DNA of 64,000 nt from Thermanaerosceptrum fracticalcis (GTDB lineage: Bacteria; Bacillota; Peptococcia; DRI-13), in assembly GCF_000746025.2 (NCBI RefSeq), contig NZ_CP045798.1, positions 248,001 to 312,000 of the forward strand, written 5' to 3'. The translations under genes and the position numbers were made by a program. Below the pieces are notes generated by a model. That model worked only from the letters and a program-made list of their open reading frames with translations. It was not told where the DNA came from and made no database searches. This document shows, piece by piece, positions 1-64,000 of the stretch (positions are counted from its first letter, which is position 1; each line of letters opens with the position of its first letter).

Positions 1-1383
1 GAGCTGGTGATCTCTTACCCGGACGACAGGGGAAACATCAGGGGTTGTTATCTCTTTTCTTTGTCTGATCCTATGCACAGTTATAGTTTGAAATGGCTGG
101 TGACCAATAAGAGGCTGAATATTTATTATATCGTTTTATACGAAGGGGAATATGTTTGTACCGGTGTAAAATGTGTTTATCTTCCGGAGATTGTGTGTTA
201 TGAGCTCCTGCGTTATTTAGAAGGGAAAAAACCCCTTTTGTTTCCCAAATTTCATAACCATTCCCTTAGCGACGAGGTCTTGACAGAGGAAAGGTTAAGG
301 AGAGAAGCCTGGGGGTTTTATCTGGATTATACCGGTATGAAGAGCAGGATAGGTAGTTCCACGGATGCCGAAGAAATTATTTCCCGCCACATTCTCCACG
401 GTTTGGCCTGTTTGCAAAGGAGCAGGCGGCCTAAAATCAAAGAGGACATGCTTATCTTTTGGGTGGGACGTAAGATTAGTCTTAATCCCCACGATATACC
501 CAGCGAATATTATAGTGTCTATCTCTCCGGTGACTTATTAAGCGGCCATGCCTCCCGCGATCCGGTCAGGCATGTGATGGAAGAGGTTCTGGGGGAAATT
601 CCCGAGTACCGCGGAAGTTCCTGGGTTTGCCCTGTGGCTGAAGAAGGGGTTCCTCTGGTTGTGATCAGGAATAATCACCTGTACCGCCTGGAACTGTCGC
701 CGAACTTTTACAACTCTGCCCACCTCATCTTTCAAGAATGCAGCCTGCCTCACACCGGTTATCAAAGTTATTATCAGGAGGTCCTCAGCACCGGTAAGTA
801 TAACCGGTCCAATGCCAAGATTTATACCTTTCCTGATAAAAGCAGGGATAAAGGCGTCCAAACATTAGACGAGGTAAAACCCTTTTCCAGGGGCGATCTG
901 CTTAATATCATTGAAGAGGGGCGAGAAGAGAATTTATCCCGGATTTTCGCCACGCTCCCCCAGGTCCCCGGTAAAGATATGGACGAAATTGTCGTCTCCA
1001 TCTGCGAAAAGTTTAAAAAGAAGGCGGAACCGTACTTTCTCGCTTTTCTTGATGTGTCTGCTTTTCCCCTTAAAGCTGCAGCTATTATGGGCGTGGGTAT
1101 TCTGGAAAGTGTCAAGGCCATACCCAATCTCATCGAGATCATGAAAGGACCTGCACGGGAGGCAGTCTATGCCAAATATGCGCTGGGTATGATCGGAGAC
1201 CCTGCCTTTCCCTTTGTGGAGCCCCTTTTGCGTGACAGAAAAATGGACATACGCATCAGGGCCATTGAAACATTAAGTCTCATCGGTACGCGAGAGGCCT
1301 ATGCAGCTATTGAGAACATGCAAAAGGACCGCAGCGCCAAAGTGGAACAAGTGAGGAAGCGGGTATTAACACCGCTAAGCTAA
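1..1383 (+). CDS. HEAT-repeat protein, possibly 5'-incomplete
   Basis: The frame is open to the left edge of the window, and the first usable start is GTG at 7, so the N-terminus may lie outside. About 458 residues are visible. I do not recognise the N-terminal 340 residues. The last ~110 residues contain paired helices of the HEAT/PBS-lyase type (for example KYALGMIGDPAFPFVEPLL followed by RIRAIETLSLIGTREAY), usually protein-binding scaffolds. There is no signal peptide or membrane segment. It converges on the HAD phosphatase gene with a shared hairpin between them. The function is unknown; the HEAT assignment of the C-terminus is fairly secure. Confidence 0.7.
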   Translation, partial: ELVISYPDDRGNIRGCYLFSLSDPMHSYSLKWLVTNKRLNIYYIVLYEGEYVCTGVKCVYLPEIVCYELLRYLEGKKPLLFPKFHNHSLSDEVLTEERLRREAWGFYLDYTGMKSRIGSSTDAEEIISRHILHGLACLQRSRRPKIKEDMLIFWVGRKISLNPHDIPSEYYSVYLSGDLLSGHASRDPVRHVMEEVLGEIPEYRGSSWVCPVAEEGVPLVVIRNNHLYRLELSPNFYNSAHLIFQECSLPHTGYQSYYQEVLSTGKYNRSNAKIYTFPDKSRDKGVQTLDEVKPFSRGDLLNIIEEGREENLSRIFATLPQVPGKDMDEIVVSICEKFKKKAEPYFLAFLDVSAFPLKAAAIMGVGILESVKAIPNLIEIMKGPAREAVYAKYALGMIGDPAFPFVEPLLRDRKMDIRIRAIETLSLIGTREAYAAIENMQKDRSAKVEQVRKRVLTPLS

Positions 1384-1405
1384 AAGCCAACCCGGAGGTT
1401 GGCTT
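1384..1405. terminator. Hairpin between convergent genes
   Basis: A perfect 9-bp stem (AAGCCAACC / GGTTGGCTT) with a CGGA loop sits directly between the convergent HEAT and HAD genes. It could end transcription from both sides, although neither side has a long T tract. Confidence 0.6.
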
Positions 1406-1406
1406 A

Positions 1407-2063
1407 CTAATTGCTTACTTTTTGTTCTCGATGTTGGATGATAGTCAGGAGGTCCCTTAAATCCTGCAAAACATAAGTTGGTTTTTCCGCTGCCAGAGCC
1501 TCTGGCGGCAAAAGTGAATAGGAAACCAGGGCGCTGTCTACCCCGGCATTTCTGGCGCAGCGTAAGTCCATGGGGCTGTCTCCCACCATTAAGGCATGTG
1601 GGGCTTTCACCTTCATTTCTTTCAGTGCTTTTTCAATGGGTGCCGGATGGGGTTTGTGCTCTGGAATATCGTCGAGTCCGATAATCACTTCAAAAAAGGG
1701 GGTCAGCCTAAACAGTTCCAGGCCTTTTAAGGCTGAGGGTTTAAACTTGGAAGTGACAACACCCAGTTTTATTCCCATCTCATAAAGCTGGGCCAGGGTT
1801 TCCCGCACATGGGGAAAAATGGTGGTCAGTTCATCGTGTTTTAGCGCATTATGGGCCCGGTAAGTGGCAACCAATTCATCAACATTCTTTGGGGCAAAGC
1901 GGCTTAATGTCACTCGCAAGGGTTCTCCAAAATACGGTGTGAGTTCCTGGGGTTTAACTTGGATACCAAGATGCTTTTCCAGGGTATACTGAAAAGTATG
2001 AATGATTAAAGCATTGGTATTGAGTAAGGTCCCGTCTAAATCAAACAGGATGGCCTGGTACAT
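1407..2063 (-). CDS. HAD-family phosphatase (PpaX/phosphoglycolate phosphatase type)
   Basis: A haloacid-dehalogenase hydrolase of about 218 residues. Motif I is DLDGTLLNT near the N-terminus, with the nucleophilic Asp. Motif II is the Thr/Ser of GVVTSK, and motif III/IV is the MVGDSPMDLRCARNAG stretch. The size and sequence fit PpaX (pyrophosphatase acting on PPi from HPr-Ser phosphate) or phosphoglycolate phosphatase; the substrate cannot be decided from sequence. I place the start at the ATG at 2063 because GGAGGG lies 7 nt before it; a TTG at 2078 in the same frame lacks a site. No HPr kinase gene is nearby. Confidence 0.85.
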   Translation of the reverse strand: MYQAILFDLDGTLLNTNALIIHTFQYTLEKHLGIQVKPQELTPYFGEPLRVTLSRFAPKNVDELVATYRAHNALKHDELTTIFPHVRETLAQLYEMGIKLGVVTSKFKPSALKGLELFRLTPFFEVIIGLDDIPEHKPHPAPIEKALKEMKVKAPHALMVGDSPMDLRCARNAGVDSALVSYSLLPPEALAAEKPTYVLQDLRDLLTIIQHREQKVSN

Positions 2064-2156
2064 TTCTAATCCCTCCAAACATTTTCCCGATAATTGTACC
2101 CCTTATTAGAGGAGACCCGCAAGTGAAAAATAAAAAACCCTGCTGGAAAGAAATCC

Positions 2157-2223
2157 GGCAACTACCAACTACCAACTATCAACTATCAACTAGTAACTAA
2201 TAACTAGTAACTAGTAACTAATA
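2157..2223. repeat. Intergenic heptamer array
   Basis: Nine consecutive degenerate 7-mers of the types ACCAACT, ATCAACT, AGTAACT and AATAACT. This is one of at least ten such arrays in intergenic gaps of the window. No coding potential. It ends next to the probable right border of the IS110-type element. Confidence 0.8.
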
Positions 2224-2325
2224 CGAGGTGTTTAGCGTGAAAACATTCTCGACAAGCGTCGAAGACCCCTGAGCTTAAAAAAGGGTATAGCAAACAAGCC
2301 CTAACGGAAGCAGAGCGCAGAAAGA

Positions 2326-3585
2326 TTAAGCAGGCAGCGTGATATGTTCGGGGTTTACGATACCATGGGCAACCAAGAGTTTAGCAGCTTGCCTCAAAGC
2401 TTTCTCCTTTTGCTTATTGCGAAGCTCCACCGGCATATCAACATGGTAGAGGTCACAAGGATTGAAGACTTCACCTGATTGGAGCATATGATAAGTGGCT
2501 GTAAGTATCATTCTGGCAATGGCGATTATGGCTCGTTTCTTCCCTCGGCGCTTGGATATCCGCTCATATTTGATACGGTAGTAAGCGGAAGAATTCGATT
2601 TTACAGCGGCATGGGCTGCTTGCACGAGCGTGGGCTTGAGATAAACCCCGGCCCTCGTAATGCGAACGGACTTCTTTTTGCCTGCGGATTGATTGTTGCC
2701 GGGCGTTAGTCCCCCCCAGCAGCATAAGCGTTTCGAGGATGAGAACTGAGACATATCCGTACCAATTTCGGAGAGGATCGTAATGGCTATGTTACGGTCA
2801 ACTCCGGGAATGGTACACAGTAGGGCAATGGCGCTTTCCAAGGGTGCAGCCAACCGGGCGATGGTTTGGTCGAGGTCGGCAATGAGCTGCTCCACGAAAT
2901 CCAAGTGTTTGCGGACGAAACGGATGCGTGTCTTCTGTTCCGCAGACATTTGAAAACCCTCAATAGATTCGATGACCTCGTCGGCTTTCTTCTTCAAGGA
3001 GCGTTGCAGCAAGGAAACGCAATGTTTTGGATCGAAAGAATCCGAGTTTACAAGGTAGTCCGTGATGGAAGAGGCAGATTTGCCAAACATGTCGGAAACG
3101 ACAGCATCAAGGGCGACATTGCAAACGGTGAAAGCGTTCTGAAAGCGGTTCTTTTCGCTGGATTTACAGGAAACGAGCTTGAAGCGGTATCGCGTATACT
3201 CCCGCAAAATGCGGATGTTCTTGGACGGGATAAAGCTACCGGGAACCAGACCGAGGCGAAAAAGATCGCCGATCCACTTGGAATCCTTGACATCATCCTT
3301 GTTGCCCTTAACAGCAGCAACCCACTTGGGGTTGGCGACGGTAACCCGGATGCTGTCCTCCAGCAAATTGTATATGGGAACATAATACTTCCCGGTGCTC
3401 TCCATGCAAACGTCAAAGCAGTTGTTGTCAATCAGCCACTGCTTAAACGCCAGAATGGATTTGTTAAAGGTAGAAAAACGCTTTTTTTTGTAACTCGGAA
3501 CGATACCCTGCGTTGTGATGAGCGTAGCGACGAGAAATGTCTTGTGTACATCGACGCCACAACAGATGGGATAAACGATTCTCAG
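2326..3585 (-). CDS. IS110-family transposase (DEDD/RuvC-like plus Transposase_20)
   Basis: About 420 residues. The N-terminal RuvC-like domain starts with the family hallmark CCGVDVHK, whose Asp is the first acidic catalytic residue, and continues with DVCMESTGKYYVP. The C-terminal Transposase_20 domain has the helix-hairpin signature LLCTIPGVDRNIAITILSEIG and the catalytic-serine region CCWGGLTPGNNQSAGK. The best start is a rare CTG at 3583-3585, six nt after GGAGGG; the longer frame to 3645 has no ribosome site. The gene appears intact, so the element may still be active. In IS110-group elements the recombinase is guided by a bridge RNA encoded in the upstream non-coding end. Confidence 0.9.
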   Translation of the reverse strand: MRIVYPICCGVDVHKTFLVATLITTQGIVPSYKKKRFSTFNKSILAFKQWLIDNNCFDVCMESTGKYYVPIYNLLEDSIRVTVANPKWVAAVKGNKDDVKDSKWIGDLFRLGLVPGSFIPSKNIRILREYTRYRFKLVSCKSSEKNRFQNAFTVCNVALDAVVSDMFGKSASSITDYLVNSDSFDPKHCVSLLQRSLKKKADEVIESIEGFQMSAEQKTRIRFVRKHLDFVEQLIADLDQTIARLAAPLESAIALLCTIPGVDRNIAITILSEIGTDMSQFSSSKRLCCWGGLTPGNNQSAGKKKSVRITRAGVYLKPTLVQAAHAAVKSNSSAYYRIKYERISKRRGKKRAIIAIARMILTATYHMLQSGEVFNPCDLYHVDMPVELRNKQKEKALRQAAKLLVAHGIVNPEHITLPA

Positions 3586-3600
3586 AATTCTCCCTCCTTG

Positions 3601-3800
3601 CAATGAAATTGTGAGGGAGAAGACAGTGACTGGATCGCCGCACATTTAACGCTGAGTTAAAACAATGATTAGCGTGCGGCCTCATGGCACCACTTATTTG
3701 TGCTTGTAAGGCGATCCTTACACTGGTTTTTATACTGATTTAAGCCAAGAGGCAGTCTGCAACTCGCCTCACCGTGCTTTGTAGTGTGCCTTCTCCTCAG
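3601..3800 (-). ncRNA. Candidate bridge RNA region of the IS110 element
   Basis: The ~200 nt upstream of the transposase are non-coding and rich in complementary segments: GCCGC at 3637-3641 can pair with GCGGC at 3676-3680, with an inner ACGCT/AGCGT pairing, and GGATCGCC (3632-3639) is an inverted copy of GGCGATCC (3710-3717). IS110-group elements carry a bridge RNA here, with loops matching target and donor DNA. I infer the RNA from position and structure; its exact ends and guide loops are not resolved. Confidence 0.4.
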
Positions 3801-3888
3801 ACAGATTGTACTGTAATCAGGGTGGGTGTGCACCTGTTTTCATTACTATTTGTGTCGCCCGCACCGGCGGCGCGAGATGGAGGTTTTT

Positions 3889-4308
3889 ATGATAAACCTG
3901 CTTGTAACGGCAGCCATTATCCAAAAGGGTGATAGGATATTAATTGCCCAGCGCCTGGCCGGGGGAAAGCTGGCTAACAAGTGGGAATTCCCCGGGGGCA
4001 AAGTGGAAGCAGGGGAAGAACCCGAGTCCGCCTTGAAACGAGAGATTATGGAAGAACTGGGCTTTGAGATTGAGGTGGGTGATATTGCCGCCGTTATTAC
4101 CGAAAAAGAGGAAGAAAGAAATATCATTCTTTTGTATTATTACTGTTATCCTCTTGCCGGTTCACCCAGAGCCTTGGACTGTCAGGATTATCGCTGGGTA
4201 AGAATACCAGACTTAAAAGCTTTTGACTTTGCACCTGCCGATGCTAAAATGGTAAATAAATTATGCAAAAATTATATGGAAAAGAAGGTCTTTGTACTAC
4301 CAGGGTAG
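3889..4308 (+). CDS. mutT: Nudix hydrolase, MutT-like (8-oxo-dGTP diphosphatase type)
   Basis: A 139-residue single-domain Nudix protein. The Nudix box is complete: GGKVEAGEEP then REIMEELG, matching GX5EX7REUXEEXGU with all metal-binding glutamates. The short size and the WEFPGGK context are typical of MutT-type enzymes that hydrolyse oxidised dGTP to the monophosphate and protect DNA. The ATG at 3889 is preferred because GGAGG precedes it by 5 nt; the longer frame from 3826 begins in Cys/Arg-rich junk. The substrate assignment is by family only, since CTP- and other NTP-specific homologues look alike. Confidence 0.85.
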   Translation: MINLLVTAAIIQKGDRILIAQRLAGGKLANKWEFPGGKVEAGEEPESALKREIMEELGFEIEVGDIAAVITEKEEERNIILLYYYCYPLAGSPRALDCQDYRWVRIPDLKAFDFAPADAKMVNKLCKNYMEKKVFVLPG

Positions 4309-4403
4309 AATGTTGCCAAAATTTTAACGTAGTCAATTTTGAGTATTTACGGCAGGAAAACAAGAAGCTGTAAAAAATAGTTTTCACAAGGAGGAGTTGA
4401 TCC

Positions 4404-7109
4404 TTGAAGAAGTACCTCCACATCAATCATTACGTAAGTGTCATTGCGTTTCTGGCACTCATACCTATTGTCTTGCTGGGTTTTACCCTAACCTTCAACC
4501 TTATTCACGAAGGGGAAAACCTGAAAAGACAGCATTTAGCCCTGGCAGCCCACCTCTCCGGTGAGGTCCAAACCTTTTTTAACCAGCATGTTTTAGCTCT
4601 GGAAACTCTGGCTGCCGAAATGAAACAGCTCCATGTGCCGCCCGAGGAACTAAAAAAATTGGTAGGACAGGTGGCTAAACACTACCCCGGGTTTTCCGAA
4701 GTATATGTAGAAACAGCGGAATGGAATTTGAGTTCTAATACGGAGCATGTTCTTTTTGGAAAAGGGAAAGGCTGGGAAAGGCTGGAGAAGGAAAGGATGT
4801 CCTATTCCCAGTTTGGCAATGTTAAGGCGCTCTTTGGCTTAGAGGAAACATCAAGCGGCCGGCAGAGAAATATATTTCTTATCGTTCCTTTTTCTGCCCG
4901 CGGGTCAAGTTCCACGGGAATCATCGCGGCCACCCTGAATATGGAATACCTGGACAGGCTTTTACAGAAACAAAAAGTATATCCTTCCGGGTACTCCGTA
5001 CTGGTTGATGCCAATAACCTTGTGATCTATCATCCCGCCGTCCCCTCGCTGAACTTTAACGAAATGACTTTACCCGTTTTATCGGCTTTGCGCCAAGAGA
5101 CCCATGGCACTTATGAATATTACTCACCTATTTACCAGCGCACGGAAATTGCCAGCTTTGTTACCCTTTCACCCGCCGGCTGGGGGCTCTGGGTAGCTGC
5201 ACCCCGCCAGGAAGTAATTGCACCGGTATACAAGGCTGCCGGACTTTCCCTGGGTATCATAATCTTAGGCATTATTGTTATTGTGGTCATAAGACATCTT
5301 TTGCTTGTCAATATTTCCAAGCCTTTGAAACACCTGAACAAGGCCAGTTCGGAATTGGCCCAGGGGAATCTTGCTTACAGGGTTCACCTGGATAATAGCC
5401 TGCCCCTGGAAATATATGAACTTAGCAGTAATTTTAACTCTATGGCCCAAAGCCTGGAGGAGATAAACTTCCTTCTAAAAAAACACGGTGCGGATTTGGA
5501 GCATCGTGTGAAGACCCGGACCAGGGAACTGGTGAGGAAGAATAAGGAGCTGGCCGCTCTTTATGCGGTAGCTTCCTCAGTAAGCAGTACAAACAATCTG
5601 ATGGACGTGCTGCGTGATGTATTAGAGGAAATCAAGGCGCTTTTCGGGGTAGAAATATCTACAATATTTTTAAAAAACGAGGAAGAAAATGAACTAAAAC
5701 CGGCAATTTGGCGTATTGACTACCCCGACGGGGATAAATTGGTATATACTGATTACACCGGGAGTTTTAGCGAGCAGGTTATTAAAACCGGTACACCGAT
5801 TATCGTTGACAATATGGGGTCACATGAAGAACGGATTCCCATTTCTTTCCGTAAAACTAATCTCCGGTCGTTGATTAGTGTCCCCATTATTTATAACAAT
5901 AACATCTTAGGCGCCATTACCCTGTCCACCCGCCAGTTGGGACGCTTTTCTCAGGATGACCTCTCAATTTTACAGGCTATCAGCAGTCAGTTGGGGGTAG
6001 TGATCAGCAACGTATCCCTTTTCAATAAAATAAACCAGGAACATCATACCTTTTTAGCGGTCATCAACAGTATGCATGAGGGCTTAATCCTGGTAGACAC
6101 CAGGCAAAAGATAGTCTATGTCAATCCCGTATTTTTACAGATATTTCATCTGGAAAATGCGTCCTGGCAGGGTTTAGACGTAAAAGAACTATACCAGCAG
6201 GCCCATCCCGAAGTAAAAATAGTGATACCTGTCGCGGAAATGATGGAGGACTATTTTGAACAAAGGATTGGTCCGCCGCGGGAAGCAGCGGTAACGCACC
6301 GCGGGAAAACCCGTTATTACCTGATCCAGGGCTTCCCTGTTTCTTCAAGTGAAGGTTTCCTGGGTTATGGCTATATCACCCGGGATATTACGCGGGAAAA
6401 AGAGGTCGATTCCTTAAAAAATTCTATCCTTTCCACTGTTTCTCATGAACTGCGCACTCCCCTCACTACCATTCGCGGAAGTGCCGAATCCTTGCTGAGG
6501 CAGGACGTAGTGTGGAATCCCGGAGAACGTGATGAATTTATTCACGCTATCGTTAATGAAAGCCAGCGCTTAAGAGAATTAATTGACAATATTATGGATA
6601 TGTCTAAAATAGAGGCAGGTGTACTAAAATTAGATATACATTCTGCAGATGTTACTAAGGTCATTAACAGGGTTATCAACCGTTTTCAACAAAGGTATCC
6701 CGAGGCCAGGATCACCACGACTTATTCACGACACTTGCCCTTTGTACCATTGGATGAAAGAAGAATTGAACAGGTACTTAATAATCTCCTGGAAAATGCT
6801 ATTAAGTATTCACCGCCCCATCAAGTGATACACATTACTGCCGAATACCTTCCAGGGGAAAAGCACATTAAAGTAAGTGTGGCTGATCAGGGGATTGGGA
6901 TCGCTAAAGAACATCATCAGGCGATTTTTGAAAGATTTTACCGGGTGAACAGCAGCTGGACGCAAAAAATTGGGGGAAGTGGTGTGGGACTGGCCATTGC
7001 TAAAGGTATCATTGAGGCCCATGGCGGTTCTATTTGGGTGGAAAGCAGCTTGGGACACGGCAGTAAATTTTATTTCACGATACCATGTGAGTTGATAGAG
7101 GAGGAATGA
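4404..7109 (+). CDS. Membrane sensor histidine kinase (Cache-HAMP-GAF-PAS-HisKA-HATPase)
   Basis: A 901-residue sensor kinase. TM1 is at about 12-32, an extracellular Cache-like domain at about 40-280 (contains VLVDANNLVIYHPA), TM2 at about 286-308, HAMP at about 310-360, GAF at about 383-535, PAS at about 549-665, then HisKA with the phospho-acceptor His at about 681 (STVSHELRTPLTT) and an ATPase domain with N, G1 (DQGIGI) and G2 (GGSGVGLAI) boxes. The start is TTG at 4404 behind AAGGAGG. It is coupled to the response regulator gene downstream, so the two form a signalling pair. The ligand of the Cache domain and the cytosolic signal of GAF/PAS are unknown; the domain order resembles PhoR/ResE-type kinases with added sensors. 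Confidence 0.95.
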   Translation: MKKYLHINHYVSVIAFLALIPIVLLGFTLTFNLIHEGENLKRQHLALAAHLSGEVQTFFNQHVLALETLAAEMKQLHVPPEELKKLVGQVAKHYPGFSEVYVETAEWNLSSNTEHVLFGKGKGWERLEKERMSYSQFGNVKALFGLEETSSGRQRNIFLIVPFSARGSSSTGIIAATLNMEYLDRLLQKQKVYPSGYSVLVDANNLVIYHPAVPSLNFNEMTLPVLSALRQETHGTYEYYSPIYQRTEIASFVTLSPAGWGLWVAAPRQEVIAPVYKAAGLSLGIIILGIIVIVVIRHLLLVNISKPLKHLNKASSELAQGNLAYRVHLDNSLPLEIYELSSNFNSMAQSLEEINFLLKKHGADLEHRVKTRTRELVRKNKELAALYAVASSVSSTNNLMDVLRDVLEEIKALFGVEISTIFLKNEEENELKPAIWRIDYPDGDKLVYTDYTGSFSEQVIKTGTPIIVDNMGSHEERIPISFRKTNLRSLISVPIIYNNNILGAITLSTRQLGRFSQDDLSILQAISSQLGVVISNVSLFNKINQEHHTFLAVINSMHEGLILVDTRQKIVYVNPVFLQIFHLENASWQGLDVKELYQQAHPEVKIVIPVAEMMEDYFEQRIGPPREAAVTHRGKTRYYLIQGFPVSSSEGFLGYGYITRDITREKEVDSLKNSILSTVSHELRTPLTTIRGSAESLLRQDVVWNPGERDEFIHAIVNESQRLRELIDNIMDMSKIEAGVLKLDIHSADVTKVINRVINRFQQRYPEARITTTYSRHLPFVPLDERRIEQVLNNLLENAIKYSPPHQVIHITAEYLPGEKHIKVSVADQGIGIAKEHHQAIFERFYRVNSSWTQKIGGSGVGLAIAKGIIEAHGGSIWVESSLGHGSKFYFTIPCELIEEE

Positions 7110-7111
7110 GG

Positions 7112-7807
7112 ATGAAAAAACCTGTAGCTTTAGTGGTAGATGATGAATCCAATATTTTGCGCTTCGTACGGGTCAACCTGCGCGCAAGTGGTTTTGAGGT
7201 GGCTTCCGCCACAACGGGAACGGAAGCTCTGGAACAGTTCCATGCTGTGAATCCCAATGTGATTATTCTCGATATCATGCTTCCGGAAATAGACGGTTTA
7301 GAGGTCTGCCGCCGGATCAGGCAGGTTTCCGATGTACCTATCGTCATGATCACAGCTAAGAATGATATCCAGGATGCCGTGGAAGGATTAAATGCCGGAG
7401 CCGATGATTATATTACAAAGCCTTTTGCCGTAGAGGAGCTGTTGGCTCGCATTAATGCCGTATTACGCCGGGCTAAGGCCAATATTACCCAGACCAATAC
7501 GGATAAAATCAAAATTGGTAATTTACTGATTGACATGGCCCAGAGACAGGCAGTAATCAATGACCAGCCTGTGCATTTAACACCTACTGAGTTTAAGCTT
7601 TTAACCTATCTTGCCAACAATGTGGACAAGGTAGTACCCCATGAGGAACTCCTGATGGCCGTATGGGGCAGTGAATATAAGGAGTGCACCCACTACCTGC
7701 GCGTCAGCATCGGTAGATTACGGCAGAAGATTGAAGCTGACCCTGGTAATCCCGAGTATATTGTGACGTGCAGCGGTGTGGGTTATATGATTAGAAATGT
7801 AAAATAA
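7112..7807 (+). CDS. OmpR/PhoB-family response regulator
   Basis: A 231-residue partner of the upstream kinase. The receiver domain holds the acidic pair DD (VVDDESN), the phospho-acceptor Asp54 in ILDIMLPE, and Lys in TKPF. The C-terminal winged helix (LTPTEFKLLTYLANN to GVGYMIR) is the PhoB DNA-binding fold. Two in-frame ATGs occur: 7106 overlaps the kinase stop, but GGAGG is 7 nt before 7112, so I use the latter. Translational coupling implies balanced expression. Targets are not evident; an OmpR-type direct repeat search upstream of local genes was not conclusive. Confidence 0.95.
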   Translation: MKKPVALVVDDESNILRFVRVNLRASGFEVASATTGTEALEQFHAVNPNVIILDIMLPEIDGLEVCRRIRQVSDVPIVMITAKNDIQDAVEGLNAGADDYITKPFAVEELLARINAVLRRAKANITQTNTDKIKIGNLLIDMAQRQAVINDQPVHLTPTEFKLLTYLANNVDKVVPHEELLMAVWGSEYKECTHYLRVSIGRLRQKIEADPGNPEYIVTCSGVGYMIRNVK

Positions 7808-7814
7808 GTTTAAA

Positions 7815-7852
7815 GGGGCGAGGTAATTTTTTACCTCGTCATTGTTTTTTTC
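7815..7852 (+). terminator. Rho-independent terminator after the two-component pair
   Basis: Stem CGAGGTAA / TTACCTCG with a TTTT loop, followed by a run of T after CATTG. Confidence 0.85.
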
Positions 7853-7934
7853 GTTAGCAGTAGGAAAAAACGTGAAAGTGGCGAAATATTATAATATATA
7901 TTAAAAGATAGAGGGATAATTTGGAGGGAAAGAG

Positions 7935-8975
7935 ATGAATTTGGCAGAAGTGAGGGCCAAAGCTAAAGAGAAGCTGGCAGGTATTTGCCAGGTATGCAGG
8001 GTATGCGATGGTAGAGCCTGTGCCGGTCAAGTACCCGGTGTGGGCGGCATTGGTACCGGAAGCAGTTTTAAAAGAAATGTGGAGGCCCTGGCTAATTGTT
8101 TTCTCAATCTAAGGACCATGCATGATGTGGCAGACCCTTCACTAACCTGGGATTTTTTCGGAAACACTTTGAGGATGCCTGTCTTGGGTGCAGCCATAGG
8201 TGGCGGTAAACTCAATTATAAAGGGGTTATCAGTGACGAGGAACTGGCCGATGCCTTTATCAACGGGTGCCACCAGGCGGGGATCATAGGCCAAATTGGC
8301 GATGGGCCTGATTTAAGTATATTCAGGTACGGTTTGGAGAAAATTAACACGTTAAACGGTTGGGGTATCCCCATTATTAAACCCCGGGAACAGGAAGAAA
8401 TCATTAAACGGATTAAGATGGCTGAAGAAGCTGGCTGTAAAGCTGTGGGGATAGACATTGATGCTGCGGGATTAATTAATATGAGAGCAGCAGGGCAAAA
8501 GGTAGAACCTAAGACTTTAGCCCAACTCCAGGAAATAACGAAGGCGACCAAACTTCCCGTAATCCTTAAGGGTGTCATGACTCCGGAAGAAGCAGAGAAA
8601 GCGGTTCAGGCCGGAGCAAAGGCTATTGTTGTTTCTAACCACGGCGGGCGGGTCTTGGACTGGACACTGGGAACGGCTGAAGTATTGCCAGGCATAGCTT
8701 ACATGGTTAAAGGGAAAATTACTATCCTGATGGATGGCGGTATTCGTAACGGTTGGGATGTCTTGAAAGCCCTGGCCCTGGGGGCTGACGCTGTCATGAT
8801 GGGACGGCCTTTAGCCATTGGGGCTGTGGGTGCCGGTGCCCTGGGCGTGAAACTTGCCTTGGATCAGGTTTACAATGAGTTATACGTGGCTATGATTATG
8901 ACCGGTACGACTTCTGTCCATGATGTTCATTTTGACATCCTGCGGGAAAAAAGGGGGAGAGGTTTTGTCGATTGA
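7935..8975 (+). CDS. FMN-dependent alpha-hydroxy-acid dehydrogenase family protein
   Basis: 346 residues of the lactate oxidase/glycolate oxidase/IPP-isomerase-like TIM-barrel family. Visible signatures: ILKGVMTPEEAEKAVQAGA with the FMN-contacting Lys, VVSNHGGRVLDW with the active-site His and Arg, and the phosphate-binding MDGGIRNGWDVLKALALGAD. The N-terminus has several cysteines (CQVCRVCDGRAC), which is common in the clostridial subgroup and may bind a metal or cluster. It probably oxidises an L-2-hydroxy acid; the acceptor is unknown. A good site (GGAGGG) precedes the ATG. The sirtuin gene overlaps its end, so both are likely co-transcribed. Confidence 0.85.
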   Translation: MNLAEVRAKAKEKLAGICQVCRVCDGRACAGQVPGVGGIGTGSSFKRNVEALANCFLNLRTMHDVADPSLTWDFFGNTLRMPVLGAAIGGGKLNYKGVISDEELADAFINGCHQAGIIGQIGDGPDLSIFRYGLEKINTLNGWGIPIIKPREQEEIIKRIKMAEEAGCKAVGIDIDAAGLINMRAAGQKVEPKTLAQLQEITKATKLPVILKGVMTPEEAEKAVQAGAKAIVVSNHGGRVLDWTLGTAEVLPGIAYMVKGKITILMDGGIRNGWDVLKALALGADAVMMGRPLAIGAVGAGALGVKLALDQVYNELYVAMIMTGTTSVHDVHFDILREKRGRGFVD

Positions 8976-9702
8976 GACTATTGCCAGCTGGTGGGTTGAT
9001 GCCGGTTATCGCGTAGTCCTTACCGGAGCCGGGATGAGTACGGAATCTGGTCTGCCTGATTTCCGCTCACCTAAGGGCTTGTGGAAAGAAAAAGACCCCC
9101 GCAAGCTAGCTTCCATTTCCGCTTTATTTGCTAATCCCGGCGAGTTTTATGAGTTTTACAGGATGAGATTAGCCGGGCTAAATAAGGCCGAGCCCCATAA
9201 AGGTCACCTGGTCCTGGCCCAACTGCAGAAAGAAAGGCTTTTAAATGCCATTATTACACAAAACGTGGATGGGCTGCACCAGAAGGCGGGAGCCGTACGA
9301 GTAATCGAACTCCATGGTAATTTGGGAGAGGCTGTATGTTTAGACTGTGGTGAAAAGTACAGCAGCAAAGCCCTGGAAGAAAAGGACTTTCCCACATGTA
9401 GAGCCTGTGGCGGCAAGCTAAAACCCGGTGTGGTGCTGTTCGGGGAAACTTTACCCTCTGAGGCTCTGCGCCAGGCCGATATGGAAACGAGAAGAGCCAA
9501 ACTTTTTGTGGTCATCGGTTCTTCGTTAGAAGTCTCACCGGCCAATTATTTTCCTTTGCTGGCCCGTGATGTGGGGGCCAGGCTTGCCTTTATCAACCTG
9601 GAACCAACGGATATGGATGACCAGGCCCACTTAGTCATACGTGGGAAAGCCGGGGAAGTATTAGAAGAGTTATATGCAAAAATAAAATCCCTCTCTGTTT
9701 GA
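8965..9702 (+). CDS. cobB: NAD-dependent protein deacylase (sirtuin, SIR2 family)
   Basis: About 245 residues. NAD-binding GAGMSTESGLPDFR, ITQNVDGLH, catalytic His in ELHGNL, and a zinc ribbon with two Cys pairs (CLDCG and CRACG) are all present, so this is an active-looking class U/III sirtuin that removes acyl groups from lysines using NAD+. I choose TTG at 8965, which follows GGGGGAGAGG and overlaps the upstream stop by 11 nt; the ATG at 8920 lies deep in the previous gene. Acetyl-CoA synthetase is a common target in bacteria, but none is nearby. The gene ends inside a terminator hairpin. Confidence 0.92.
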   Translation: MSIETIASWWVDAGYRVVLTGAGMSTESGLPDFRSPKGLWKEKDPRKLASISALFANPGEFYEFYRMRLAGLNKAEPHKGHLVLAQLQKERLLNAIITQNVDGLHQKAGAVRVIELHGNLGEAVCLDCGEKYSSKALEEKDFPTCRACGGKLKPGVVLFGETLPSEALRQADMETRRAKLFVVIGSSLEVSPANYFPLLARDVGARLAFINLEPTDMDDQAHLVIRGKAGEVLEELYAKIKSLSV

Positions 9703-9716
9703 GAGGGACTTTATTT
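9681..9716 (+). terminator. Terminator overlapping the end of the sirtuin gene
   Basis: Near-perfect 15-bp inverted repeat around TGTTT (core TCCCTCTC / GAGAGGGA) with A-rich and T-rich shoulders, which makes it usable in both directions. The sirtuin stop codon lies in the loop region. Confidence 0.85.
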
Positions 9717-9727
9717 CGTCTTAGGCA

Positions 9728-9868
9728 TTACATTCGTGAACCGTAAACCGTAAACAGTGAACCGTAAATGTATTCCGTTTTCCGACATCCGACTGCCGAT
9801 GGAAATCACTAGTAACTAGCAACTAGTAACTAGTTGCTAAACTGCTGCCAACTGCCAACTGCGAACTA
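9728..9868. repeat. Mixed heptamer arrays
   Basis: Three different 7-nt families follow each other: GTGAACC/GTAAACC, then TCCGACA/TCCGACT, then AGTAACT and CCAACTG units. The period stays at seven although the sequence changes. Non-coding gap between the sirtuin terminator and the convergent small membrane protein gene. Confidence 0.8.
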
Positions 9869-9871
9869 TTA

Positions 9872-10153
9872 TTACTTCACTGCTGCGCCCACTCTCTTCT
9901 TCACCTGTTCTTTGAGACGGGCTACCTCGGGGGTAGTGGGTTCTTTCCTAAGCATCTGGAGAACCCTTTCCCAGTTGACGTTCTTTTGATCCCGCTGCTT
10001 TTTGTAATAAGGCAATTCTTGACCAAAATACTTTTCCAGGTCCTTAATTAATCTTTTAGTTTGATAGTAGTGGCGCCACCGGCGGCCCACAGTAAAAGCG
10101 TAAAATAAAAAGACCATATAAAGAATGAGTAAAAGTCCTTTCCAGTCTTCCAA
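9872..10153 (-). CDS. Small single-pass membrane protein, unknown function
   Basis: About 93 residues if started at the TTG at 10153, which has GGAGGT seven nt upstream; the frame extends to 10240 but without a ribosome site. One membrane segment (LLLILYMVFLFYAFTV) near the N-terminus is followed by a basic, helical cytoplasmic tail rich in Lys/Arg and Gln. I recognise no domain. Monocistronic. Confidence 0.6.
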   Translation of the reverse strand: MEDWKGLLLILYMVFLFYAFTVGRRWRHYYQTKRLIKDLEKYFGQELPYYKKQRDQKNVNWERVLQMLRKEPTTPEVARLKEQVKKRVGAAVK

Positions 10154-10350
10154 TGCTTCAACCTCCGTCAGAATAGTTATTAACATATTAGTTTCGCGAG
10201 AAGATACAAAAAACCTGCTGGCGATAAGAACTTTCTTCATGCACTTTTTTGCTAAAAATTTGTCAGAAAAGCAAAAAATAGGAGGAAAGATATAAAATAC
10301 AGCGAAATAAAAGTTAAAGGGAAAAATATTCTTGTAAGGAGTGAGGCTGT

Positions 10351-10809
10351 GTGGCGGACCAGCAGTTTGTGGTATTTAAATTACATACCGAGGAATACGG
10401 TATTGAAATTAAAAACGTACAAGAGATAGTCCATATGCAGGAAATTACCAGGTTGCCCCAAAGTTTGGAGTTTGTAGAGGGTATTATTAACTTAAGGGGC
10501 CGGATAATTCCTGTCGTTGATTTAAAAAAAAGGTTTTACGGTGTTAAAACGGAAACAGGTGATAATACCAGGATTATCGTCATTGACCTGGGCAATCAGG
10601 TACTGGGCATTATGGCCGATGAGGTATCGGAGGTACTGCGGCTTAATGAAACCATGATAGACCCGCCTCCCGCCATCATTATGCAAATGTCCTCCGGAAA
10701 CGGTGTCAAAGGGATAGGAAAACTGGAGGACAGGCTCTTAATCCTGTTGGATTTGACTAAAGCTTTTTCCCTGGAGGAAAAGCAGCAAATCCAGGCGACG
10801 GCAGGTTAG
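10351..10809 (+). CDS. cheW: Chemotaxis coupling protein CheW
   Basis: A 152-residue CheW-domain protein, the usual full length, linking chemoreceptors to the CheA kinase. Typical signatures: VVFKLHTEEYGIEIKNVQEI at the start, FVEGIINLRGRIIPVVDL in the middle, and the closing LEDRLLILLDLTKAFS. The GTG start at 10351 follows AAGGAG by 9 nt. It stands alone, with no CheA, CheY or receptor gene within the window, and is followed by a heptamer array rather than an obvious terminator. Confidence 0.92.
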   Translation: MADQQFVVFKLHTEEYGIEIKNVQEIVHMQEITRLPQSLEFVEGIINLRGRIIPVVDLKKRFYGVKTETGDNTRIIVIDLGNQVLGIMADEVSEVLRLNETMIDPPPAIIMQMSSGNGVKGIGKLEDRLLILLDLTKAFSLEEKQQIQATAG

Positions 10810-10866
10810 TTGGTAGTTGGTAGTTGTTAGTTGTTAGTTGGTAGTTGGTAGTTGTTAGTTGGTAGA
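10806..10866. repeat. Heptamer array
   Basis: Eight units of AGTTGGT/AGTTGTT, the reverse complement of the ACCAACT family, starting at the cheW stop codon. Confidence 0.85.
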
Positions 10867-10913
10867 AGTCACACCCTTAATCCAGGGGAATGGCTTCTTT
10901 TATTTTTAAAAAA

Positions 10914-10946
10914 ATTTCGGAAACGGAAAGCGGATAGCGGAAGTCG
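10914..10946. repeat. Short heptamer array
   Basis: About four CGGAAAG/CGGATAG/CGGAAGT units with 7-nt period in the gap before the DRTGG gene. Confidence 0.6.
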
Positions 10947-11063
10947 TAGTGAGAAGCGGTGCTATTAAAGATTTTTTTCACAAACTTCCTTTGTACAGCA
11001 GGATTTTTCCCTTCACGTAAAGAAAGTTCTGTTAGGAGTATTGGAAAAGAAAGAGGGAAGAAG

Positions 11064-11420
11064 ATGTTATTGAAAGACATCTGCGATTGGCTGCAGGGAG
11101 AGGTTTTGACCGGTAGAGACAAAATGGGGATGGAAGTTCAGGGTGCCTGTGCATCAGACCTGATGAGCCATGTACTGGCCAATGCCGGGGAAAAGGCACT
11201 CCTTATTACCGGACTGAATAACCTCCAGGTAGTGAGGACGGCGGAAATGAGTGATATTGAAGCCATTATCTTTGTACAGAATAAACGGCCCGCCCCTGAG
11301 GTACTCGAGTTAGCTAAAGAAAAGCATTTACTTACGATATTGACACCCTATTCTATGTTTACCACCTGCGGGATTTTATTTAAGAACGGTTTGCGGTGTG
11401 GTTTAGATGATGGACGATAA
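11064..11420 (+). CDS. DRTGG-domain protein
   Basis: 118 residues. The pattern (MLLKDICDWLQGEVLTG at the start, CASDLMSHVLA, LLITGLNNLQVVRTA, then AIIFVQNKRP) is that of stand-alone DRTGG domains, which in many anaerobes sit beside [FeFe]-hydrogenase genes; their biochemical role is not settled. The ATG at 11064 has GAGGGAAG before it. The gene overlaps the next one by 14 nt, so it is the first of a coupled three-gene unit with an RsbW-like ATPase and a hydrogenase homologue, which suggests a redox- or H2-responsive regulatory set (inference). Confidence 0.8.
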   Translation: MLLKDICDWLQGEVLTGRDKMGMEVQGACASDLMSHVLANAGEKALLITGLNNLQVVRTAEMSDIEAIIFVQNKRPAPEVLELAKEKHLLTILTPYSMFTTCGILFKNGLRCGLDDGR

Positions 11421-11853
11421 TAAACAGTTTAAACCTTTAAAATTGCATTTTACTGTGGAGCAGGGTGACTTTATCCGGGCAGGTGAAGCCAGTTCCAAAA
11501 TAAAAAAGGTGCTTAGCCAGTTGGGTTTCCCCGGTCCCCTGATCAGGCGTGTAGCCATTGCGGCCTATGAAGCGGAAATGAATATCGTTATTCATTCCTG
11601 GGGAGGGGAGTTGGAAGCGGAGATTGGCCCTGAGCATGTGAAAATAGTTGCCAGGGATAGGGGGCCGGGTATCCCCGATATTGCTCTGGCTATGGAAGAA
11701 GGATATTCCACAGCCCCGGATAAAGTACGGGAAATGGGGTTCGGCGCCGGTATGGGGCTGCCCAATATCCAAAACTGCGCCACAGAGTTTATCATTGAAT
11801 CGGGAGAGGGTAAAGGAACGGTTTTAAGAATCCTGATAGCGGTGAAGGAGTGA
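11407..11853 (+). CDS. RsbW-like anti-sigma factor / ATPase-type serine kinase
   Basis: 148 residues forming a GHKL ATPase fold. The N box is AAYEAEMNIVIHSW, G1 is ARDRGPGIPD and G2 is GFGAGMGLPNIQ. Proteins of this size are SpoIIAB/RsbW-type kinases that phosphorylate an anti-sigma antagonist or bind a sigma factor. No sigma factor or STAS antagonist gene is adjacent; instead it lies between a DRTGG protein and a hydrogenase-like protein, a recurring arrangement in Clostridia and Thermotogae. Start codons at 11407 or 11410 are both possible. Confidence 0.85.
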   Translation: MMDDNKQFKPLKLHFTVEQGDFIRAGEASSKIKKVLSQLGFPGPLIRRVAIAAYEAEMNIVIHSWGGELEAEIGPEHVKIVARDRGPGIPDIALAMEEGYSTAPDKVREMGFGAGMGLPNIQNCATEFIIESGEGKGTVLRILIAVKE

Positions 11854-11859
11854 TTTCTT

Positions 11860-13164
11860 ATGGCGGCCTACTTTCACTCTGTTACCCTGGAAAAAGACAA
11901 GTGCATGGGGTGTACGAACTGCATTAAACGCTGTCCCACAGAGGCTATCCGGGTACGGGAAGGTAAAGCCAAAATTATAGACGAACGTTGTATTGATTGC
12001 GGTGAGTGTATCCGGGTTTGCCATAATCATGCCAAAAGGGCTCTCACAGACCCTTTGGAAATAATAAAAGCATACCCTTATCCTGTAGCCTTGCCCGCCC
12101 CTACACTATACAGCCAGTTTTCTCATAAGTTTAAAGTGGACCAGATTATTCAGGGCCTGTTGAATCTCGGTTTTTTCAGGGTTTGGGAAGTGGCAAGGGG
12201 TGCGGAGATCGCTACGCAAGTTCTGGTAAAATATCTGGAAAACCATGCCTTACCCAAACCTGTGATTTCTGCGGCTTGTCCTGCGGTCCTGAGGCTCATA
12301 CAGGTCCGTTATCCTGAGCTTTTAGAACATGTTATCCCCATCGAATCGCCTATGGAAATATCCGCGCGACTGGCTAAAAAAGAGCTGGAAGAGGAAGGAT
12401 ACCCTGTAGAGCAGGTGGGTGTTTTCTTTATCTCACCCTGTGCAGCTAAAGTGACCAGTGTAAAAAATCCTTTGGGGGTGAAAAAATCACAGGTAGACGG
12501 AGTCATAGCCATCTCAGATATTTACGGCCCCCTTTTAGCCCAGCTTGCAAGCACAGCCTCCGGTTCCATACAACCAAGGGCTTCCGGAGCCGGTATAGGC
12601 TGGGCGGTAATTGGGGGAGAAAGCCGTCTATTACCGTTTAACCAGACACTGTCGGTAGATGGAATTGCTAATGTGGTCCGTGTTTTAGATGATATCGCCA
12701 TGGGTAAACTGAAAGAAGTCGATTTTATAGAAGGACTGGCCTGTATGGGTGGATGTGTGGGAGGCCCCTTAACTATTGAAAATTCTTACCTGAGTAAAAC
12801 ACGTATCCAAAATTTAAGTAAGAAATACGGTATGTCTTATCCGGAAGTTGCTCCAGAATTTGCTTGCAGTGAATTTTTCTGGACGGAAAAGATAGAACCC
12901 TGCAGCGTACTGGTTCTTGATGAGGATTTAGCTCTGGCCATGCAAAAGCTGGAGACTCTTGATGAGATTCATAAAGCCTTACCCGGCCTGGACTGCGGCT
13001 CCTGCGGCGCTCCCACCTGCCGGGCCCTGGCCGAAGATATCGTCAGGGGTTTGGCTGTAGAAATTGACTGCATTTTTAAATTGCGGGAGAAGGTAACAGA
13101 CCTGGCCGAAAGAATGGTGGAGCTCTCCAGTAAACTGCCGCCCTCCATCGGCAAACCGCGCTAG
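11860..13164 (+). CDS. [FeFe]-hydrogenase homologue of the sensory type, with ferredoxin domain
   Basis: 434 residues. Two [4Fe-4S] ferredoxin motifs occupy the first ~60 (CMGCTNCIKRCP and CIDCGECIRVCH). The H-cluster domain follows with L1 SAACPAV (Cys140), L2 ISPCAAK (Cys194) and L3 EGLACMGGCVGG (Cys295, Cys299), so all four ligands of the cubane part remain. In catalytic enzymes L1 is TSCCP; the first Cys, the proton relay, is Ala here, as reported for putative sensory groups. The C-terminus adds another cluster-type motif (DCGSCGAPTC). It has no membrane or signal segment. With the upstream RsbW-like gene it may report redox state or H2 rather than produce H2 (inference). Confidence 0.85.
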   Translation: MAAYFHSVTLEKDKCMGCTNCIKRCPTEAIRVREGKAKIIDERCIDCGECIRVCHNHAKRALTDPLEIIKAYPYPVALPAPTLYSQFSHKFKVDQIIQGLLNLGFFRVWEVARGAEIATQVLVKYLENHALPKPVISAACPAVLRLIQVRYPELLEHVIPIESPMEISARLAKKELEEEGYPVEQVGVFFISPCAAKVTSVKNPLGVKKSQVDGVIAISDIYGPLLAQLASTASGSIQPRASGAGIGWAVIGGESRLLPFNQTLSVDGIANVVRVLDDIAMGKLKEVDFIEGLACMGGCVGGPLTIENSYLSKTRIQNLSKKYGMSYPEVAPEFACSEFFWTEKIEPCSVLVLDEDLALAMQKLETLDEIHKALPGLDCGSCGAPTCRALAEDIVRGLAVEIDCIFKLREKVTDLAERMVELSSKLPPSIGKPR

Positions 13165-13167
13165 GGG

Positions 13168-13318
13168 GCGATATCTGCTTTCCGATAACCGACGTATTTT
13201 TTTGGCGAATACGGATTCACCTCCCGATATCCGATATCCGATTTTCGAGTTTAATTGCTTCCTAGTCCATGTTCTAGTACAGTATTGTCGGCAGTCGGAT
13301 GTCGGAAGTCGTAAATAT
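13168..13318. repeat. Heptamer arrays of the CCGATAT/GTCGGAT families
   Basis: CCGATAT units (around 13223-13243) and a later run of GTCGGCA, GTCGGAT, GTCGGAA and GTCGTAA (13288-13316). The two are reverse complements of one family and flank about 45 nt of unique sequence, so this gap could fold back on itself. Confidence 0.7.
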
Positions 13319-13348
13319 GCATTCCACGCTTGGGAAAAGGTTATGCTA
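13319..13348 (+). promoter_or_regulatory. Possible sigma-G promoter of the spore photoproduct lyase gene
   Basis: GCATT, 18 nt, then TATGCTA. The Bacillus sigma-G consensus is GHATR-N18-CATXHTA; the match has one mismatch in each box. Lyase genes are sigma-G controlled in Bacillus, which makes the match plausible but not proven. Confidence 0.4.
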
Positions 13349-13379
13349 AACAAGCAGGAAACGTGAAGGAGGTATTAGC

Positions 13380-14402
13380 ATGCCCTTTATACCTAAGCGT
13401 GTTTTTTTTGAGAAAGAGGCCTTAAATTATCCTTTAGGCGAAGAGCTTTATCGGCATTTCCGAAAGATTGGCATACCGGTCAATATGATTGGGACCCATA
13501 ACCGGGTCACGGGCATTCCAGGTAAGACTCCCCAGGAAGCCTACATGGAGGCTAAGCAGACCTTTGTGGTAGGGGTGCGCAAAACCTTAAAATTTGAGAC
13601 CTGCAAACCCTCCGCCCACTACCAGCTTCCCCTTTGTACAAGTTGTATAGGTAAATGCGAATATTGCTATCTCAACACCACGCTGGGAAAAAAGCCCTAT
13701 CTGCGGGTTTATGTTAATATTGAAGAAATACTGGACAGGGCCCAAGCATATATAAAGGAGCGTGCTCCAAAAATCACTTACTTTGAAGGTGCCGCCACTT
13801 CTGACCCTCTTCCCTTTGAAGCATACACAGGGGCTTTGGCGAAAACCATTGAGTTTTTTGCCAAGGAGAACCTGGGACGATTTCGGTTTGTAACCAAATT
13901 TACAGAGGTGGACTCACTTTTAAGGATAGAACATACCGGGCATACCCGGTTCCGGTTTAGCCTTAATTCCCAGCCTGTCATCGAAAGATACGAGCATAAT
14001 ACGCCGGGATTAAAGGAGCGTGTGACAGCCGCCGTTAAGGTGGCGAAAGCCCGTTATCCCTTGGGCTTTATTATTGCACCCGTGATACTTTATGAGGGTT
14101 GGCAGCAGGATTACCAGGCACTTATTGACACGCTGGCTCAGGAGTTACCGCCCTCCTCCACGGAGAACTTAAGCTTTGAGATCATTACTCATCGTTTTAC
14201 AGCGCGGGCCAAAAATAACATTCTTTCCATCTTTCCCAAGACGACACTGCCTATGAAGGAAGAGGAACGCCAGTTCAAGTTTGGCCAGTTTGGTTATGGT
14301 AAGTACGTCTATCCCAAAGTTGAGTTTAGTGAGGTGAAAGAATTTTTCACGGAACGTCTCTCCTTACGCTTTCCACATTGTGAACTCGATTATATTGTTT
14401 GA
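13380..14402 (+). CDS. splB: Spore photoproduct lyase (radical SAM)
   Basis: 340 residues, normal family length. The radical SAM motif CIGKCEYC (Cys89, Cys93, Cys96; CX3CX2C) is followed by YLNTTLGKKPY, and the family signatures VGVRKTLKFE, FRFVTKFTEVD and YPLGFIIAPVI are present. The enzyme reverses the thymine dimer called spore photoproduct during germination. Oddly, the position aligned without gaps to the conserved Cys141 of the Bacillus enzyme (H-atom donor in FEASCTSD) is Ala139 here (FEGAATSD). GGAGG lies 8 nt before the ATG. It is the first gene of a small run of spore-related genes (Ku and CwlD follow). Confidence 0.92.
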   Translation: MPFIPKRVFFEKEALNYPLGEELYRHFRKIGIPVNMIGTHNRVTGIPGKTPQEAYMEAKQTFVVGVRKTLKFETCKPSAHYQLPLCTSCIGKCEYCYLNTTLGKKPYLRVYVNIEEILDRAQAYIKERAPKITYFEGAATSDPLPFEAYTGALAKTIEFFAKENLGRFRFVTKFTEVDSLLRIEHTGHTRFRFSLNSQPVIERYEHNTPGLKERVTAAVKVAKARYPLGFIIAPVILYEGWQQDYQALIDTLAQELPPSSTENLSFEIITHRFTARAKNNILSIFPKTTLPMKEEERQFKFGQFGYGKYVYPKVEFSEVKEFFTERLSLRFPHCELDYIV

Positions 14403-14410
14403 ATTTCAAA

Positions 14411-14443
14411 AAAAGGGGAAGCCGCTTGCGCGGCTTCCTTTAA
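14411..14443 (+). terminator. Terminator after splB
   Basis: GGAAGCCGC / GCGGCTTCC stem, TTGC loop, followed by TTTAAT. Confidence 0.85.
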
Positions 14444-14561
14444 TATGATTGAGGAGGGAGAGAGTATGAGAGAGACTTGCTTAACCTTGCACTCATATTC
14501 TTTGCAAGGATAGGGGATAAATATTACTGAAAAAGATTGGTATTTACAAAGGAGAGTTGAG

Positions 14562-15386
14562 ATGCGAAACATCTGGAAGGGAGCTATATCTTTCGGATTG
14601 GTTAATATCCCCATCAAGCTTTATACCGCCACCGACCCTAAGGAAGTGAAATTTAATTTTTTACATAGACAGTGCAAATCTCCCATCAAGTATGAAAAGG
14701 TGTGTCCCGTTTGTAACGTTGAATTGAAAAGTGAGGACCTGGTCAGGGGTTATGAATACGAGAAAGGGCGTTATGTCATTATCGAGGAAGAAGACCTGGA
14801 GAAAATACCCTTAAGTACTTTAAAAACCATCGAAATCTTGGATTTCGTTAGCCTACAGGAAGTGGATCCCATCTATTATGTCAAATCATACTACATAGCT
14901 CCCGGCGATTTAGGGATAAGACCATACCGTCTTCTTTATGAAGCCATGAAACAAACGAGACGCATCGCTATTGCCAGGGTGGTTTTACGGCAAAAAGAAT
15001 CCCTGGCCCTTTTAAGGGTTTATGAGAATTGTTTGGTCATGGAAACAATTTTTTATCCTGACGAAATTCGCAACCCTGCTTTAATCCCGGAACTACAGGA
15101 GGAAGTCAATGTTCATGAAAATGAACTGAAGATGGCTATTAGCCTCATCGAAAACTTGACAGCAGAATTCAGGCCGGAGAAATACACCAATCACTACAGG
15201 CAGGCTCTCATGGAGTTGATCCAGGCAAAAATTACTGGGGAAGAGGTAGCTGTTCCTGTCCAGCCGGAAGCTGCCAAAGTAATAGACTTGATGGAAGCGC
15301 TTAAAGCCAGTATCGAGGCCGTCCAGAAAGAAAAGAAAGAAGCGGGGGAAAAAAAGAAGGCGGCAAGAAAGAAAAAAGGAGCCTAG
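14562..15386 (+). CDS. ku: Ku protein (non-homologous end joining)
   Basis: 274 residues. It opens with the bacterial Ku signature (IWKGAISFGLVNIPIKLY) and carries the core (YYVKSYYIAPGDLGIRPYRLLYEAMK, split here by wording). A CPVC pair near residue 50 and a long lysine-rich tail (EKKEAGEKKKAARKKKGA) match bacterial Ku, whose basic tail aids DNA binding and ligase recruitment. It binds double-strand ends as a homodimer. The partner LigD is not in the window. Next to splB it suggests a role in repair of dormant spores, as known in Bacillus. Good site GGAG before the ATG. Confidence 0.93.
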   Translation: MRNIWKGAISFGLVNIPIKLYTATDPKEVKFNFLHRQCKSPIKYEKVCPVCNVELKSEDLVRGYEYEKGRYVIIEEEDLEKIPLSTLKTIEILDFVSLQEVDPIYYVKSYYIAPGDLGIRPYRLLYEAMKQTRRIAIARVVLRQKESLALLRVYENCLVMETIFYPDEIRNPALIPELQEEVNVHENELKMAISLIENLTAEFRPEKYTNHYRQALMELIQAKITGEEVAVPVQPEAAKVIDLMEALKASIEAVQKEKKEAGEKKKAARKKKGA

Positions 15387-15450
15387 TAGCATAAGACATT
15401 CCTCTCGGGGCGTAAAAATTGGGTAAGTGGTCGTAAAGAGGTGGAGAGGA

Positions 15451-16152
15451 GTGTTGACACTGATCCAGAAGAGGCGGCCTACAGCCGCCTTCTTATTATG
15501 TCTTTCTTTGCTTTATACCTATTTCTGGTGGGTTACAGAGGTCCAGTGGGTGGTCCCAACGCTGAACGGGACCGGGCCGTTAAAGGGCAAGATCATCTGC
15601 CTTGATGCCGGGCATGGCGGCAGGGACCCCGGTGCGGTAGCGGGGAGAGTGCTGGAAAAAGACATTAATCTCGACATCACCAAACGTGTGGCAGTTCTTT
15701 TGAAGAAAGAGGGGGCAAGACCAGTATTGACAAGGACCCGGGATAAAAACATGGCTTATCGTCCTTTCCAGGGCAGCCTGCAGTTGGCCGGACTAAGGGA
15801 AAGAGCGCATATCGCAGAACGGAGCGGCGGTCATGTCTTTGTCAGCATTCACTGCAATAGTGAGGCTGAAGGGAAATATTCAGGGCCCCAAACCTTCTAT
15901 GAGAGGGGAAACAGCCGGAGTGCGCAACTGGCCCGCTTGATACAAGAAGAACTGGTACAGGTCCGCAGCACGGGACGCCAGGCTATTCCCGGAGATTACT
16001 ATCTTTTGTCATCAGCAAGATCTCCAGCCGTTATTGTTGAGGTGGGCTTTTTATCCCATGCCCGTGACCGCAGTTTGCTCACTTCACCCCCCTTCCGCCA
16101 GCAGGTAGCCGAAGCCATCGCCCGGGGGATTTTGAGGTATTTTAGGGAGTAG
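15451..16152 (+). CDS. cwlD: N-acetylmuramoyl-L-alanine amidase, CwlD type (spore cortex)
   Basis: About 233 residues. An N-terminal membrane/signal segment (AAFLLCLSLLYTYFWWV) is followed by an Amidase_3 domain. Zinc ligands: His in LDAGHGGRDPGA, Glu in LEKDINLD, His in VSIHCNSE; the catalytic Glu is in VIVEVGFLSH. The size and the single domain without SH3 or CWBP repeats fit CwlD, which acts with a deacetylase to form muramic-delta-lactam in the cortex. The start is uncertain: GTG 15451 or TTG 15454 follow GAGGTGGAGAGGAG; GTG at 15427 is also open. The gene lies downstream of ku. Confidence 0.85.
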   Translation: MLTLIQKRRPTAAFLLCLSLLYTYFWWVTEVQWVVPTLNGTGPLKGKIICLDAGHGGRDPGAVAGRVLEKDINLDITKRVAVLLKKEGARPVLTRTRDKNMAYRPFQGSLQLAGLRERAHIAERSGGHVFVSIHCNSEAEGKYSGPQTFYERGNSRSAQLARLIQEELVQVRSTGRQAIPGDYYLLSSARSPAVIVEVGFLSHARDRSLLTSPPFRQQVAEAIARGILRYFRE

Positions 16153-16316
16153 TATATTTTTGAATATGCAAGTATGGTGATAAATGTTAATTCTAAATAG
16201 GACATAAATTAATACAAAATTTATCATATTCGACAAAAAATTTCCTTTTTCTCCAAAGGATAACGGACAACTTTAGCGAATATCTACTTATAAGAAATTT
16301 AAGGAGGTGTAAAGTA

Positions 16317-16391
16317 ATGATTCGTTGGGCCGTTGTATTGACAGCTTTAGTTTCTATGTTGATGACAGCAGCTTCCGGCTGGCGCTGGTAG
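16317..16391 (+). CDS. Tandem micro-peptide, copy 1 (24 aa)
   Basis: A 24-residue peptide starting MIRWAVVLTALVSML and ending in ASGWRW. One basic residue at the start, a hydrophobic core of about 17 residues, then Trp-Arg-Trp at the C-terminus. The ribosome site AAGGAGG, 9 nt before ATG, is the strongest of the three copies. I know no family. The shape is that of a small membrane peptide, a type I toxin, or a pre-peptide whose C-terminal tetrapeptide might be released; none of these is shown. It lies in an AT-rich gap after cwlD. Confidence 0.75.
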   Translation: MIRWAVVLTALVSMLMTAASGWRW

Positions 16392-16430
16392 CAATAAGTA
16401 ATGTTAAGAGAAGAAGGGAAGTGTAAAGTG

Positions 16431-16505
16431 ATGATCCGTTGGGCCGTTGTATTGACAGCTTTAGTCTCTATGTTGATGACAGCAGCTTCCGGCTGGCGCT
16501 GGTAG
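16431..16505 (+). CDS. Tandem micro-peptide, copy 2 (24 aa)
   Basis: Encodes the same peptide as copy 1. The leader GAAGGGAAG is a weaker ribosome site. An ATG at 16401 is in frame 30 nt upstream and would add ten hydrophilic residues (MLREEGKCKV), but it has no ribosome site, so the short form is preferred. Confidence 0.75.
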   Translation: MIRWAVVLTALVSMLMTAASGWRW

Positions 16506-16544
16506 CAATAAGTAATGTTAAGAGAAGAAGGGAAGTGTAAAGTG

Positions 16545-16619
16545 ATGATCCGTTGGGCCGTTGTATTGACAGCTTTAGTCTCTATGTTGATGACAGCAGC
16601 TTCCGGCTGGCGCTGGTAA
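16545..16619 (+). CDS. Tandem micro-peptide, copy 3 (24 aa)
   Basis: Peptide identical to copies 1 and 2; ends in TAA instead of TAG. It is followed by ~95 nt of AT-rich sequence and then a terminator, so the three copies probably share one transcript. Confidence 0.75.
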   Translation: MIRWAVVLTALVSMLMTAASGWRW

Positions 16620-16716
16620 CAATTGAGGGATTATTAAATAATTTTATCAGAATTTAATTGCTTAAATTAGGACAATAAGGCAAGAAATATGATAAAGCTT
16701 GTCATTCAGCAATAAA

Positions 16717-16747
16717 AAGCCTGGCATAAGCCAGGCTTCTGTATTTT
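16717..16747 (+). terminator. Terminator of the micro-peptide unit
   Basis: AAGCCTGGC / GCCAGGCTT with an ATAA loop and a T-rich tail (CTGTATTTTTAT). Confidence 0.85.
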
Positions 16748-16768
16748 TATGCTAAATCCTTTAGTTGT

Positions 16769-16807
16769 ATGAAAAGATCTCCATCACAAAAATAGAGGTC
16801 TTTTTCA
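16769..16807 (-). terminator. Terminator of the DUF1858 gene
   Basis: Imperfect stem ATGAAAAAGACC... / ...GATCTTTTCAT read on the minus strand just after the DUF1858 stop. Confidence 0.5.
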
Positions 16808-16821
16808 TAAAATCAGATAGA

Positions 16822-17016
16822 CTATTCGACGGCCTTGTTCAAAGCTTCCACCAGTTTGTCGACATCAATACCGTGAACCATCGCTCCCTGGGCCAGGTTT
16901 TCAAAGCGGGCAGCAGCGCAGCCTAAGCATCCCATGCCGTGCTTCATAAACACATCAACGGTCTGGGGGTATTTCTGCACAATTTCAGTGATGGACATTT
17001 CTTTGGTAATTTTCAT
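16822..17016 (-). CDS. DUF1858 domain protein (hybrid-cluster-associated redox disulfide type)
   Basis: 64 residues, the whole protein being one DUF1858 domain: MSITEIVQKYPQTVDVFMKHG followed, without a break, by the CLGC pair (Cys30/Cys33), then a helical end. Such proteins occur next to hybrid cluster proteins or as domains of redox enzymes; the CxxC is thought to be redox active. AAGGAGG lies 7 nt before the ATG. Single-gene unit. Confidence 0.88.
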   Translation of the reverse strand: MKITKEMSITEIVQKYPQTVDVFMKHGMGCLGCAAARFENLAQGAMVHGIDVDKLVEALNKAVE

Positions 17017-17162
17017 GACAAATCCTCCTTAAGTTTAGTACGTCTTGAAGTATAACAAATTTTTCCTTAGGTAACAACATTGCATAGAGTGTATTTAAGA
17101 ATATTATTGCTACTTTTTACGCAAATTATTTTTGAAAAATATATAAAATGGGGTGATAACGA

Positions 17163-17366
17163 GTGCCAAAGGAAAAATTTTTAAAATTCGGCGGCATGAA
17201 GTTTAAAGCGTTAGTGAACCCCAAAGAGATTAACACTTATGTGAGGAGTCTGTCCGAGGACCAGAGATCCAGTATGTTCGAGGTAGCCAAAGAACTGGAA
17301 AACCAGGGGATGATTGAATTTACCGGTCCGCTAAAAAGTGAAGTAGTAGATGACTCCTGCCTGTAG
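17163..17366 (+). CDS. Small conserved-looking hypothetical protein
   Basis: 67 residues with a GTG start behind GGGGTGATAACGA. Charged, mostly helical, no membrane segment; the end carries a lone Cys (DDSCL). I recognise no domain. A promoter-containing 145-nt gap lies upstream and a strong terminator follows at once, supporting a real gene. Confidence 0.65.
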   Translation: MPKEKFLKFGGMKFKALVNPKEINTYVRSLSEDQRSSMFEVAKELENQGMIEFTGPLKSEVVDDSCL

Positions 17367-17391
17367 CCCGAAATTTTTCGGGCTTTTTCTA
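17365..17391. terminator. Bidirectional terminator
   Basis: AGCCCGAAA / TTTCGGGCT stem followed by TTTTTCT, between the converging small gene and the transaminase gene. Confidence 0.85.
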
Positions 17392-18240
17392 TTACTTTTT
17401 ACCGATAAGCTTCCAGTACTCCTCTTGTAGTTTCCGAGTAATAGGTCCTACTTTTCCGTCGCCTACCGGTTCATTGTCCAGTATGGTGATGGGCATAACT
17501 TCTGTGGTTGTACCCGTGAGGAAAACTTCGTCAGCTTCCTTGTAAAATTGCGGGGAGACAAATTCTTCTTTTACGGTGTAACCCAGTTCTTGAGCCTTGG
17601 CCATAACGACGGCCCGGGTGACACCGGCTAGGATCAGATTATTGGCGGGAGCCGTGTATATACAATTGTCCTTTACGGCAAAGGAGTTACTGTTGGAACC
17701 TTCGGTGACAAATTTGTTGTCACGGACCAGGATGGCTTCAAAACAACCGGCTTCCACCGCGAGCTGTTTGGCCAAAACGCTGCCCAGGAGATTGAGGGAT
17801 TTGACATGACATTTCAGCCAGCGTTCATCGGGGATCATAATGGCCCTGGCCCCATTGGCAAAGAGCTCGGGAGGAATGACTTTAGCGGGCCGAATTGTGC
17901 CGGAAAGGATGGCTCTGGTATTGGGAGGGAAGGAATGAACTCTTGGTGAGACGCCTCTCGTCCACTGGAGGTAGAGCATAGCATCGTTCATTCCCGATTC
18001 CTTCAGTAACTGGTGGCAGAAGTTTTCCACCTCTTCCCGGCTAAAAGAAGGAACAAGGCGAATTTCCCCACAGCTTCTTTCCATACGGTCAAGATGTTCT
18101 TTTAAATACACATATTTACCATCGATAGCCATGATAACTTCATAGACACCGTCACCGAATTGATGTCCCCGGTCTTCCAGGGGAACTACCAAAGCATCAA
18201 TGTCCACAATTTTTCCGTCAATAAAACCTAATGGTTTCAC
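17392..18240 (-). CDS. dat: D-amino-acid transaminase (fold type IV PLP enzyme)
   Basis: 282 residues, the usual length. Fold IV signatures: FGDGVYEVI near residue 30, the PLP Lys in HVKSLNLLGSVLAKQ (about residue 146), VTEGSNSNSFAV and the closing VFLTGTTTEVMPI. The CHVKSLN context favours D-alanine aminotransferase over branched-chain or PabC relatives; it would supply D-Glu/D-Ala for peptidoglycan. GGAGG precedes the ATG. The OsmC gene lies upstream in the same direction with a heptamer array between them, so co-transcription is possible. Confidence 0.88.
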   Translation of the reverse strand: MKPLGFIDGKIVDIDALVVPLEDRGHQFGDGVYEVIMAIDGKYVYLKEHLDRMERSCGEIRLVPSFSREEVENFCHQLLKESGMNDAMLYLQWTRGVSPRVHSFPPNTRAILSGTIRPAKVIPPELFANGARAIMIPDERWLKCHVKSLNLLGSVLAKQLAVEAGCFEAILVRDNKFVTEGSNSNSFAVKDNCIYTAPANNLILAGVTRAVVMAKAQELGYTVKEEFVSPQFYKEADEVFLTGTTTEVMPITILDNEPVGDGKVGPITRKLQEEYWKLIGKK

Positions 18241-18255
18241 TTTTATTTCCTCCTT

Positions 18256-18290
18256 GTATTAGTTGGTAGTTGTTAGTTGATAGTATAGCT
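18256..18290. repeat. Short heptamer array
   Basis: AGTTGGT, AGTTGTT, AGTTGAT units between osmC and dat; partly overlaps the end of the OsmC coding region. Confidence 0.65.
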
Positions 18291-18686
18291 CCAGGTTATT
18301 TCACTGCGCAGAGAATTGGATACAGAACAGTATTTTTCCAGGGAAAGAGAAATGGCCCTTTCTACCTTTTCGGGGGTTAGTCCTTCACCCGCTAATCTAT
18401 AATGTACATTAACCTTCGTAAAATAGCGGGGGGATTCACTGGCCCGCTCCCCGGATACTTCCATTTCTAATGTGGTTAACTTCAGTCTCATTTTTGTTAG
18501 AATATCTACAATGTCTATACCACTACAGCCTGCTACAGCCTGTAAAATAAGTTCAGTAGGACGGGGTCCCTGGTTTTCGCCACCGTGGTCCGGGGAAGCG
18601 TCCATCGTGATCTTGTGACCTTCCGGAGTAGTTCCCTGAAAAGCCATTTTACCCAGCCATTTGACGTTTACGTGCAAAGACAACAC
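18273..18686 (-). CDS. OsmC/Ohr-family peroxidase-like protein
   Basis: 137 residues. The two family cysteines are present: Cys54 in AVAGCSGIDIVDIL and the later one in LEKYCSVSNSL. The sequence fits the YhfA/OsmC-like branch rather than true Ohr. These proteins reduce organic hydroperoxides through the Cys pair; physiological substrate unknown here. The C-terminal end runs into a heptamer array. The start TTG/ATG at 18686 has a modest site (AAAGAAAG). Confidence 0.85.
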   Translation of the reverse strand: MLSLHVNVKWLGKMAFQGTTPEGHKITMDASPDHGGENQGPRPTELILQAVAGCSGIDIVDILTKMRLKLTTLEMEVSGERASESPRYFTKVNVHYRLAGEGLTPEKVERAISLSLEKYCSVSNSLRSEITWSYTIN

Positions 18687-18816
18687 CCACTTTCTTTTTC
18701 CTTGTACTTATTATACTCCCTAGCATAAAGTATTTTCCAGCTGGTCAAGAAAAAAGGTCAAAGAATATATTATGTAAATTTAGTTTAAGCAGCCCTAAAA
18801 AATTAAGGTTTGTCTC

Positions 18817-18860
18817 TAAAACCAGCCAGTTTTATGAAAAAAACCGGCTGGTTTTTGCTT
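18817..18860. terminator. Orphan hairpin between divergent genes
   Basis: AAAACCAGCC... / ...GGCTGGTTTTT stem with T-tail on the plus strand. Both flanking genes point away, so it is either an attenuator, the end of an unseen small transcript, or a remnant. Confidence 0.5.
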
Positions 18861-18929
18861 TTTCTTCTTGATTTTAGGCGGTTTTTGTTTACCCCAACCC
18901 CCTTTTGCATGTACAGAATGATTTTTTCG

Positions 18930-18943
18930 GGAACATATGTTCG
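18930..18943. promoter_or_regulatory. LexA (SOS) box 1
   Basis: GGAACATATGTTCG, 13 of 14 positions of the Gram-positive LexA consensus CGAACRNRYGTTYG. A TATGAT -10 element follows four bases later (18947-18952), so bound repressor would block the promoter of the DUF1659 unit. Confidence 0.75.
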
Positions 18944-18982
18944 TGTTATGATGACAGCGTAACAGGAAGGAGGTGAAAACAA

Positions 18983-19207
18983 ATGCCGGTTCTCTCAACC
19001 TTAAAGGATTCCAGTCTCAAACTCATTATGCAAACAGGCGTCGACGAAAAAGGCAATCCCGTATTCAAAACCCGCAGCTACGGGAATATCAAGCCCTCTG
19101 CCAGTGACCAGGATATTTACACCCTGGCCCAGCAACTGGCCGGTTTGCAGGTCCACACTTTGGACCAGGTGAGCCGTATGAACAACTTCGAACTCACCGA
19201 AATCTAA
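18983..19207 (+). CDS. DUF1659 protein
   Basis: 74 residues matching the small DUF1659 family (LKLIMQTGVDEKGNPVFKTR, then a helical half). The family is widespread in Firmicutes, nearly always next to DUF2922 and YvrJ; its role is unknown. GGAGG 8 nt before ATG. The LexA box just upstream suggests induction by DNA damage. Confidence 0.85.
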   Translation: MPVLSTLKDSSLKLIMQTGVDEKGNPVFKTRSYGNIKPSASDQDIYTLAQQLAGLQVHTLDQVSRMNNFELTEI

Positions 19208-19241
19208 AGTTCCACGCAGTTCAGGAAAGGAGGTGAAATAA

Positions 19242-19463
19242 GTGCAGACCAAACGCCTGGAAATGATTTTTCAAAACAGTGCAGGCAACAGAATCACCGT
19301 TTCGGTGCTAGATCCCAAAGATGACCTGACGGCCCAGTCCGTAGAGGCTGCCATGGGGCAGATCCTGGCCCTCAACGCCATCACCACTGCGGGTGGGGAC
19401 CTCACCGCAATTTTGGGGGCTCGTATCGTAACCCGTGATGTCAACGATATCCTGGTAGTCTAA
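19242..19463 (+). CDS. DUF2922 protein
   Basis: 73 residues, GTG start after AAAGGAGGTGAAATAA. Recognisable as DUF2922 (LEMIFQNSAGNRITVSVLDP at the start, ending in a strand ARIVTRDVNDILVV). Second gene of the DUF1659/DUF2922/YvrJ unit, 34 nt after the first. Function unknown. Confidence 0.85.
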   Translation: MQTKRLEMIFQNSAGNRITVSVLDPKDDLTAQSVEAAMGQILALNAITTAGGDLTAILGARIVTRDVNDILVV

Positions 19464-19464
19464 A

Positions 19465-19620
19465 GTGTGACCGTGTCCGGTGACCCGTAACCAGTGACCA
19501 ATGACCAGAGTCCGGTTGGGCGATGATTGGATTACGGGTCCACCGGTTCCGGTTATCTAGATACATAGAAGACAGCATAATGCCCACTAATAACTAAATA
19601 ACTAATAACTAGTAACTGAA
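19465..19620. repeat. Heptamer arrays (GTGACC and TAACTA families)
   Basis: GTGACCG/TGACCCG/TAACCAG/TGACCAA/TGACCAG units from 19467, then AATAACT/AGTAACT units at about 19590-19618. The arrays sit inside the presumed operon, between DUF2922 and the next gene. Confidence 0.75.
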
Positions 19621-19632
19621 AGCGGTGATCTT

Positions 19633-19848
19633 ATGGCCAAATTAGAGTTTCAATTATTCTGTACACCCAAAAAGAAAAGATGTGTTTGCTGTGACCTGGT
19701 AGGCCTGGTGGAAGCCAGGCTGATTCTCTGGGATAAAGACAGGATACTGGGGGACCTGGAATTATGCAATACGTGTGCGGAGGGCTGGAAAAAGGCCCTG
19801 CAGTTGGAAATGGTTCATGAGGAATGGGATTTTAAGAAAGGGGGTTAA
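19633..19848 (+). CDS. Small zinc-ribbon-like protein, unknown
   Basis: 71 residues with two Cys pairs (CVCCDLVG and CNTCAEGW) spaced as in a small zinc-binding fold, rich in Lys at the start. I recognise no family. It lies between the DUF2922 and YvrJ genes in the same direction, so it probably belongs to the LexA-controlled unit. Confidence 0.65.
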   Translation: MAKLEFQLFCTPKKKRCVCCDLVGLVEARLILWDKDRILGDLELCNTCAEGWKKALQLEMVHEEWDFKKGG

Positions 19849-19851
19849 GCA

Positions 19852-20007
19852 ATGGAGGAAATGTTAAGTCATTTGGGGAATTATGGATTCCCCATGGTTG
19901 TAAGTATTTATCTTTTAGTACGGGTAGAAGGCAAACTGGAAAATCTAACCAACTCTATCCAGGAACTCAGTAAAGTTATCCAGTGCTGGAAGGAGGGTAG
20001 GTGCTAG
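19852..20007 (+). CDS. YvrJ-family small protein
   Basis: 51 residues, starting MEEMLSHLGNYGFPMVVSIY, the YvrJ family pattern: a short N-terminal part, one hydrophobic segment with a Gly-Phe-Pro turn, then an amphipathic helix (LENLTNSIQELSKVIQ). It ends in Cys. The gene begins 3 nt after the previous stop with AAGGGGG before it. Typical neighbour of DUF1659/DUF2922. Confidence 0.8.
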   Translation: MEEMLSHLGNYGFPMVVSIYLLVRVEGKLENLTNSIQELSKVIQCWKEGRC

Positions 20008-20054
20008 TGGGAGGAAAAGGGCTTTGTCGCGAGGATAAGGACTACTTTTTTGCC

Positions 20055-20084
20055 TTGACTTCCGAACATATGTTTGGTTAAAAT
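20055..20084 (+). promoter_or_regulatory. Sigma-A promoter with perfect LexA box 2
   Basis: -35 TTGACT (20055-20060), 18 nt, -10 TAAAAT (20079-20084). CGAACATATGTTTG at 20063-20076 fits the LexA consensus at all 14 positions and fills the spacer, the classic arrangement for an SOS-repressed promoter. Confidence 0.85.
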
Positions 20085-20108
20085 GAGTATGAAGGTGGGG
20101 TGATTGTC

Positions 20109-20672
20109 ATGCTGAAGCAGGATTTAGCAGAGATTTGGCCGGAAATTCTTTGCCTCATACCTTTTTATGACAACAATGGGGGCAACAGTACACAAATGCT
20201 CCTGGAAGAAGGAAAGGAACTGGTAATACAACGGCGTACCAAAACTGTGGTAAAAGATTTAGCCAGGATTTTCGCCGTTGATGTAGCGGCGATGAAGGAA
20301 CGCTGCGGTCCTTATTTGGGGCGTAAAAGCTCTACACCCTTACCCCTAAGGCCTGATTTCATCCTTCTCCCGGTGAAGATGAGAGTGCCGCTGGCTAAAG
20401 ACGAAGGGGCTTGGGGGTATATAGTCCTGCAGAAAATAGAGGCCTGTGAGAAACTGGCAGAGGGGCAGAGCCAGATCATCTTTCGTGATGGGACTAAAGT
20501 AAAGTGTATACAAAAAGTAAGCAGTATCAGATTAATTATGGCCCAGGCTCAGTTGCTGAAGAGCCAGTTGAACAATATTTTTTATTACACCGGTAGGGAA
20601 GAGGAAATGTGTTTACGCGAACCTTATTCCTGCCAGGCCTTAAGAACACTGCTCAAGGAAATCATCAGGTAA
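20109..20672 (+). CDS. Possible ComK-like regulator under SOS control
   Basis: 187 residues from the ATG at 20109 (AAGGTGGGG 8 nt before); a GTG at 20100 is also open. No database-certain domain. The middle-to-end pattern (DFILLPVKMRVP, then WGYIVLQKIEACE, IIFRDGTKVKCIQKVSSIRLIM, AQAQLLKSQL, quoted in parts) resembles ComK (IFLFPTLSSTRP, WISHVHVKEF, VTFSNGKTMELPISYNSF) in order and spacing, and the length (about 190) agrees. If right, DNA damage would induce a competence-type regulator. This rests on remembered similarity and needs profile searching; otherwise treat as hypothetical. Confidence 0.55.
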   Translation: MLKQDLAEIWPEILCLIPFYDNNGGNSTQMLLEEGKELVIQRRTKTVVKDLARIFAVDVAAMKERCGPYLGRKSSTPLPLRPDFILLPVKMRVPLAKDEGAWGYIVLQKIEACEKLAEGQSQIIFRDGTKVKCIQKVSSIRLIMAQAQLLKSQLNNIFYYTGREEEMCLREPYSCQALRTLLKEIIR

Positions 20673-20720
20673 GTGCCAGTATTTACCATGAAGAGAATAA
20701 AATAAGAACAAAATAAGAAC

Positions 20721-20752
20721 AAAAGCCAGGCTGAAAGCCAGCCTGGTTTTGT
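20721..20752 (+). terminator. Terminator
   Basis: CCAGGCTG / CAGCCTGG stem then TTTTGTT. Confidence 0.85.
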
Positions 20753-20922
20753 TAGATGTTAGGCAAAGGGAATGTATCCCGGTAAGCATAATTAACACAT
20801 AGAGCATAGATTTGAGTTGCATGGCACTAATAGTTTAGGGCATAATGGAATGAGAAAAAGGAAACAAAAGGGTAATGTGGAAATATAGTAATAGCGAAAA
20901 TGCTCCTGGCGAGGTGGGGAAA

Positions 20923-21492
20923 ATGTGGTATGGCAGAAAAATAATCTTGCGCCAATTAGAGGAAGCTGATGCAACTACTTTACAAAAGTGGTACGTGGAT
21001 AGAGAGTTCCGGCTGGTTTATGATGATTATGCCAGTGTGGCTTTAGATTCTATTCAAAAGGAAATTTTAAATGCTAAAGGCGATATTAAAGATCCCAAAA
21101 CAGAGCGGGTCGTCTATATGGTACTAAGAAAACAAGACCAGCGGCCCATCGGGGTAGCCGGTTTACGTCATATTGACCGGAAAAACGGTAATGCCGAAAT
21201 CGTGCTGGGAATTGGCGAAAAGGACATGCGTTTGGCCGGGTATGGTGTTGATATCCTGATTTTCCTTTTAGATCTGGTCTTCTATGAATTAGGTTTTGAG
21301 AAGGCTTACCTGCGTATCTACGAAAATAACTCCCTGGGCTTGAAGAGCGCCATTAGTTTTGGCTTTATTGCCGAGGGCAAAATTAGAAAGCAGGCCTTTG
21401 TGGAAGGAAAGTATGTGGACCTCTGGATTTTGGGTTTACTGCGGGAAGAATACGAAGGTTTGCCCATTGTCCCCAAATGGAAGAAAAAATAA
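20923..21492 (+). CDS. GNAT acetyltransferase (RimJ/SpeG-like)
   Basis: About 189 residues. The fold is recognisable from IILRQLEEADATTLQKWY at the start, PIGVAGLRHIDRKNGNAEIVLGI (in parts), and the closing LRIYENNSLGLKSAISFGF, the acetyl-CoA-binding and Asn-rich end of the RimJ/RimL group. The substrate is unknown. The frame opens at 20875, but the conserved domain begins at the ATG at 20923, which has GAGGTGGGG just upstream. Confidence 0.82.
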   Translation: MWYGRKIILRQLEEADATTLQKWYVDREFRLVYDDYASVALDSIQKEILNAKGDIKDPKTERVVYMVLRKQDQRPIGVAGLRHIDRKNGNAEIVLGIGEKDMRLAGYGVDILIFLLDLVFYELGFEKAYLRIYENNSLGLKSAISFGFIAEGKIRKQAFVEGKYVDLWILGLLREEYEGLPIVPKWKKK

Positions 21493-21550
21493 AAGAGAAA
21501 TCCAGAAGTGTCTTTGTTGGCTTGTCTTAGTATTATGATCAGATAACCTG

Positions 21551-21573
21551 ACACCTGGAAAGGTGTTTTTTCT
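21551..21573 (+). terminator. Terminator
   Basis: ACACCT-GGAA-AGGTGT followed by six T. Confidence 0.8.
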
Positions 21574-21632
21574 TTTGTCTTGTGTTGTTGGACAGGCAGG
21601 GTTAGAGATTTAGTAAGAGAAAGAAGCTTGGA

Positions 21633-22157
21633 GTGGTAGGAAGAATGAAGATACCGAGAGTTGTTGTTGAGTATCGGGATAAGAAAAATTCTTCGGGGAA
21701 AGTGGTAGACGGGATCATTCATCTGGTGATTTCCAGCCGCTTAACACCGGAAGAGAGAGAGGAACACATTCGTAAATTAACGGCCCGTCTCTCGGAGAAG
21801 ATCAATTGGGCTAGGGGATACCAGTTTAGCCAGGAGGAGGGACCGGTAAAAACAGACCAGGAACTCTTTCGTTTGGCCGAAACCATTAATAAGGCTTACT
21901 ATAATTTTGAGTTTACCAATATTTCCTTTCACCTGCAGAGATCTACCTGGGGAACATGCAGTTTGAAATCCCGTCAGATTTATATCTCCCATCGTTTGAT
22001 TGGTGCGCCTCTAGAACTTTTATGGTATGTGGTGACTCATGAATTGTGTCATCTGGCAGAGGCCTCTCATAATAAACGATTTTGGAACCTGGTGAGCAAG
22101 GCTTGCCCTAACTATGAACAAACCAGGAAAGCTTTAGCCGCCTACGGGTTACGCTGA
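21633..22157 (+). CDS. YgjP-like metallopeptidase (DUF45)
   Basis: 174 residues. The zinc site is intact: HELCH in YVVTHELCHLAEASHNKRFW with a third His in the same helix-turn, and the preceding WGTCSLKSRQIYISHRL block is diagnostic of the YgjP/SprT-like domain. Only the C-terminal half of longer relatives is strongly conserved. Function is unknown; the family may act on DNA-protein complexes or be a general protease. Start ATG at 21633 or 21645. It lies 19 nt before the serine protease gene. Confidence 0.85.
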   Translation: MVGRMKIPRVVVEYRDKKNSSGKVVDGIIHLVISSRLTPEEREEHIRKLTARLSEKINWARGYQFSQEEGPVKTDQELFRLAETINKAYYNFEFTNISFHLQRSTWGTCSLKSRQIYISHRLIGAPLELLWYVVTHELCHLAEASHNKRFWNLVSKACPNYEQTRKALAAYGLR

Positions 22158-22176
22158 TATTATTAAAGGAAAAGGG

Positions 22177-23022
22177 GTGCTTGTTGTGGATTGGGGTAAT
22201 CTTATTCTTTTATTTTTTGTCATTTCTTCGCTAATCCCCATGATAAAACAAAGGGGTGTGGAGACAGAGCGTATTCGCCTCATCAGAAGTATTGAAAAAA
22301 AGAGAGGCTCCCGTGTGATTACGATGATTCACCGTCAGGAGTCTATGAGCCTTTTGGGTATCCCCATCAGCCGCTATATTAACATCGAAGATTCAGAACA
22401 TGTGCTAAGGGCTATCCGTTTGACCCCTCCTGAGCTGCCTATTGATATTATTTTACATACTCCAGGAGGCCTTGTTCTGGCTTCCGAACAAATTGCCTAT
22501 GCCCTACAGCGTCATCATGCCAAGGTAACAGTGCTGGTCCCTCATTATGCCATGTCTGGGGGGACTATGCTGGCTCTGGCTGCTGACGAAATTCTTATGG
22601 ACGAGAATGCTGTCCTGGGGCCGGTGGATCCCCAGCTGGGTCAATACCCTGCAGCCTCTATCATTAAGGTTACCAAAGAGAAAGACATCAACGAAATCGA
22701 TGACAATACCCTGATCTTAGCCGATATGGCCCAGAAAGCCATGCGCCAGGTGGAGAACACCATCTATAATTTACTGGTTGACGAGATTCCTGAAGAAAAA
22801 TCCCGGGAACTGGCACGTACTTTCAGTGAAGGACGCTGGACCCACGATTATCCCATCAAAGTAGATGAATTAAAAGAAATGGGTATCCCGGTAAAGGTAG
22901 GTCTGCCCAAGGAAGTCTACGAGTTGATGGAGCTGTACCCGCAGCCGGCTGGCCGCCGTCCCTCCGTCCAGTATATTCCTATTCCCTATGTCATACCGGG
23001 TAAAGAGAAACCCAGGAGCTGA
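22177..23022 (+). CDS. Membrane-anchored ClpP-fold serine proteinase (SDH/SppA-like)
   Basis: 281 residues, GTG start. An N-terminal membrane helix (LILLFFVISSLIPMI) is followed by a crotonase/ClpP-fold domain of the SDH_sah family (PF01972): DIILHTPGGLVLASEQIA, then the serine in HYAMSGGTMLALAADE and LGPVDPQLGQYPAAS. The Ser plus a later Lys probably form the catalytic dyad, as in signal peptide peptidase-like enzymes. Substrates unknown. Possibly co-transcribed with the YgjP-like gene. Confidence 0.85.
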   Translation: MLVVDWGNLILLFFVISSLIPMIKQRGVETERIRLIRSIEKKRGSRVITMIHRQESMSLLGIPISRYINIEDSEHVLRAIRLTPPELPIDIILHTPGGLVLASEQIAYALQRHHAKVTVLVPHYAMSGGTMLALAADEILMDENAVLGPVDPQLGQYPAASIIKVTKEKDINEIDDNTLILADMAQKAMRQVENTIYNLLVDEIPEEKSRELARTFSEGRWTHDYPIKVDELKEMGIPVKVGLPKEVYELMELYPQPAGRRPSVQYIPIPYVIPGKEKPRS

Positions 23023-23236
23023 TTTGTTGGGAAATAATGTAAAACTTTTTCCAATAAGAACCTAACCAAGGGCGAGGCTTCTCCCTGTATAATATTTTAA
23101 GAATATTATGAGGGGGAAGCCTGTGTGTTGAGAAAAAGCCTGCTGGTTCTAACCTTGCTTTTTATGAAAAAAGACTTGTCAAATAGTTAAAGAGGCCATA
23201 AAATTTAGTGAGGATGAAATGAAGGGAGTTGGCGTC
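23023..23236 (+). other. Intergenic region with a possible 20-residue peptide frame
   Basis: Holds an interrupted inverted repeat (GAGGCTTCTCCC... / ...GGGGGAAGCCT) around an AT-rich centre, and a TTG-started frame at 23129-23191 of ~20 codons with GGGGGAAG upstream. I cannot decide whether the peptide is made. The AT-rich centre with TATAAT could be a promoter. Confidence 0.3.
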
Positions 23237-24007
23237 TTGCTAGTAGATTACCATGTCCACGCCTTGGGACATTTAACGTCACGTCACACTTTGGAAAACC
23301 TGGAAGCCTATTTGCGGCAAGCCAAGACCCGGGGAGTCCGGGAGGTGGGCTTTGCTGAGCATGACCGCTATCTTTCCGATGGCTATTATGATTTTCCCAA
23401 TCTGGAAAAAGCCCGTTCTTTAGTAGAGGGGGTCAGCGTGAGAATCGGCCTGGAGTGTGACTATTTTCCCAACAAACTTGAGGAGATAAAGAAAAAGATC
23501 TCTGCTTATCCTTTTGATTTTGTTATTGGTTCCATTCATTATATCGACAACTGGATGTTTGATCATCCCGATTATATTGAGGATTTTAAGAAATGGGATA
23601 TGGATGAATTATATGAGGCCTATTACCGCCTACTAGCGGAATCGGCCAAATCAGGTTTTTTTGATATTATCGGTCATCCTGACTTAATTAAGATATATGG
23701 TCATCGACCCAAAACAAACGTTGTTTATCTGGCTGAACCAGCCCTAAAAGCCATTAAGGAGGCCGACGTTGTAGTAGAAATCAACACCAACGGTTGGCAT
23801 AAACCGGTGGGAGAGGTCTATCCGAGTAAGGAGCTTTTGGCAGCTTTTTGTGCCTATGGTGTTCCTATAACACTCAGCTCCGATGCTCACCAAGCGGATC
23901 AGGTGGGCAGGGATCTGGAGAAAGCCAGAAATATGGCCTATGAGGTTGGCTACCGGGAACTGGCCACCTTTAAGGGTAGAAAGAGGTCGATGGTGGAAAT
24001 CAGCTAA
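23237..24007 (+). CDS. PHP-domain phosphatase (histidinol-phosphatase type)
   Basis: About 256 residues. The PHP metal motifs are in order: VDYHVHALGHL at the N-terminus, GFAEHDRY, GLECDYFP, VIGSIHYID, IIGHPDL and LSSDAHQADQVG. The HisK-type histidinol-phosphatase (histidine biosynthesis) is the closest named family, but no other his genes are nearby, so the substrate is open. I start at TTG 23237 (MLVDYHVH) with AAGGGAG 8 nt before; the ATG at 23219 has no site. Confidence 0.82.
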   Translation: MLVDYHVHALGHLTSRHTLENLEAYLRQAKTRGVREVGFAEHDRYLSDGYYDFPNLEKARSLVEGVSVRIGLECDYFPNKLEEIKKKISAYPFDFVIGSIHYIDNWMFDHPDYIEDFKKWDMDELYEAYYRLLAESAKSGFFDIIGHPDLIKIYGHRPKTNVVYLAEPALKAIKEADVVVEINTNGWHKPVGEVYPSKELLAAFCAYGVPITLSSDAHQADQVGRDLEKARNMAYEVGYRELATFKGRKRSMVEIS

Positions 24008-24081
24008 TGGTTTTTCTCAACCGTAGTTCATCAATGATGAGCACCGAAAGGTAGAAATTATTCAGAAGAAGAGGTGTAGAG

Positions 24082-25092
24082 ATGCTAGCAGAAATTGCGA
24101 TTCTTTTAGTAAGCCTGGGTATTATTTTGGTGGGGGCGGAAGTTTTTACGAACGGGGTGGAATGGTTAGGAAAAAAACTTTGCCTTAATGAAGGAGCGGT
24201 AGGAAGCATCCTGGCGGCTGTTGGTACTGCTCTTCCCGAAACAATGATACCTGTAATTGCCATAATTTTTGGCGGTGGTCACGAAGAAGCCAGCCACATC
24301 GGTATCGGGGCGATTCTAGGTGCTCCTTTTATGTTAGGTACGCTGGCCTTCTTTATTACCGGTGTTGCCGTTATAGTCAACAAGGGGAAACGGCCGGAAT
24401 ATCCCCGTATGCATATTAATACAGAAATCATGTCCCGGGACTTAGCCTTTTTCCTGGTGGTATACACCGTGGCTATCGCTGCCGCCTTCCTCAACGAGCA
24501 CTTCTGGAAACAGGTAGTAGCTGTATTTCTCGTGCTGGCTTATGCCATCTATGTCTATAAGACACTGGCCCAGGAATGTGACAGCGACGATGATGAAGAA
24601 TTATCGCCTCTGATCTTTGCTAAGAAGAACCCTGATCCCTCCACCGGTATTGTGCTGCTCCAGGTTGCGGCTGCCCTGGGCTTGATCGTAGTAGGCGCCA
24701 AGTTCTTTGTAGGTTCTGTGGAATTCTTAGCGGAGGCTTTCCAAATTCCTGCTTTTATTCTGGCCCTCATTATTGCACCGGTAGCCACAGAATTGCCGGA
24801 GAAATTCAACAGTATTATCTGGGTCTCCCAGGGTAAGGACACATTGGCCCTGGGGAATATCACAGGAGCGATGGTTTTCCAGAGTTCGGTTATCCCGGCT
24901 ATAGGTATCACCTTAACTCCCTGGATACTTACCCGTGGTGCTTTTATCAGTGCTGCTTTAGCTCTGAGCTCCGCACTCCTGGTGTATTTACAGATTCGTG
25001 CCAGGAAGTATCTCACTCCCGGGACTTTACTGGTAGGAGGTATTTTCTATCTAATCTTTGTTACCCTTGTTGTAACGGGTGTTATCCATTAA
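24082..25092 (+). CDS. Sodium/calcium exchanger-family membrane protein
   Basis: 336 residues, about ten membrane helices in two homologous halves with an acidic cytoplasmic loop (ECDSDDDEE) between. Each half has the alpha-repeat of the CaCA superfamily: AAVGTALPETM near residue 47 and APVATELPEKFNS near residue 237, with the ion-binding Glu. It probably exchanges Ca2+ or another cation for Na+ or H+. Strong site GAAGAGGTG before the ATG, and a terminator after it. Confidence 0.9.
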   Translation: MLAEIAILLVSLGIILVGAEVFTNGVEWLGKKLCLNEGAVGSILAAVGTALPETMIPVIAIIFGGGHEEASHIGIGAILGAPFMLGTLAFFITGVAVIVNKGKRPEYPRMHINTEIMSRDLAFFLVVYTVAIAAAFLNEHFWKQVVAVFLVLAYAIYVYKTLAQECDSDDDEELSPLIFAKKNPDPSTGIVLLQVAAALGLIVVGAKFFVGSVEFLAEAFQIPAFILALIIAPVATELPEKFNSIIWVSQGKDTLALGNITGAMVFQSSVIPAIGITLTPWILTRGAFISAALALSSALLVYLQIRARKYLTPGTLLVGGIFYLIFVTLVVTGVIH

Positions 25093-25121
25093 AATTTAAT
25101 ATAAAAAGACACTTAAGAGCG

Positions 25122-25153
25122 AAAAAAATCCAGGCACTGTTCTGGATTTTTTT
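25122..25153 (+). terminator. Terminator after the exchanger gene
   Basis: AAAATCCAG / CTGGATTTT with an 8-nt loop and T tail. A degraded group II intron end lies directly downstream. Confidence 0.85.
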
Positions 25154-25178
25154 ATTGTGTTCGTCCGGCATGTTTACT

Positions 25179-25248
25179 GAGCCGATGGGTTGTTCTGTGA
25201 GAAGGATAAAGCCGAAGCTAATTACTTCGGCTTTACTTTATTCGATTT
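25179..25248 (+). mobile_element. Degraded group II intron 3' end (copy A)
   Basis: GAGCCG then a shortened domain V, GTTCTGTGAG-type linker, and a domain VI-like hairpin GCCGAAG / CTTCGGC followed by TTATTCGAT. Nearly the same 57 nt recur at 39872-39929, where domain V is intact. Located just after a terminator and 100 nt before the spoIIGA promoter. No reverse transcriptase remains. Confidence 0.55.
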
Positions 25249-25287
25249 TCTCAAAGAAATCAAAGCCTTAATGAAATGCCAGAAAGT

Positions 25288-25321
25288 CGGGTCACTGGTC
25301 ACGGGTCACCGGTCACTCGCT
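25288..25321. repeat. Heptamer array (GGTCACT family)
   Basis: GGTCACT, GGTCACG, GGTCACC, GGTCACT: four clean 7-mers between the intron remnant and the spoIIGA promoter. Confidence 0.8.
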
Positions 25322-25352
25322 TATAAAAATATACCAATTGTATCCGCAGAAT

Positions 25353-25386
25353 TTGACAATTTTCTGGGAAAAGGCCAGTGTATAAT
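25353..25386 (+). promoter_or_regulatory. spoIIG-type promoter with 22-bp spacer and 0A box
   Basis: TTGACA (25353-25358) and TATAAT (25381-25386), both consensus, separated by 22 bp. The same abnormal 22-bp spacing is known for the Bacillus spoIIG promoter, which needs phosphorylated Spo0A. TTTGACAA at 25352-25359 is the reverse complement of the 0A box TTGTCRAA and overlaps the -35. Confidence 0.75.
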
Positions 25387-25421
25387 GATAAAGGAGTTAC
25401 ACATGCCCGAGGTGATATCTT

Positions 25422-26345
25422 TTGGAAGAAACCGGGCTCACTGCTCATGTTTATGTGGATGTTGTTTTCCTCGTCAATTTGATAATGGATTTTTTTATTT
25501 TATGGGCGACTGGTAAAATAGGGAAAATCAGGATGAAAATGGTGAGAATCTTTCTGGGAGCGCTGTTTGGCGCTTTTTATTCCCTGGTAATTTTTTTTCC
25601 GGAATGGCCGGCCCTTACCTCTCTTCTAGTAAAAGTCCTTTGCTCCCTGGTGATGGTATTTATCGCCTTTGCCCCGCTCCCTTTAGGCTCATTTATCCGT
25701 TCCTTAGGGTATCTTTATTTAGTTTCCTTTGCTATGGGAGGAGCCGTCATGGGGGTCATCTATCTCACCAACAACTCTCCCGGTTACGTCCAGGCCTGGA
25801 ACGGAGCAGCAGTTATCATCGGCAACATTCATTACAGCTGGCTTTCGGTGGCCATAGGCATGGCCATCTTCTTAGGGGTGGGAGGCCTGTCCTACGTGCG
25901 TAAGAATTGGCTCCAGGAAAACCTGATGAGCCAGATTATTCTTACTTTTGGCAGCGACAAAGTGAGTTTGCAGGCTCTCCTCGATACCGGCAACCAGCTG
26001 GTAGATCCCTTAACACAAAAACCGGTGATTGTGGCTGAAGTGAAAGCCCTGCATAAGTTAATACCCAGGGAAGTTGTTAACATTGTTAATTCCGGTGAAG
26101 AAATTCACCTCCCTGAATTAACCTCGTTAATAGATCCCCAGTGGTCATCCCGGCTGCGCATCATTCCTTTCAACTCCGTAGGCAGGTCCAACGGTTTGAT
26201 GCTGGGATTTCGTCCCGATGCTGTGGAAATCCGGTATCATGGTAAGATGCGTAAAACGGGTGACGTTATTGTTGGTCTAGTGAATAAAAAACTTAGCAAT
26301 CAGGGAAGGTATCAGGCTTTGTTACACCCTGAACTACTAGAATAG
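25422..26345 (+). CDS. spoIIGA: Sigma-E processing peptidase SpoIIGA
   Basis: 307 residues. Five membrane helices in the first half ([19 protein letters not shown] at the start), then an aspartic protease-like domain with the catalytic [11 protein letters not shown] and a [13 protein letters not shown] block. It sits in the septum and cleaves pro-sigma-E after the SpoIIR signal. TTG start behind GAGGTGAT. Located 25 nt before sigE, as in other sporeformers; driven by the 22-bp-spacer promoter. Confidence 0.95.
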
Positions 26346-26370
26346 CATTCTTACGGAAGGGTGGGATGAT

Positions 26371-27111
26371 ATGCTCGTACCAGGAAAAACTTTGCATTCC
26401 AATCTTCATCTGGGGATGAAGCTCTTTGTTGTTCGCTTACTACAGCTTTTAGGCGTGAGCGAAGATGTCTTTTATGTGGGCAGTAGTGAAGCCCTGCCGC
26501 CGCCTTTAAGTGTGGACGAAGAAAATTATCTTTTGGAACGCCTGGAGAAAGGTGAGCAGAGTGTAAAAAGCACGCTCATTGAACGCAACCTTCGCCTGGT
26601 CGTATATATCGCCAGGAAATTTGAAAATACCGGCGTAGGAATCGAGGACCTGGTTTCCATAGGGACCATTGGCCTGATTAAAGCCGTGAACACTTTTGAC
26701 CCGGTAAAGAAAATCAAACTGGCCACCTATGCTTCCCGATGTATAGAAAATGAAATCCTCATGCACCTCCGTCGCAACAATAAAACCCGGACTGAGGTTT
26801 CTTTTGACGAGCCTCTTAACATTGACTGGGATGGAAATGAATTGCTGTTGTCGGATGTAATGGGCACAGAGAATGATATTATCTATAAATCTTTAGAGGA
26901 AGAGGTGGATAAAAGATTATTAAGTATGGCCATGAATAAGCTCTCCAACCGGGAAAGAAAAATCATGGATTTACGCTTCGGGCTGCGGGACGGTGTGGAA
27001 AAGACCCAGAAAGAAGTAGCGGATATGCTGGGTATTTCCCAATCTTATATCTCACGCTTGGAGAAGAGGATCATCAAACGCTTGCGCAAAGAAATACAGC
27101 GTATGGAATAG
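26371..27111 (+). CDS. sigE: Sporulation sigma factor sigma-E (pro-form)
   Basis: 246 residues. An N-terminal pro-sequence of about 30 residues ([17 protein letters not shown]) precedes region 1.2/2; region 2 contains [20 protein letters not shown] and [12 protein letters not shown], and region 4 ends in [19 protein letters not shown]. It directs early mother-cell transcription after cleavage by SpoIIGA. ATG behind GGAAGGGTGGGATG. The pair order matches other Clostridia. Confidence 0.97.
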
Positions 27112-27139
27112 TCGGCTATTGATAAGCCGATTTTTTATT
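27111..27139 (+). terminator. Terminator after sigE
   Basis: TCGGCT / AGCCGA stem followed by TTTTTTATT. Confidence 0.85.
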
Positions 27140-27149
27140 GCATAAGATA

Positions 27150-27163
27150 TGCATAAATATTCA
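27150..27163. promoter_or_regulatory. Possible ARG box
   Basis: TGCATAAATATTCA, 12 of 14 bases of the arginine-repressor operator TGAATAATTATTCA. It lies about 70 nt before an argA-like acetyltransferase gene, which makes arginine control plausible. Confidence 0.4.
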
Positions 27164-27232
27164 AAAGTGCGTATTGTAATGTATACATCAATCTGTTATC
27201 ATGGTGTATAACATGATGAAAGGGTGACGGAA

Positions 27233-27694
27233 ATGATTCTTCGCAAGGCGAAACTGAGCGATGTGGAAGATATGTTGAATTTAGTGAATAAATATGCAGA
27301 AACGGGCTTGATGCTGCCCCGTTCCCGCAATACCTTATATGAACATATACGAGACTTTGTAGTGGTGGAAAAGGATGAACAAATTGTAGGGACGGGAGCG
27401 CTCCATATTGTTTGGGGGGACCTGGCAGAAATCCGGGCCCTGGCTGTAGCGCCGGGGTATACGAAACAGGGGATTGGCAAGCAAATGGTGGTCTATTTTC
27501 TCCAGGAAGCCCGGGAATTAGGCATCCCTAAAGTGTTCGCTCTTACTTATCAGCCTGATTTTTTTGCTAAATGCGGATTTGTTATCGTCAACAAAGAAAG
27601 TATGCCACAGAAAGTCTGGAAAGAGTGCATTAACTGTCCAAAGTTTCCCAACTGTGATGAGATCTGTATGGAAATAAACCTTGACCTACCATAA
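27233..27694 (+). CDS. ArgA-like N-acetyltransferase
   Basis: About 153 residues of the GNAT fold: ILRKAKLSDVEDMLNLV, ALHIVWGDLAEIRALAVAP, the acetyl-CoA loop YTKQGIGKQMV, and the closing KCGFVIVNKESMPQKVW. The tail (ECINCPKFPNCDEIC) has four cysteines typical of this short-ArgA group, which makes N-acetylglutamate as the first step of arginine synthesis. The ATG at 27233 is preferred; GTG at 27224 lies within the ribosome site. Inserted between sigE and sigG as in several Clostridia. Confidence 0.8.
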   Translation: MILRKAKLSDVEDMLNLVNKYAETGLMLPRSRNTLYEHIRDFVVVEKDEQIVGTGALHIVWGDLAEIRALAVAPGYTKQGIGKQMVVYFLQEARELGIPKVFALTYQPDFFAKCGFVIVNKESMPQKVWKECINCPKFPNCDEICMEINLDLP

Positions 27695-27722
27695 GCGGCC
27701 TCGTGGCCGCCTAATTTTTTTG
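27694..27722 (+). terminator. Terminator
   Basis: GCGGCC-TCGT-GGCCGC then CTAATTTTTTT. Confidence 0.9.
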
Positions 27723-27800
27723 GGTAAGCATGTCGAAAAGTTTTTCTGTTAAAATTTCATAAAGGTGGTCTAAGTCTCCATCTCTCCGGTGTTTTAAACG

Positions 27801-27830
27801 GTATAATTGCTATTTTTCACGGTAATAATG
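27801..27830 (+). promoter_or_regulatory. Sigma-F type promoter of sigG
   Basis: GTATA (27801-27805), 15 nt, GGTAATAATG (27821-27830). It matches the sigma-F consensus GYWTA-N15-GGNRANAHTR at every fixed position. sigG is transcribed by sigma-F in Bacillus, so the logic agrees. Confidence 0.75.
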
Positions 27831-27869
27831 AAGTTAGCTTAAACTATCATGCCGGGGAGGTTGGTTGAA

Positions 27870-28643
27870 ATGATCGTAAACAAAGTAGAGATTTGCGGTG
27901 TGAATACGTCTAAACTCCCTGTTCTCAAAAACTCGGTGATGCGTGAACTGTTTATGAAGGTGCAGCAAGGCGATACTGCTGCCCGGGAAAAACTGATTAA
28001 CGGTAATTTACGGCTGGTCCTCAGCGTAATTCAACGCTTTACCAACCGGGGGGAATACGTTGACGACCTGTTCCAGGTTGGCTGTATCGGCCTGATGAAA
28101 GCCATTGATAACTTTGATTTGAACCAAAACGTTAAGTTTTCCACATACGCTGTCCCTATGATTATTGGGGAAATCAGAAGGTATCTGCGGGACAATAACC
28201 CCATCAGGGTAAGCCGCTCTTTGCGCGATATTGCCTATAAAGCTTTGCAGATCAGGGATAACCTGGTCTTTAAAAACTCCCGGGAACCAACCATTAATGA
28301 AATTGCCTCCGAACTCAACATTCCCCGGGAAGAAATAGTCTTTGCCCTTGACGCCATCCAGGAACCTATTTCTCTTTTTGAACCCATTTACCATGATGGC
28401 GGAGACCCCATTTTTGTCATGGATCAGATTGGCGATGAGAAAAACGCTGACGGCAACTGGTTGGAGAGTATCTCCGTCAAGGAAGCCTTGAGAAAATTGA
28501 ACGACAGGGAAAGACTTATCCTGACACTGCGTTTTTTTGAAGGCAAAACCCAAATGGAAGTAGCCGATGAAATAGGTATTTCCCAGGCCCAGGTTTCCCG
28601 CCTGGAAAAAGCCGCCCTTAATCATATGAAGAAATACATGTGA
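27870..28643 (+). CDS. sigG: Sporulation sigma factor sigma-G
   Basis: 257 residues from the ATG at 27870, preceded by GGGAGG; the frame opens 21 nt earlier without need. The N-terminus VNKVEICGVNTSKLPVL is the sigma-G signature. Regions 2 (LVLSVIQRFTNRGEYVDDLF), 3 and 4 (EVADEIGISQAQVSRLEKAA) are intact. It drives late forespore genes, probably including splB and ku here. spoIIR begins 13 nt downstream in the same unit. Confidence 0.97.
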   Translation: MIVNKVEICGVNTSKLPVLKNSVMRELFMKVQQGDTAAREKLINGNLRLVLSVIQRFTNRGEYVDDLFQVGCIGLMKAIDNFDLNQNVKFSTYAVPMIIGEIRRYLRDNNPIRVSRSLRDIAYKALQIRDNLVFKNSREPTINEIASELNIPREEIVFALDAIQEPISLFEPIYHDGGDPIFVMDQIGDEKNADGNWLESISVKEALRKLNDRERLILTLRFFEGKTQMEVADEIGISQAQVSRLEKAALNHMKKYM

Positions 28644-28656
28644 GAAGGGTGGTAGT

Positions 28657-29238
28657 GTGAGAAAAAAATTGTTCATTCTTGCATGTTTATCGGCCATATT
28701 AGCTTTTGGTTTGGCCGTTATGGATACAGAACGGCAGGAACCCCCTTATTTACGTCTCCATGTCCTCGCTCACAGTGATGAGACAAGGGACCAGGAAAGA
28801 AAGCTTCTGGTCAGGGATTTTATACTAGAAGAACTGGCTGAGCCTCTTCAAAAAGCGAACAGTCACCAGGCAGCCCTGCAGTATGTTTATGAGCACTTAG
28901 ATGATTTAGGTGTCAAAGCCCAGGCGCTTTTGGCTGAGACAGGTTATCAAAAGCCGGTGCGGGTCCAGATGGTGGTAGAAAAGTACCCGGCCATGCAGTA
29001 CAGAGACAAGCTTATCCCCGAGGGAGAATACTGGTCTTTAAAAGTAACTGTCGGAGAGGGTAACGGTCATAACTGGTGGTGCGTCTTATACCCGCCCTTT
29101 TGTTTCCTCGATATTAGCTCAGCTGAGGCTATCCCTGTCAAAAGCGGAAACCAGGAAAAAAGTGAGCCTTTGAGTATGTGGCAAAAATTTAAGAACGGTT
29201 ACCGGCAGGAAATAAAAAAAATTTGGCTGGCCCAGTAG
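28657..29238 (+). CDS. spoIIR: Stage II sporulation protein R
   Basis: 193 residues, GTG start. A signal/anchor segment (LFILACLSAILAFGLAV) precedes the family core: LRLHVLAHSDETRDQERKLL and the C-terminal NWWCVLYPPFCFLD. Made in the forespore and exported to the intermembrane space, where it triggers SpoIIGA to process sigma-E. Placing it in one unit with sigG under a sigma-F promoter fits forespore expression. Confidence 0.95.
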   Translation: MRKKLFILACLSAILAFGLAVMDTERQEPPYLRLHVLAHSDETRDQERKLLVRDFILEELAEPLQKANSHQAALQYVYEHLDDLGVKAQALLAETGYQKPVRVQMVVEKYPAMQYRDKLIPEGEYWSLKVTVGEGNGHNWWCVLYPPFCFLDISSAEAIPVKSGNQEKSEPLSMWQKFKNGYRQEIKKIWLAQ

Positions 29239-29322
29239 GGTTGGCCAATTTTTTTTGCTGTAAAAGTAATTTTATTAGCTCAAACTCATATACATTTATT
29301 GTCAAGGTGTGGGGGTGTGAGT

Positions 29323-29604
29323 ATGCTGATCAAAATATCTGATATGCGAGACCGCGAGATTATCAATATTGTCGATGGCCGGCGCTTAGGCCCTATTAAA
29401 GACATTGAACTGGATTTGGAAAAGGGGCGAATTAAAGCCATTGTACTCCCCGGTATGAGCGGGGGGAGAATATTAGGGCTTTTTGGCCGTAGTGATGACC
29501 TTGTTGTTCCCTGGGAAAAGATTGTTCGTATTGGCGTGGATGTCATTTTGGTGGAGGTAACGGGACAGCACGTAGAACTGCCTCCTCGAAAGGAATATGA
29601 TTAG
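29323..29604 (+). CDS. YlmC/YmxH-family sporulation protein (PRC barrel)
   Basis: About 93 residues from ATG 29323 (GGGGGTG upstream); an upstream GTG at 29299 is unlikely. PRC-barrel pattern: ISDMRDREIINIVDGRRLG, IKDIELDLEKGRIKAIVLPG and the end DVILVEV. Members are sporulation-associated, and ylmC neighbours sigG in many genomes; molecular role unclear. Confidence 0.9.
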   Translation: MLIKISDMRDREIINIVDGRRLGPIKDIELDLEKGRIKAIVLPGMSGGRILGLFGRSDDLVVPWEKIVRIGVDVILVEVTGQHVELPPRKEYD

Positions 29605-29642
29605 CACGTTAACCGTTAACCGTGAACAGTGAACCGTCAAAC
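29604..29642. repeat. Heptamer array (GTGAACC family)
   Basis: GTTAACC, GTTAACC, GTGAACA, GTGAACC, GTCAAAC between the ylmC stop and a hairpin. Confidence 0.8.
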
Positions 29643-29645
29643 ACA

Positions 29646-29683
29646 AAAAAGTCTTAATGTATTGTAATACATTAAGACTTTTT
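29646..29683. terminator. Long perfect hairpin
   Basis: 18-bp perfect inverted repeat (AAAAAGTCTTAATGTATT and its complement) around GT, with A and T shoulders; terminator in both directions. Confidence 0.85.
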
Positions 29684-29731
29684 AAAATGCCTGTAGGACC
29701 AATTTACTAGAAAATATTTCTTCCTTTGCCA

Positions 29732-29784
29732 TTGACAACCCTATATATAGTTGTTAAAATGAACATGCACACTAGATATAGGAA
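29732..29784 (+). promoter_or_regulatory. nrdR promoter with two NrdR boxes
   Basis: TTGACA (29732-29737), 17 nt, TAAAAT (29755-29760). NrdR-box-like palindromes: one centred on CTATATATAG (29741-29750) inside the spacer and one on CTAGATATAG (29772-29781) downstream, 31 bp apart, that is three helical turns, the typical spacing of paired NrdR boxes. Indicates repression of nrdR-nrdD by NrdR when dATP is high. Confidence 0.8.
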
Positions 29785-29900
29785 AATGTTTCCTGGGTTA
29801 GGGTTTCAGCAGTGGACAAGACATATACTTATTTCTGCCTTCCTTGGAAAAATCCTTTGTAAAAAGGATTATTTTTTGAACGGAAAGCGAGTGATACCAG

Positions 29901-30359
29901 ATGCGCTGTCCTTATTGTGGGCAAGGAGATTCACGGGTCCTGGAAACCAGGCTGGCCGATGACGGCTATTCTGTACGCCGCAGGCGGGAGTGTCCTGATT
30001 GTTTAAACCGCTTTACCACCTATGAGAAGATTGATGACCTGCCCCTTTTGGTCATAAAAAAAGACGGCAGGAGAGAAGTTTTTGACCAGCGTAAAATTCT
30101 AAACGGCTTAATTAAAGCCTGTGAAAAAAGACCGGTACCCCTGGACAAGCTGGAAAAACTGGCGGCAGGCATCGAACGCAGCCTAAAAGACAGTTCTTTA
30201 AAACGGGAGGTGGCCAGTTCCGAAATAGGGGAACTGGTGATGGAGCGCCTGAAACAACTGGATGAAGTTGCTTATGTGCGTTTTGCCAGTGTATACCGGG
30301 AGTTTAAAGATATATCAACCTTTTTTACAGAAATTGAAAGACTGTTGCGAAAGGAATAG
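29901..30359 (+). CDS. nrdR: Transcriptional repressor NrdR
   Basis: 152 residues, standard length. Zinc ribbon CPYCG...CPDC at the N-terminus followed by RFTTYEKID and an ATP-cone (VIKKDGRREVFDQRKILNGL). It senses the ATP/dATP balance and represses ribonucleotide reductase genes. Start ATG at 29901 (MRCPYCGQGDSRVLET is the invariant beginning). It is followed at 14 nt by nrdD, which it presumably regulates together with itself. Confidence 0.97.
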   Translation: MRCPYCGQGDSRVLETRLADDGYSVRRRRECPDCLNRFTTYEKIDDLPLLVIKKDGRREVFDQRKILNGLIKACEKRPVPLDKLEKLAAGIERSLKDSSLKREVASSEIGELVMERLKQLDEVAYVRFASVYREFKDISTFFTEIERLLRKE

Positions 30360-30373
30360 GAGGCATAGTATAT

Positions 30374-32494
30374 ATGTTTACTCAGATTAAAAAACGTGAT
30401 GACAGGATAGTTCCTTTTAACGAGGCCAAAATTACAGATGCTATCTTTGCCGCCGCCAAGGCGGTAGGTGGTGAAGACCGGCAAACAGCCATGGAACTCA
30501 CTTTGGATGTACTGAAATACTTGAAGCAGCAGTTTAACGGCAATATTTTTTCCGTAGAAGATGTGCAGGATGCCGTGGAGAAGGTTTTAATCGAAAAAGG
30601 GCATGCCAAAACGGCCAAAGCTTATATTCTTTACAGGGAGAAACGTTCCCGCATCCGGGAAGCCCGTTCGGAAATGATGGATGCGGTAGCGGAAATCCTC
30701 CGGGAAACCAACAGGGAAAATGCTAATGTGGGGAACTCACCTTCGGCCAAAGTCTTACAGATTTCCGAAGTTGCCTCTGTCAATTATTATTTGAAACGTG
30801 TTATTCCCGAGGATGAAGCGAAAGCCCATATTGAAGGAGATATTTACATACATGACCTTTCCTGGTATGGTAAGACTCTGACATGTTTGCAGATTCCCCT
30901 GGATCGTCTCTTGCGGGAGGGCTTTAACAACGGACATGGTTATATCCGGCCGCCTAAAGGGATTAAAACGGCAGCAGCCCTGGCTGCCATTATCCTGCAA
31001 TCTAACCAGAATGATATGCATGGCGGGCAGTCCTTTGCTTATTTCGACCGGGATATGGCGCCTTACGTGGAATTAGAGTACCAGCGCCAGGAAAAAAGCC
31101 TGAGAGAAGCCTTAGAGAAGATGGGCACGCCTGCTGACGAAGACAAAATTAAAGAACTGGCCGTGGAGCGTACGGAGAATGAAGTGTACCAGGCCATGGA
31201 AGGCTTTATTTATAACCTGAATACCATGCACTCCCGGGCTGGTGCCCAGGTTCCCTTCTCCAGCATTAATTTAGGCACTGATACCAGCTGGGCGGGGCGC
31301 ATGATCACGAAAAACTTCCTGCTGGCCTATGAAAAGGGCTTGGGTAAAGGAGAAGCCCCCATCTTCCCCAATGTCTGTTTTAAGATTAAAGAAGGGGTCA
31401 ATTATGAGGAAGATGATCCCAACTATGACCTGTTTAAATTAAGTATGAAAGTAGCTTGTACCCGTCTCTTCCCCAATTTTTCCTTCCAGGATTCCAGCTT
31501 TAATGCGCCTTACAGAGACGAAGAAGTGGCTTATATGGGCTGTCGCACCCGGGTTATCGGCAATGTCAACGGGCCCGCGGTAACGAATGGCCGGGGGAAT
31601 CTGTCCTTTACCACCGTCAACCTGCCCCGCCTGGGTATAAAATCGGGCGGTGATATGACCACCTTTTGGCAGTCCCTGGATGAAATTCTAAACCTGGCTT
31701 TCAAGCAGTTGATGACGAGGTACGATATACAGAAGAAGTTAAGAGTCAAGGATTTTCCTTTCCTCATGGGCCAGAAGCTGTATCTCGACAGCGAGGATTT
31801 AAAACCCAATGACCCCATTGAAAAAGCCATTCGTCATGGTACGCTGAGTTTAGGGTTCATCGGACTGGCCGAATGCCTCATTGCCCTGACAGGAAAGCAC
31901 CACGGGGAAAGCCAGGAAGCCCAGGCTTTGGGTCTCTCTATCGTCAGTTACCTGCGCCGCCGCTGTGACGAAGCCAGCAAAAAATTCAAACTTAACTTCA
32001 CCTTGCTTGCCACGCCTGCCGAAGGCTTAAGCGGCAAATTTACGAAAAAAGACAGGGAGCGTTTTGGCATCATTCCTAGAATCACCGATAAAGAATGGTA
32101 CACGAACTCCTTCCATATTCCTGTAGACTTTGAAATCACGGCCATGGAGAAGATTGCCCTGGAAGGACCTTACCACAAGTATTGTAATGCGGGTCACATC
32201 TCTTACGTGGAACTGCCTTCTGCCCCCAAGCACAACCTGCAAGCCTTTGAAGCTCTTATCAGGGCTATGTATGAGGCTGACATGGGTTATGCCGCCGTTA
32301 ACTTTCCTGTAGACATTTGTAAGGAATGCGGCTTCAACGGGGTTATTGAGATAGATACCTGTCCGAAATGCGGGTCTCAAGGCAATATCTCCCGCATCCG
32401 CCGGATTACAGGATATCTTTCCAGTCTTGAATTCTTCAATCAAAGCAAAATAGCAGAGGAGAAGAATCGGAAAGTACATATGAAGCTTTCTTGA
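30374..32494 (+). CDS. nrdD: Anaerobic ribonucleoside-triphosphate reductase
   Basis: 706 residues. An ATP-cone at the N-terminus (IKKRDDRIVPFNEAKITDAI) gives allosteric control; the catalytic barrel follows (DIYIHDLSWYGKTLTCLQIP, FIYNLNTMHSRAGAQVPFSS, in parts). Near the end are the zinc site CKECG...CPKCG and the glycyl-radical motif RRITGYLSSLEFFNQSK. Makes dNTPs from NTPs without oxygen, activated by NrdG. The full set nrdR-nrdD-nrdG is in line. Confidence 0.96.
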   Translation: MFTQIKKRDDRIVPFNEAKITDAIFAAAKAVGGEDRQTAMELTLDVLKYLKQQFNGNIFSVEDVQDAVEKVLIEKGHAKTAKAYILYREKRSRIREARSEMMDAVAEILRETNRENANVGNSPSAKVLQISEVASVNYYLKRVIPEDEAKAHIEGDIYIHDLSWYGKTLTCLQIPLDRLLREGFNNGHGYIRPPKGIKTAAALAAIILQSNQNDMHGGQSFAYFDRDMAPYVELEYQRQEKSLREALEKMGTPADEDKIKELAVERTENEVYQAMEGFIYNLNTMHSRAGAQVPFSSINLGTDTSWAGRMITKNFLLAYEKGLGKGEAPIFPNVCFKIKEGVNYEEDDPNYDLFKLSMKVACTRLFPNFSFQDSSFNAPYRDEEVAYMGCRTRVIGNVNGPAVTNGRGNLSFTTVNLPRLGIKSGGDMTTFWQSLDEILNLAFKQLMTRYDIQKKLRVKDFPFLMGQKLYLDSEDLKPNDPIEKAIRHGTLSLGFIGLAECLIALTGKHHGESQEAQALGLSIVSYLRRRCDEASKKFKLNFTLLATPAEGLSGKFTKKDRERFGIIPRITDKEWYTNSFHIPVDFEITAMEKIALEGPYHKYCNAGHISYVELPSAPKHNLQAFEALIRAMYEADMGYAAVNFPVDICKECGFNGVIEIDTCPKCGSQGNISRIRRITGYLSSLEFFNQSKIAEEKNRKVHMKLS

Positions 32495-32580
32495 AGCTGG
32501 CGACTATCCGATAGCCGAAATCCGATTCTCTTATTTTAGTCGGCTTCACTACCAACTATCAACCAACAACTAACAAGGGG
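32493..32580. repeat. Heptamer arrays between nrdD and nrdG
   Basis: TCCGATA/GCCGAAA/TCCGATT units, then ACCAACT/ATCAACC/AACAACT/AACAAGG units. Two families in one gap inside the operon. Confidence 0.75.
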
Positions 32581-32591
32581 AGGTAACCGGT

Positions 32592-33083
32592 ATGCGGCTG
32601 TCTGGAATAATTTCTGAAAGTGTGGTGGACGGGCCCGGAGTTCGCTTTGTGGTTTTTACCCAGGGCTGTCCTCATCACTGCCCGGGCTGCCACAATCCCG
32701 AAACCTGGGATCCCTCAGGCGGTAAGGAAATGACTTTGAAAGAAATATTAAAACTCATCAAAAAGAAATTAAAAAATATCAGGGGAATCACTCTCTCGGG
32801 CGGAGACCCTTTTCTTCAAGCCGCCGAGATGGCGGCCTTAGCCCGGGAAGCCAAAAAGCTTGGCCTGGATGTGGTTACCTATACGGGCTACACCTACGAA
32901 GAACTCCTGGCTATAGACGGACCTGGGTTTAAAGAGCTTTTGGAGGTCACCGATATCCTGGTAGACGGGCCTTTTCTCATCCAGTACAGGGATATCGGCC
33001 TGGCCTTCCGGGGTTCCAGCAACCAGCGGGTGATTGACCTGGCGGCTACAAAGGAAAAGGGACAACTGATTCTTATTGCATAA
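32592..33083 (+). CDS. nrdG: Anaerobic ribonucleotide reductase activase
   Basis: 163 residues, radical SAM. The CX3CX2C motif is CPHHCPGC in FTQGCPHHCPGCHNPETW, and ITLSGGDPFLQA is the SAM-binding GGE-like segment. It installs the glycyl radical on NrdD. GGGGAGGTAACCGGT before the ATG. Ends in a strong terminator. Confidence 0.95.
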   Translation: MRLSGIISESVVDGPGVRFVVFTQGCPHHCPGCHNPETWDPSGGKEMTLKEILKLIKKKLKNIRGITLSGGDPFLQAAEMAALAREAKKLGLDVVTYTGYTYEELLAIDGPGFKELLEVTDILVDGPFLIQYRDIGLAFRGSSNQRVIDLAATKEKGQLILIA

Positions 33084-33089
33084 ACGACA

Positions 33090-33126
33090 AGAAGTCATCA
33101 CGTAAAGTGATGGCTTCTGTTTTGTT
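33090..33126 (+). terminator. Terminator after nrdG
   Basis: AGAAGTCATCAC / GTGATGGCTTCT, GTAAA loop, then GTTTTG. Confidence 0.85.
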
Positions 33127-33133
33127 ATTGTGG

Positions 33134-33169
33134 CTAGTCATATCCAAGGGATGACTCCTTTTTTTTCCT
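33134..33169. terminator. Second hairpin
   Basis: AGTCAT...ATGACT with an eight-T tail on the plus strand; a back-up terminator or the end of the minus-strand gene. Confidence 0.55.
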
Positions 33170-33222
33170 TTAAGTTATAATAGTGTAATTTTCTCCAGTG
33201 GCAAAGTATTAAAGCCTGGTTA

Positions 33223-33444
33223 TTACAGGGGCCCGTAAAAACCCAGGCGAATAAGGGAAGCCTGTTGGGGGAGGTAGCGAATGGGGCGTTCTTCCCAGAA
33301 GGTTTGCCAGTCGTCTGCGGGGGAGATACCTTCAGCCACGGCTTCGCTGCGGAGACGGTCCCAAAGCTCATTTTTTAATATAGCCCGTTTTTCTCCAGTG
33401 TAGTAAGGAACATAATATTCTTGTTCTACACACATAGGGACCAT
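33223..33444 (-). CDS. Small hypothetical protein
   Basis: 73 residues (CVEQEYYVPYYTGEKRAILK, then a helical Trp/Arg-rich end). TAGGAG precedes the ATG. I recognise no family. It follows, 8 nt apart, the end of a decayed minus-strand reading frame, so it may be a surviving distal gene of an old unit. Confidence 0.5.
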   Translation of the reverse strand: MVPMCVEQEYYVPYYTGEKRAILKNELWDRLRSEAVAEGISPADDWQTFWEERPIRYLPQQASLIRLGFYGPL

Positions 33445-33452
33445 GAGAACTC

Positions 33453-33889
33453 CTAATTTTCTTCCATTCCCGTTAGAACAATTGGTAAAGAATCCTCTGA
33501 TGGATTGAGGGTTACTAAGGTTTCCAGGATGGTTTCTACAAAGGAACTATCATTCAGTTTTTACGGTACGAAAATAGAGCGGGTAAGGGGGTTACTTTTT
33601 GAAAGGTAAAAGGGGCGGAAGATAGAACGGGCAGAAAATCTTCTGAAATCCCAAAGTAAAGCTTATCCTGTTTTTTCGTGATGAATAAAATACAGCAGGA
33701 GGATATGTTTTTTGCGGCCGTTATAGATTGAGCGGAAAAAAGTGCCCCTGCCGTATAGATGGGAAACTTTCGTATCCAGGTTTCACTGTAAAGCATCCTG
33801 TTATTGCGTAACGTAAGTATTTTAGCCTCAATTTTTAAAACAGGAGAAGAAATACCACTTTGCCTGGTGGGTTTAAGATATACTAACAC
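33453..33889 (-). pseudogene. Possible decayed gene
   Basis: Two minus-strand segments look protein-like but sit in different frames: 33554-33889 (GTG start, ~110 codons) and a C-terminus-like stretch ending FVETILETLVTLNPSEDSLP before the stop at 33453. A single frameshift near 33555 would join them. I cannot name the protein. Could also be chance frames. Confidence 0.3.
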
Positions 33890-34061
33890 TATTTATAGGT
33901 TGCTACAAACATATACCTGGAGTTCCTCAACATGAATGTTCACGAGGTAGCGGTACATGTAGATCAATATTCCATTGCTATATGGTCAAAGAGAAAAAGG
34001 TGGACTAAAAGAGGCCAGAAAAAAAGCACCCAAAGTATGCTGAGAGCTTTAAAGGGGATTT

Positions 34062-34259
34062 TTATGGGCGGTCACCCCTGGATAATATTAAATTTGCAGC
34101 TTTCTGTTGTGATTCAGCTGCTTCATGACTTGCTTTAGACAAAACTTTTCGTAAGGCAGGATCTATAATTTCTGTTTGAATTAAAGCGTAGGCTAAAGCC
34201 GCCATTCTAGCATCTTTTTCATAGTCTTGCAGCATATCCATATCTGATAGTTTATTCAT
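34062..34259 (-). CDS. Small CotF-like helical protein
   Basis: 65 residues, all helical (MLQDYEKDARMAALAYALIQ, then PALRKVLSKASHEAAESQQK). The pattern resembles the CotF/ferritin-like spore coat proteins, but it is only about half their length. A good CAGGAGTG site. Last gene of a pair. Confidence 0.55.
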   Translation of the reverse strand: MNKLSDMDMLQDYEKDARMAALAYALIQTEIIDPALRKVLSKASHEAAESQQKAANLILSRGDRP

Positions 34260-34265
34260 TTTTAA

Positions 34266-34526
34266 TCACTCCTGTGTCATACTTTCGTAATATTGTTGTA
34301 GAAGTTTTTTGCCTTCTTTTAACTTATTTGCTTCTTCCCTGAAAAATTTGGCAATCTCCTGGTCTACACAGTTGCTAGCATAAAAATCACATTTTCTTGC
34401 TGCAACTTCAGTTTCGCTAATTACCTTTACCAGATAAGCCCCTTCTTTAATTCTCTGAATTGTCGTAGGGTCAAACTCTCTTAATTTGGGTTTATTCTGG
34501 TTAAGAAATTTAAATAAGTATAGCAT
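34266..34526 (-). CDS. Small helical protein, possible coat-related
   Basis: 86 residues with two cysteines (AARKCDFYASNCVDQEIAKF) and long helices with Glu/Lys. CAGGAGG, 7 nt before the ATG, is strong. Transcribed with the CotF-like gene 6 nt downstream. The two could be halves of a divided ferritin-like or CotF-type fold (inference). Confidence 0.55.
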   Translation of the reverse strand: MLYLFKFLNQNKPKLREFDPTTIQRIKEGAYLVKVISETEVAARKCDFYASNCVDQEIAKFFREEANKLKEGKKLLQQYYESMTQE

Positions 34527-34639
34527 GGTTAAACCTCCTGCAGTCTCATAATCTCTATATTTTATATCATTTCCAACTTGGCTATATTTATTTGCTTATC
34601 CTACAGCATTGCCTAAATATTTTGCTACAGGTTAATAAA

Positions 34640-34678
34640 CCAGTACCACCATCATAGAATGGTACTGGCAATTTTTAT
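34640..34678. terminator. Hairpin
   Basis: CCAGTACCA / TGGTACTGG stem with 11-nt loop, then CAATTTTTAT. No gene clearly ends here. Confidence 0.5.
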
Positions 34679-34703
34679 CTTTACAAATAGTGGAAAATAG
34701 TGA

Positions 34704-34913
34704 ATGCTAAGGTTAGAATTATATTTATTTTTGTCCCTGGGATGGGGAAAACCTGAACAGGATCTTTCCGGGCAGACTCGATGGTACCACGGGAGAGGTC
34801 CTCCTTCTCTTTTAGCCGAGGCCGGTGAAAACGGGCTCCTCGATGAAGACAGCCTGGCGGTACAAAAAGACGGCATATTGATGGGAATTGCCCCGGTAAT
34901 TGATAAACTTTAA
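34704..34913 (+). CDS. Short reading frame, possibly the end of a lost gene
   Basis: 69 codons; the later part (LLDEDSLAVQKDGILMGIAP) looks like real protein and its stop lies 5 nt before a strong terminator, but the beginning is unconvincing and lacks a ribosome site. Probably the 3' remnant of a larger gene. Confidence 0.3.
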   Translation: MLRLELYLFLSLGWGKPEQDLSGQTRWYHGRGPPSLLAEAGENGLLDEDSLAVQKDGILMGIAPVIDKL

Positions 34914-34917
34914 GAAA

Positions 34918-34953
34918 GAAAGCCACTACATTTTCAACGTGTAGTGGCTTTTC
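34918..34953 (+). terminator. Terminator
   Basis: AAAGCCACTACA / TGTAGTGGCTTT stem followed by TCCC. Confidence 0.75.
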
Positions 34954-35020
34954 CCATTGTACAGTAAAGCATAGCTTTCCTGTACAGGGTGTTAGGGACG
35001 TAGTCCTTTGTTTCAGCTTG

Positions 35021-35164
35021 TTAACTCGGATTCACTTCATCATAGGACAGGGCAGTGACCCTGGTATAATTACCGTTCTTAATATCTTCCCTGGATGCTT
35101 TTTTTTCTAATAATTCCTCATTTCCGGGAGCTATGGTTGGTTCTTCCCTTTTCTTTTTGTCCAT
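35021..35164 (-). CDS. Small acidic/basic hypothetical protein (47 aa)
   Basis: 47 codons on the minus strand, ATG at 35164 behind GGGGAAAGGAA. The peptide starts MDKKKREEPTIAPGNEELLE and ends TRVTALSYDEVNPS; it is hydrophilic with no Cys or membrane part, similar in style to tiny clostridial sporulation-associated proteins. Family unknown to me. Confidence 0.5.
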   Translation of the reverse strand: MDKKKREEPTIAPGNEELLEKKASREDIKNGNYTRVTALSYDEVNPS

Positions 35165-35439
35165 TTCCTTTCCCCTTTTTTCCTGTATCTTTACATTGTA
35201 TTGTTTGATTTTTCATTCCATCATATCCATGAAACTTATTCGGGGTCAGGCTTGCGTAAGTGCGTTAACAAGAATATGGGCTGATAACACTAGAATTGTG
35301 TGGAACAATTTTTGAAAATTCCAGTCTAATAATAAGGTTGAATGTAGCTTGCGGCCCCCCACATTCCATCTAATATATTCCGGGAGAACAAGAGAAAACC
35401 GGACCTGTGTGATTTTACCGTGAGAAAGGTTGAGTACTT

Positions 35440-35957
35440 ATGAATGTGAAAATAAACAACAAGCAAAGAAATATGACTAGTGCCAGTGTTGTAGCCCTAA
35501 CCCTGGTGGTTTTGGTATGGGCATTGCTGACAGTTTTCAACCATTATGAAGCGAACTTAATCACCGCGGAAAAGACGGCCTAGTTTGCCAAGCATATTCA
35601 GATCATCAGTATCATGAGGCCAGAGAGATTTTTGACTATCTTGCCAAAAACGCAAAGACAGGAGACAGGGAAAAAAGGGACGGTAAACTTAAAGCAGCAC
35701 TCAATGCGAAGATCGAGGAAATCTCCGGGGAAATTTTAGGAGGGAAAGCGGAGGCCAAACTTGAAAAGTCAAAGGGCTTGGCATTATTTGCACAGGAGAT
35801 TACGGATAAGATTGAAGCAGAACTGGCAAGGGTTACAGGTTTATATTTAGGTAAGGTAATAGATTACCAGACTGCCCTTTCCAAAACAACGCCATTGTTA
35901 TCCGCCCTGTGCGGGAGTGCAGTGGTGAATTCGATGAGCAAATCCTTGCTGACTTAA
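35440..35957 (+). pseudogene. Frameshifted membrane-protein gene
   Basis: A start at 35440 encodes about 47 residues with a membrane helix (SASVVALTLVVLVWALLTVF) and stops at 35581. From about 35575 another frame stays open to 35955 (CQAYSDHQYHEAREIFDYLA, then KIEEISGEILGGKAEAKLEK), with no good start of its own. One base change in register would give a single ~170-residue protein. The function is unknown. Its 3' end overlaps the antitoxin gene. Confidence 0.45.
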
Positions 35958-36121
35958 TATCTCAAGGCCTTTCCGGGACGGAGCTTTTCGAAAGGTTCAA
36001 GGAAATGCGGCGTAAAGTCCGTCCCGCCGTTGAACGCCTGCTTGATGAAGCCCGCCTTGCTGCCTCCGGTAAAGTCAGATTTTCCACATATGAAGGTGTT
36101 TTCGGTACGGAGGACGAATAA
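35909..36121 (+). CDS. Antitoxin-like protein of a type II pair
   Basis: About 70 residues from GTG 35909 (the true start could be slightly upstream). Helical, charged, with ELFERFKEMRRKVRPAVERL. Its stop overlaps the toxin ATG by one base (TAATG), the usual coupling of toxin-antitoxin pairs. The beginning overlaps the remnant gene in another frame, suggesting a recombination joint. Family unclear. Confidence 0.6.
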   Translation: MRECSGEFDEQILADLISQGLSGTELFERFKEMRRKVRPAVERLLDEARLAASGKVRFSTYEGVFGTEDE

Positions 36122-36417
36122 TGTATAAGCTTATTATTCTGCCTCCCGCCGCCCGTTTTTTAAAGAAGCTAAAAGACAAACCGCTTAAAGCAGCTTTTCA
36201 AAAAGCTGTCGATGAAATCCTCAAGGACCCTTATATAGGCGAATCCAAAACGGGCGATCTTTCCGGCGTTTTTTGCTATGATATTTATTACAGCAGAACA
36301 AATTACGAGCCGGCCTATACAATCATTGAAGAAGGCAGCTCAACCGTTGTTGTAATACTGGCCGGCACTCGTGAAATTTTCTATGAGGAATTGAAACAGT
36401 ACATGAAGAATATTTAA
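36121..36417 (+). CDS. RelE/ParE-family toxin
   Basis: 98 residues with the RelE/ParE pattern: a basic N-terminal strand and helices (ARFLKKLKDKPLKAAFQKAV), then strands GVFCYDIYYSRTNYEPAYTI and a closing helix. Members cleave ribosomal mRNA (RelE) or poison gyrase (ParE); which applies is not clear. Paired with the preceding gene and placed in a decayed accessory stretch. Confidence 0.8.
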   Translation: MYKLIILPPAARFLKKLKDKPLKAAFQKAVDEILKDPYIGESKTGDLSGVFCYDIYYSRTNYEPAYTIIEEGSSTVVVILAGTREIFYEELKQYMKNI

Positions 36418-36746
36418 CTAATAGCCCCTTGTGAGCTTTTCTGGGGTATGAAAAAAAGTATCCTTTCAGAAAATCTGCGTTTTGTGTTGGCTGATGCAGG
36501 CTATGATATACAATGCTGCTAAGTTATTCAATTTTGGGATAGGTCTACACTTTTTAGTACAGGATTTATGAAATTGATTCAAATATGATTCCGTTGCAAA
36601 AAGTACCATTTTATGATTTCACGCGCTGTCTATAGTGGTCAATTCTAACACATCACACTATATGTAGACAATTTGAGGTGAAAATAAGGGTTTCTGCAGT
36701 GGAATCAAATATAAAACGAAAATATTTTAAGGAGGAATGTACGGTG
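36418..36746. other. Intergenic region
   Basis: AT-rich gap with no convincing gene, terminator or repeat. Near its end a strong site (AAGGAGGA) starts the crotonase gene. A lone ACACTATATGTAGA resembles a NrdR half-site but is unpaired. Confidence 0.5.
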
Positions 36747-37529
36747 ATGAATGAAAAATTAGTCTTGTTAGAAAGAAAAAACGGAATAGCTACAGTAATA
36801 ATGAATAGACCGAAATCTTATAATGCTTTAAGCCCTGAATTAATTGATGAGTTAATTCAAGTTCTACAGGAGTGCGAAGGTGACCCAAACGTAAAAGTAA
36901 TAGTCTTAACTGGTGCGGGTAAAGCTTTCTGTGCTGGAGGAGATCTCACCCATATTGAAAGTATTGGGAATGTTGTTGATGGCCGAAAGTACATTATTTC
37001 TGCAGGTAGAATAACATCAACTATTTTTAATTTGGAGAAACCTGTTATAGCTATGGTCAATGGAGTGGCAGCAGGTGCCGGCTTTAATCTAGCACTGGCT
37101 TGTGATATAGTTTTTTGCACAACATCTGTAAAGTTTGTCCAAAGCTTCGCAAAGGTAGGCTTATTGCCTGATTGCGGGGGCACTTACTTACTTCCGCGCC
37201 TAGTAGGACTACAGAAAGCAAAGGAACTTATGTTTACAGCAGAACCGATTGATGCGGATAAGGCACTTCAGTTAGGTATTGTAAATCGTGTGGTAAGAGA
37301 GGAAGAATTAGGAGAGGTTACTTATGAATTTGCGGAAAAGCTAAGCAAAGCTGCACCTATTGCTATAAGTCTAACGAAGAAAATACTAAATCAAAGTTAC
37401 AATTTAACCCTGGAAAACTCTTTAGAGTTGGAAGCAGATTTACAGAGTATATGTTTGCAAACCATGGACAATAAAGAGGGTGTAGCCGCCTTTAAAGAAA
37501 AACGTAATCCAGTTTTTAAAGGTGTTTAA
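36747..37529 (+). CDS. Enoyl-CoA hydratase/isomerase (crotonase family)
   Basis: 260 residues. Oxyanion-hole segments GKAFCAGGDL and VNGVAAGAGFNLALACD, then FAKVGLLPDCGGTYLLPRL, where a Glu/Asp position common in isomerases is Asp. It hydrates or isomerises an enoyl-CoA; the exact substrate is unknown. ATG at 36747 (GTG 36744 possible) behind AAGGAGGA. AT-rich codon use unlike DapL next door, and no other fatty-acid genes nearby: likely acquired on its own. Confidence 0.85.
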   Translation: MNEKLVLLERKNGIATVIMNRPKSYNALSPELIDELIQVLQECEGDPNVKVIVLTGAGKAFCAGGDLTHIESIGNVVDGRKYIISAGRITSTIFNLEKPVIAMVNGVAAGAGFNLALACDIVFCTTSVKFVQSFAKVGLLPDCGGTYLLPRLVGLQKAKELMFTAEPIDADKALQLGIVNRVVREEELGEVTYEFAEKLSKAAPIAISLTKKILNQSYNLTLENSLELEADLQSICLQTMDNKEGVAAFKEKRNPVFKGV

Positions 37530-37617
37530 TTTTAACAGATTTAATTTTGAATAACCCGTCATAAAATTGGTGGTGATAATTAAGCCGCTTGAATTAGTTA
37601 TTTCACATTTGACAGTA

Positions 37618-37647
37618 AATGCGCAACAACCTTTGCTGTTGCGCATT
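37618..37647. terminator. Hairpin between crotonase and dapL
   Basis: Perfect 11-bp stem AATGCGCAACA / TGTTGCGCATT; no clear T tract on either side. Confidence 0.55.
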
Positions 37648-37695
37648 CTGCTTATTCTCGATTAAGGGTTGATGCCTGCTACTGACTACCCTCAA

Positions 37696-38925
37696 CTACA
37701 TCCTGGTCCTAATCCTCTCAACGGCTCTTTCAGTGTTTTCCCTGGTACCGAAGGCGGTTAACCTGAAATATCCCTCTCCGTTTGCTCCAAAACCGGCGCC
37801 GGGGGTCCCCACCACGTTGGCGTCCTTCATGAGCTTGTCGAAAAAGTCCCAGGACCCCATATTGCCAGGAGTCTTGAGCCAGATATAGGGGGCGTTTACC
37901 CCTCCGAACACCTTGTAGCCGGCTTTTTCCAGGCCCTCCCTGATGATCCTGGCATTTTCCATATAGTAATTTATCATTTCCTTTACCTGCTTTTTACCCT
38001 CTTCGGAAAAGACCGCAGCGGCCCCCGCCTGGACGGGGTAAGAAACCCCGTTGAACTTGGTGGTCTGTCTTCTCAGCCACAGGGAGTTAAGGCTGTGAGC
38101 CTTGCCCGTGGAGTCATAAACCATTACCTCCCTGGGCACTATGGTGTAGGCACACCTGGTGCCGGTAAAACCGGCGGTCTTGGAAAAGCTTCTGAATTCC
38201 ACTGCCACCTCGCGGGCGCCCTCAACCTCGAATATACTGTGGGGAACCCCTTCCTCCTGTATGTAAGCCTCATAGGCGGCGTCAAACAATATAACCGACC
38301 TGTTTTCCCTGGCGTAATCCACCCATTTTTTCAGTTCCTCCTTGGAAAGGGTCATTCCGGTGGGGTTGTTGGGGAAGCACAGGTATATCATGTCCACTCT
38401 GGTCCGGGGGAGGGGCGGCTTCATGCCGTTTTCCTCGGTGCAGGGGAGGTAGACTATTTTTTCAAACTGTCCTTTTGCGTTTACGGGGCCGGTACGCCCG
38501 GCCATGACGTTGCTGTCAACGTAAACTGGGTAAACCGGATCGCTTACCGCCAGTATGTTGCCGATGCCGAAAAGCTCCTGGAAGTTGGCCGTATCGTTCT
38601 TAGCGCCGTCGCTGACAAACACCTCGTCAATCGCTAGTTCCACTCCCCTCGGTCTAAAATCGTTTTCGATTATTTTCTCGATAAGGAACTCGTACCCTTG
38701 TTCTGGACCGTAACCCCTGAAAGTTTCTTGACGGCCCATTTCCTCCACGGCTTTTTTCATTGCCTCCACCACGGCGGGAGGGAGGGGCCGGGTAACATCC
38801 CCGATACCCAGTCTAATAATGTCGGCGTCAGGGTTGTCCTTTTTAAACTTGTTGACCCTCCGGGCTATTTCCGAAAAAAGGTAACTCCCGGGCAGTTTAA
38901 GGTAATTCTCGTTAACAAGTGCCAT
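37696..38925 (-). CDS. dapL: LL-diaminopimelate aminotransferase
   Basis: 409 residues, typical length. Fold I aminotransferase with [13 protein letters not shown] at the N-terminus, substrate loop [14 protein letters not shown] contacts [10 protein letters not shown] and the PLP Lys in [13 protein letters not shown]. Converts tetrahydrodipicolinate to LL-DAP in one step for lysine and cell-wall synthesis; common in Clostridia. The gene is noticeably more GC-rich in codon use than its neighbours, possibly transferred. GAAGGGAATGG before the ATG at 38925. Confidence 0.93.
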
Positions 38926-39114
38926 AAGCTATTTCCATTCCCTTCTCTATAAAATTTGGTATGATATGCAAAATTATATTTATCCGGAGGAAATTTTTCA
39001 ACTCCGCCAGGCAAACTCGGATAAATATAACACGAAAAGCATGAAAATAGCCGGATATTTAAGATATCTAATTTAGAATACCATTATAATAGGGTACGTA
39101 ACAGTGTAGCCAAA

Positions 39115-39225
39115 ATGAAGGAGATGGTTAATGGTTACGGTACTGTGCTATTGTCTGCTGCTCTTACTACGGGAGTTTTTGCAGCAAATTCTATCAAGCT
39201 AATGATCAACGGACGAAAAACGTAG
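39115..39225 (+). pseudogene. Fragment of a stalk-domain (copper amine oxidase N-like) protein
   Basis: 36 codons: a signal-peptide-like start (TVLLSAALTTGVFAANSIKL) followed by MINGR, the usual beginning of the secreted stalk domain, then a stop. The rest of the protein is missing; a remnant of a secreted protein gene. Confidence 0.55.
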
Positions 39226-39250
39226 GATTTTGTTTTTAGTGGTATAGTTG

Positions 39251-39279
39251 TTGGCTTATAGTTAACCTTATGGTATGAT
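39251..39279 (+). promoter_or_regulatory. Sigma-A-like promoter
   Basis: TTGGCT (39251-39256), 17 nt, TATGAT (39274-39279), upstream of a 24-residue frame. Confidence 0.55.
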
Positions 39280-39306
39280 AAATTTAGTAAGAGGGGGTTG
39301 TTTAGT

Positions 39307-39381
39307 ATGGAGGAGAATATACTTCAACAGATATTCTTAGAACTTAAAGGACTAAATAAAAAAGTAGATGGGGATCAATAA
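39307..39381 (+). CDS. 24-residue helical peptide
   Basis: ATG start with AGAGGGGG upstream. MEENILQQIFLELKGLNKKV is an amphipathic helix. With the promoter before and the terminator after it, this is a complete short transcription unit, but it could be the start of a truncated longer coiled-coil gene. Confidence 0.45.
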   Translation: MEENILQQIFLELKGLNKKVDGDQ

Positions 39382-39390
39382 GAAAGATAG

Positions 39391-39416
39391 AACTGGCGCT
39401 TAGGCCAGTTTTTTTA
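39391..39416 (+). terminator. Terminator
   Basis: AACTGGC / GCCAGTT stem then seven T. Confidence 0.85.
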
Positions 39417-39785
39417 ATATACAAGTATAACTTTATATGTGAATTGTTCCAATAAAACCACATTGGACAGCATTAAAAATTCCTCTAAATAGAAGGGGGA
39501 AAATTTGACCCCTTTAATCACGATTTCATCTACCAGTCGTCCGTTATGCTGATCACATTCAACGCCTATGGCGCCGGCCTCCAGGGAGCCGTAATAGAAA
39601 TTGGCGCTGGTGTCCCAGATTTTTTCCAGCCTGTTCCGAAAAGATGGGGAACAACCTTCACCTGTTAACCAGAGCTTTTTCAAAGCGAGGCTCGTCAGGT
39701 CAAAACCTTCCTTTGCAGCGTCTTCGGAAAGGGTAACGGCATAAGAAGGGGTGGTGATGACCACGTTGGGCCGTAAATCCCGCAT
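39414..39785 (-). pseudogene. Fragment of a phenylacetate-CoA ligase-like gene
   Basis: About 123 codons: VVITTPSYAVTLSEDAAKEG, KKLWLTGEGCSPSFRNRLEK, NFYYGSLEAGAIGVECD are the middle of a PaaK-type AMP-forming ligase (usually about 430 residues). Both ends are missing, and the final residues look out of place after EIVIKGVKFSPFYLEE. The break lies next to a group II intron fragment. Confidence 0.7.
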
Positions 39786-39843
39786 GACCTTACAATGTCG
39801 GCATTTTGTATCACTATAGGTAATAGTGACTGAGATTTATCAG

Positions 39844-39929
39844 GAGCCGTATACGAGGCCCGTACGTACGGTTCTGTGAGAAGGATAAAAGCCGAAGCAA
39901 ATTACTTCGGCTTTACCTTACTCGATTTT
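39844..39929 (+). mobile_element. Group II intron 3' end, domains V and VI (copy B)
   Basis: Domain V is recognisable: GAGCCGTA (39844-39851) pairs with TACGGTTC (39867-39874), with the AGC triad, the two-base CG bulge at 39865-39866 and an upper stem TACG/CGTA. Linker TGTGAG then domain VI hairpin GCCGAAG / CTTCGGC and the end-type TTACTCGAT. No 5' part or reverse transcriptase is present. A remnant of a retroelement. Confidence 0.7.
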
Positions 39930-40051
39930 GGGAAAATTTTGGCAGTAATTGAACGGATAAAGAGTATTTACAAAATACCTCCGGGGGGTATATAATAACA
40001 TAGAGTAAAACATATATATAAAAACTATAATATAGCAGCGGGAGGTAACGC

Positions 40052-41530
40052 ATGAGCAAAGAGACACCATCGTTTTATATTAAAACAAACCGTACATTTA
40101 ACAACTTTAAGAAGATTTCCTGGACCATTGTGCCTTTTATTGCCATTGGCGGCCTGTTCTATCCCAAGCTGGGGCTTTTGTTGATACTCATTATGCTGAC
40201 GATTATGACATTAGGCTTTTTTAAAGGCAAATACTGGTGCGGCAATCTTTGCCCCCACGGCAGCCTCTTTGACTTTATTTTGTTACCCCTTTCCCCCAAT
40301 AAGAAAATACCGGGGCTCATTACCTCAACAACTTTAAAAGTCCTATTCTTCCTCTGGTATATGGGGATGTTTACCTGGAGAGTTGTAAAGGTGTCACAGT
40401 TATGGGGCACCCTAACCTTTTATGATAAGTTAGGTTTTGTTTTCACCATGAATTATCTCATTCCCACCATCATAGGTACAACGCTGGCCTTATTTGTAAC
40501 ACCCCGGGCCTGGTGTAATTTTTGCCCCATGGGTACCATAGAACAGCTTTTCTATAAACTGGGGAAAGCTACCGGCCTCAACACCGGAACAGATAAAAAA
40601 GTTACTGTTGCTGCTCCCGAATTATGCCATAAATGCGGGAAATGCTCCAGGGTTTGTCCCATGCAGTTAAAGCCTTATCTTGAATTCTCCCCGGAAAATC
40701 AATTTGATAACGAAAACTGCATCCGTTGTACCACCTGTATTGAAAATTGCCCGGCAGGGATTTTGTCCCTGGCCAATTATGATGAGTCCAAACAGAGGAG
40801 TGAAGCTGTTAATAAGACTGGGTATGAGGGCAGGCGAAGGATTAAAGGAATTGTGGAAGGGGTAAAACCGCTGACGCACGATGTGACCGAATATACCTTT
40901 AAGTTGATAGAACCGGAAAAGGTAAACTACGAAGCTGGGCAGTTTATTTTAGTTAAGATTTTGGATGATCCCGAGATGTTCAGGGCTTACTCAATCTCTT
41001 CTTATCATGAGGACGGGGAAAGGCTCAGCGTTACCATTAAAAAACTGAAAGACGGTTTTGGCACCAGCATTATTTTCGGCGGCTTTAAGGCAGGGGACAC
41101 TGTAGAATTGGAGGGACCTCTGGGCAGGGAACTCGTGGTGGATAAACATCACCCTAAAGTCCTTTTGGTGGCAGGAGGCATTGGCATAACCCCCTTTGTC
41201 CCCATTGTTGAGGACCTCTTGCAAAACAAGAATTCTCTAGAGGATGTAACCCTGATTTATGGGGTTAACAAAGAAGAGGAATTTATTTATGATGAATTTT
41301 TTAAAGGGCTAGCTGCCCAAAATCCTAAGTTCAAATATCTTCCCACAGTTGCTTTCCCCGACAAAAGCTGGCAAGGGCACAGAGGTTTTGTTACAGACGT
41401 GCTCAAAGATATGAAGCTGGAAGGTTATAAAGTTTACATGTGCGGTCCCAAACCCATGGTGAACGCCACTGTTAGAGTTTTGAAAGAGAAAGGTGTTGAT
41501 GAGAGAGGATTTTTTGCAGAGAGCGCATGA
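40052..41530 (+). CDS. Fusion of NapH-like polyferredoxin and ferredoxin/flavin reductase
   Basis: 492 residues. The N-terminal 180 residues hold four or five membrane helices with cysteine motifs CGNLCPHG and CNFCPMG, as in NapH/NosR-type proteins. Next come two [4Fe-4S] ferredoxin motifs (CHKCGKCSRVCP, CIRCTTCIENCP; residues ~190-235). From ~265 a ferredoxin-NADP reductase module follows: FAD site RAYSISSY, NAD(P) site GGIGITPFVPIV and CGPKPMV. Such a chain could pass electrons between NAD(P)H and the membrane or quinone. It stands alone with its own strong site and terminator. Confidence 0.85.
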   Translation: MSKETPSFYIKTNRTFNNFKKISWTIVPFIAIGGLFYPKLGLLLILIMLTIMTLGFFKGKYWCGNLCPHGSLFDFILLPLSPNKKIPGLITSTTLKVLFFLWYMGMFTWRVVKVSQLWGTLTFYDKLGFVFTMNYLIPTIIGTTLALFVTPRAWCNFCPMGTIEQLFYKLGKATGLNTGTDKKVTVAAPELCHKCGKCSRVCPMQLKPYLEFSPENQFDNENCIRCTTCIENCPAGILSLANYDESKQRSEAVNKTGYEGRRRIKGIVEGVKPLTHDVTEYTFKLIEPEKVNYEAGQFILVKILDDPEMFRAYSISSYHEDGERLSVTIKKLKDGFGTSIIFGGFKAGDTVELEGPLGRELVVDKHHPKVLLVAGGIGITPFVPIVEDLLQNKNSLEDVTLIYGVNKEEEFIYDEFFKGLAAQNPKFKYLPTVAFPDKSWQGHRGFVTDVLKDMKLEGYKVYMCGPKPMVNATVRVLKEKGVDERGFFAESA

Positions 41531-41536
41531 GAAAAC

Positions 41537-41573
41537 AGGAACAGTCCTGCCTAGTGCAGGACTGTTCTTTTTT
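41537..41573 (+). terminator. Terminator
   Basis: GAACAGTCCTGC / GCAGGACTGTTC then TTTTTT. Confidence 0.9.
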
Positions 41574-41598
41574 GGCTCTTTATCCTGAAAAACAATTC

Positions 41599-41658
41599 TT
41601 GACGGGTGCGGTAAAATGGATTATGTTGTAATTAACCAAACTATACTTTTTTAGTATA
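41599..41658 (+). promoter_or_regulatory. Promoter and Rrf2-type operator of the regulator gene
   Basis: TTGACG-N17-TATGTT (41599-41627) and, downstream, TATACT-N5-AGTATA at 41642-41658. The same palindrome recurs before cydA. Confidence 0.65.
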
Positions 41659-41681
41659 CATTATAAAAGGAGAAACTTTAC

Positions 41682-42092
41682 ATGCAGTTGAACCAAGCAA
41701 CGGATTATGCCTTTCGCGCTGTTCTACACTTAGCCAAATTTGCTTCCGGGGAAGTTGTCAGTGCTCAAACCATTGCCAGCAGGGAAGAGATTCCCATGCG
41801 GTTTTTGCTTAAAATTATGCGTTCCCTCATTAAGGCCGGAATTGTCAAATCTTACCGGGGTGTGGATGGGGGGTATACCCTGGCCAAATCTCCCCGGGAG
41901 ATCACTTTGCTGGATGTGGTAGAGGCCATAGAGGGTTCTGTGCATATTAACCGCTGTCTTTTAGATCCTGAATACTGCAGTAAACACTGGGCTGACTGCT
42001 GTCCCATTCACCAGGTCCTGGACGGGATTCAGGCTAATCTGGTTAAGGAATTAAGCCGTTATAACTTTGCTGAGCTGGCCGGAAAGACTTAA
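41682..42092 (+). CDS. Rrf2-family transcriptional regulator
   Basis: 136 residues: winged helix (QLNQATDYAFRAVLHLA, MRFLLKIMRSLIKAGIVKSY) and a cysteine loop near residues 92-107 (CLLDPEYCSKHWADCCP) able to hold an iron-sulfur cluster as in IscR/NsrR. Likely senses oxygen, NO or redox state. Its own upstream operator and an identical palindrome before cydA make it the probable regulator of cydABDC. Confidence 0.9.
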   Translation: MQLNQATDYAFRAVLHLAKFASGEVVSAQTIASREEIPMRFLLKIMRSLIKAGIVKSYRGVDGGYTLAKSPREITLLDVVEAIEGSVHINRCLLDPEYCSKHWADCCPIHQVLDGIQANLVKELSRYNFAELAGKT

Positions 42093-42124
42093 GTGTTCAA
42101 AGGAAGGAATTTTTTTACCCTAAA

Positions 42125-42143
42125 CTATACTATTTTAGTATAG
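42125..42143. promoter_or_regulatory. Rrf2-type operator before cydA
   Basis: Perfect palindrome CTATACT-ATTTT-AGTATAG, 7-bp arms; TATACT could also serve as -10. Confidence 0.7.
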
Positions 42144-42174
42144 ATTATGCGCTACCAGGAGGAAGGAGGGGAAA

Positions 42175-42219
42175 ATGGGCAGGCATTTTATCGTAGAACA
42201 GCTAAAGACAGTTGTTTAA
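42175..42219 (+). CDS. 14-codon leader frame before cydA
   Basis: MGRHFIVEQLKTVV with a strong AAGGAGGGG site, ending 25 nt before the cydA start. May be a leader peptide, or a ribosome entry that couples to cydA. Too short to judge by composition. Confidence 0.35.
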   Translation: MGRHFIVEQLKTVV

Positions 42220-42243
42220 AGAAAGATGTGAGGAGGTAAGTCT

Positions 42244-43629
42244 ATGAGTGAGCTATTGTTGGCAAGATGGCAGTTTGGCGTGACGACTGTTTATCATTTT
42301 CTCTTTGTACCTTTAACCCTGGGGCTTTCTATTCTGGTCGCTATCATGGAGACTATTTACGTGAAGACAGGGAACGAAACCTACAAAAAGATGGCCCAGT
42401 TTTGGGGAAAGCTCTTTTTAATTAATTTTGCCATGGGGGTTGTTACCGGTATTGTCCAGGAGTTTCAGTTCGGGATGAACTGGTCAGGGTATTCCCGTTT
42501 TGTAGGGGATATCTTCGGCGCTCCATTGGCAGTGGAGGCTTTAGCGGCATTCTTTATTGAGTCTACTTTTATCGGCCTGTGGATTTTTGGCTGGGATAAA
42601 CTCTCGAAAGTGCAGCATGCCGCAGCCATTTGGCTGGTGGCCTTTGCCACGAACCTTTCGGCTTTCTGGATTCTGGTGGCCAATTCTTTCATGCAGCAGC
42701 CTGTGGGCTATGTGCTCAAGAATGGCCGGGCCGAGATGACGGACTTTTTTGCCCTGCTGACAAATCCCCATGTGCTGTATCAATTCCCCCATACGGTTCT
42801 CTCCGGTTTTGCCACGGCGGCCTTTTTCGTCATGGGGATTAGCGCTTACCATCTATTAAGGAAAAACTACCTGGACTTTTTCAGGCGTTCTTTCCGGCTG
42901 GGTTTGATCATGGGAGTTATCAGCATTCTTCTCGTTACTACAGTGGGCCATTTTCAGGGACAACACCTGGTTAACTCCCAGCCCATGAAGATGGCGGCAG
43001 CCGAGGCTCATTGGGAAAGTGCCGATCCTGCACCTTTGGCTCTGGTGGCTTTCATTGATGAGAAAGCCCAGGCCAACTCTTTTGAGATTAAGATACCTAA
43101 ACTGTTGAGTTTTCTTTCCTACAATACCTTTAGCGGTGAGGTTAAAGGTATCAAGGAAATTCAGGCCGAGTATGAAGCCAAATACGGTCCTGGAAACTAC
43201 ATACCACCGGTCACTCCTGTTTTCTGGAGTTTCCGTATCATGGTGGGCGCCGGTGTCCTCATGATTTTGCTGGCTCTTTATGGCCTCTACCTGACCCGTA
43301 AGGGGCAGCTGGAAGAAAAGGCTTGGTTCCTTAAAGCTATGCTCTGGGCTATTCCCCTGCCTTATATCGCCAATACCAGCGGTTGGCTCGTGGCCGAAAT
43401 AGGGCGCCAACCCTGGATTGTCCAGGGCCTGCAGAAGGTAGAAGAAGCTATTTCACCTTCAGTTTCTGCTGGTGCTGTTTTAACTACCTTAGTCGGTTTT
43501 ACTGTGCTTTACGGTGCCTTAGCGGTGGCTGATGTTTACTTGTTAACCAAATACGCCAAGCAAGGGCCGGAGGAGACTATTACTCCGAAATCCGTAGGAA
43601 CTTCTAAGGAGGTATCGTTATGGACTTAA
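42244..43629 (+). CDS. cydA: Cytochrome bd oxidase subunit I
   Basis: 461 residues, nine membrane helices. Heme ligands: His18 (TTVYHFLFVPLT, b595), His in YQFPHTVLSG (about 184) and Met in FRIMVGAG (about 331) for b558; the GWLVAEIGRQPW motif is intact. The quinone loop is of the short type seen in Firmicutes. It reduces O2 to water with quinol, giving oxygen protection to an anaerobe. GAGGAGGTAAGTCT before the ATG. Confidence 0.95.
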   Translation: MSELLLARWQFGVTTVYHFLFVPLTLGLSILVAIMETIYVKTGNETYKKMAQFWGKLFLINFAMGVVTGIVQEFQFGMNWSGYSRFVGDIFGAPLAVEALAAFFIESTFIGLWIFGWDKLSKVQHAAAIWLVAFATNLSAFWILVANSFMQQPVGYVLKNGRAEMTDFFALLTNPHVLYQFPHTVLSGFATAAFFVMGISAYHLLRKNYLDFFRRSFRLGLIMGVISILLVTTVGHFQGQHLVNSQPMKMAAAEAHWESADPAPLALVAFIDEKAQANSFEIKIPKLLSFLSYNTFSGEVKGIKEIQAEYEAKYGPGNYIPPVTPVFWSFRIMVGAGVLMILLALYGLYLTRKGQLEEKAWFLKAMLWAIPLPYIANTSGWLVAEIGRQPWIVQGLQKVEEAISPSVSAGAVLTTLVGFTVLYGALAVADVYLLTKYAKQGPEETITPKSVGTSKEVSLWT

Positions 43630-44624
43630 ATGTGCTTTGGTTTATCCTGGTCACAGTCCTCTTTATCGGCTTTTTCTTCTTGGAAGGTTTTGATTATGGT
43701 GTGGGTATCTTGCTGCCCGTGATAGGGAAAACAGATACGGAGCGCCGTATGATCATTAACACCATCGGTCCCTTTTGGGATGGCAACGAAGTTTGGATGC
43801 TGACGGCAGGTGGGGCTTTATTTGCGGCTTTCCCCAACTGGTATGCCACCCTTTTCAGCGGTTTTTACTTAGCCCTGTTTCTCATCCTGGCGGCCTTGAT
43901 TGTACGGGGGGTGGCCTTCGAGTTCCGCAGCAAGGACGAGAACCCCACCTGGCGTAAATGCTGGGATAGGATGATTTTTGCAGGGAGCCTGATTCCAGCT
44001 CTGCTCTGGGGTGTAGCCATGACTAACCTGATTCGGGGGGTGCCTATAGATGATAAGATGGAATACGTGGGGACCTTTTGGGATCTCCTCTCTCCTTATA
44101 CTTTAGTGGGTGGCTTAGCTGGACTTTTAGTCTTCGCTTTACACGGCGCCATCTTTCTTTCTCTGAAAATTGAGGGTGAGTTGGCAGAGCGGAGCCGCAA
44201 AACCGCTTTAGGGCTCTTTATCATTGCTGTGCCTGTCTTTATTCTCCTCATTGTTCTAAGTTACAGCCAAACTGATATATTTACTAAACTGGGAGCTGGG
44301 CTTATATTTTGCGGGGCCGCTGTGGCTTTGCTCCTGGCTTACTGGTTTTTACGTTCGGGAAAGAGTGGGCTGGCCTTTGTGTTTAACGGATTAACCATCG
44401 TTTTTTCTACCCTGGCTATTTTCTGGGGTCTTTTCCCCCGGGTGATGGTTTCCAGCCTTAACCCCGCCTGGAGCCTTACGATCTATAATGCTTCCTCCAG
44501 TTCCTATACCCTGAAGATTATGACCATTGCAGCTTTGATCCTGGTGCCTGTTGTGCTCCTTTACCAGGGCTGGACTTACTGGGTTTTCCGCCAGCGGGTG
44601 AACGCTAAACACTTAGAGTATTAA
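43620..44624 (+). CDS. cydB: Cytochrome bd oxidase subunit II
   Basis: 334 residues with eight or nine membrane helices. FFLEGFDYGVGILLP near the N-terminus and the GPFWDGNEVWMLTAGGALFAAFP block (in parts) are the family marks. It overlaps cydA by 10 nt. Joins CydA to form the oxidase. Confidence 0.95.
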   Translation: MDLNVLWFILVTVLFIGFFFLEGFDYGVGILLPVIGKTDTERRMIINTIGPFWDGNEVWMLTAGGALFAAFPNWYATLFSGFYLALFLILAALIVRGVAFEFRSKDENPTWRKCWDRMIFAGSLIPALLWGVAMTNLIRGVPIDDKMEYVGTFWDLLSPYTLVGGLAGLLVFALHGAIFLSLKIEGELAERSRKTALGLFIIAVPVFILLIVLSYSQTDIFTKLGAGLIFCGAAVALLLAYWFLRSGKSGLAFVFNGLTIVFSTLAIFWGLFPRVMVSSLNPAWSLTIYNASSSSYTLKIMTIAALILVPVVLLYQGWTYWVFRQRVNAKHLEY

Positions 44625-44687
44625 CTGTAGAAACTTTGCTCAGGGGGCTGGGGAACTGGGCCTCCGGGATAGAGGGGGATGGAGATA

Positions 44688-46418
44688 ATGATGGATAAAA
44701 GGCTTTGGCGGGAGGCAAGGATAGCAGACGGCTTATTGGTTCTGACCGTGGGGCTGGGTGTGGGGCTTGGTCTACTGGTTGTTTTACAGGCCCGCTACTT
44801 GTCTCAGGTTGTCAACAGGGTTTTTCTCGAGGGCCAGGATTTAAAGGGAGTCTGGAGCCAGCTTTTAGCTCTTTTGGGGGTTATCTTTTTACGCGCAGGG
44901 CTTTCCTGGCTCAGTGAAGTTACAGCCCATGGGGCTGCCGTCCGGATTAAACATGGAATACGGGAGCGGCTTTTAGCTCACCTTTTTGCTCTGGGACCGG
45001 TGTATGTGCGTGGGGAGCAGACAGGGGAACTGGTAAACCTCCTAACGGAAGGAACAGAGGCTTTGGAAGTATATTTTTCCCGCTATTTGCCCCAGCTAGC
45101 CCAGGCTACTCTGATTCCCCTTTTGTTTCTGGGATTTGTTTTTCCCCTTGATCTCCTTTCAGGCCTTATTTTGCTAGGTACAGCCCCTCTCATACCCCTC
45201 TTTATGATCCTCATCGGCAGGAGGGCGGAGGCTGTCAGTCGAAGGCAGTGGGATGTATTAAGCAGGATGAATGCCCATTTCCTTGATGTTTTGCGGGGAC
45301 TTACCACTTTAAAACTTTTTGGATGCAGCGTGGCCCAGGGGGAAGTGGTGTCCCTGGTCAGTAACCGTTTTCGCCAGACTACCCTGGAGGTTTTACGGGT
45401 GGCTTTCCTTTCGGCCCTGGTGCTGGAGCTCCTGGCCACCCTCAGTACTGCCATGGTGGCCGTAGCCTTGGGGTTACGCCTCGTTTATGACCGGATTTCT
45501 TTTGAAGAAGCCTTTTTCCTTTTACTGCTGGCTCCTGAGTTCTATTTACCCTTGAGGCTCCTGGGCGGCCAGTTTCACGCGGGCCTTTCCGCTGTTAGTG
45601 CTGGCATGCGTATTTTCCAGGTCCTCGACCAGCCCTTGCCCCAGGGGCAAGTCCAGAACGCAAAAGATTTACCTCCCAATCCCAGGCTTCATATTTCTTT
45701 TGAAGAAGTTTCCTATAGCTACGATGAAGGCGTCCGGCCGGTCCTGAGGGACGTTTCCTTTGAGCTTTTTCCCGGGGAACGGGTGGCTTTGGTAGGGATC
45801 AGTGGGGCGGGGAAGAGCACCATTGCCCATCTGCTTTTGCGTTTTATCGAACCTACCGGCGGTAAAATCTTGGTTAATGGGATCCCTCTAGATGACCTTT
45901 CCCCGGAGGAATGGCGCCGCTATGTGGCCCTGGTACCCCAGAATCCCTATCTTTTTTACGGTACCGTCAGTGAAAACATTAGCCTGGGACGTCCCCAGGC
46001 CTCTCTTGATGAAGTGATGGCGGCAGCCCGGCTGGCGGGAGCCCATGAGTTTATCCTCCGCCTGCCTCAGGGTTACCATACTCCTGTAGGAGATGGGGGG
46101 ATGGGTTTAAGCGGCGGCCAGGCCCAGCGCCTGGTCATTGCCCGGGCTTTTCTCCAGGATGCTCCCTTCTTAATTCTTGACGAAGCTACGGCAGGTCTTG
46201 ACCCTGAAAGGGAGTGGGAAGTACAAAAGGCCCTGGAAAGTCTGATGAAAGGCCGTACGGTACTGGTGATCGCTCATCGCCTTTCCACCGTCTACCAGGC
46301 TGATCGTATTCTGGTGTTAGAGGAAGGGAGAGTGGTGGAGAGTGGACGGCATGAAGAACTTATGGGCCGGTGGGGAACCTACTACCGGCTGGTAGCAGCA
46401 GGGGGAGGTGTGGGATGA
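44688..46418 (+). CDS. cydD: ABC exporter subunit CydD
   Basis: About 576 residues: six membrane helices then an ATPase domain with Walker A GISGAGKST, signature LSGGQAQRL, Walker B FLILDEATAGLD. With CydC it exports glutathione/cysteine-type reductants needed to assemble cytochrome bd. Starts at 44688 or 44691 after GGAG; earlier ATG 44679 has no spacing. Same unit as cydAB. Confidence 0.93.
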   Translation: MMDKRLWREARIADGLLVLTVGLGVGLGLLVVLQARYLSQVVNRVFLEGQDLKGVWSQLLALLGVIFLRAGLSWLSEVTAHGAAVRIKHGIRERLLAHLFALGPVYVRGEQTGELVNLLTEGTEALEVYFSRYLPQLAQATLIPLLFLGFVFPLDLLSGLILLGTAPLIPLFMILIGRRAEAVSRRQWDVLSRMNAHFLDVLRGLTTLKLFGCSVAQGEVVSLVSNRFRQTTLEVLRVAFLSALVLELLATLSTAMVAVALGLRLVYDRISFEEAFFLLLLAPEFYLPLRLLGGQFHAGLSAVSAGMRIFQVLDQPLPQGQVQNAKDLPPNPRLHISFEEVSYSYDEGVRPVLRDVSFELFPGERVALVGISGAGKSTIAHLLLRFIEPTGGKILVNGIPLDDLSPEEWRRYVALVPQNPYLFYGTVSENISLGRPQASLDEVMAAARLAGAHEFILRLPQGYHTPVGDGGMGLSGGQAQRLVIARAFLQDAPFLILDEATAGLDPEREWEVQKALESLMKGRTVLVIAHRLSTVYQADRILVLEEGRVVESGRHEELMGRWGTYYRLVAAGGGVG

Positions 46419-48154
46419 GAATTTTTCTGCGGCTTTGGAGATTGCTGGCGCCTTACCGGGGATTTATCTTTTTAGCCACCATTTTAGGGGCTTTAACGGT
46501 GGGCAGCAATATCGGACTCCTGGCTGTCTCAGCCCTTCTCATTTCCAGAGCAGCTTTACACCCGCCTATCCTGGACCTGATGACACTCATTGTGGGGGTT
46601 CGTTTTTTCGGAATTTCCCGGGCCGTGTTTCGTTATTTAGAGCGATATTTTACCCATGATGTGACTTTCCGTATTCTAAGCCAGATACGGGTTTGGTTTT
46701 ACAGGAAACTGGAACCTTTGGCCCCGGCCCACCTGATGGACTATGGGAGTGGTGAACTCTTGAGCCGTATCGTAGGGGATGTGGATACCTTAAAATTTTT
46801 TTATTTGCGGGTTTTGGCACCCCCTCTGGTAGCTTTTATGGTTTTGTTAGGAGTTTTTCTTTTTTTAGCCTGGTTTCATCTTCAGGCGGCCCTTGTAGTA
46901 CTTTTCTTCTTTCTCCTGGCAGCGGTGGGGATACCCCTGGGGATAAGGAGCCTCAGCCGTGGGATAGGAAGGCGGATGGTAGAAGTAAAAGGAGCCCTCA
47001 ATGTCCTTCTGGTAGACAGTATACGGGGAATGACGGAAATTACGGCCTTCGGGCAAGGCTGGCGGCAGCAGGTAAAAATAGAAGGCTTGAGCAGGGAACT
47101 TATAGGCCTCCAGGGAAGGGTGGCCGGTTTTACCGGCCTTTCGGGGGCCCTGGTTATGCTTACCATGAATTTAGCCCTGTGGTGCGTTCTAGTCTTAACC
47201 ATTCCTCTGGTGGCCGGAGGAAAACTGGACGGAATCTACCTGGCGATGCTGGCTCTGGGGGCTATGGGCAGTTTTGAAGCCGTGCTTCCCCTGCCTTTGG
47301 TTTACCAGCACATGGAGGAAAGCATGGAGGCCGCCCGGCGGCTATTCGAGATTACCGACACCAAACCTGTAGTTCAGGACCGGGCTGGTCACTGGCTTAT
47401 ACCCCATAGATATGACCTGGAGGTAAAGGGCTTACGTTTTCGCTACAGGGAGAATGATTCCTGGGTCCTGGACGGCTTGGATTTCGTGTTGCCCCAGGGG
47501 GGCCGCCTGGCTATCGTAGGGCCCAGCGGAGCGGGAAAAAGTACTTTTGTTCACCTGTTGTTGCGTTTTTGGGAATATGAAGAGGGTTCTATCACTTTGG
47601 GTAACCACGAAATCAGGGCCTATTCTCCGGAAACCCTGCGGCAGCTCATGGGGGTGGTTACCCAGCAAACCCATATCTTTAATGCTACCATCGGGGAAAA
47701 TCTCTTACTGGCCAAGCCGGGGGCCAGCCCTGAGGAACTGGTAGATGCTATCCGGAAGGCCCAGCTTTATGACTTTATACAAAGTCTTCCGCATGGTTAT
47801 GATACCTATGTAGGGGAGGAAGGGTTAAAACTTTCCGGCGGCCAGCGGCAACGCCTGGCCATTGCCCGGGTTCTTTTGAAAAATGCCCCCATCCTGATCC
47901 TGGACGAAGCTACGGTCGGGCTTGATCCTGTCACAGAAAAGGAAGTCATGGGTACTATCTATGGCTTGATGGAGGGGCGAACGACCCTGGTTATTACCCA
48001 TCGCTTAACAGGGCTTGAGGTTATGGATCAGATTCTGTTTCTTGAAGGAGGCAAAGTGGTGGAGCAGGGAACCCATGAGACACTTCTGGCGCAGAAAGGA
48101 CTTTATTATAAAATGTGGGAATTACAGCACCAGGTTCTGGTGGAAAAAACTTAA
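46415..48154 (+). CDS. cydC: ABC exporter subunit CydC
   Basis: About 579 residues; the ATG at 46415 overlaps the cydD stop (ATGA) and has GGGGGAGG upstream; a longer frame from 46370 runs inside cydD. Six helices, Walker A GPSGAGKST, signature LSGGQRQRL, Walker B ILILDEATVGLD. Partner of CydD. Confidence 0.93.
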   Translation: MRIFLRLWRLLAPYRGFIFLATILGALTVGSNIGLLAVSALLISRAALHPPILDLMTLIVGVRFFGISRAVFRYLERYFTHDVTFRILSQIRVWFYRKLEPLAPAHLMDYGSGELLSRIVGDVDTLKFFYLRVLAPPLVAFMVLLGVFLFLAWFHLQAALVVLFFFLLAAVGIPLGIRSLSRGIGRRMVEVKGALNVLLVDSIRGMTEITAFGQGWRQQVKIEGLSRELIGLQGRVAGFTGLSGALVMLTMNLALWCVLVLTIPLVAGGKLDGIYLAMLALGAMGSFEAVLPLPLVYQHMEESMEAARRLFEITDTKPVVQDRAGHWLIPHRYDLEVKGLRFRYRENDSWVLDGLDFVLPQGGRLAIVGPSGAGKSTFVHLLLRFWEYEEGSITLGNHEIRAYSPETLRQLMGVVTQQTHIFNATIGENLLLAKPGASPEELVDAIRKAQLYDFIQSLPHGYDTYVGEEGLKLSGGQRQRLAIARVLLKNAPILILDEATVGLDPVTEKEVMGTIYGLMEGRTTLVITHRLTGLEVMDQILFLEGGKVVEQGTHETLLAQKGLYYKMWELQHQVLVEKT

Positions 48155-48165
48155 TATAGATAAAA

Positions 48166-48200
48166 ACAAACCTCTGCAAAAAGTTGCAGAGGTTTGTTGT
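48166..48200 (+). terminator. Terminator of the cyd operon
   Basis: ACAAACCTCTGCA / TGCAGAGGTTTGT with TTGT tail. Confidence 0.85.
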
Positions 48201-48276
48201 AATAAAACCGAAATAAAATATCTCTTAACCTGGTACTAAATGATATACTAAATAAGAACATAAAGGGGGTGAGCGT

Positions 48277-48696
48277 ATGAAGTCACTGATGTTTGCCTTT
48301 TTAGGCATGCTTCTTTGGGGAATTGCCCCGCTTTTTGGGAAGATTGGCCTGGTTCAAGTGAATCCCGGCCTGGCCCTTTCCATACGTAGTATTGTCATCA
48401 CCAGTCTATTAATGGGATGGCTTTTGGCCAGCGGACAGTTTGCCAGTTTAACCGCAGTCCCACCCAAAGCCTGGCTTTTTATCGGCCTGGAAGGTATTTG
48501 TGCTTCCCTTTTAGGCCATTTGGCTTATTACTATGCTTTAAAACACGGAGAGGTTTCTCTGGTTAGTCCTATTATGGCAGGGTTTCCGCTGGTAGCTGCT
48601 TTGCTTTCGATTTTCTTCTTAGGAGAAAAATTTACCCCAACCAAACTTATAGGCGCCCTTTTAATTATCATAGGTGTTTTTATCATTAAGAAATAG
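48277..48696 (+). CDS. Half-size EamA/DMT-family membrane protein
   Basis: 139 residues with about five helices; a single EamA repeat (MLLWGIAPLFGKIGL to LIGALLIIIGVFIIKK), as in small dimeric DMT transporters. Substrate unknown. AAAGGGGGTGAGCGT before ATG. Followed by the Cys-rich gene 12 nt later. Confidence 0.85.
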   Translation: MKSLMFAFLGMLLWGIAPLFGKIGLVQVNPGLALSIRSIVITSLLMGWLLASGQFASLTAVPPKAWLFIGLEGICASLLGHLAYYYALKHGEVSLVSPIMAGFPLVAALLSIFFLGEKFTPTKLIGALLIIIGVFIIKK

Positions 48697-48708
48697 GAGA
48701 GATGAGCG

Positions 48709-48915
48709 TTGGCTTGTCAAGATTGCCTAAATTCAATAAAAGAAAAGTGCCTTAATTTTGCCGAATTAAAAGAAAAATGTCCCTGTCCAAAGAAAGAATG
48801 CCAGTACCACGGTTTATGCTGTGAGTGTATTGCTGCCCATATTAAAAAAGGGCAGAAACCTCCTGTTTGCTTGGAAAAAGCTTTTAACTGGCAAAAGAAA
48901 CCCCTGGAAAAGTAG
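48709..48915 (+). CDS. Cysteine-rich DUF6485-like small protein
   Basis: 68 residues, TTG start behind AGGAGAGATGAGCG. Nine or so cysteines (CPCPKKECQYHGLCCECIAA) in the spacing of the DUF6485 family; probably a metal- or cluster-binding protein. Possibly co-transcribed with the transporter. Confidence 0.7.
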   Translation: MACQDCLNSIKEKCLNFAELKEKCPCPKKECQYHGLCCECIAAHIKKGQKPPVCLEKAFNWQKKPLEK

Positions 48916-49034
48916 GTCATGGAGACCTGCTTTTTTTGATAAACCATCACCCATTGTTTATTCCCGGAATACAATTTATTAAATCCATAAATAGATTGAC
49001 TTTTGCGTGAACTAATGGGAAGGGGTTAAACTGT

Positions 49035-49166
49035 ATGGGGCGTTACATCAGTTACATCCTGCTTATTCTTATCATGCCTGTTGTGACCATTGTTGGTCTT
49101 GTTTTTTATTTGATTAAAAAATTAATCGGCAATTTTACCGGATTTAGCAGGCTGCTACGCAGGTAA
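49035..49166 (+). CDS. Small membrane protein (43 aa)
   Basis: MGRYISYILLILIMPVVTIV and a second short hydrophobic stretch, ending in Arg (RLLRR). A weak site GGGAAGGGG. One or two membrane passes. Not recognised. Confidence 0.5.
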   Translation: MGRYISYILLILIMPVVTIVGLVFYLIKKLIGNFTGFSRLLRR

Positions 49167-49347
49167 AATCCTTTTCGCCTCCCCGCATCAAGCATTATGT
49201 AGTGGAGAACCGAAGTTACAACTTTATATATTATTCTGTCGTGCCGCCAACCTTCCTTAATTTACCTGCTGATTTCTCTTTTTATCTGTGTTATCTTATC
49301 TGTACGACCTTGGATAGCACATCTTTGATAGAAAGAAGGGATACAAT

Positions 49348-50193
49348 ATGAACAAGTTGACAAGACTAACTATCGTTTGGACTCTCTTGTTACTTTTTTC
49401 ACTAACCTTGTTGGCTCCTATTGGCCAAGCAGCTACGATTATCGCCCAGCCTGGGGACGTTAACGAAACCGTGGGCGAAATCAATGCCATGCTTAAAGCC
49501 ACCGGTTATTACTATGGTACTGTGAGCAACACCTATGGGACAGCTACCAAGTCCGCTGTTCTTATTTTTCAAAGGGCCCATGGCCTGACTTCAACAGGTA
49601 CTGTGGACCAGGCCACTTATGATGCCCTAAAGGCGGAGTATGCTGCCAAGACGGGCAACTCTTCTGTACCAAGTACACCAAGGGAGCCTGCTGTACCCAA
49701 AACGCCTGCAAGTCCTAGTACACCAACGGCTCCAGTTCCATCTTCGGAGCCTGCAGCAGCGCCTACACCAAAACCAGATTCATCTTACACACCTGAGAAG
49801 GTACCCGGTTTAACAGCTGATGAACAAAAAATGTTGGACATGGTAAACCAGGAACGAGCAAAAGCCGGTGTGGCGCCTTTAAAAATCGATATGCGCATGG
49901 TGCAGACTGCACGTGCCAAGAGTAAAGATATGATTGATAATAATTACTTTAGTCATACTTCACCAACTTTGGGTGGATTTGCCTCCCAGATTCGTACTGC
50001 TACCGGAGGTGACTATTCCGCTGTGGCCGAAAACCTGTCCGGTGGTAAAACGGTGGAGGCTGCCATGAAAGCCTTTATGAACAGTGCAGGACACCGCAAG
50101 AATATCCTCAATCCCAAGTTTACCCATATCGGTATAGGGATTGTGAGTGGCGGGCCTTATGGACAAATGTACACCCAGCACTTTGGAGGTTAA
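49348..50193 (+). CDS. Secreted CAP-domain protein with peptidoglycan-binding domain
   Basis: 281 residues. Signal peptide (1-28, VWTLLLLFSLTLLAPIGQA), a PG_binding_1 domain (35-95: LKATGYYYGTVSNTYGTATK), a Pro/Thr/Ser linker (100-150) and a CAP/SCP domain (MVNQERAKAGVAPL to HRKNILNPKFTHIGIG). The YkwD/SafA-like architecture is common for spore or wall proteins. GAAAGAAGGG before the ATG. Confidence 0.92.
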   Translation: MNKLTRLTIVWTLLLLFSLTLLAPIGQAATIIAQPGDVNETVGEINAMLKATGYYYGTVSNTYGTATKSAVLIFQRAHGLTSTGTVDQATYDALKAEYAAKTGNSSVPSTPREPAVPKTPASPSTPTAPVPSSEPAAAPTPKPDSSYTPEKVPGLTADEQKMLDMVNQERAKAGVAPLKIDMRMVQTARAKSKDMIDNNYFSHTSPTLGGFASQIRTATGGDYSAVAENLSGGKTVEAAMKAFMNSAGHRKNILNPKFTHIGIGIVSGGPYGQMYTQHFGG

Positions 50194-50222
50194 GGAGACT
50201 CCCTTAAGGGTCTCCTTTTTCT
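50192..50222 (+). terminator. Terminator
   Basis: AAGGAGAC...GTCTCCTT stem then TTTTCTTTTTT. Confidence 0.85.
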
Positions 50223-50284
50223 TTTTTAAAAATAAGAGCCGGTACAGGTACCAGCCTTTTTCAATTTTGTTTTTTAGAGTCGCA

Positions 50285-50626
50285 TTAAATGATGGGTTCC
50301 CTATTCTTGTTGATTAAGTTTCCTAAACTATCGTGTATATAATTTGATCCTCTGCTAGCGATCAAACCCGAGGCAATCTTTCCTACATAGGGGAGATTAG
50401 ATTGATAACCCAAGATGGTAAAGACGTCTACTCCCATGTTGAAGGCATAGACCACACCGATAATGGCTGACAAACGGCGTAATACTGTCTGGGACTTTTC
50501 ATCATCTAAAGAGGATATATAGGTAGAGATGGGTGAGGGCGTATCCTTAAAAAAGATTTGTACCGTAGCCTCTGTTAAGACGGCTAAAGCAATAAGGGTG
50601 CCCAGTGCACCAAAGTCCGGCATCAA
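50285..50626 (-). CDS. Holin-like small membrane protein
   Basis: 113 residues: a helix at the N-terminus (GTLIALAVLTEATVQIFF) and a second around IIGVVYAFNMGVDVFTILG, then a conserved-looking end (YIHDSLGNLI). Its position 9 nt after an amidase gene suggests a holin/endolysin-type pair of phage origin; no other phage genes are near. Confidence 0.6.
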   Translation of the reverse strand: MMPDFGALGTLIALAVLTEATVQIFFKDTPSPISTYISSLDDEKSQTVLRRLSAIIGVVYAFNMGVDVFTILGYQSNLPYVGKIASGLIASRGSNYIHDSLGNLINKNREPII

Positions 50627-50635
50627 TTATCCCTC

Positions 50636-51220
50636 CTAACGATTTTTAAGAATTATGCCTTGTATCTCTTCTAAAGCTTTTTCCAGCTGTTTAACTCTTT
50701 GCTGGAGAATCTGGTTTTTTTTCCTTTCTTCCTGGAGCATGGCCAGCAATTTTTCCAATTCTTTGTTGGGATCTGCAGGTTTTTCTGGACCTGGTTTAGG
50801 AGAAAAATATTCTTCCAGGGCCGCCATTACGGTGGCTTTAGGAAAGCGGTCTCCGGGGCATTCGGTCTTTTTTATTTCCCGGTGGAGCAGGACGTTCTTT
50901 ATGGGGATATGATATTTTACTAGCAGGTTTTTCAGTAATTCGATAAGTGAGGACAATTGTTCAGGATAAATATCCCTTTTACTCAGGTTCCCAATTACAG
51001 CAACACCAATAGCATGCTGGTTATAATAAGTGACACCCGCATGGGCACCTTGTACGGATAGACTCCGCCCCTCCACCACTTTGCCATCTTTTTCTATAAC
51101 ATAGTCATAGCCGATATCCTGCCAACCCAACTTCATATGATAACGGCGAATTTGTTCCGTATCTTTTTCCTCTGCTCCTGTATGGTGAATGACGATGTGC
51201 GTCAAGTCCAGCCGGGGCAT
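50636..51220 (-). CDS. N-acetylmuramoyl-L-alanine amidase (Amidase_2/PGRP) with coiled coil
   Basis: 194 residues. Zinc ligands: His in IVIHHTG, His in LLHREIKKTECPGD and the Cys of ECPGD; substrate loop GYDYVIEKDGKVVEGR. A Pro linker (~150) then a coiled coil (LLAMLQEERKKNQILQQRVK), unusual for endolysins, may tether it. No signal peptide; needs the holin-like partner or lysis for export. GAAGGAGTTGAGAAC before ATG. Confidence 0.88.
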   Translation of the reverse strand: MPRLDLTHIVIHHTGAEEKDTEQIRRYHMKLGWQDIGYDYVIEKDGKVVEGRSLSVQGAHAGVTYYNQHAIGVAVIGNLSKRDIYPEQLSSLIELLKNLLVKYHIPIKNVLLHREIKKTECPGDRFPKATVMAALEEYFSPKPGPEKPADPNKELEKLLAMLQEERKKNQILQQRVKQLEKALEEIQGIILKNR

Positions 51221-51344
51221 GTTCTCAACTCCTTCAGCCTTATATACCGGGTAAGATACTTTTTATTATACTCGGCTGTTGTAAAAAATGTTAACGTTGC
51301 CAGGAGAAAGGGGGGTATCGTGAGCCCTTTGGCTGCGAAAATAC

Positions 51345-52274
51345 CTATAGCTCTTCCTCCCAGGGGATTAGGTTTGGTCTGGGATCGAGGATGGACTCGT
51401 ATTGCTCTTTTATACCATAGAGAGCGCGGGGGTCCAGTTGTTTATAACGGTAATATTTTTGCAGGCGGTCCTCGGGTTTAAGCCAGCCTAAATGTTTAAG
51501 CCGCAGTTGGGAGGCTTGCCCCTTTAGCTCAGTTATGTTTTTGGGAAGGCGCCCACAGTGTTGGGGTGTTTCTTGCCAAACGTACCTAAAGTCAGGGAGA
51601 TATCTCACCATAAAGGGGCGGTACCATTGATGGGCGTTCCAGTAGGTATCTTCACGATAATAGTTTTCAGCCCACATGTCGTATAAACGAAAGGCATAAT
51701 AATAGACTTCCCGGTTTTGGGCAAGTTCTCTTAATACGGCTGGAGCCCTGTCTTCAAAGATTTCGTCGGCATCCAGGACTAAAATCCAATCAGGTTCAGT
51801 TTTGACAACCATTTCCCAGAGTTGTTTTCTTAGTATAATCTCATTGTGGAAAGATGGTTCTTTGTTAGAAACGAGAGTTAAAGGAATACCCTGGAGCACT
51901 TTACGGCACACCTCTACGGAATGGTCTTCGCTGGCATCATCCAGGATCACGGCCCTATCTATATATAGGGCAGCATGCTGCAGGACTCTTTCCAGATACC
52001 TGTCGGCTTCATTTCTCATCAGCATGGCCAGGGTAATGTGATTCCTTTTTTCGGTTTTTCTTTGCAATATGGGAGTTTTTACCCTCAGGCTGCCGTTAGC
52101 TCTTACTTTATGAGACGTTAGCTTTATTTGATTTTTGTACTCTTTGAGTTGCTCCAGTTCAGAAAGCCGGTAAATGTGAAAAGGCGGGTAATGGGTGTCG
52201 GCATAGAGCTCTAAGCCCAGAGCGGCGGCCCGAATACAGAAGTGGCGATCTTCGCCCGTGAGGCTTAAATTATA
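51345..52274 (-). pseudogene. Glycosyltransferase gene, 3' part (split by IS4-type element)
   Basis: From the element border at 52274 the frame continues the N-terminal half: YNLSLTGEDRHFCIRAAALG, a linker, then a second GT2 domain (HITLAMLMRNEADRYLERVL with the acidic motif VLDADEIFED). Apparent stand-alone frame 51345-52067 has no good start. Without the element and one 7-bp duplication the two parts join in frame to 520 residues. Confidence 0.9.
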
Positions 52275-53903
52275 CAGGAGTTATGCAGTTGGTGGAAATA
52301 AATAGAAAATAATAACTCAAAAAATATTTTAAAAAAGATCCTAATTTTCGACAAAAAAGGTCTTGACTTTTTCGAAAAGCCCCCATAATCGCTTTGGATG
52401 GTATTTTTTACCATCACTCTAGCGATATGGGTGATGTTGATGAAGAAACTGTGTAAACCAACTTTCGAAAAAAAGGATCACGGTCAAGGTGCCGGAATCC
52501 CGGTACTCAAGACAATTTGGGATTTGTTTGACCTGTCTCTGCTGTTTTCCCAGTCCGGAATACGCAAACACTCCGGAATTCCAGCGTGGCTCCTGGCTTT
52601 TGCCTACATCTGCGGCCTTGCTAATCATTCAAGTTCTGCAAATCAAAATGCTAAGTTTTCAACGGAAGCTCCATTTTTACAACAACTGCTTTCCGGGCAA
52701 ATCATCTCTCAAAGTGCCTTCAGCCGGTTTCTCTCCAAGCCCTTTCAGTGGCTCCGGTTCTCTTTGGGCAGATTTGCCAGGTTACAAGAAAACACGGATA
52801 GCAGGCTGACCGACGGCGATATCATTGCCTTAGACGATACTAAAATTGAGCATCCTCACGGTAAAAAAATCCCCTTTCTCTGTTGGCTCTTTGACAGTTC
52901 GGATAAGTGCCATGTATGGTGCATTAATCTTGTGTCGACCCTGGCTGTCTTAAAGAATGGGCTCGAATATCCTATGCTGTGGCGCTTCTGGGTTAAAAAT
53001 GGCCAGGAGAATGAAAAACAAACCAAGCTTGATCTTGCTAAACAGATGCTCGCAGAGGTGCGTCAGTTGAACAAGGCCAGACTCTGGGTAGCCATGGATC
53101 GCTGGTTTTTGTGTAAAAAGTTCCTGAACTGGCTGATGGGTCAAAATTTTGACTGGGTTACCAAAGCCAAACGTAACACGGCGCTATTCAGGAAAATCTA
53201 CGACCCGGTACTAGGAAAGGAACGCTACATTAAACTTAATCCGAAGCAACTGCTGCGAGAAGTTTATTCCCAGCTTCGGGTCCTTGGCAAAGAATCGGTT
53301 CTCAGTATTCCGGACATTTACATCAAAATGCCCTATGAGACCTTAACACGCAAGGGAAAACCCATTACTAGACAACGTTTTTTACCCATAGCTGCCATTG
53401 CAGCCACTTATGAGAAGCAGGCTGTCGAGGGCAGCATAGTTCTTCCGGAGGAAGAATGCCCGGCAACCTTCAAGGATGCGTATCTCCTGATAAGCAATCG
53501 CGTAGATACGCCGGAAGAAGCTGCAACTGCCTATGCTAAACGATGGAGAATAGAAGTTTTTTACCGCACCGCTAAACAGAATCTTGGTTTAACATCTTGC
53601 TATGCTCAGTCTGAAACAGCTCATTTCGCACATGTGGAGCTCTTGTTTACAGCGAAGACCCTTCTTTGTTATGCCTCTTGGGAGTGCAATAAAGAAGGCG
53701 CCGAACAAGCCCCCTCCCTCTGCGAAGTGATAAGGTACTTCTTCAACGCCGGTTGTCGGATCCGCTGTTGCGAGCAGTTGATCCAAGTCTATTTTGACAC
53801 GGCAACCCAGCGTTTTTCAAGGCTTATTGATAAATTCTGGCCACATTCTTTGGAACTTAGGTTATGGAATTGGAAAAATTATCCTGAAACTGCATAACTA
53901 CTG
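52275..53903 (+). mobile_element. IS4-family-like insertion sequence, 1629 bp
   Basis: Ends carry inverted repeats CAGGAGTTATGCAGTT (52275-52290) and CAGTAGTTATGCAGTT (right end, complement), 15 of 16 identical. The flanks share a 7-bp duplication AATTATA (52268-52274 and 53904-53910). One intact transposase. A 7-bp duplication would fit the ISPepr1 group of IS4 relatives (family knowledge, not checked). Insertion looks recent. Confidence 0.9.
52440..53897 (+). CDS. IS4-family DDE transposase
   Basis: About 485 residues. First Asp in GDIIALDDTKIEHP, second in LWVAMDRWFLCKKF, and the YREK-like signature YAKRWRIEVFYRTAKQN with the catalytic Glu. ATG at 52440 (MKKLCKPTFEK) is likelier than 52398. 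It lies opposite in direction to the interrupted gene, and its end overlaps the right terminal repeat. Confidence 0.9.
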   Translation: MKKLCKPTFEKKDHGQGAGIPVLKTIWDLFDLSLLFSQSGIRKHSGIPAWLLAFAYICGLANHSSSANQNAKFSTEAPFLQQLLSGQIISQSAFSRFLSKPFQWLRFSLGRFARLQENTDSRLTDGDIIALDDTKIEHPHGKKIPFLCWLFDSSDKCHVWCINLVSTLAVLKNGLEYPMLWRFWVKNGQENEKQTKLDLAKQMLAEVRQLNKARLWVAMDRWFLCKKFLNWLMGQNFDWVTKAKRNTALFRKIYDPVLGKERYIKLNPKQLLREVYSQLRVLGKESVLSIPDIYIKMPYETLTRKGKPITRQRFLPIAAIAATYEKQAVEGSIVLPEEECPATFKDAYLLISNRVDTPEEAATAYAKRWRIEVFYRTAKQNLGLTSCYAQSETAHFAHVELLFTAKTLLCYASWECNKEGAEQAPSLCEVIRYFFNAGCRIRCCEQLIQVYFDTATQRFSRLIDKFWPHSLELRLWNWKNYPETA

Positions 53904-54543
53904 AATTATATATTTCGCTAAAAGATACTCCCCTGGCCAGAGCTTTCCTGCTGATTAAGGTACAGGCTCCCAGACCGCCTACTTTATAAGTGCCCGGTTG
54001 GGCGAGGAGCTGGAGAAAATCCATAGTTCTTCTGTTAGCTTCTTCTTCACTCAGAGTTTCTCCTCTTAAAAGGTGATAGAGCCTGTACTGGTCGCCGACC
54101 CATACTTGAGGAAGGGGAATCATTTCCGGTTTCCATTTGGTCCAATAAACCTCGGATACAATATCTTTGTCTAAAGAAACCAGATGTCTGATGGTTTGGG
54201 GATGGAGATACAGATCACAGTCAACAAGAAAAAGGTAATCATAGCCCTCTTGGAGGGCTAGTTCAATAAATTTATTTTTATATGCGGCCACTTTCCAAAT
54301 CAGGTCTTCCTGCCAGTGGTGTGTCATCTCATCGCAAACATAAGAATCACCCCCTCTGCCCGGAAAGATCCTGACATTACTTTTATTTTGGGAAAACTCC
54401 GTCAGTAAATCATGGTCATTATCATCATCAATAAAAGCGAAATCTAAGGCCAATCCCGTGGTGTCCACTAATTCCAGGGACTCCAGGAATTCCGCCAAAA
54501 TTTCTTTTTTTTGCTTAACGGGACTTGCGACGAGAACCTTCAT
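53904..54543 (-). pseudogene. Glycosyltransferase gene, 5' part (split by IS4-type element)
   Basis: Starts at ATG 54543 (MKVLVASPVKQKKEILAEFL) overlapping the previous stop (ATGA). About 211 codons of a GT-A-like domain with the metal motif LFLVDCDLYLHP and a GGLGACTLISRKAL segment, broken at SEIYN by the element; the frame then runs into IS sequence and stops. Confidence 0.9.
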
Positions 54544-56069
54544 TGATCATACTCCTCCTGTAATAAGCCTGGGTATTGATTTTGCTTCGATGGGGAGGGA
54601 TACCACAGGGGACAGAATTCATTAATGAGGAGAAACAAAATATCTTCTAATAGCATTTTTAGTTTACTGCTTAAGGGAAAATAGCTGCACTTATATTCTT
54701 TTTCCGCTACTTTCCCATAAAAAGCCAGTTCCTTTACAGCTGCGGTCAGGTATTCCCAAGACTCTGGCCTGTTGTAAAGGGGTTTAAGTTGAGGGAATAA
54801 GGCGTTACAGGCTTCACTTAACAAAATGAGTTCCTGATTAAAGGCGTTAAGGCAGACGAGATGATAAATAGTTAAAAGTAAAACTACCAGGGATAGAGAG
54901 ATTTCACCATTCTGGACCAGTTTCTGCCAAATTTCGATTTTTCCCTCCACTGTGGTAAACTGGCAAAGTTTATCAAATTCCACCGCATATTTTTTTTTTT
55001 GGACTAGACCGAGAAGCTGGGTGAGAGGATAGAGTAGATGGGGGGCTTTAACTAAGGCCGCTAAATAATTGGTTTCTGCCTGGCTGTAATTTCCTGCTAA
55101 ATTATGGGTATCCCCGAGAAAAGAGAGAAGTCGGGAAGAGGGGAGAACCTTGCTTCCCCCTAGGTGGAGGGTACTATTAAAATCGTCAATAGCTTCCTGG
55201 TATTTGGCCTGACTCAGATAGGCCAGGCCCCGCAGTAAGATAAGGTTAGGCTGGTTGGGTAAAATCTGCAAGGACTTTTCCACAAACCTAATAAGTGTTT
55301 CTGTTTTTCCCAATTTTAGATAACCCAGGGCTGTATTGAACAGGACGTCCTCAAAATAGCCCTCGTTCCCCTTAAGATAGGCCAGGGCCTTTTCCAGACA
55401 GGCCAGACCCTCCAAGACGTCGTTAGCCAGGTAGAATTCCAGGGCCAGGCAGTATAAAAGAAAGGGATCTTGGGGGTTATTCTCTAATTCCCTTTTAATG
55501 ATCAGGGTATTACGGCTGTATTTGTCCTTCTCGCTAAGTTGAGTATCTAAATATCCGAAATGCTTGATAATCAAGGGTGCTTCAGCAAGCCCCTCATAAC
55601 CTTTACTCCTGATAATGGAGGAGGCCACTTGTTCATGGATGGCCCCTTCAAACCGGTAAGCAGGTTTATTCCTGAATAATCTCACCACCTGGTCCCAGGC
55701 TATTTCTTCACCGGCACCCAGGTAACTTTTGATGGTAAGAAAGTATCCCTCCACCTGGGGTACAGCAAGCAATCGCTGAAAATCCTGGACATCAATGTTA
55801 TCCAGTTCTTCGTCGGCATCCAGGAACAAAATCCAGTCACAGGCGGCCTGTTCCAGGGCAAAATTTCTGGCCTGGGAAAAATCTCCCGTCCAGGTGAAAG
55901 TAAATATTTTGGCCCCTGCTTCCCGGGCCAGTCTAATCGTCTCATCAGAGGAGCCCGTATCTACCACAATTATTTCGTCCACCAGGTGTTTTACACTGTT
56001 AAGACAAGACAAAATAAAATATTCTTCATTTTTGACAATCAGGCATAAGCTTACGGTTGGTTTATTCAT
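54540..56069 (-). CDS. GT2 glycosyltransferase with TPR repeats
   Basis: About 509 residues from ATG 56069 (ATGA overlap with the gene before). N-terminal GT2 domain: VSLCLIVKNEEYFILSCLNS, IIVVDTGSSDET and the DXD motif FLDADEELD; then TPR-like helices (YCLALEFYLANDVLEGLACL, LLRGLAYLSQAKYQEAIDDF) to the end. Such proteins add sugars to surface proteins, with TPRs gripping the acceptor. Third gene of a four-gene coupled unit. Confidence 0.9.
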   Translation of the reverse strand: MNKPTVSLCLIVKNEEYFILSCLNSVKHLVDEIIVVDTGSSDETIRLAREAGAKIFTFTWTGDFSQARNFALEQAACDWILFLDADEELDNIDVQDFQRLLAVPQVEGYFLTIKSYLGAGEEIAWDQVVRLFRNKPAYRFEGAIHEQVASSIIRSKGYEGLAEAPLIIKHFGYLDTQLSEKDKYSRNTLIIKRELENNPQDPFLLYCLALEFYLANDVLEGLACLEKALAYLKGNEGYFEDVLFNTALGYLKLGKTETLIRFVEKSLQILPNQPNLILLRGLAYLSQAKYQEAIDDFNSTLHLGGSKVLPSSRLLSFLGDTHNLAGNYSQAETNYLAALVKAPHLLYPLTQLLGLVQKKKYAVEFDKLCQFTTVEGKIEIWQKLVQNGEISLSLVVLLLTIYHLVCLNAFNQELILLSEACNALFPQLKPLYNRPESWEYLTAAVKELAFYGKVAEKEYKCSYFPLSSKLKMLLEDILFLLINEFCPLWYPSPSKQNQYPGLLQEEYDQ

Positions 56070-57823
56070 ACCTTTGTACCACCACATCCGAATTTGTATT
56101 CTACGAGATTGTGGAGGTCAGAGGATTTATCCTGGTAATGTTCCACCAAACGCAAATAGCCCTCGGGGGAAATATTTTTTAGGAATATTTCCAGGCCTTG
56201 GCGCAGTTTCCAGTAGTGAAGACACTGCCGCAGCCGGGGATCCGGTAAGCAGCAACTGCTTTCGTTGAGAAGTTCCAGAACAGGTTTCAGCACATCCATC
56301 CCCCTTATTTTCTGAGGGGGGGTGATCATTTCATCCCGTTCCAGGAAACGTATGAGGTTTAAAAGGACATAGCCATGGCATCTGGTCTGATGATTTTTCC
56401 ATAATTCAAGGGCCAGAATTCTAGCTTCCGGAAAACTTCCTCCCAGGAGGAAAGCAATGGTACGCTGCAGTTGCGCCTGGGTATAAAAAGGACTCGTTGG
56501 GGAAATTTCACTTAAGTTTTGCAAGCCTGAGAGGAGCCTTCCTGAAAAAATACTGTATTTACCAAGGTAAAACTTTACTTCTTCATCTTTATTGCCCCTT
56601 ATGTTACAGGATTCCAGGCACTCTATGGCCAGGGCCCTGAAACCCGCTTGAAAAAACAAATGAGCCACGGCTAAAGCCAGTTCCACATTATTAAGGTATT
56701 TATGTTCTTGAAAATACGCCAGGGTACGGTGGGCACCGTATTTGGTTAATAAGAGCACAAAAAGGTTATAAATGGGATAGATATATTTCTCATTAGCTTT
56801 CAGGGCCATGACGTAATAATCCACTGCTTTTTCTGTTTCCCCCAGCTTTTCCAGGCAGAAACCCAGGTGATAATAAGCCAGAAAACTTTCCGTTCCTGCC
56901 AGGTGACTGAAGAGAGGGGGCGGCGTTCCACACTTTACGGCCTGGGTGAACCATTTTATGGCAAGCTCATACTCTTCTTTTTCCTCAAAGAGATGGCCGG
57001 CTAAATAATAAATGTCGGTATATTCAGGGTATTTTAAGTCTGCCTCCAGACACAGGCAAATGGCCTCATCCAGCCTGCCCAGGCTTTGCAAACACACAAG
57101 CAAATACCGCAGGGCAGGTCCGCGAAAGAGCAGGTATTCATCGGTAAGGTTGTTATAGGCACTCTTGAAATAGGAGAGGGCCTGGGCCGGTTTGCCCAGC
57201 ATCAGCCACTCCACACCAAGATAATACTGTAAAAAATTGTTGTGCGGATCTTCAGCCAAGGCTTGTTTTAAGAGAGCCAGGTTTCTTCCCCGTTTACGGT
57301 TACGTTCTTTTGCTGGCAGGAGCTTATGGTTGATGACAGGACTTTCAGCGATCCCTACCGCATTTTTGGGGGGAACGATAACCTGTTCATGAATCTTTCC
57401 TTTAAAACGATAGGAACCATTGTTTTTAAAAAGGCGCAGTACAAAAAAACGGTTATACACACCGGTGAAGTCAGTCGTAGGATTGTTAAGCGGCAGGAGG
57501 TAGGCTTCAGTTGCTTTGTCCCTGCTGACCAATGACTTCAGCTCATCACTTGCACAAAGCAATTCTTCATCGGCATCAAGGTAAATGATCCACTCTCCCT
57601 TAGCTTTATCCAGGGCAAAATTGCGGGCGGCGCTGAAATCTCCCTGCCAGGGATAGAAATAAATTTTATCTGTAAAACTCCGGGCAATCTCCACTGTATT
57701 ATCGGTGGAACCTGTATCGACAATAACGATTTCGTCCACCTGCTTATAGACGCTGTTAAGACAGTTTTCAATATTGGCTGCTTCATTCCTGACGATCATA
57801 GTCAGGGTAATTGTGTTATTCAT
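56066..57823 (-). CDS. GT2 glycosyltransferase with TPR repeats
   Basis: 585 residues. GT2 domain: ITLTMIVRNEAANIENCLNS, IVIVDTGSTDNTVEIARSF, IYLDADEELLC; TPR region from about 190 (LQYYLGVEWLMLGKPAQALS, AYYHLGFCLEKLGETEKAVD). Paralogue of its two neighbours. TGATG overlap (1 nt) with the upstream gene stop. Confidence 0.92.
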   Translation of the reverse strand: MNNTITLTMIVRNEAANIENCLNSVYKQVDEIVIVDTGSTDNTVEIARSFTDKIYFYPWQGDFSAARNFALDKAKGEWIIYLDADEELLCASDELKSLVSRDKATEAYLLPLNNPTTDFTGVYNRFFVLRLFKNNGSYRFKGKIHEQVIVPPKNAVGIAESPVINHKLLPAKERNRKRGRNLALLKQALAEDPHNNFLQYYLGVEWLMLGKPAQALSYFKSAYNNLTDEYLLFRGPALRYLLVCLQSLGRLDEAICLCLEADLKYPEYTDIYYLAGHLFEEKEEYELAIKWFTQAVKCGTPPPLFSHLAGTESFLAYYHLGFCLEKLGETEKAVDYYVMALKANEKYIYPIYNLFVLLLTKYGAHRTLAYFQEHKYLNNVELALAVAHLFFQAGFRALAIECLESCNIRGNKDEEVKFYLGKYSIFSGRLLSGLQNLSEISPTSPFYTQAQLQRTIAFLLGGSFPEARILALELWKNHQTRCHGYVLLNLIRFLERDEMITPPQKIRGMDVLKPVLELLNESSCCLPDPRLRQCLHYWKLRQGLEIFLKNISPEGYLRLVEHYQDKSSDLHNLVEYKFGCGGTKV

Positions 57824-59781
57824 CAGGTAACCGGGGCCTCCTTCAATAATTTTTGAAAAACATCGACCTCGGGATATTTTAGAAGGGCCTCCTCTAAAAT
57901 CATTCTCCGCTTTTTCTCGTATAACTGAATTAATCTAAGATAATAGCGGGGTTGGTCGGGGTCAATCTCCTGGGCATAGCGGTAATGCTCCTCGGCCTCA
58001 AGGAATTTTCCCCTTTCGTGATAGATCTCTGCCAGGAGAAAATGAGCCTCTCCATCCTGTCTTATTGTTAAATATTCTTTTAGATAGAGAGCCGCCTCTT
58101 CTTCATAGCCATAGTCATAAAAGAGCTGGGCTATGCTCTTGCTGTGCAGTGTTCGAATACTGGGGTTCAAACATTTTAAAAAGTGTTGAGCTTTCTCTGT
58201 TTCCTTGAGGGCCAGGAGTCTTTTTACAATGTCCAGTAAGAGGGCCATACCATCTGATCCCAAAGTTATTGCTGAAAGATTTGTATTGGTGAAAAGGTTT
58301 ACAACTTTTTGTGTATCTTCTGCTAATCCCAGAGCAGAAAGTTCAGCTGCCAGGGACAGAACTTTGCGCTTACTGTTCTGGAGCCAGAAACAAATCAGTT
58401 TGTTGAATTTGGCCAGGGGATATAAGTGACTCTCGGGAGTATAAGTATCCAGAATTCTCAGTGATTCCAGATAGCGGCGTTCTTGGGCCAGACAGATGGC
58501 TTTCCATAAAAGGGTTTCAGGTGAGAGGGGCTCCGTCCTCTCCGCTCTTAATAAATAATCGAGGGCCAGGCCGTAAGCCCCCTGGTGGAAGTATATTTCG
58601 CCCATTACCAGAATGGCCCTGGCATTGGAAAAGTCAAATACTTTTTCCAGGGATACTTTAGAATATTCCGGATTAAGGCGTGGATTTAGAATTTGCACTA
58701 TCCTTTCCAGGGCCGGCCTAAAGTAGGGATTATCACGTAAGCTGGTAATGTAAAATTTAAGACTCTCCTCATAATCAAGAAAGGTTTCGGCTATTTTAGC
58801 CAGGTGATAGTAAGCCCGAAATCCCCTGACACCTCCGAAGGAGGCGTACTGGGCAGGCTGTTCCGGCATGGAGGCCGCTTTGAGTAAATATTCCTGGGCT
58901 AACTTATATTTTTTTAGATCCAGGTAGAGAAGACCCGCGTAATAGTACAAATCGGCATAATTGGGGAATAGCTTAAGACCCAGGAGCGCCGCATGAAGGG
59001 CTTTTTCAGGTTCCAAGGCTGACTGATGGGCTAACACGATATAGCGTATCAATTTGGGAAAATATACGGTATTAGGATCAAGGTTATTGGCAGCCTGGGT
59101 TAGCTGGAAGGCAGCTTCCGTATAGCGTTCGGCACGAAACAGTTCCACACCATAGTGATACCGTAATAAAAAGTCCTGGGGTCTTTCCTGAAGTTCTTTC
59201 TCGATTAAGTTGAGATTCCTATTTTTTTTATCTTTTTCCTTGATTTGTTTGTCTAAATAACCGTAATGCAGGATAACCAGGTCTTCGGCCAGGCGGTAGC
59301 TGGCCTTGGCGTTTTTCTCCAGGATAACGTCGGCGATTTGTTCATGAATAGCTCCACGGAACCTGTATTCCGGGCGGTTTCTAAAGAGGCGAAAAACCAA
59401 ATCTGGGCAGGTTTCCACCCAGCCCTCGTTTCCCAGATAATTAATAATCTTAACGAGATAACCTTCCACATCGTCGATAGAGGTTAACCTTCTTAGGATT
59501 TCTGCGCAGCCTGCCGCTAATTCCTCATCGCAGTCCAGATAGAGGATCCAGTCCCCAGTGGCCTGATCCAGGGAAACATTACGGGCATCGGCAAAGCTGC
59601 CATTCCAAAGGAAGGTGTAAACTTTAGCACCGAATTCGCGGGCTATTTCACAGGTATTGTCAGTGGACCCCGTATCCACCACAATGATTTCATCAACGGC
59701 TCCGGCCGCACTTGTAAGACACCGGCGCAAATTCTCCGTCTCATTTTTGGCAATAATGCACAAACTAATTCTTGTCTTCAT
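57823..59781 (-). CDS. GT2 glycosyltransferase with TPR repeats
   Basis: 652 residues, the first and longest of the unit. GT2 domain: ISLCIIAKNETENLRRCLTS, IIVVDTGSTDNTCEIAREFG, YLDCDEELAAG; more than eight TPR-like helix pairs follow (for example HYGVELFRAERYTEAAFQLT and FLLAEIYHERGKFLEAEEHY). Its promoter must lie in 59782-59939, back to back with that of the repeat protein, which is its likely acceptor (inference). Confidence 0.92.
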   Translation of the reverse strand: MKTRISLCIIAKNETENLRRCLTSAAGAVDEIIVVDTGSTDNTCEIAREFGAKVYTFLWNGSFADARNVSLDQATGDWILYLDCDEELAAGCAEILRRLTSIDDVEGYLVKIINYLGNEGWVETCPDLVFRLFRNRPEYRFRGAIHEQIADVILEKNAKASYRLAEDLVILHYGYLDKQIKEKDKKNRNLNLIEKELQERPQDFLLRYHYGVELFRAERYTEAAFQLTQAANNLDPNTVYFPKLIRYIVLAHQSALEPEKALHAALLGLKLFPNYADLYYYAGLLYLDLKKYKLAQEYLLKAASMPEQPAQYASFGGVRGFRAYYHLAKIAETFLDYEESLKFYITSLRDNPYFRPALERIVQILNPRLNPEYSKVSLEKVFDFSNARAILVMGEIYFHQGAYGLALDYLLRAERTEPLSPETLLWKAICLAQERRYLESLRILDTYTPESHLYPLAKFNKLICFWLQNSKRKVLSLAAELSALGLAEDTQKVVNLFTNTNLSAITLGSDGMALLLDIVKRLLALKETEKAQHFLKCLNPSIRTLHSKSIAQLFYDYGYEEEAALYLKEYLTIRQDGEAHFLLAEIYHERGKFLEAEEHYRYAQEIDPDQPRYYLRLIQLYEKKRRMILEEALLKYPEVDVFQKLLKEAPVT

Positions 59782-59863
59782 AATATTCTGCCAAACTCCT
59801 CATGGTTAAGTTTTATCTAAATGTAGCAAAGGCTGCTAGTGTAATTTTTACAACGAAGGTATG

Positions 59864-59892
59864 TACCAATATCTATCTTATTTCATATTATA
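59864..59892 (+). promoter_or_regulatory. Sigma-K type promoter of the repeat-protein gene
   Basis: TACC (59864-59867), 16 nt, CATATTATA (59884-59892). It fits sigma-K consensus MACM-N16-CATANNNTA except the first M. Indicates late mother-cell expression, as for coat or exosporium genes. Confidence 0.6.
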
Positions 59893-59939
59893 TTATGAGC
59901 CCTAAACCAAATTAGTTCATAGGGAAAGGAGTGAAACTT

Positions 59940-60914
59940 ATGCCTAACTTTAAAGTATTCCAAGACGATCCAGACCAGGCACGGGTGAAAATATACGGCG
60001 GTAATGACGTTGCCTTCAATACAGATTCCTCAGGTAATTTGGCAATCACCTCAACGGGTCTGGCTATTACCCCACCGGCCAACGGTCTCTCTATTACCAG
60101 TACGGGCCTGGCCATCACTGCTCCGGCCAACGGGCTTACAGTGACGGCACCGGCTTCCGGCCTTTCCATAACCCCGCCTAGCGGAGGATTATCCATCACC
60201 CCACCGGCCAACGGTCTTTCCATTACCAGTACGGGCCTGGCCATCACGGCTCCGGCTAACGGGCTGACCGTAACGGCCCCGGCCGAAGGCCTTTCCATAA
60301 CCCCGCCTAGCGGAGGATTATCCATCACCCCACCGACCAACGGTCTCTCCATTACCAGTACGGGCCTGGCCATTACTGCTCCGGCTAACGGGCTTACAGT
60401 GACGGCGCCGGCTTCCGGCCTGGCTATCACACCACCGGCCAACGGTTTAGCCATTACCAGTACAGGTCTGGCCATTACTGCTCCGGCTAACGGGCTTACA
60501 GTGACGGCGCCGGCTTCCGGCCTGGCTATCACACCACCGGCCAACGGTATTCTCATCACTACCACAGGTTTGGCCGTGGCCACGGGGACTACCGATGTCT
60601 CAGCAACCAGGGCTAACATCATTGATACGGCAGGGACTCCTGACGAAACCTATACCGTTTTAGGCCTGAAGACCTGGACTTTCGGTGTGGTCAATGCCTC
60701 TACAGCAGCCAATGCCCAGGCCCTGGTCAAACTACAGATCAGTCCTAATGGGACCACCTGGCAGGACGAAGTGGGACCAGTCACCATTAACCAGAATGGG
60801 CTGTCAACTTTTGTTGCTAACGTGTTTTTGAAATATGCCCGTATATACTACAGCGCCGTAAACGCAGCCAGTGCCGTAACTCTCAATATCTTTTTCCAAG
60901 GCCAGTCCAACTAA
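59940..60914 (+). CDS. Nonapeptide-repeat protein with DUF6385-like ends
   Basis: 324 residues from ATG 59940 (GGAAAGGAG upstream). The opening MPNFKVFQDDPDQARVKIYG and a ~100-residue C-terminal domain (TWTFGVVNASTAANAQALVK ... IYYSAVNAASAVTLNIFF) fit the DUF6385 type. Residues ~34-215 are nine-residue repeats (GLAITAPAN, GLTVTAPAS, GLSITPPSG) with seven-residue GLSITST units, probably a beta-solenoid stalk, rich in Thr/Ser for glycosylation. No signal peptide, as for proteins assembled on the spore by the mother cell. It diverges from four glycosyltransferase genes. Confidence 0.85.
   Translation: MPNFKVFQDDPDQARVKIYGGNDVAFNTDSSGNLAITSTGLAITPPANGLSITSTGLAITAPANGLTVTAPASGLSITPPSGGLSITPPANGLSITSTGLAITAPANGLTVTAPAEGLSITPPSGGLSITPPTNGLSITSTGLAITAPANGLTVTAPASGLAITPPANGLAITSTGLAITAPANGLTVTAPASGLAITPPANGILITTTGLAVATGTTDVSATRANIIDTAGTPDETYTVLGLKTWTFGVVNASTAANAQALVKLQISPNGTTWQDEVGPVTINQNGLSTFVANVFLKYARIYYSAVNAASAVTLNIFFQGQSN
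60037..60582 (+). repeat. Nested coding repeats
   Basis: Units of 27 bp (9 residues) and 21 bp (GLxITST) form blocks of 129 bp (7+9+9+9+9 residues) twice, then 102 bp (7+9+9+9) twice. The last two blocks are almost identical in DNA, so copy number should vary between strains. Confidence 0.9.
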
Positions 60915-60992
60915 TGTTTCGTCCAAGCACCTGATTTCCCACCAAGTCATAAATTAATAGTACGAAACTTATGAACCTGGCAGGGGGACAGT

Positions 60993-62702
60993 ATGGATAA
61001 GCAAGGAAAACTAGAAAAAGATCTTATAAAATACGTCCACAACACTGTTCCCCGCCAGGAAATTGTCTGTATTTCCGCGGATTTAGTTCTTGACAGCCGT
61101 TACAGGGATATTTTTAAGGAGTATACTTTTGACGTTCCTTTTTTTCTCACGGAAGATTGCGCTGCCGTCCATTGTACACCCCTGGAGGGAACTGAAAGAA
61201 TTCTTTTATTAGGTAAGGAGCCTACAGTCCATAGGGGTATGTATAATGTTTCATTAGGTATCTTTAAGTCTTTTCTTTTTACGATTCACTGTGCTACGAA
61301 AACAATAGAGCTTACAAAAGAATTGTTTATCCCTGTATCATGTTCTCTGGCCCTGGGTCAGGCTGTTACTCCCAGGTTTGAGGCGCAAGTTTATTTAACC
61401 TACTCCAGCTGTATATTGGAGGGTGAAAGCAGAAATGCCTGGTTTTTCGGTCAACAGCCGGGCGAGCAGTTTGCTTTTGCCATGGCCTTAGGGGATGCTC
61501 ACCCCTTCGTGTGTGTTGGTTCCCCCTCGGCCAGGGTTGGGGCTTGCCATGATGCAGGTAAAATAACGGTGTTTTCTATTCCGGATGGCGTCAAGCTCTA
61601 CGAAGTTTCCGGAACAGCACAGGATGATGACTTCGGGTTTGCCCTAGATACCGGTTATGATTTAAACGGTGATGGATGGGATGATATCCTGGTAGGTGCT
61701 CCTTCAGCCAAGATCGGAAGCGCAGCGCGGGCAGGTTATGTCCGCGTTCTTTCCGGTAAAGACGGGACTACTCTCTTAACGATAAATCATACGGAAGAGG
61801 AGGCCCAGTTTGGCTGGGCTGTTAGCTGGGCTGGTGATTTAGACGGAGACGGTGTTCCGGATTTTTTGGTAGCCGCTCCCCAGGCTTCTCCCGAAGGGAA
61901 AATTAATGCCGGAAGCGTCTTTGTCTATTCTGGAGCTTCCGGCAGCTTATTATATCGACTAGACGGCCAAAATCCAGGTGATGCTTTCGGGTATGCCTTA
62001 ACAACCATAGGGGATGTTGATGGTGACGGGATACCTGACTTGGCCATAGGTGCCCCTTTGGCTTCCCCGTCGGGTTTATACCAGGCAGGTGAGATCTATG
62101 TCTATTCCGGTGCTGCCGGTTCCTTAATCTATAAAATAGAAGGTACGGAATTTAACGCAGGTTTAGGTTTTTCTCTAAAGGCCCTTCCTGACATAAATGG
62201 TGATGGCATTCCTGAGATTTTAGCCGGCGCTCCTGGAAGCTCACCCGGGGGAAGAAGTGAAGCCGGTTCAGCCTATATCTTTTCTAGCCTGGATGGGAGC
62301 CAACTCCTGCATTTTGCGGGCCCTGTAAGCGGGGAAGAGGTGGGAATAGCAGTAACTCCCGTGGGAGACTTGGACAACGATGGTCAACCTGACTTGGCCC
62401 TGGGTGCTCCCAGTGCCTCCCCTCATAATAAACGTTTTGCGGGTAAGGTTTATCTGATCTCTAGTCGCACCGGGCAAATACTACAGGTACTGGAGGGTCA
62501 AGAAAGCTGGAACCAGTTTGGCTGGTCTGTTGCCGGCAGCAGCCTCTTGAATGCTAATAGTATACTGTTTATCGGGTCTCCCGGTAATGATGCCTTATAT
62601 ATGTATCAGGGTAAGAGGCATATTATGCGGTGTGAAATGCATCTGTGTATCACTCTATCCGTCCTACAGAAAAGGGAGATTTTAATTCCTGCCATGCTGT
62701 GA
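60993..62702 (+). CDS. FG-GAP beta-propeller protein with N-terminal coat-like domain
   Basis: 569 residues. Residues ~1-130 resemble a SPOCS/DUF3794-like domain (QEIVCISADLVLDSRYRDIF, ELFIPVSCSLALGQ), uncertain. From ~140 follow about seven FG-GAP/VCBS repeats with Ca-binding loops DLNGDGWDD, DLDGDGVPD, DVDGDGIPD, DINGDGIPE and DLDNDGQPD, forming an integrin-like propeller. The last 25 residues are unlike the rest (RCEMHLCITL). No signal peptide. Probably part of the same surface structure as the repeat protein. Confidence 0.88.
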   Translation: MDKQGKLEKDLIKYVHNTVPRQEIVCISADLVLDSRYRDIFKEYTFDVPFFLTEDCAAVHCTPLEGTERILLLGKEPTVHRGMYNVSLGIFKSFLFTIHCATKTIELTKELFIPVSCSLALGQAVTPRFEAQVYLTYSSCILEGESRNAWFFGQQPGEQFAFAMALGDAHPFVCVGSPSARVGACHDAGKITVFSIPDGVKLYEVSGTAQDDDFGFALDTGYDLNGDGWDDILVGAPSAKIGSAARAGYVRVLSGKDGTTLLTINHTEEEAQFGWAVSWAGDLDGDGVPDFLVAAPQASPEGKINAGSVFVYSGASGSLLYRLDGQNPGDAFGYALTTIGDVDGDGIPDLAIGAPLASPSGLYQAGEIYVYSGAAGSLIYKIEGTEFNAGLGFSLKALPDINGDGIPEILAGAPGSSPGGRSEAGSAYIFSSLDGSQLLHFAGPVSGEEVGIAVTPVGDLDNDGQPDLALGAPSASPHNKRFAGKVYLISSRTGQILQVLEGQESWNQFGWSVAGSSLLNANSILFIGSPGNDALYMYQGKRHIMRCEMHLCITLSVLQKREILIPAML

Positions 62703-62750
62703 CTCACCGCTATCCGACTTCCTACATCCGCCATCAGTGACCAGACCAGA
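62702..62750. repeat. Heptamer array
   Basis: ATCCGAC, TTCCTAC, ATCCGCC, ATCAGTG, ACCAGAC in sevens after the FG-GAP gene stop. Confidence 0.65.
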
Positions 62751-62810
62751 CTAAAGGGACTCCGTCCCTTAACACCCCCTAATCAATAATTTATAATTCC
62801 TGATATATTA

Positions 62811-62895
62811 AAAAAAGCCCACACTTTGTGGGCTTTGTAGATAGTCTGACTACACTGCCGTATTGAGCAGTGTACTTTTTAGTGGGCTTTTTTTG
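62811..62895. terminator. Compound bidirectional terminator
   Basis: Two hairpins (AAAGCCCACA/TGTGGGCTTT at 62814-62836; TACACTGC/GCAGTGTA at 62851-62874), while the outer AAAAAAGCCCAC can also pair with GTGGGCTTTTTTT at 62882-62894. Ends both converging genes. Confidence 0.8.
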
Positions 62896-62920
62896 CACAG
62901 GATTTTGAAGGAAGAGAAGG

Positions 62921-63544
62921 TTAGAAGCACTGAGCCGGCGGCGTAGGTGGGCAAACACCGGGGATAGTAACACAGGGAGCCGGTACGCAGAAACCGTAGC
63001 TGGGAACCAGCAGCTGGACAGTGAGGATGCACTTGATAACCAGGCAGACCTGGAGGGTGCAGGTAACGGTGATGGATTCGAGGTTGACAGCACTGACAAT
63101 ACAGCTGCAGAAGAGCAGGGTGCTTTCACTGCAATCGGGAGAAACACCTTCGGGGCAGCACAGGGTGACTGTTTTGGTGAAATTAAACACCCTGTCAACG
63201 GTTTCGGTAGGATTATTGGGGTTCGTAAGGGTGATGGGGACGGAAACCAAGATGGTGATGGTGAAGAATCCACCGCCAGCGGAGACCCGGGAAACCTCTG
63301 TACAGGTAATACTACTACCCGGAGTGAGTTGACAGGGGGTGATAGTACCTACAGCAAAAGGTCCTGTGGTAAACTCGGTTAATCTGGATATAGTGGTATC
63401 CCGGGAAAGATCGTGGATTTGGAAGCAGCTGTCGTATACTTTGTCTACGACAATACATTCAATCCTCGTTGGGGGTGGGCAGCCTTCAGGTGGGCATACG
63501 CCCGGGGTTACTTCCTGTGCAATTTTTGCGGTCTTATCAAGCAT
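62921..63544 (-). CDS. Cysteine-rich, probable spore-surface protein
   Basis: 207 residues, about 20 cysteines. PGVCPPEGCPPPTRIECIVV starts a region like SPOCS-type coat proteins (CIVVDKVYDSCFQIHDLS), then strand-rich parts with CCPEGVSPDC, and the end PGVCPPTPPAQC mirrors the beginning. No signal peptide. Disulfide cross-linking on the spore surface is plausible. AAAGGAGGAAAT precedes ATG 63544. Converges on the FG-GAP gene. Confidence 0.75.
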   Translation of the reverse strand: MLDKTAKIAQEVTPGVCPPEGCPPPTRIECIVVDKVYDSCFQIHDLSRDTTISRLTEFTTGPFAVGTITPCQLTPGSSITCTEVSRVSAGGGFFTITILVSVPITLTNPNNPTETVDRVFNFTKTVTLCCPEGVSPDCSESTLLFCSCIVSAVNLESITVTCTLQVCLVIKCILTVQLLVPSYGFCVPAPCVTIPGVCPPTPPAQCF

Positions 63545-63745
63545 CTAATATTTCCTCCTTTCATAAACATAAGGTTTATGTCTAATGTATTGTATTAGTG
63601 AGTCTTTAAAGTTGTTACAGTCATTAGGGGTAAAAAGTTAAAAAGTAGGTTTTCGCTAAGCAGTCATAGGAAGAAAGGGTAATGTATAGTATTAAATAAA
63701 TAGCATGGTTGGGGAATTGGAGTAAGTAAAGGGTGGGGATGAGGG

Positions 63746-64000
63746 TTGGAAAAACTAATCGTATCAGGTGACCAAGATATCTGGTATTTATCTGGAAGGC
63801 CCCAGGGTTTATCCTTAAGTCTCTTGCTCGCTACCAAACCTGTAGAGAATGTATCCCTCTCGGAAGTGGCGCTTGACAGGGCGGGTAATCCCCATTTACT
63901 CCTGGAAAAGAAAGGTGAAACTGAGTATTACTATTGGAACGGGAGTTCTTGGTCCGTAGGGGCAAAGCCCCTGCTCTCTTGTCCAGGTCATTTCTTTCTG
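63746..64000 (+). CDS. Partial hypothetical protein running off the window
   Basis: TTG start behind GGTGGGGATGAGG; 85 codons are open to the edge. MEKLIVSGDQDIWYLSGRPQ and YYYWNGSSWSVGAK suggest a repeat-bearing surface or propeller protein. The 3' end is missing. Confidence 0.55.
   Translation, partial: MEKLIVSGDQDIWYLSGRPQGLSLSLLLATKPVENVSLSEVALDRAGNPHLLLEKKGETEYYYWNGSSWSVGAKPLLSCPGHFFL

Follow-up and report, generated by a model that had tools for sequence, protein, structure and literature searches.

Tandem micropeptide genes and a candidate DUF5317/c-di-GMP enzyme partner module in Thermanaerosceptrum fracticalcis

The triple micropeptide locus

The window, a stretch of 64,000 nucleotides from the genome of Thermanaerosceptrum fracticalcis, contains three tandem genes on the plus strand that encode the same 24-residue peptide, MIRWAVVLTALVSMLMTAASGWRW. 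Copy 1 (16317–16391), copy 2 (16431–16505) and copy 3 (16545–16619) follow one another with start-to-start spacings of 114 and 114 bp, as found by a repeat search. Copies 2 and 3 agree at 113 of 114 positions, the sole difference residing in the stop codon. Compared to these two, copy 1 carries two silent changes in the coding part, with all other differences located in the leader. A preliminary description of the locus had reported one 24-residue peptide three times at an exact 114-bp period with only silent differences; the ORFs and repeat search reproduce the period, and the copy alignment agrees on the silent changes. Copy 1 is additionally backed by the genome search and the purifying selection described below. 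A near-perfect triple 114-bp repeat with intact frames, found in a second species as an orthologous pair, cannot be put down to chance. The three ORFs are confirmed as real genes, and the original observation stands.

The expression signals of the array are less uniform than first described. Copy 1 is preceded by a strong Shine-Dalgarno sequence, AAGGAGGTG, at 16301–16309 (+), identified by eye, whereas copies 2 and 3 have the degraded form AAGGGAAGTG, which corrects the earlier description of a ribosome site for each copy. An intrinsic terminator stem-loop at 16717–16738 (+), with a 9-bp stem, a T-rich tail to about 16748 and a fold z of −3.6, does follow the last copy as described, but lies approximately 100 bp beyond the last stop codon. 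The array is flanked by a CwlD-like N-acetylmuramoyl-L-alanine amidase (15427–16152, +), which scores below the NCBIfam CwlD cut-off, and by a convergent DUF1858 protein assigned by Pfam (16822–17016, −). Genes for a spore photoproduct lyase and then a Ku-domain protein (13380–15386, +) lie just upstream of cwlD and form a spore DNA-repair neighbourhood.

Relatives of the peptide and the DUF5317 operon slot

A fourth copy, 92% identical, turned up in the own genome (a single contig of 3.8 Mb) at C1:1051412–1051483 (−). Among 150 relatives, matches were found in three genomes, namely the congeneric Peptococcaceae bacterium M1_7_4_bin.22 (G001), Clostridia bacterium SV3-B14.1 (G004) and Firmicutes bacterium UBA2598 (G118), and a profile search of 398 genomes of the phylum added G156. 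In G001 the cwlD-side locus likewise carries a tandem pair, with one more copy elsewhere, and G004 has two tandem copies. Other weak profile matches (L017–L043) lacked DUF5317 and, with the exception of L016, were taken as chance.

In every pair of peptide genes that differs, pS exceeds pN. The G001 copies differ from each other by four synonymous and no non-synonymous changes, the two G004 copies show a pS of 0.48 against a pN of 0.06, and window copy 1 compared with the G118 gene gives 0.84 against 0.19. Selection therefore acts on the peptide, and its gene is conserved and under purifying selection. No Pfam or NCBIfam profile matched the peptide above cut-off. The earlier statement that no family matches is therefore correct for both collections, yet relatives can be found and are widespread. 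The closest approach to a named family was a sub-threshold MgtU match (NCBIfam NF040924, 20.1 bits against a cut-off of 33) in one Bacilli-like relative.

All copies outside the arrays occupy the same genomic position. The gene before them encodes a membrane protein, DUF5317 (PF17248), the gene after them an HD-GYP protein that begins with a membrane domain, and all are on one strand. This slot is occupied in the own genome, G001, G004, G118 and G156. As family members we counted hydrophobic ORFs of 24–36 residues with a Shine-Dalgarno sequence, with DUF5317 directly upstream and the gene of a membrane HD-GYP or GGDEF enzyme downstream; the 92% identical paralogue is such a gene, following DUF5317 and preceding a membrane enzyme. 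The window array, located about 0.8 Mb from the own DUF5317 operon, is an orphan that has the peptide and the promoter in common with the operon while the partner genes are absent.

DUF5317 is present in 118 of the 398 phylum genomes, and about 90 of about 126 places were inspected. Of 15 loci with DUF5317 ahead of the enzyme, all of them found through DUF5317, 14 have a hydrophobic micro-ORF with a Shine-Dalgarno sequence in the slot; in the opposite gene order, with the enzyme upstream, two ORFs were called in 68 loci. Slot occupancy thus differs between the two gene orders with a Fisher p of 7e-13, a value that overstates independence since the loci are related by descent. The two ORFs of the enzyme-first loci (L090, L122) bear no resemblance to the family, and we regarded them as spurious. 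In a Bacilli-like group, the peptide gene is followed by one for a GGDEF protein, whose membrane domain is comparable. Within one Bacilli-like family, 15 of 61 genomes have the peptide, and in every one of them it is flanked by DUF5317 and the GGDEF gene; this set was fetched via the peptide and is excluded from the 14 of 15. Tandem copies were also observed in the Bacilli-like genomes G465 (three) and G437 (two), and the slot of G163 holds two tandem copies of M..LMAR.GFIVVLLLSAWAGWRW. Tandem duplication recurs across unrelated lineages.

Besides the G163 peptides, three sequence groups were distinguished among the slot peptides: the window type (RW...TAASxWRW), a second group (MKKxFFWLTVASMVLAA.AKFPWH/R) and the Bacilli-like group (MKK...N..IVASVV.ALTSG[YF][KR]). 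The window and Bacilli groups align end to end in one register (S-x6-S-G-aromatic-basic) in hhalign, with P = 1.3e-4 and a probability of 53% obtained from very short profiles. A common ancestry of the Clostridia-type (SGWRW) and Bacilli-type (ALTSGYK) peptides is likely rather than proven on this basis. As a whole, the sequences delineate what we consider an unannotated family of predicted membrane peptides of 24–36 residues, present in many Firmicutes and without a Pfam or NCBIfam model.

The accompanying enzymes show weak MASE9 (PF20972) scores over their membrane domain in several loci. In L120:154–1956, MASE9, HD-GYP and DUF5317 are fused in a single 600-amino-acid protein, with MASE9 above cut-off. 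The fusion suggests that DUF5317 and the enzyme touch each other. AlphaFold models of DUF5317 and the HD-GYP protein, built from three-sequence alignments, were poor (mean pLDDT 49.6 and 54.4) and unsuited to a fold search, owing to too little alignment depth. Although the HD motif of the HD-GYP proteins in L012–L014 is intact, those of G001 and G004 have a degenerate GYP motif (HHLYYNGDKRGYND), so that phosphodiesterase activity is not to be presumed. In two distant genomes the module is followed by a beta-CASP/MBL-fold ribonuclease-like gene, at L013:6729–8345 behind separate module genes and at L120:2065–3696 behind the fusion. Searches of a paper library returned no paper on DUF5317 or on MASE9 in such use, and nothing relevant on small membrane proteins with HD-GYP proteins or diguanylate cyclases.

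The fixed position directly after DUF5317, which stays constant while the enzyme alternates between HD-GYP and GGDEF, would also suit a small subunit of a membrane complex outside c-di-GMP control, for example a DUF5317 stability factor for which sigma-H is only an operon passenger. We consider such a role improbable, as most DUF5317 loci, those of the enzyme-first type, do without the peptide and the window array has the promoter without DUF5317.

The slot further bears on the option, raised in the preliminary description by analogy with the E. coli ldr loci, that the array encodes a type I toxin. Such a toxin, or another small membrane toxin, would have its tandem copies restrained by antisense RNA. 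Size, hydrophobicity and tandem repetition are indeed ldr-like. However, an operon slot with two specific partners is kept across families, the peptide is under purifying selection, and no defence or toxin family matched. A sequence scan within the array gave no credible minus-strand promoter for an antisense RNA gene, the best candidate reaching 8/12 and the standard scan calling none. The Rfam scan of the locus returned no match at the gathering threshold. Type I toxin modules are often found in plasmids or phages; searches of both were without match, and a mobile-element origin was dropped. Taken together, these results render the toxin option very improbable.

The promoter block and sigma-H

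A 71-bp block preceding copy 1 (16212–16282, +) is retained in the G001 array and also precedes DUF5317 in the own DUF5317-peptide-HD-GYP operon and in that of G001, so that both G001 loci carry it. The core of the block (AAAGG-N13/17-TTAGCGAATA) occurs at exactly two sites in the 3.8-Mb genome, the array and the DUF5317 operon, while the reversed control gave none. Its restriction to these two sites makes it very probable that the window array and the own DUF5317 operon are co-regulated.

Within the block, a sigma-H-type promoter is predicted at 16255–16281 (+). The sigma-H consensus is RNAGGAWWW / RNNGAAT (PMC8510167), and we searched with the pattern RNAGGAWWW-N11/12-RNNGAAT. The window promoter, AAAGGATAA-11-AGCGAAT, matches perfectly. 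The −35 element of the own DUF5317 operon deviates (AAAGGGTAC) and is two bases short of the strict consensus, for which reason we rate sigma-H control of this operon as likely, not certain. Of 26 peptide loci, 9 have a strict match within 400 bp upstream of DUF5317, where chance would give 0.09; the reversed pattern gave none and the antisense control none. The sole match among 80 loci classed as peptide-less belongs to L045, which in fact bears the peptide. The nine matching loci come from four genera in two families and represent about four independent lineages in addition to that of the window. Independently of the window block, these predicted promoters support sigma-H control upstream of peptide operons.

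At the level of the whole genome, the pattern has 129 matches compared to 20 for its reverse. An exact 25-mer, AGGAAAAATTCCGTGTAAAAAGAAT, recurs at numerous sites of this genome (G000), for example at C1:47257, 49251, 51245, 196031, 196237 and 726629; three of the sites are 1994 bp apart, as in a dispersed or tandem repeat. The repeat inflates the pattern count and accounts for part of the excess. No textbook sigma-H target was recognised by eye among the first 30 genome matches, which leaves the enrichment over the reversed pattern as the only genome-level support. Two more sigma-H-type matches lie in the window at 19856–19881 and 36386–36411 (+), where 0.49 are expected by chance over its whole length.

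A possible 0A box, TTCGACA, is located at 16229–16235 (+) as a Spo0A site in reverse orientation. This single perfect 7-mer is frequent by chance in the window and absent from the G000 DUF5317 operon, and the assignment is suggestive only. A perfect palindrome, CGGAATATTCCG, which in L004 and L010, two different species, stands downstream of DUF5317 and about 45 bp before the peptide start, could be an operator. The sporulation role that had been left open on account of the spore genes nearby has gained support from the common sigma-H-type promoter, and not from the adjoining cwlD.

As the cwlD-side array is found in both species of the genus, it arose before they diverged. The gene immediately upstream of the DUF5317 operon in G004 encodes a CwlD-like amidase that is 33% identical to that of the window; both score below the CwlD model cut-off. 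One economical history would be the duplication of an ancestral amidase-DUF5317-peptide-enzyme locus, of which the cwlD-side copy kept the promoter and peptide only.

A candidate membrane micropeptide in c-di-GMP signalling

We postulate that the peptide is a single-span membrane component acting on a DUF5317/MASE9-type c-di-GMP module at the onset of sporulation, with the array supplying a co-regulated extra dose; we hold this reading to be marginally probable. Together with DUF5317 and a MASE9-type sensor-enzyme, the peptide would make up a three-part module, as a rule from one operon, the enzyme being a predicted c-di-GMP HD-GYP phosphodiesterase or GGDEF cyclase. One hydrophobic helix, about 17 residues between RW and WRW, would insert in the membrane, and the peptide may bind DUF5317, the sensor domain or both, setting enzyme activity upon entry into the transition or early-sporulation phase. 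The orphan array would raise the dose of peptide over the partner encoded about 0.8 Mb away. When we looked for one conserved helical face, as a packed helix should show, no significance was reached (p = 0.60 and 0.36), and the reading as a membrane component is favoured by context, not by geometry. In C. difficile, early sporulation gene expression is lowered by c-di-GMP (PMC8653836), and an HD-GYP protein lowering c-di-GMP at that stage would make sense. In the Bacilli loci, however, the enzyme next to the peptide is a cyclase, which implies that the sign of control differs or that the output is not always sporulation. The membrane-regulator option of the preliminary description thereby remains and gains a concrete partner; its pheromone option, a precursor releasing GWRW, remains as the main rival and is now tied to the same DUF5317 and membrane c-di-GMP enzyme.

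As a pheromone precursor, the peptide would be cleaved after S20 or A to free a short cationic aromatic peptide, which DUF5317 and/or the MASE9-type sensor would process or sense. The hydrophobic part would then be a signal-like segment, and cell density would be coupled to c-di-GMP. Candidate cleavages judged by eye are AAS|GWRW, AWA|GWRW, AIA|KFPWH and LTS|GYKIG; in alignments inspected by eye, all groups have S or A, a small residue, at the putative site, which suits a signal peptidase. The C-terminus is common to the copies within a genome and differs between genomes: of 15 changes within the arrays, a single one affects the last ten residues while the N-termini drift, whereas between genomes this segment takes 31–36% of the changes. 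Additional tandem copies would deliver a higher signal dose, and the sigma-H promoter fits phr-like genes, as Bacillus phr pheromone genes typically have one (PMC4147580). In the Bacilli group, however, it is the membrane core (N15, I18, S21, ALTSG) that does not vary, while the tail beyond it changes in sequence and length, the opposite of most pheromone precursors. The Pfam assignments show no exporter or protease encoded in the module, and no Rap/Rgg (TPR) receptor of the Phr/SHP type adjoins the genes, whose neighbours are DUF5317 with HD-GYP/GGDEF proteins or cwlD with DUF1858. We regard pheromone release as a tentative possibility, and rather doubt the more specific proposal that a sigma-H-driven, tandemly amplified micropeptide constitutes a new class of peptide signal sensed by a DUF5317/MASE9-type c-di-GMP enzyme. 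If true, peptide quorum sensing would be tied directly to c-di-GMP and the sporulation decision in spore-forming Firmicutes.

The family provides a conserved candidate partner or ligand, missed by annotation, for DUF5317 and MASE9-type sensors. It joins micropeptides, c-di-GMP and sporulation entry, which are usually studied apart. The module may offer a direct handle on the input of c-di-GMP to the early decision to sporulate, which the literature treats as an open question (PMC8653836). Its occurrence in Bacilli-like as well as Clostridia-like genomes makes it testable in tractable species.

Compared with known systems, one Bacilli-like peptide weakly resembles MgtU (NCBIfam NF040924) and the window peptide does not, and the present genes, unlike MgtU, have no magnesium transporter nearby. 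The short hydrophobic tandem genes recall the E. coli Ldr type I toxins, from which they differ by the lack of an antisense RNA signature, by conserved operon partners and by vertical-looking synteny. Bacillus Phr and streptococcal SHP precursors share with them very short genes, a possible C-terminal release, an adjoining receptor-like gene and, for phr, sigma-H promoters (PMC4147580). In contrast to those systems, the partner here is a membrane c-di-GMP enzyme in place of a Rap/Rgg receptor, and conservation in the Bacilli group is highest in the hydrophobic core, not in the tail. CydX, KdpF, MgtR, AcrZ and SafA are single-span regulatory micropeptides encoded beside their membrane partner. 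The present peptides are like them in a length of 24–40 amino acids, one hydrophobic helix, a gene adjoining that of a membrane protein and omission by standard annotation. No sequence relation to them was found, and the family differs by its DUF5317/c-di-GMP enzyme partner module, its recurrent tandem arrays and its orphan, probably co-regulated array.
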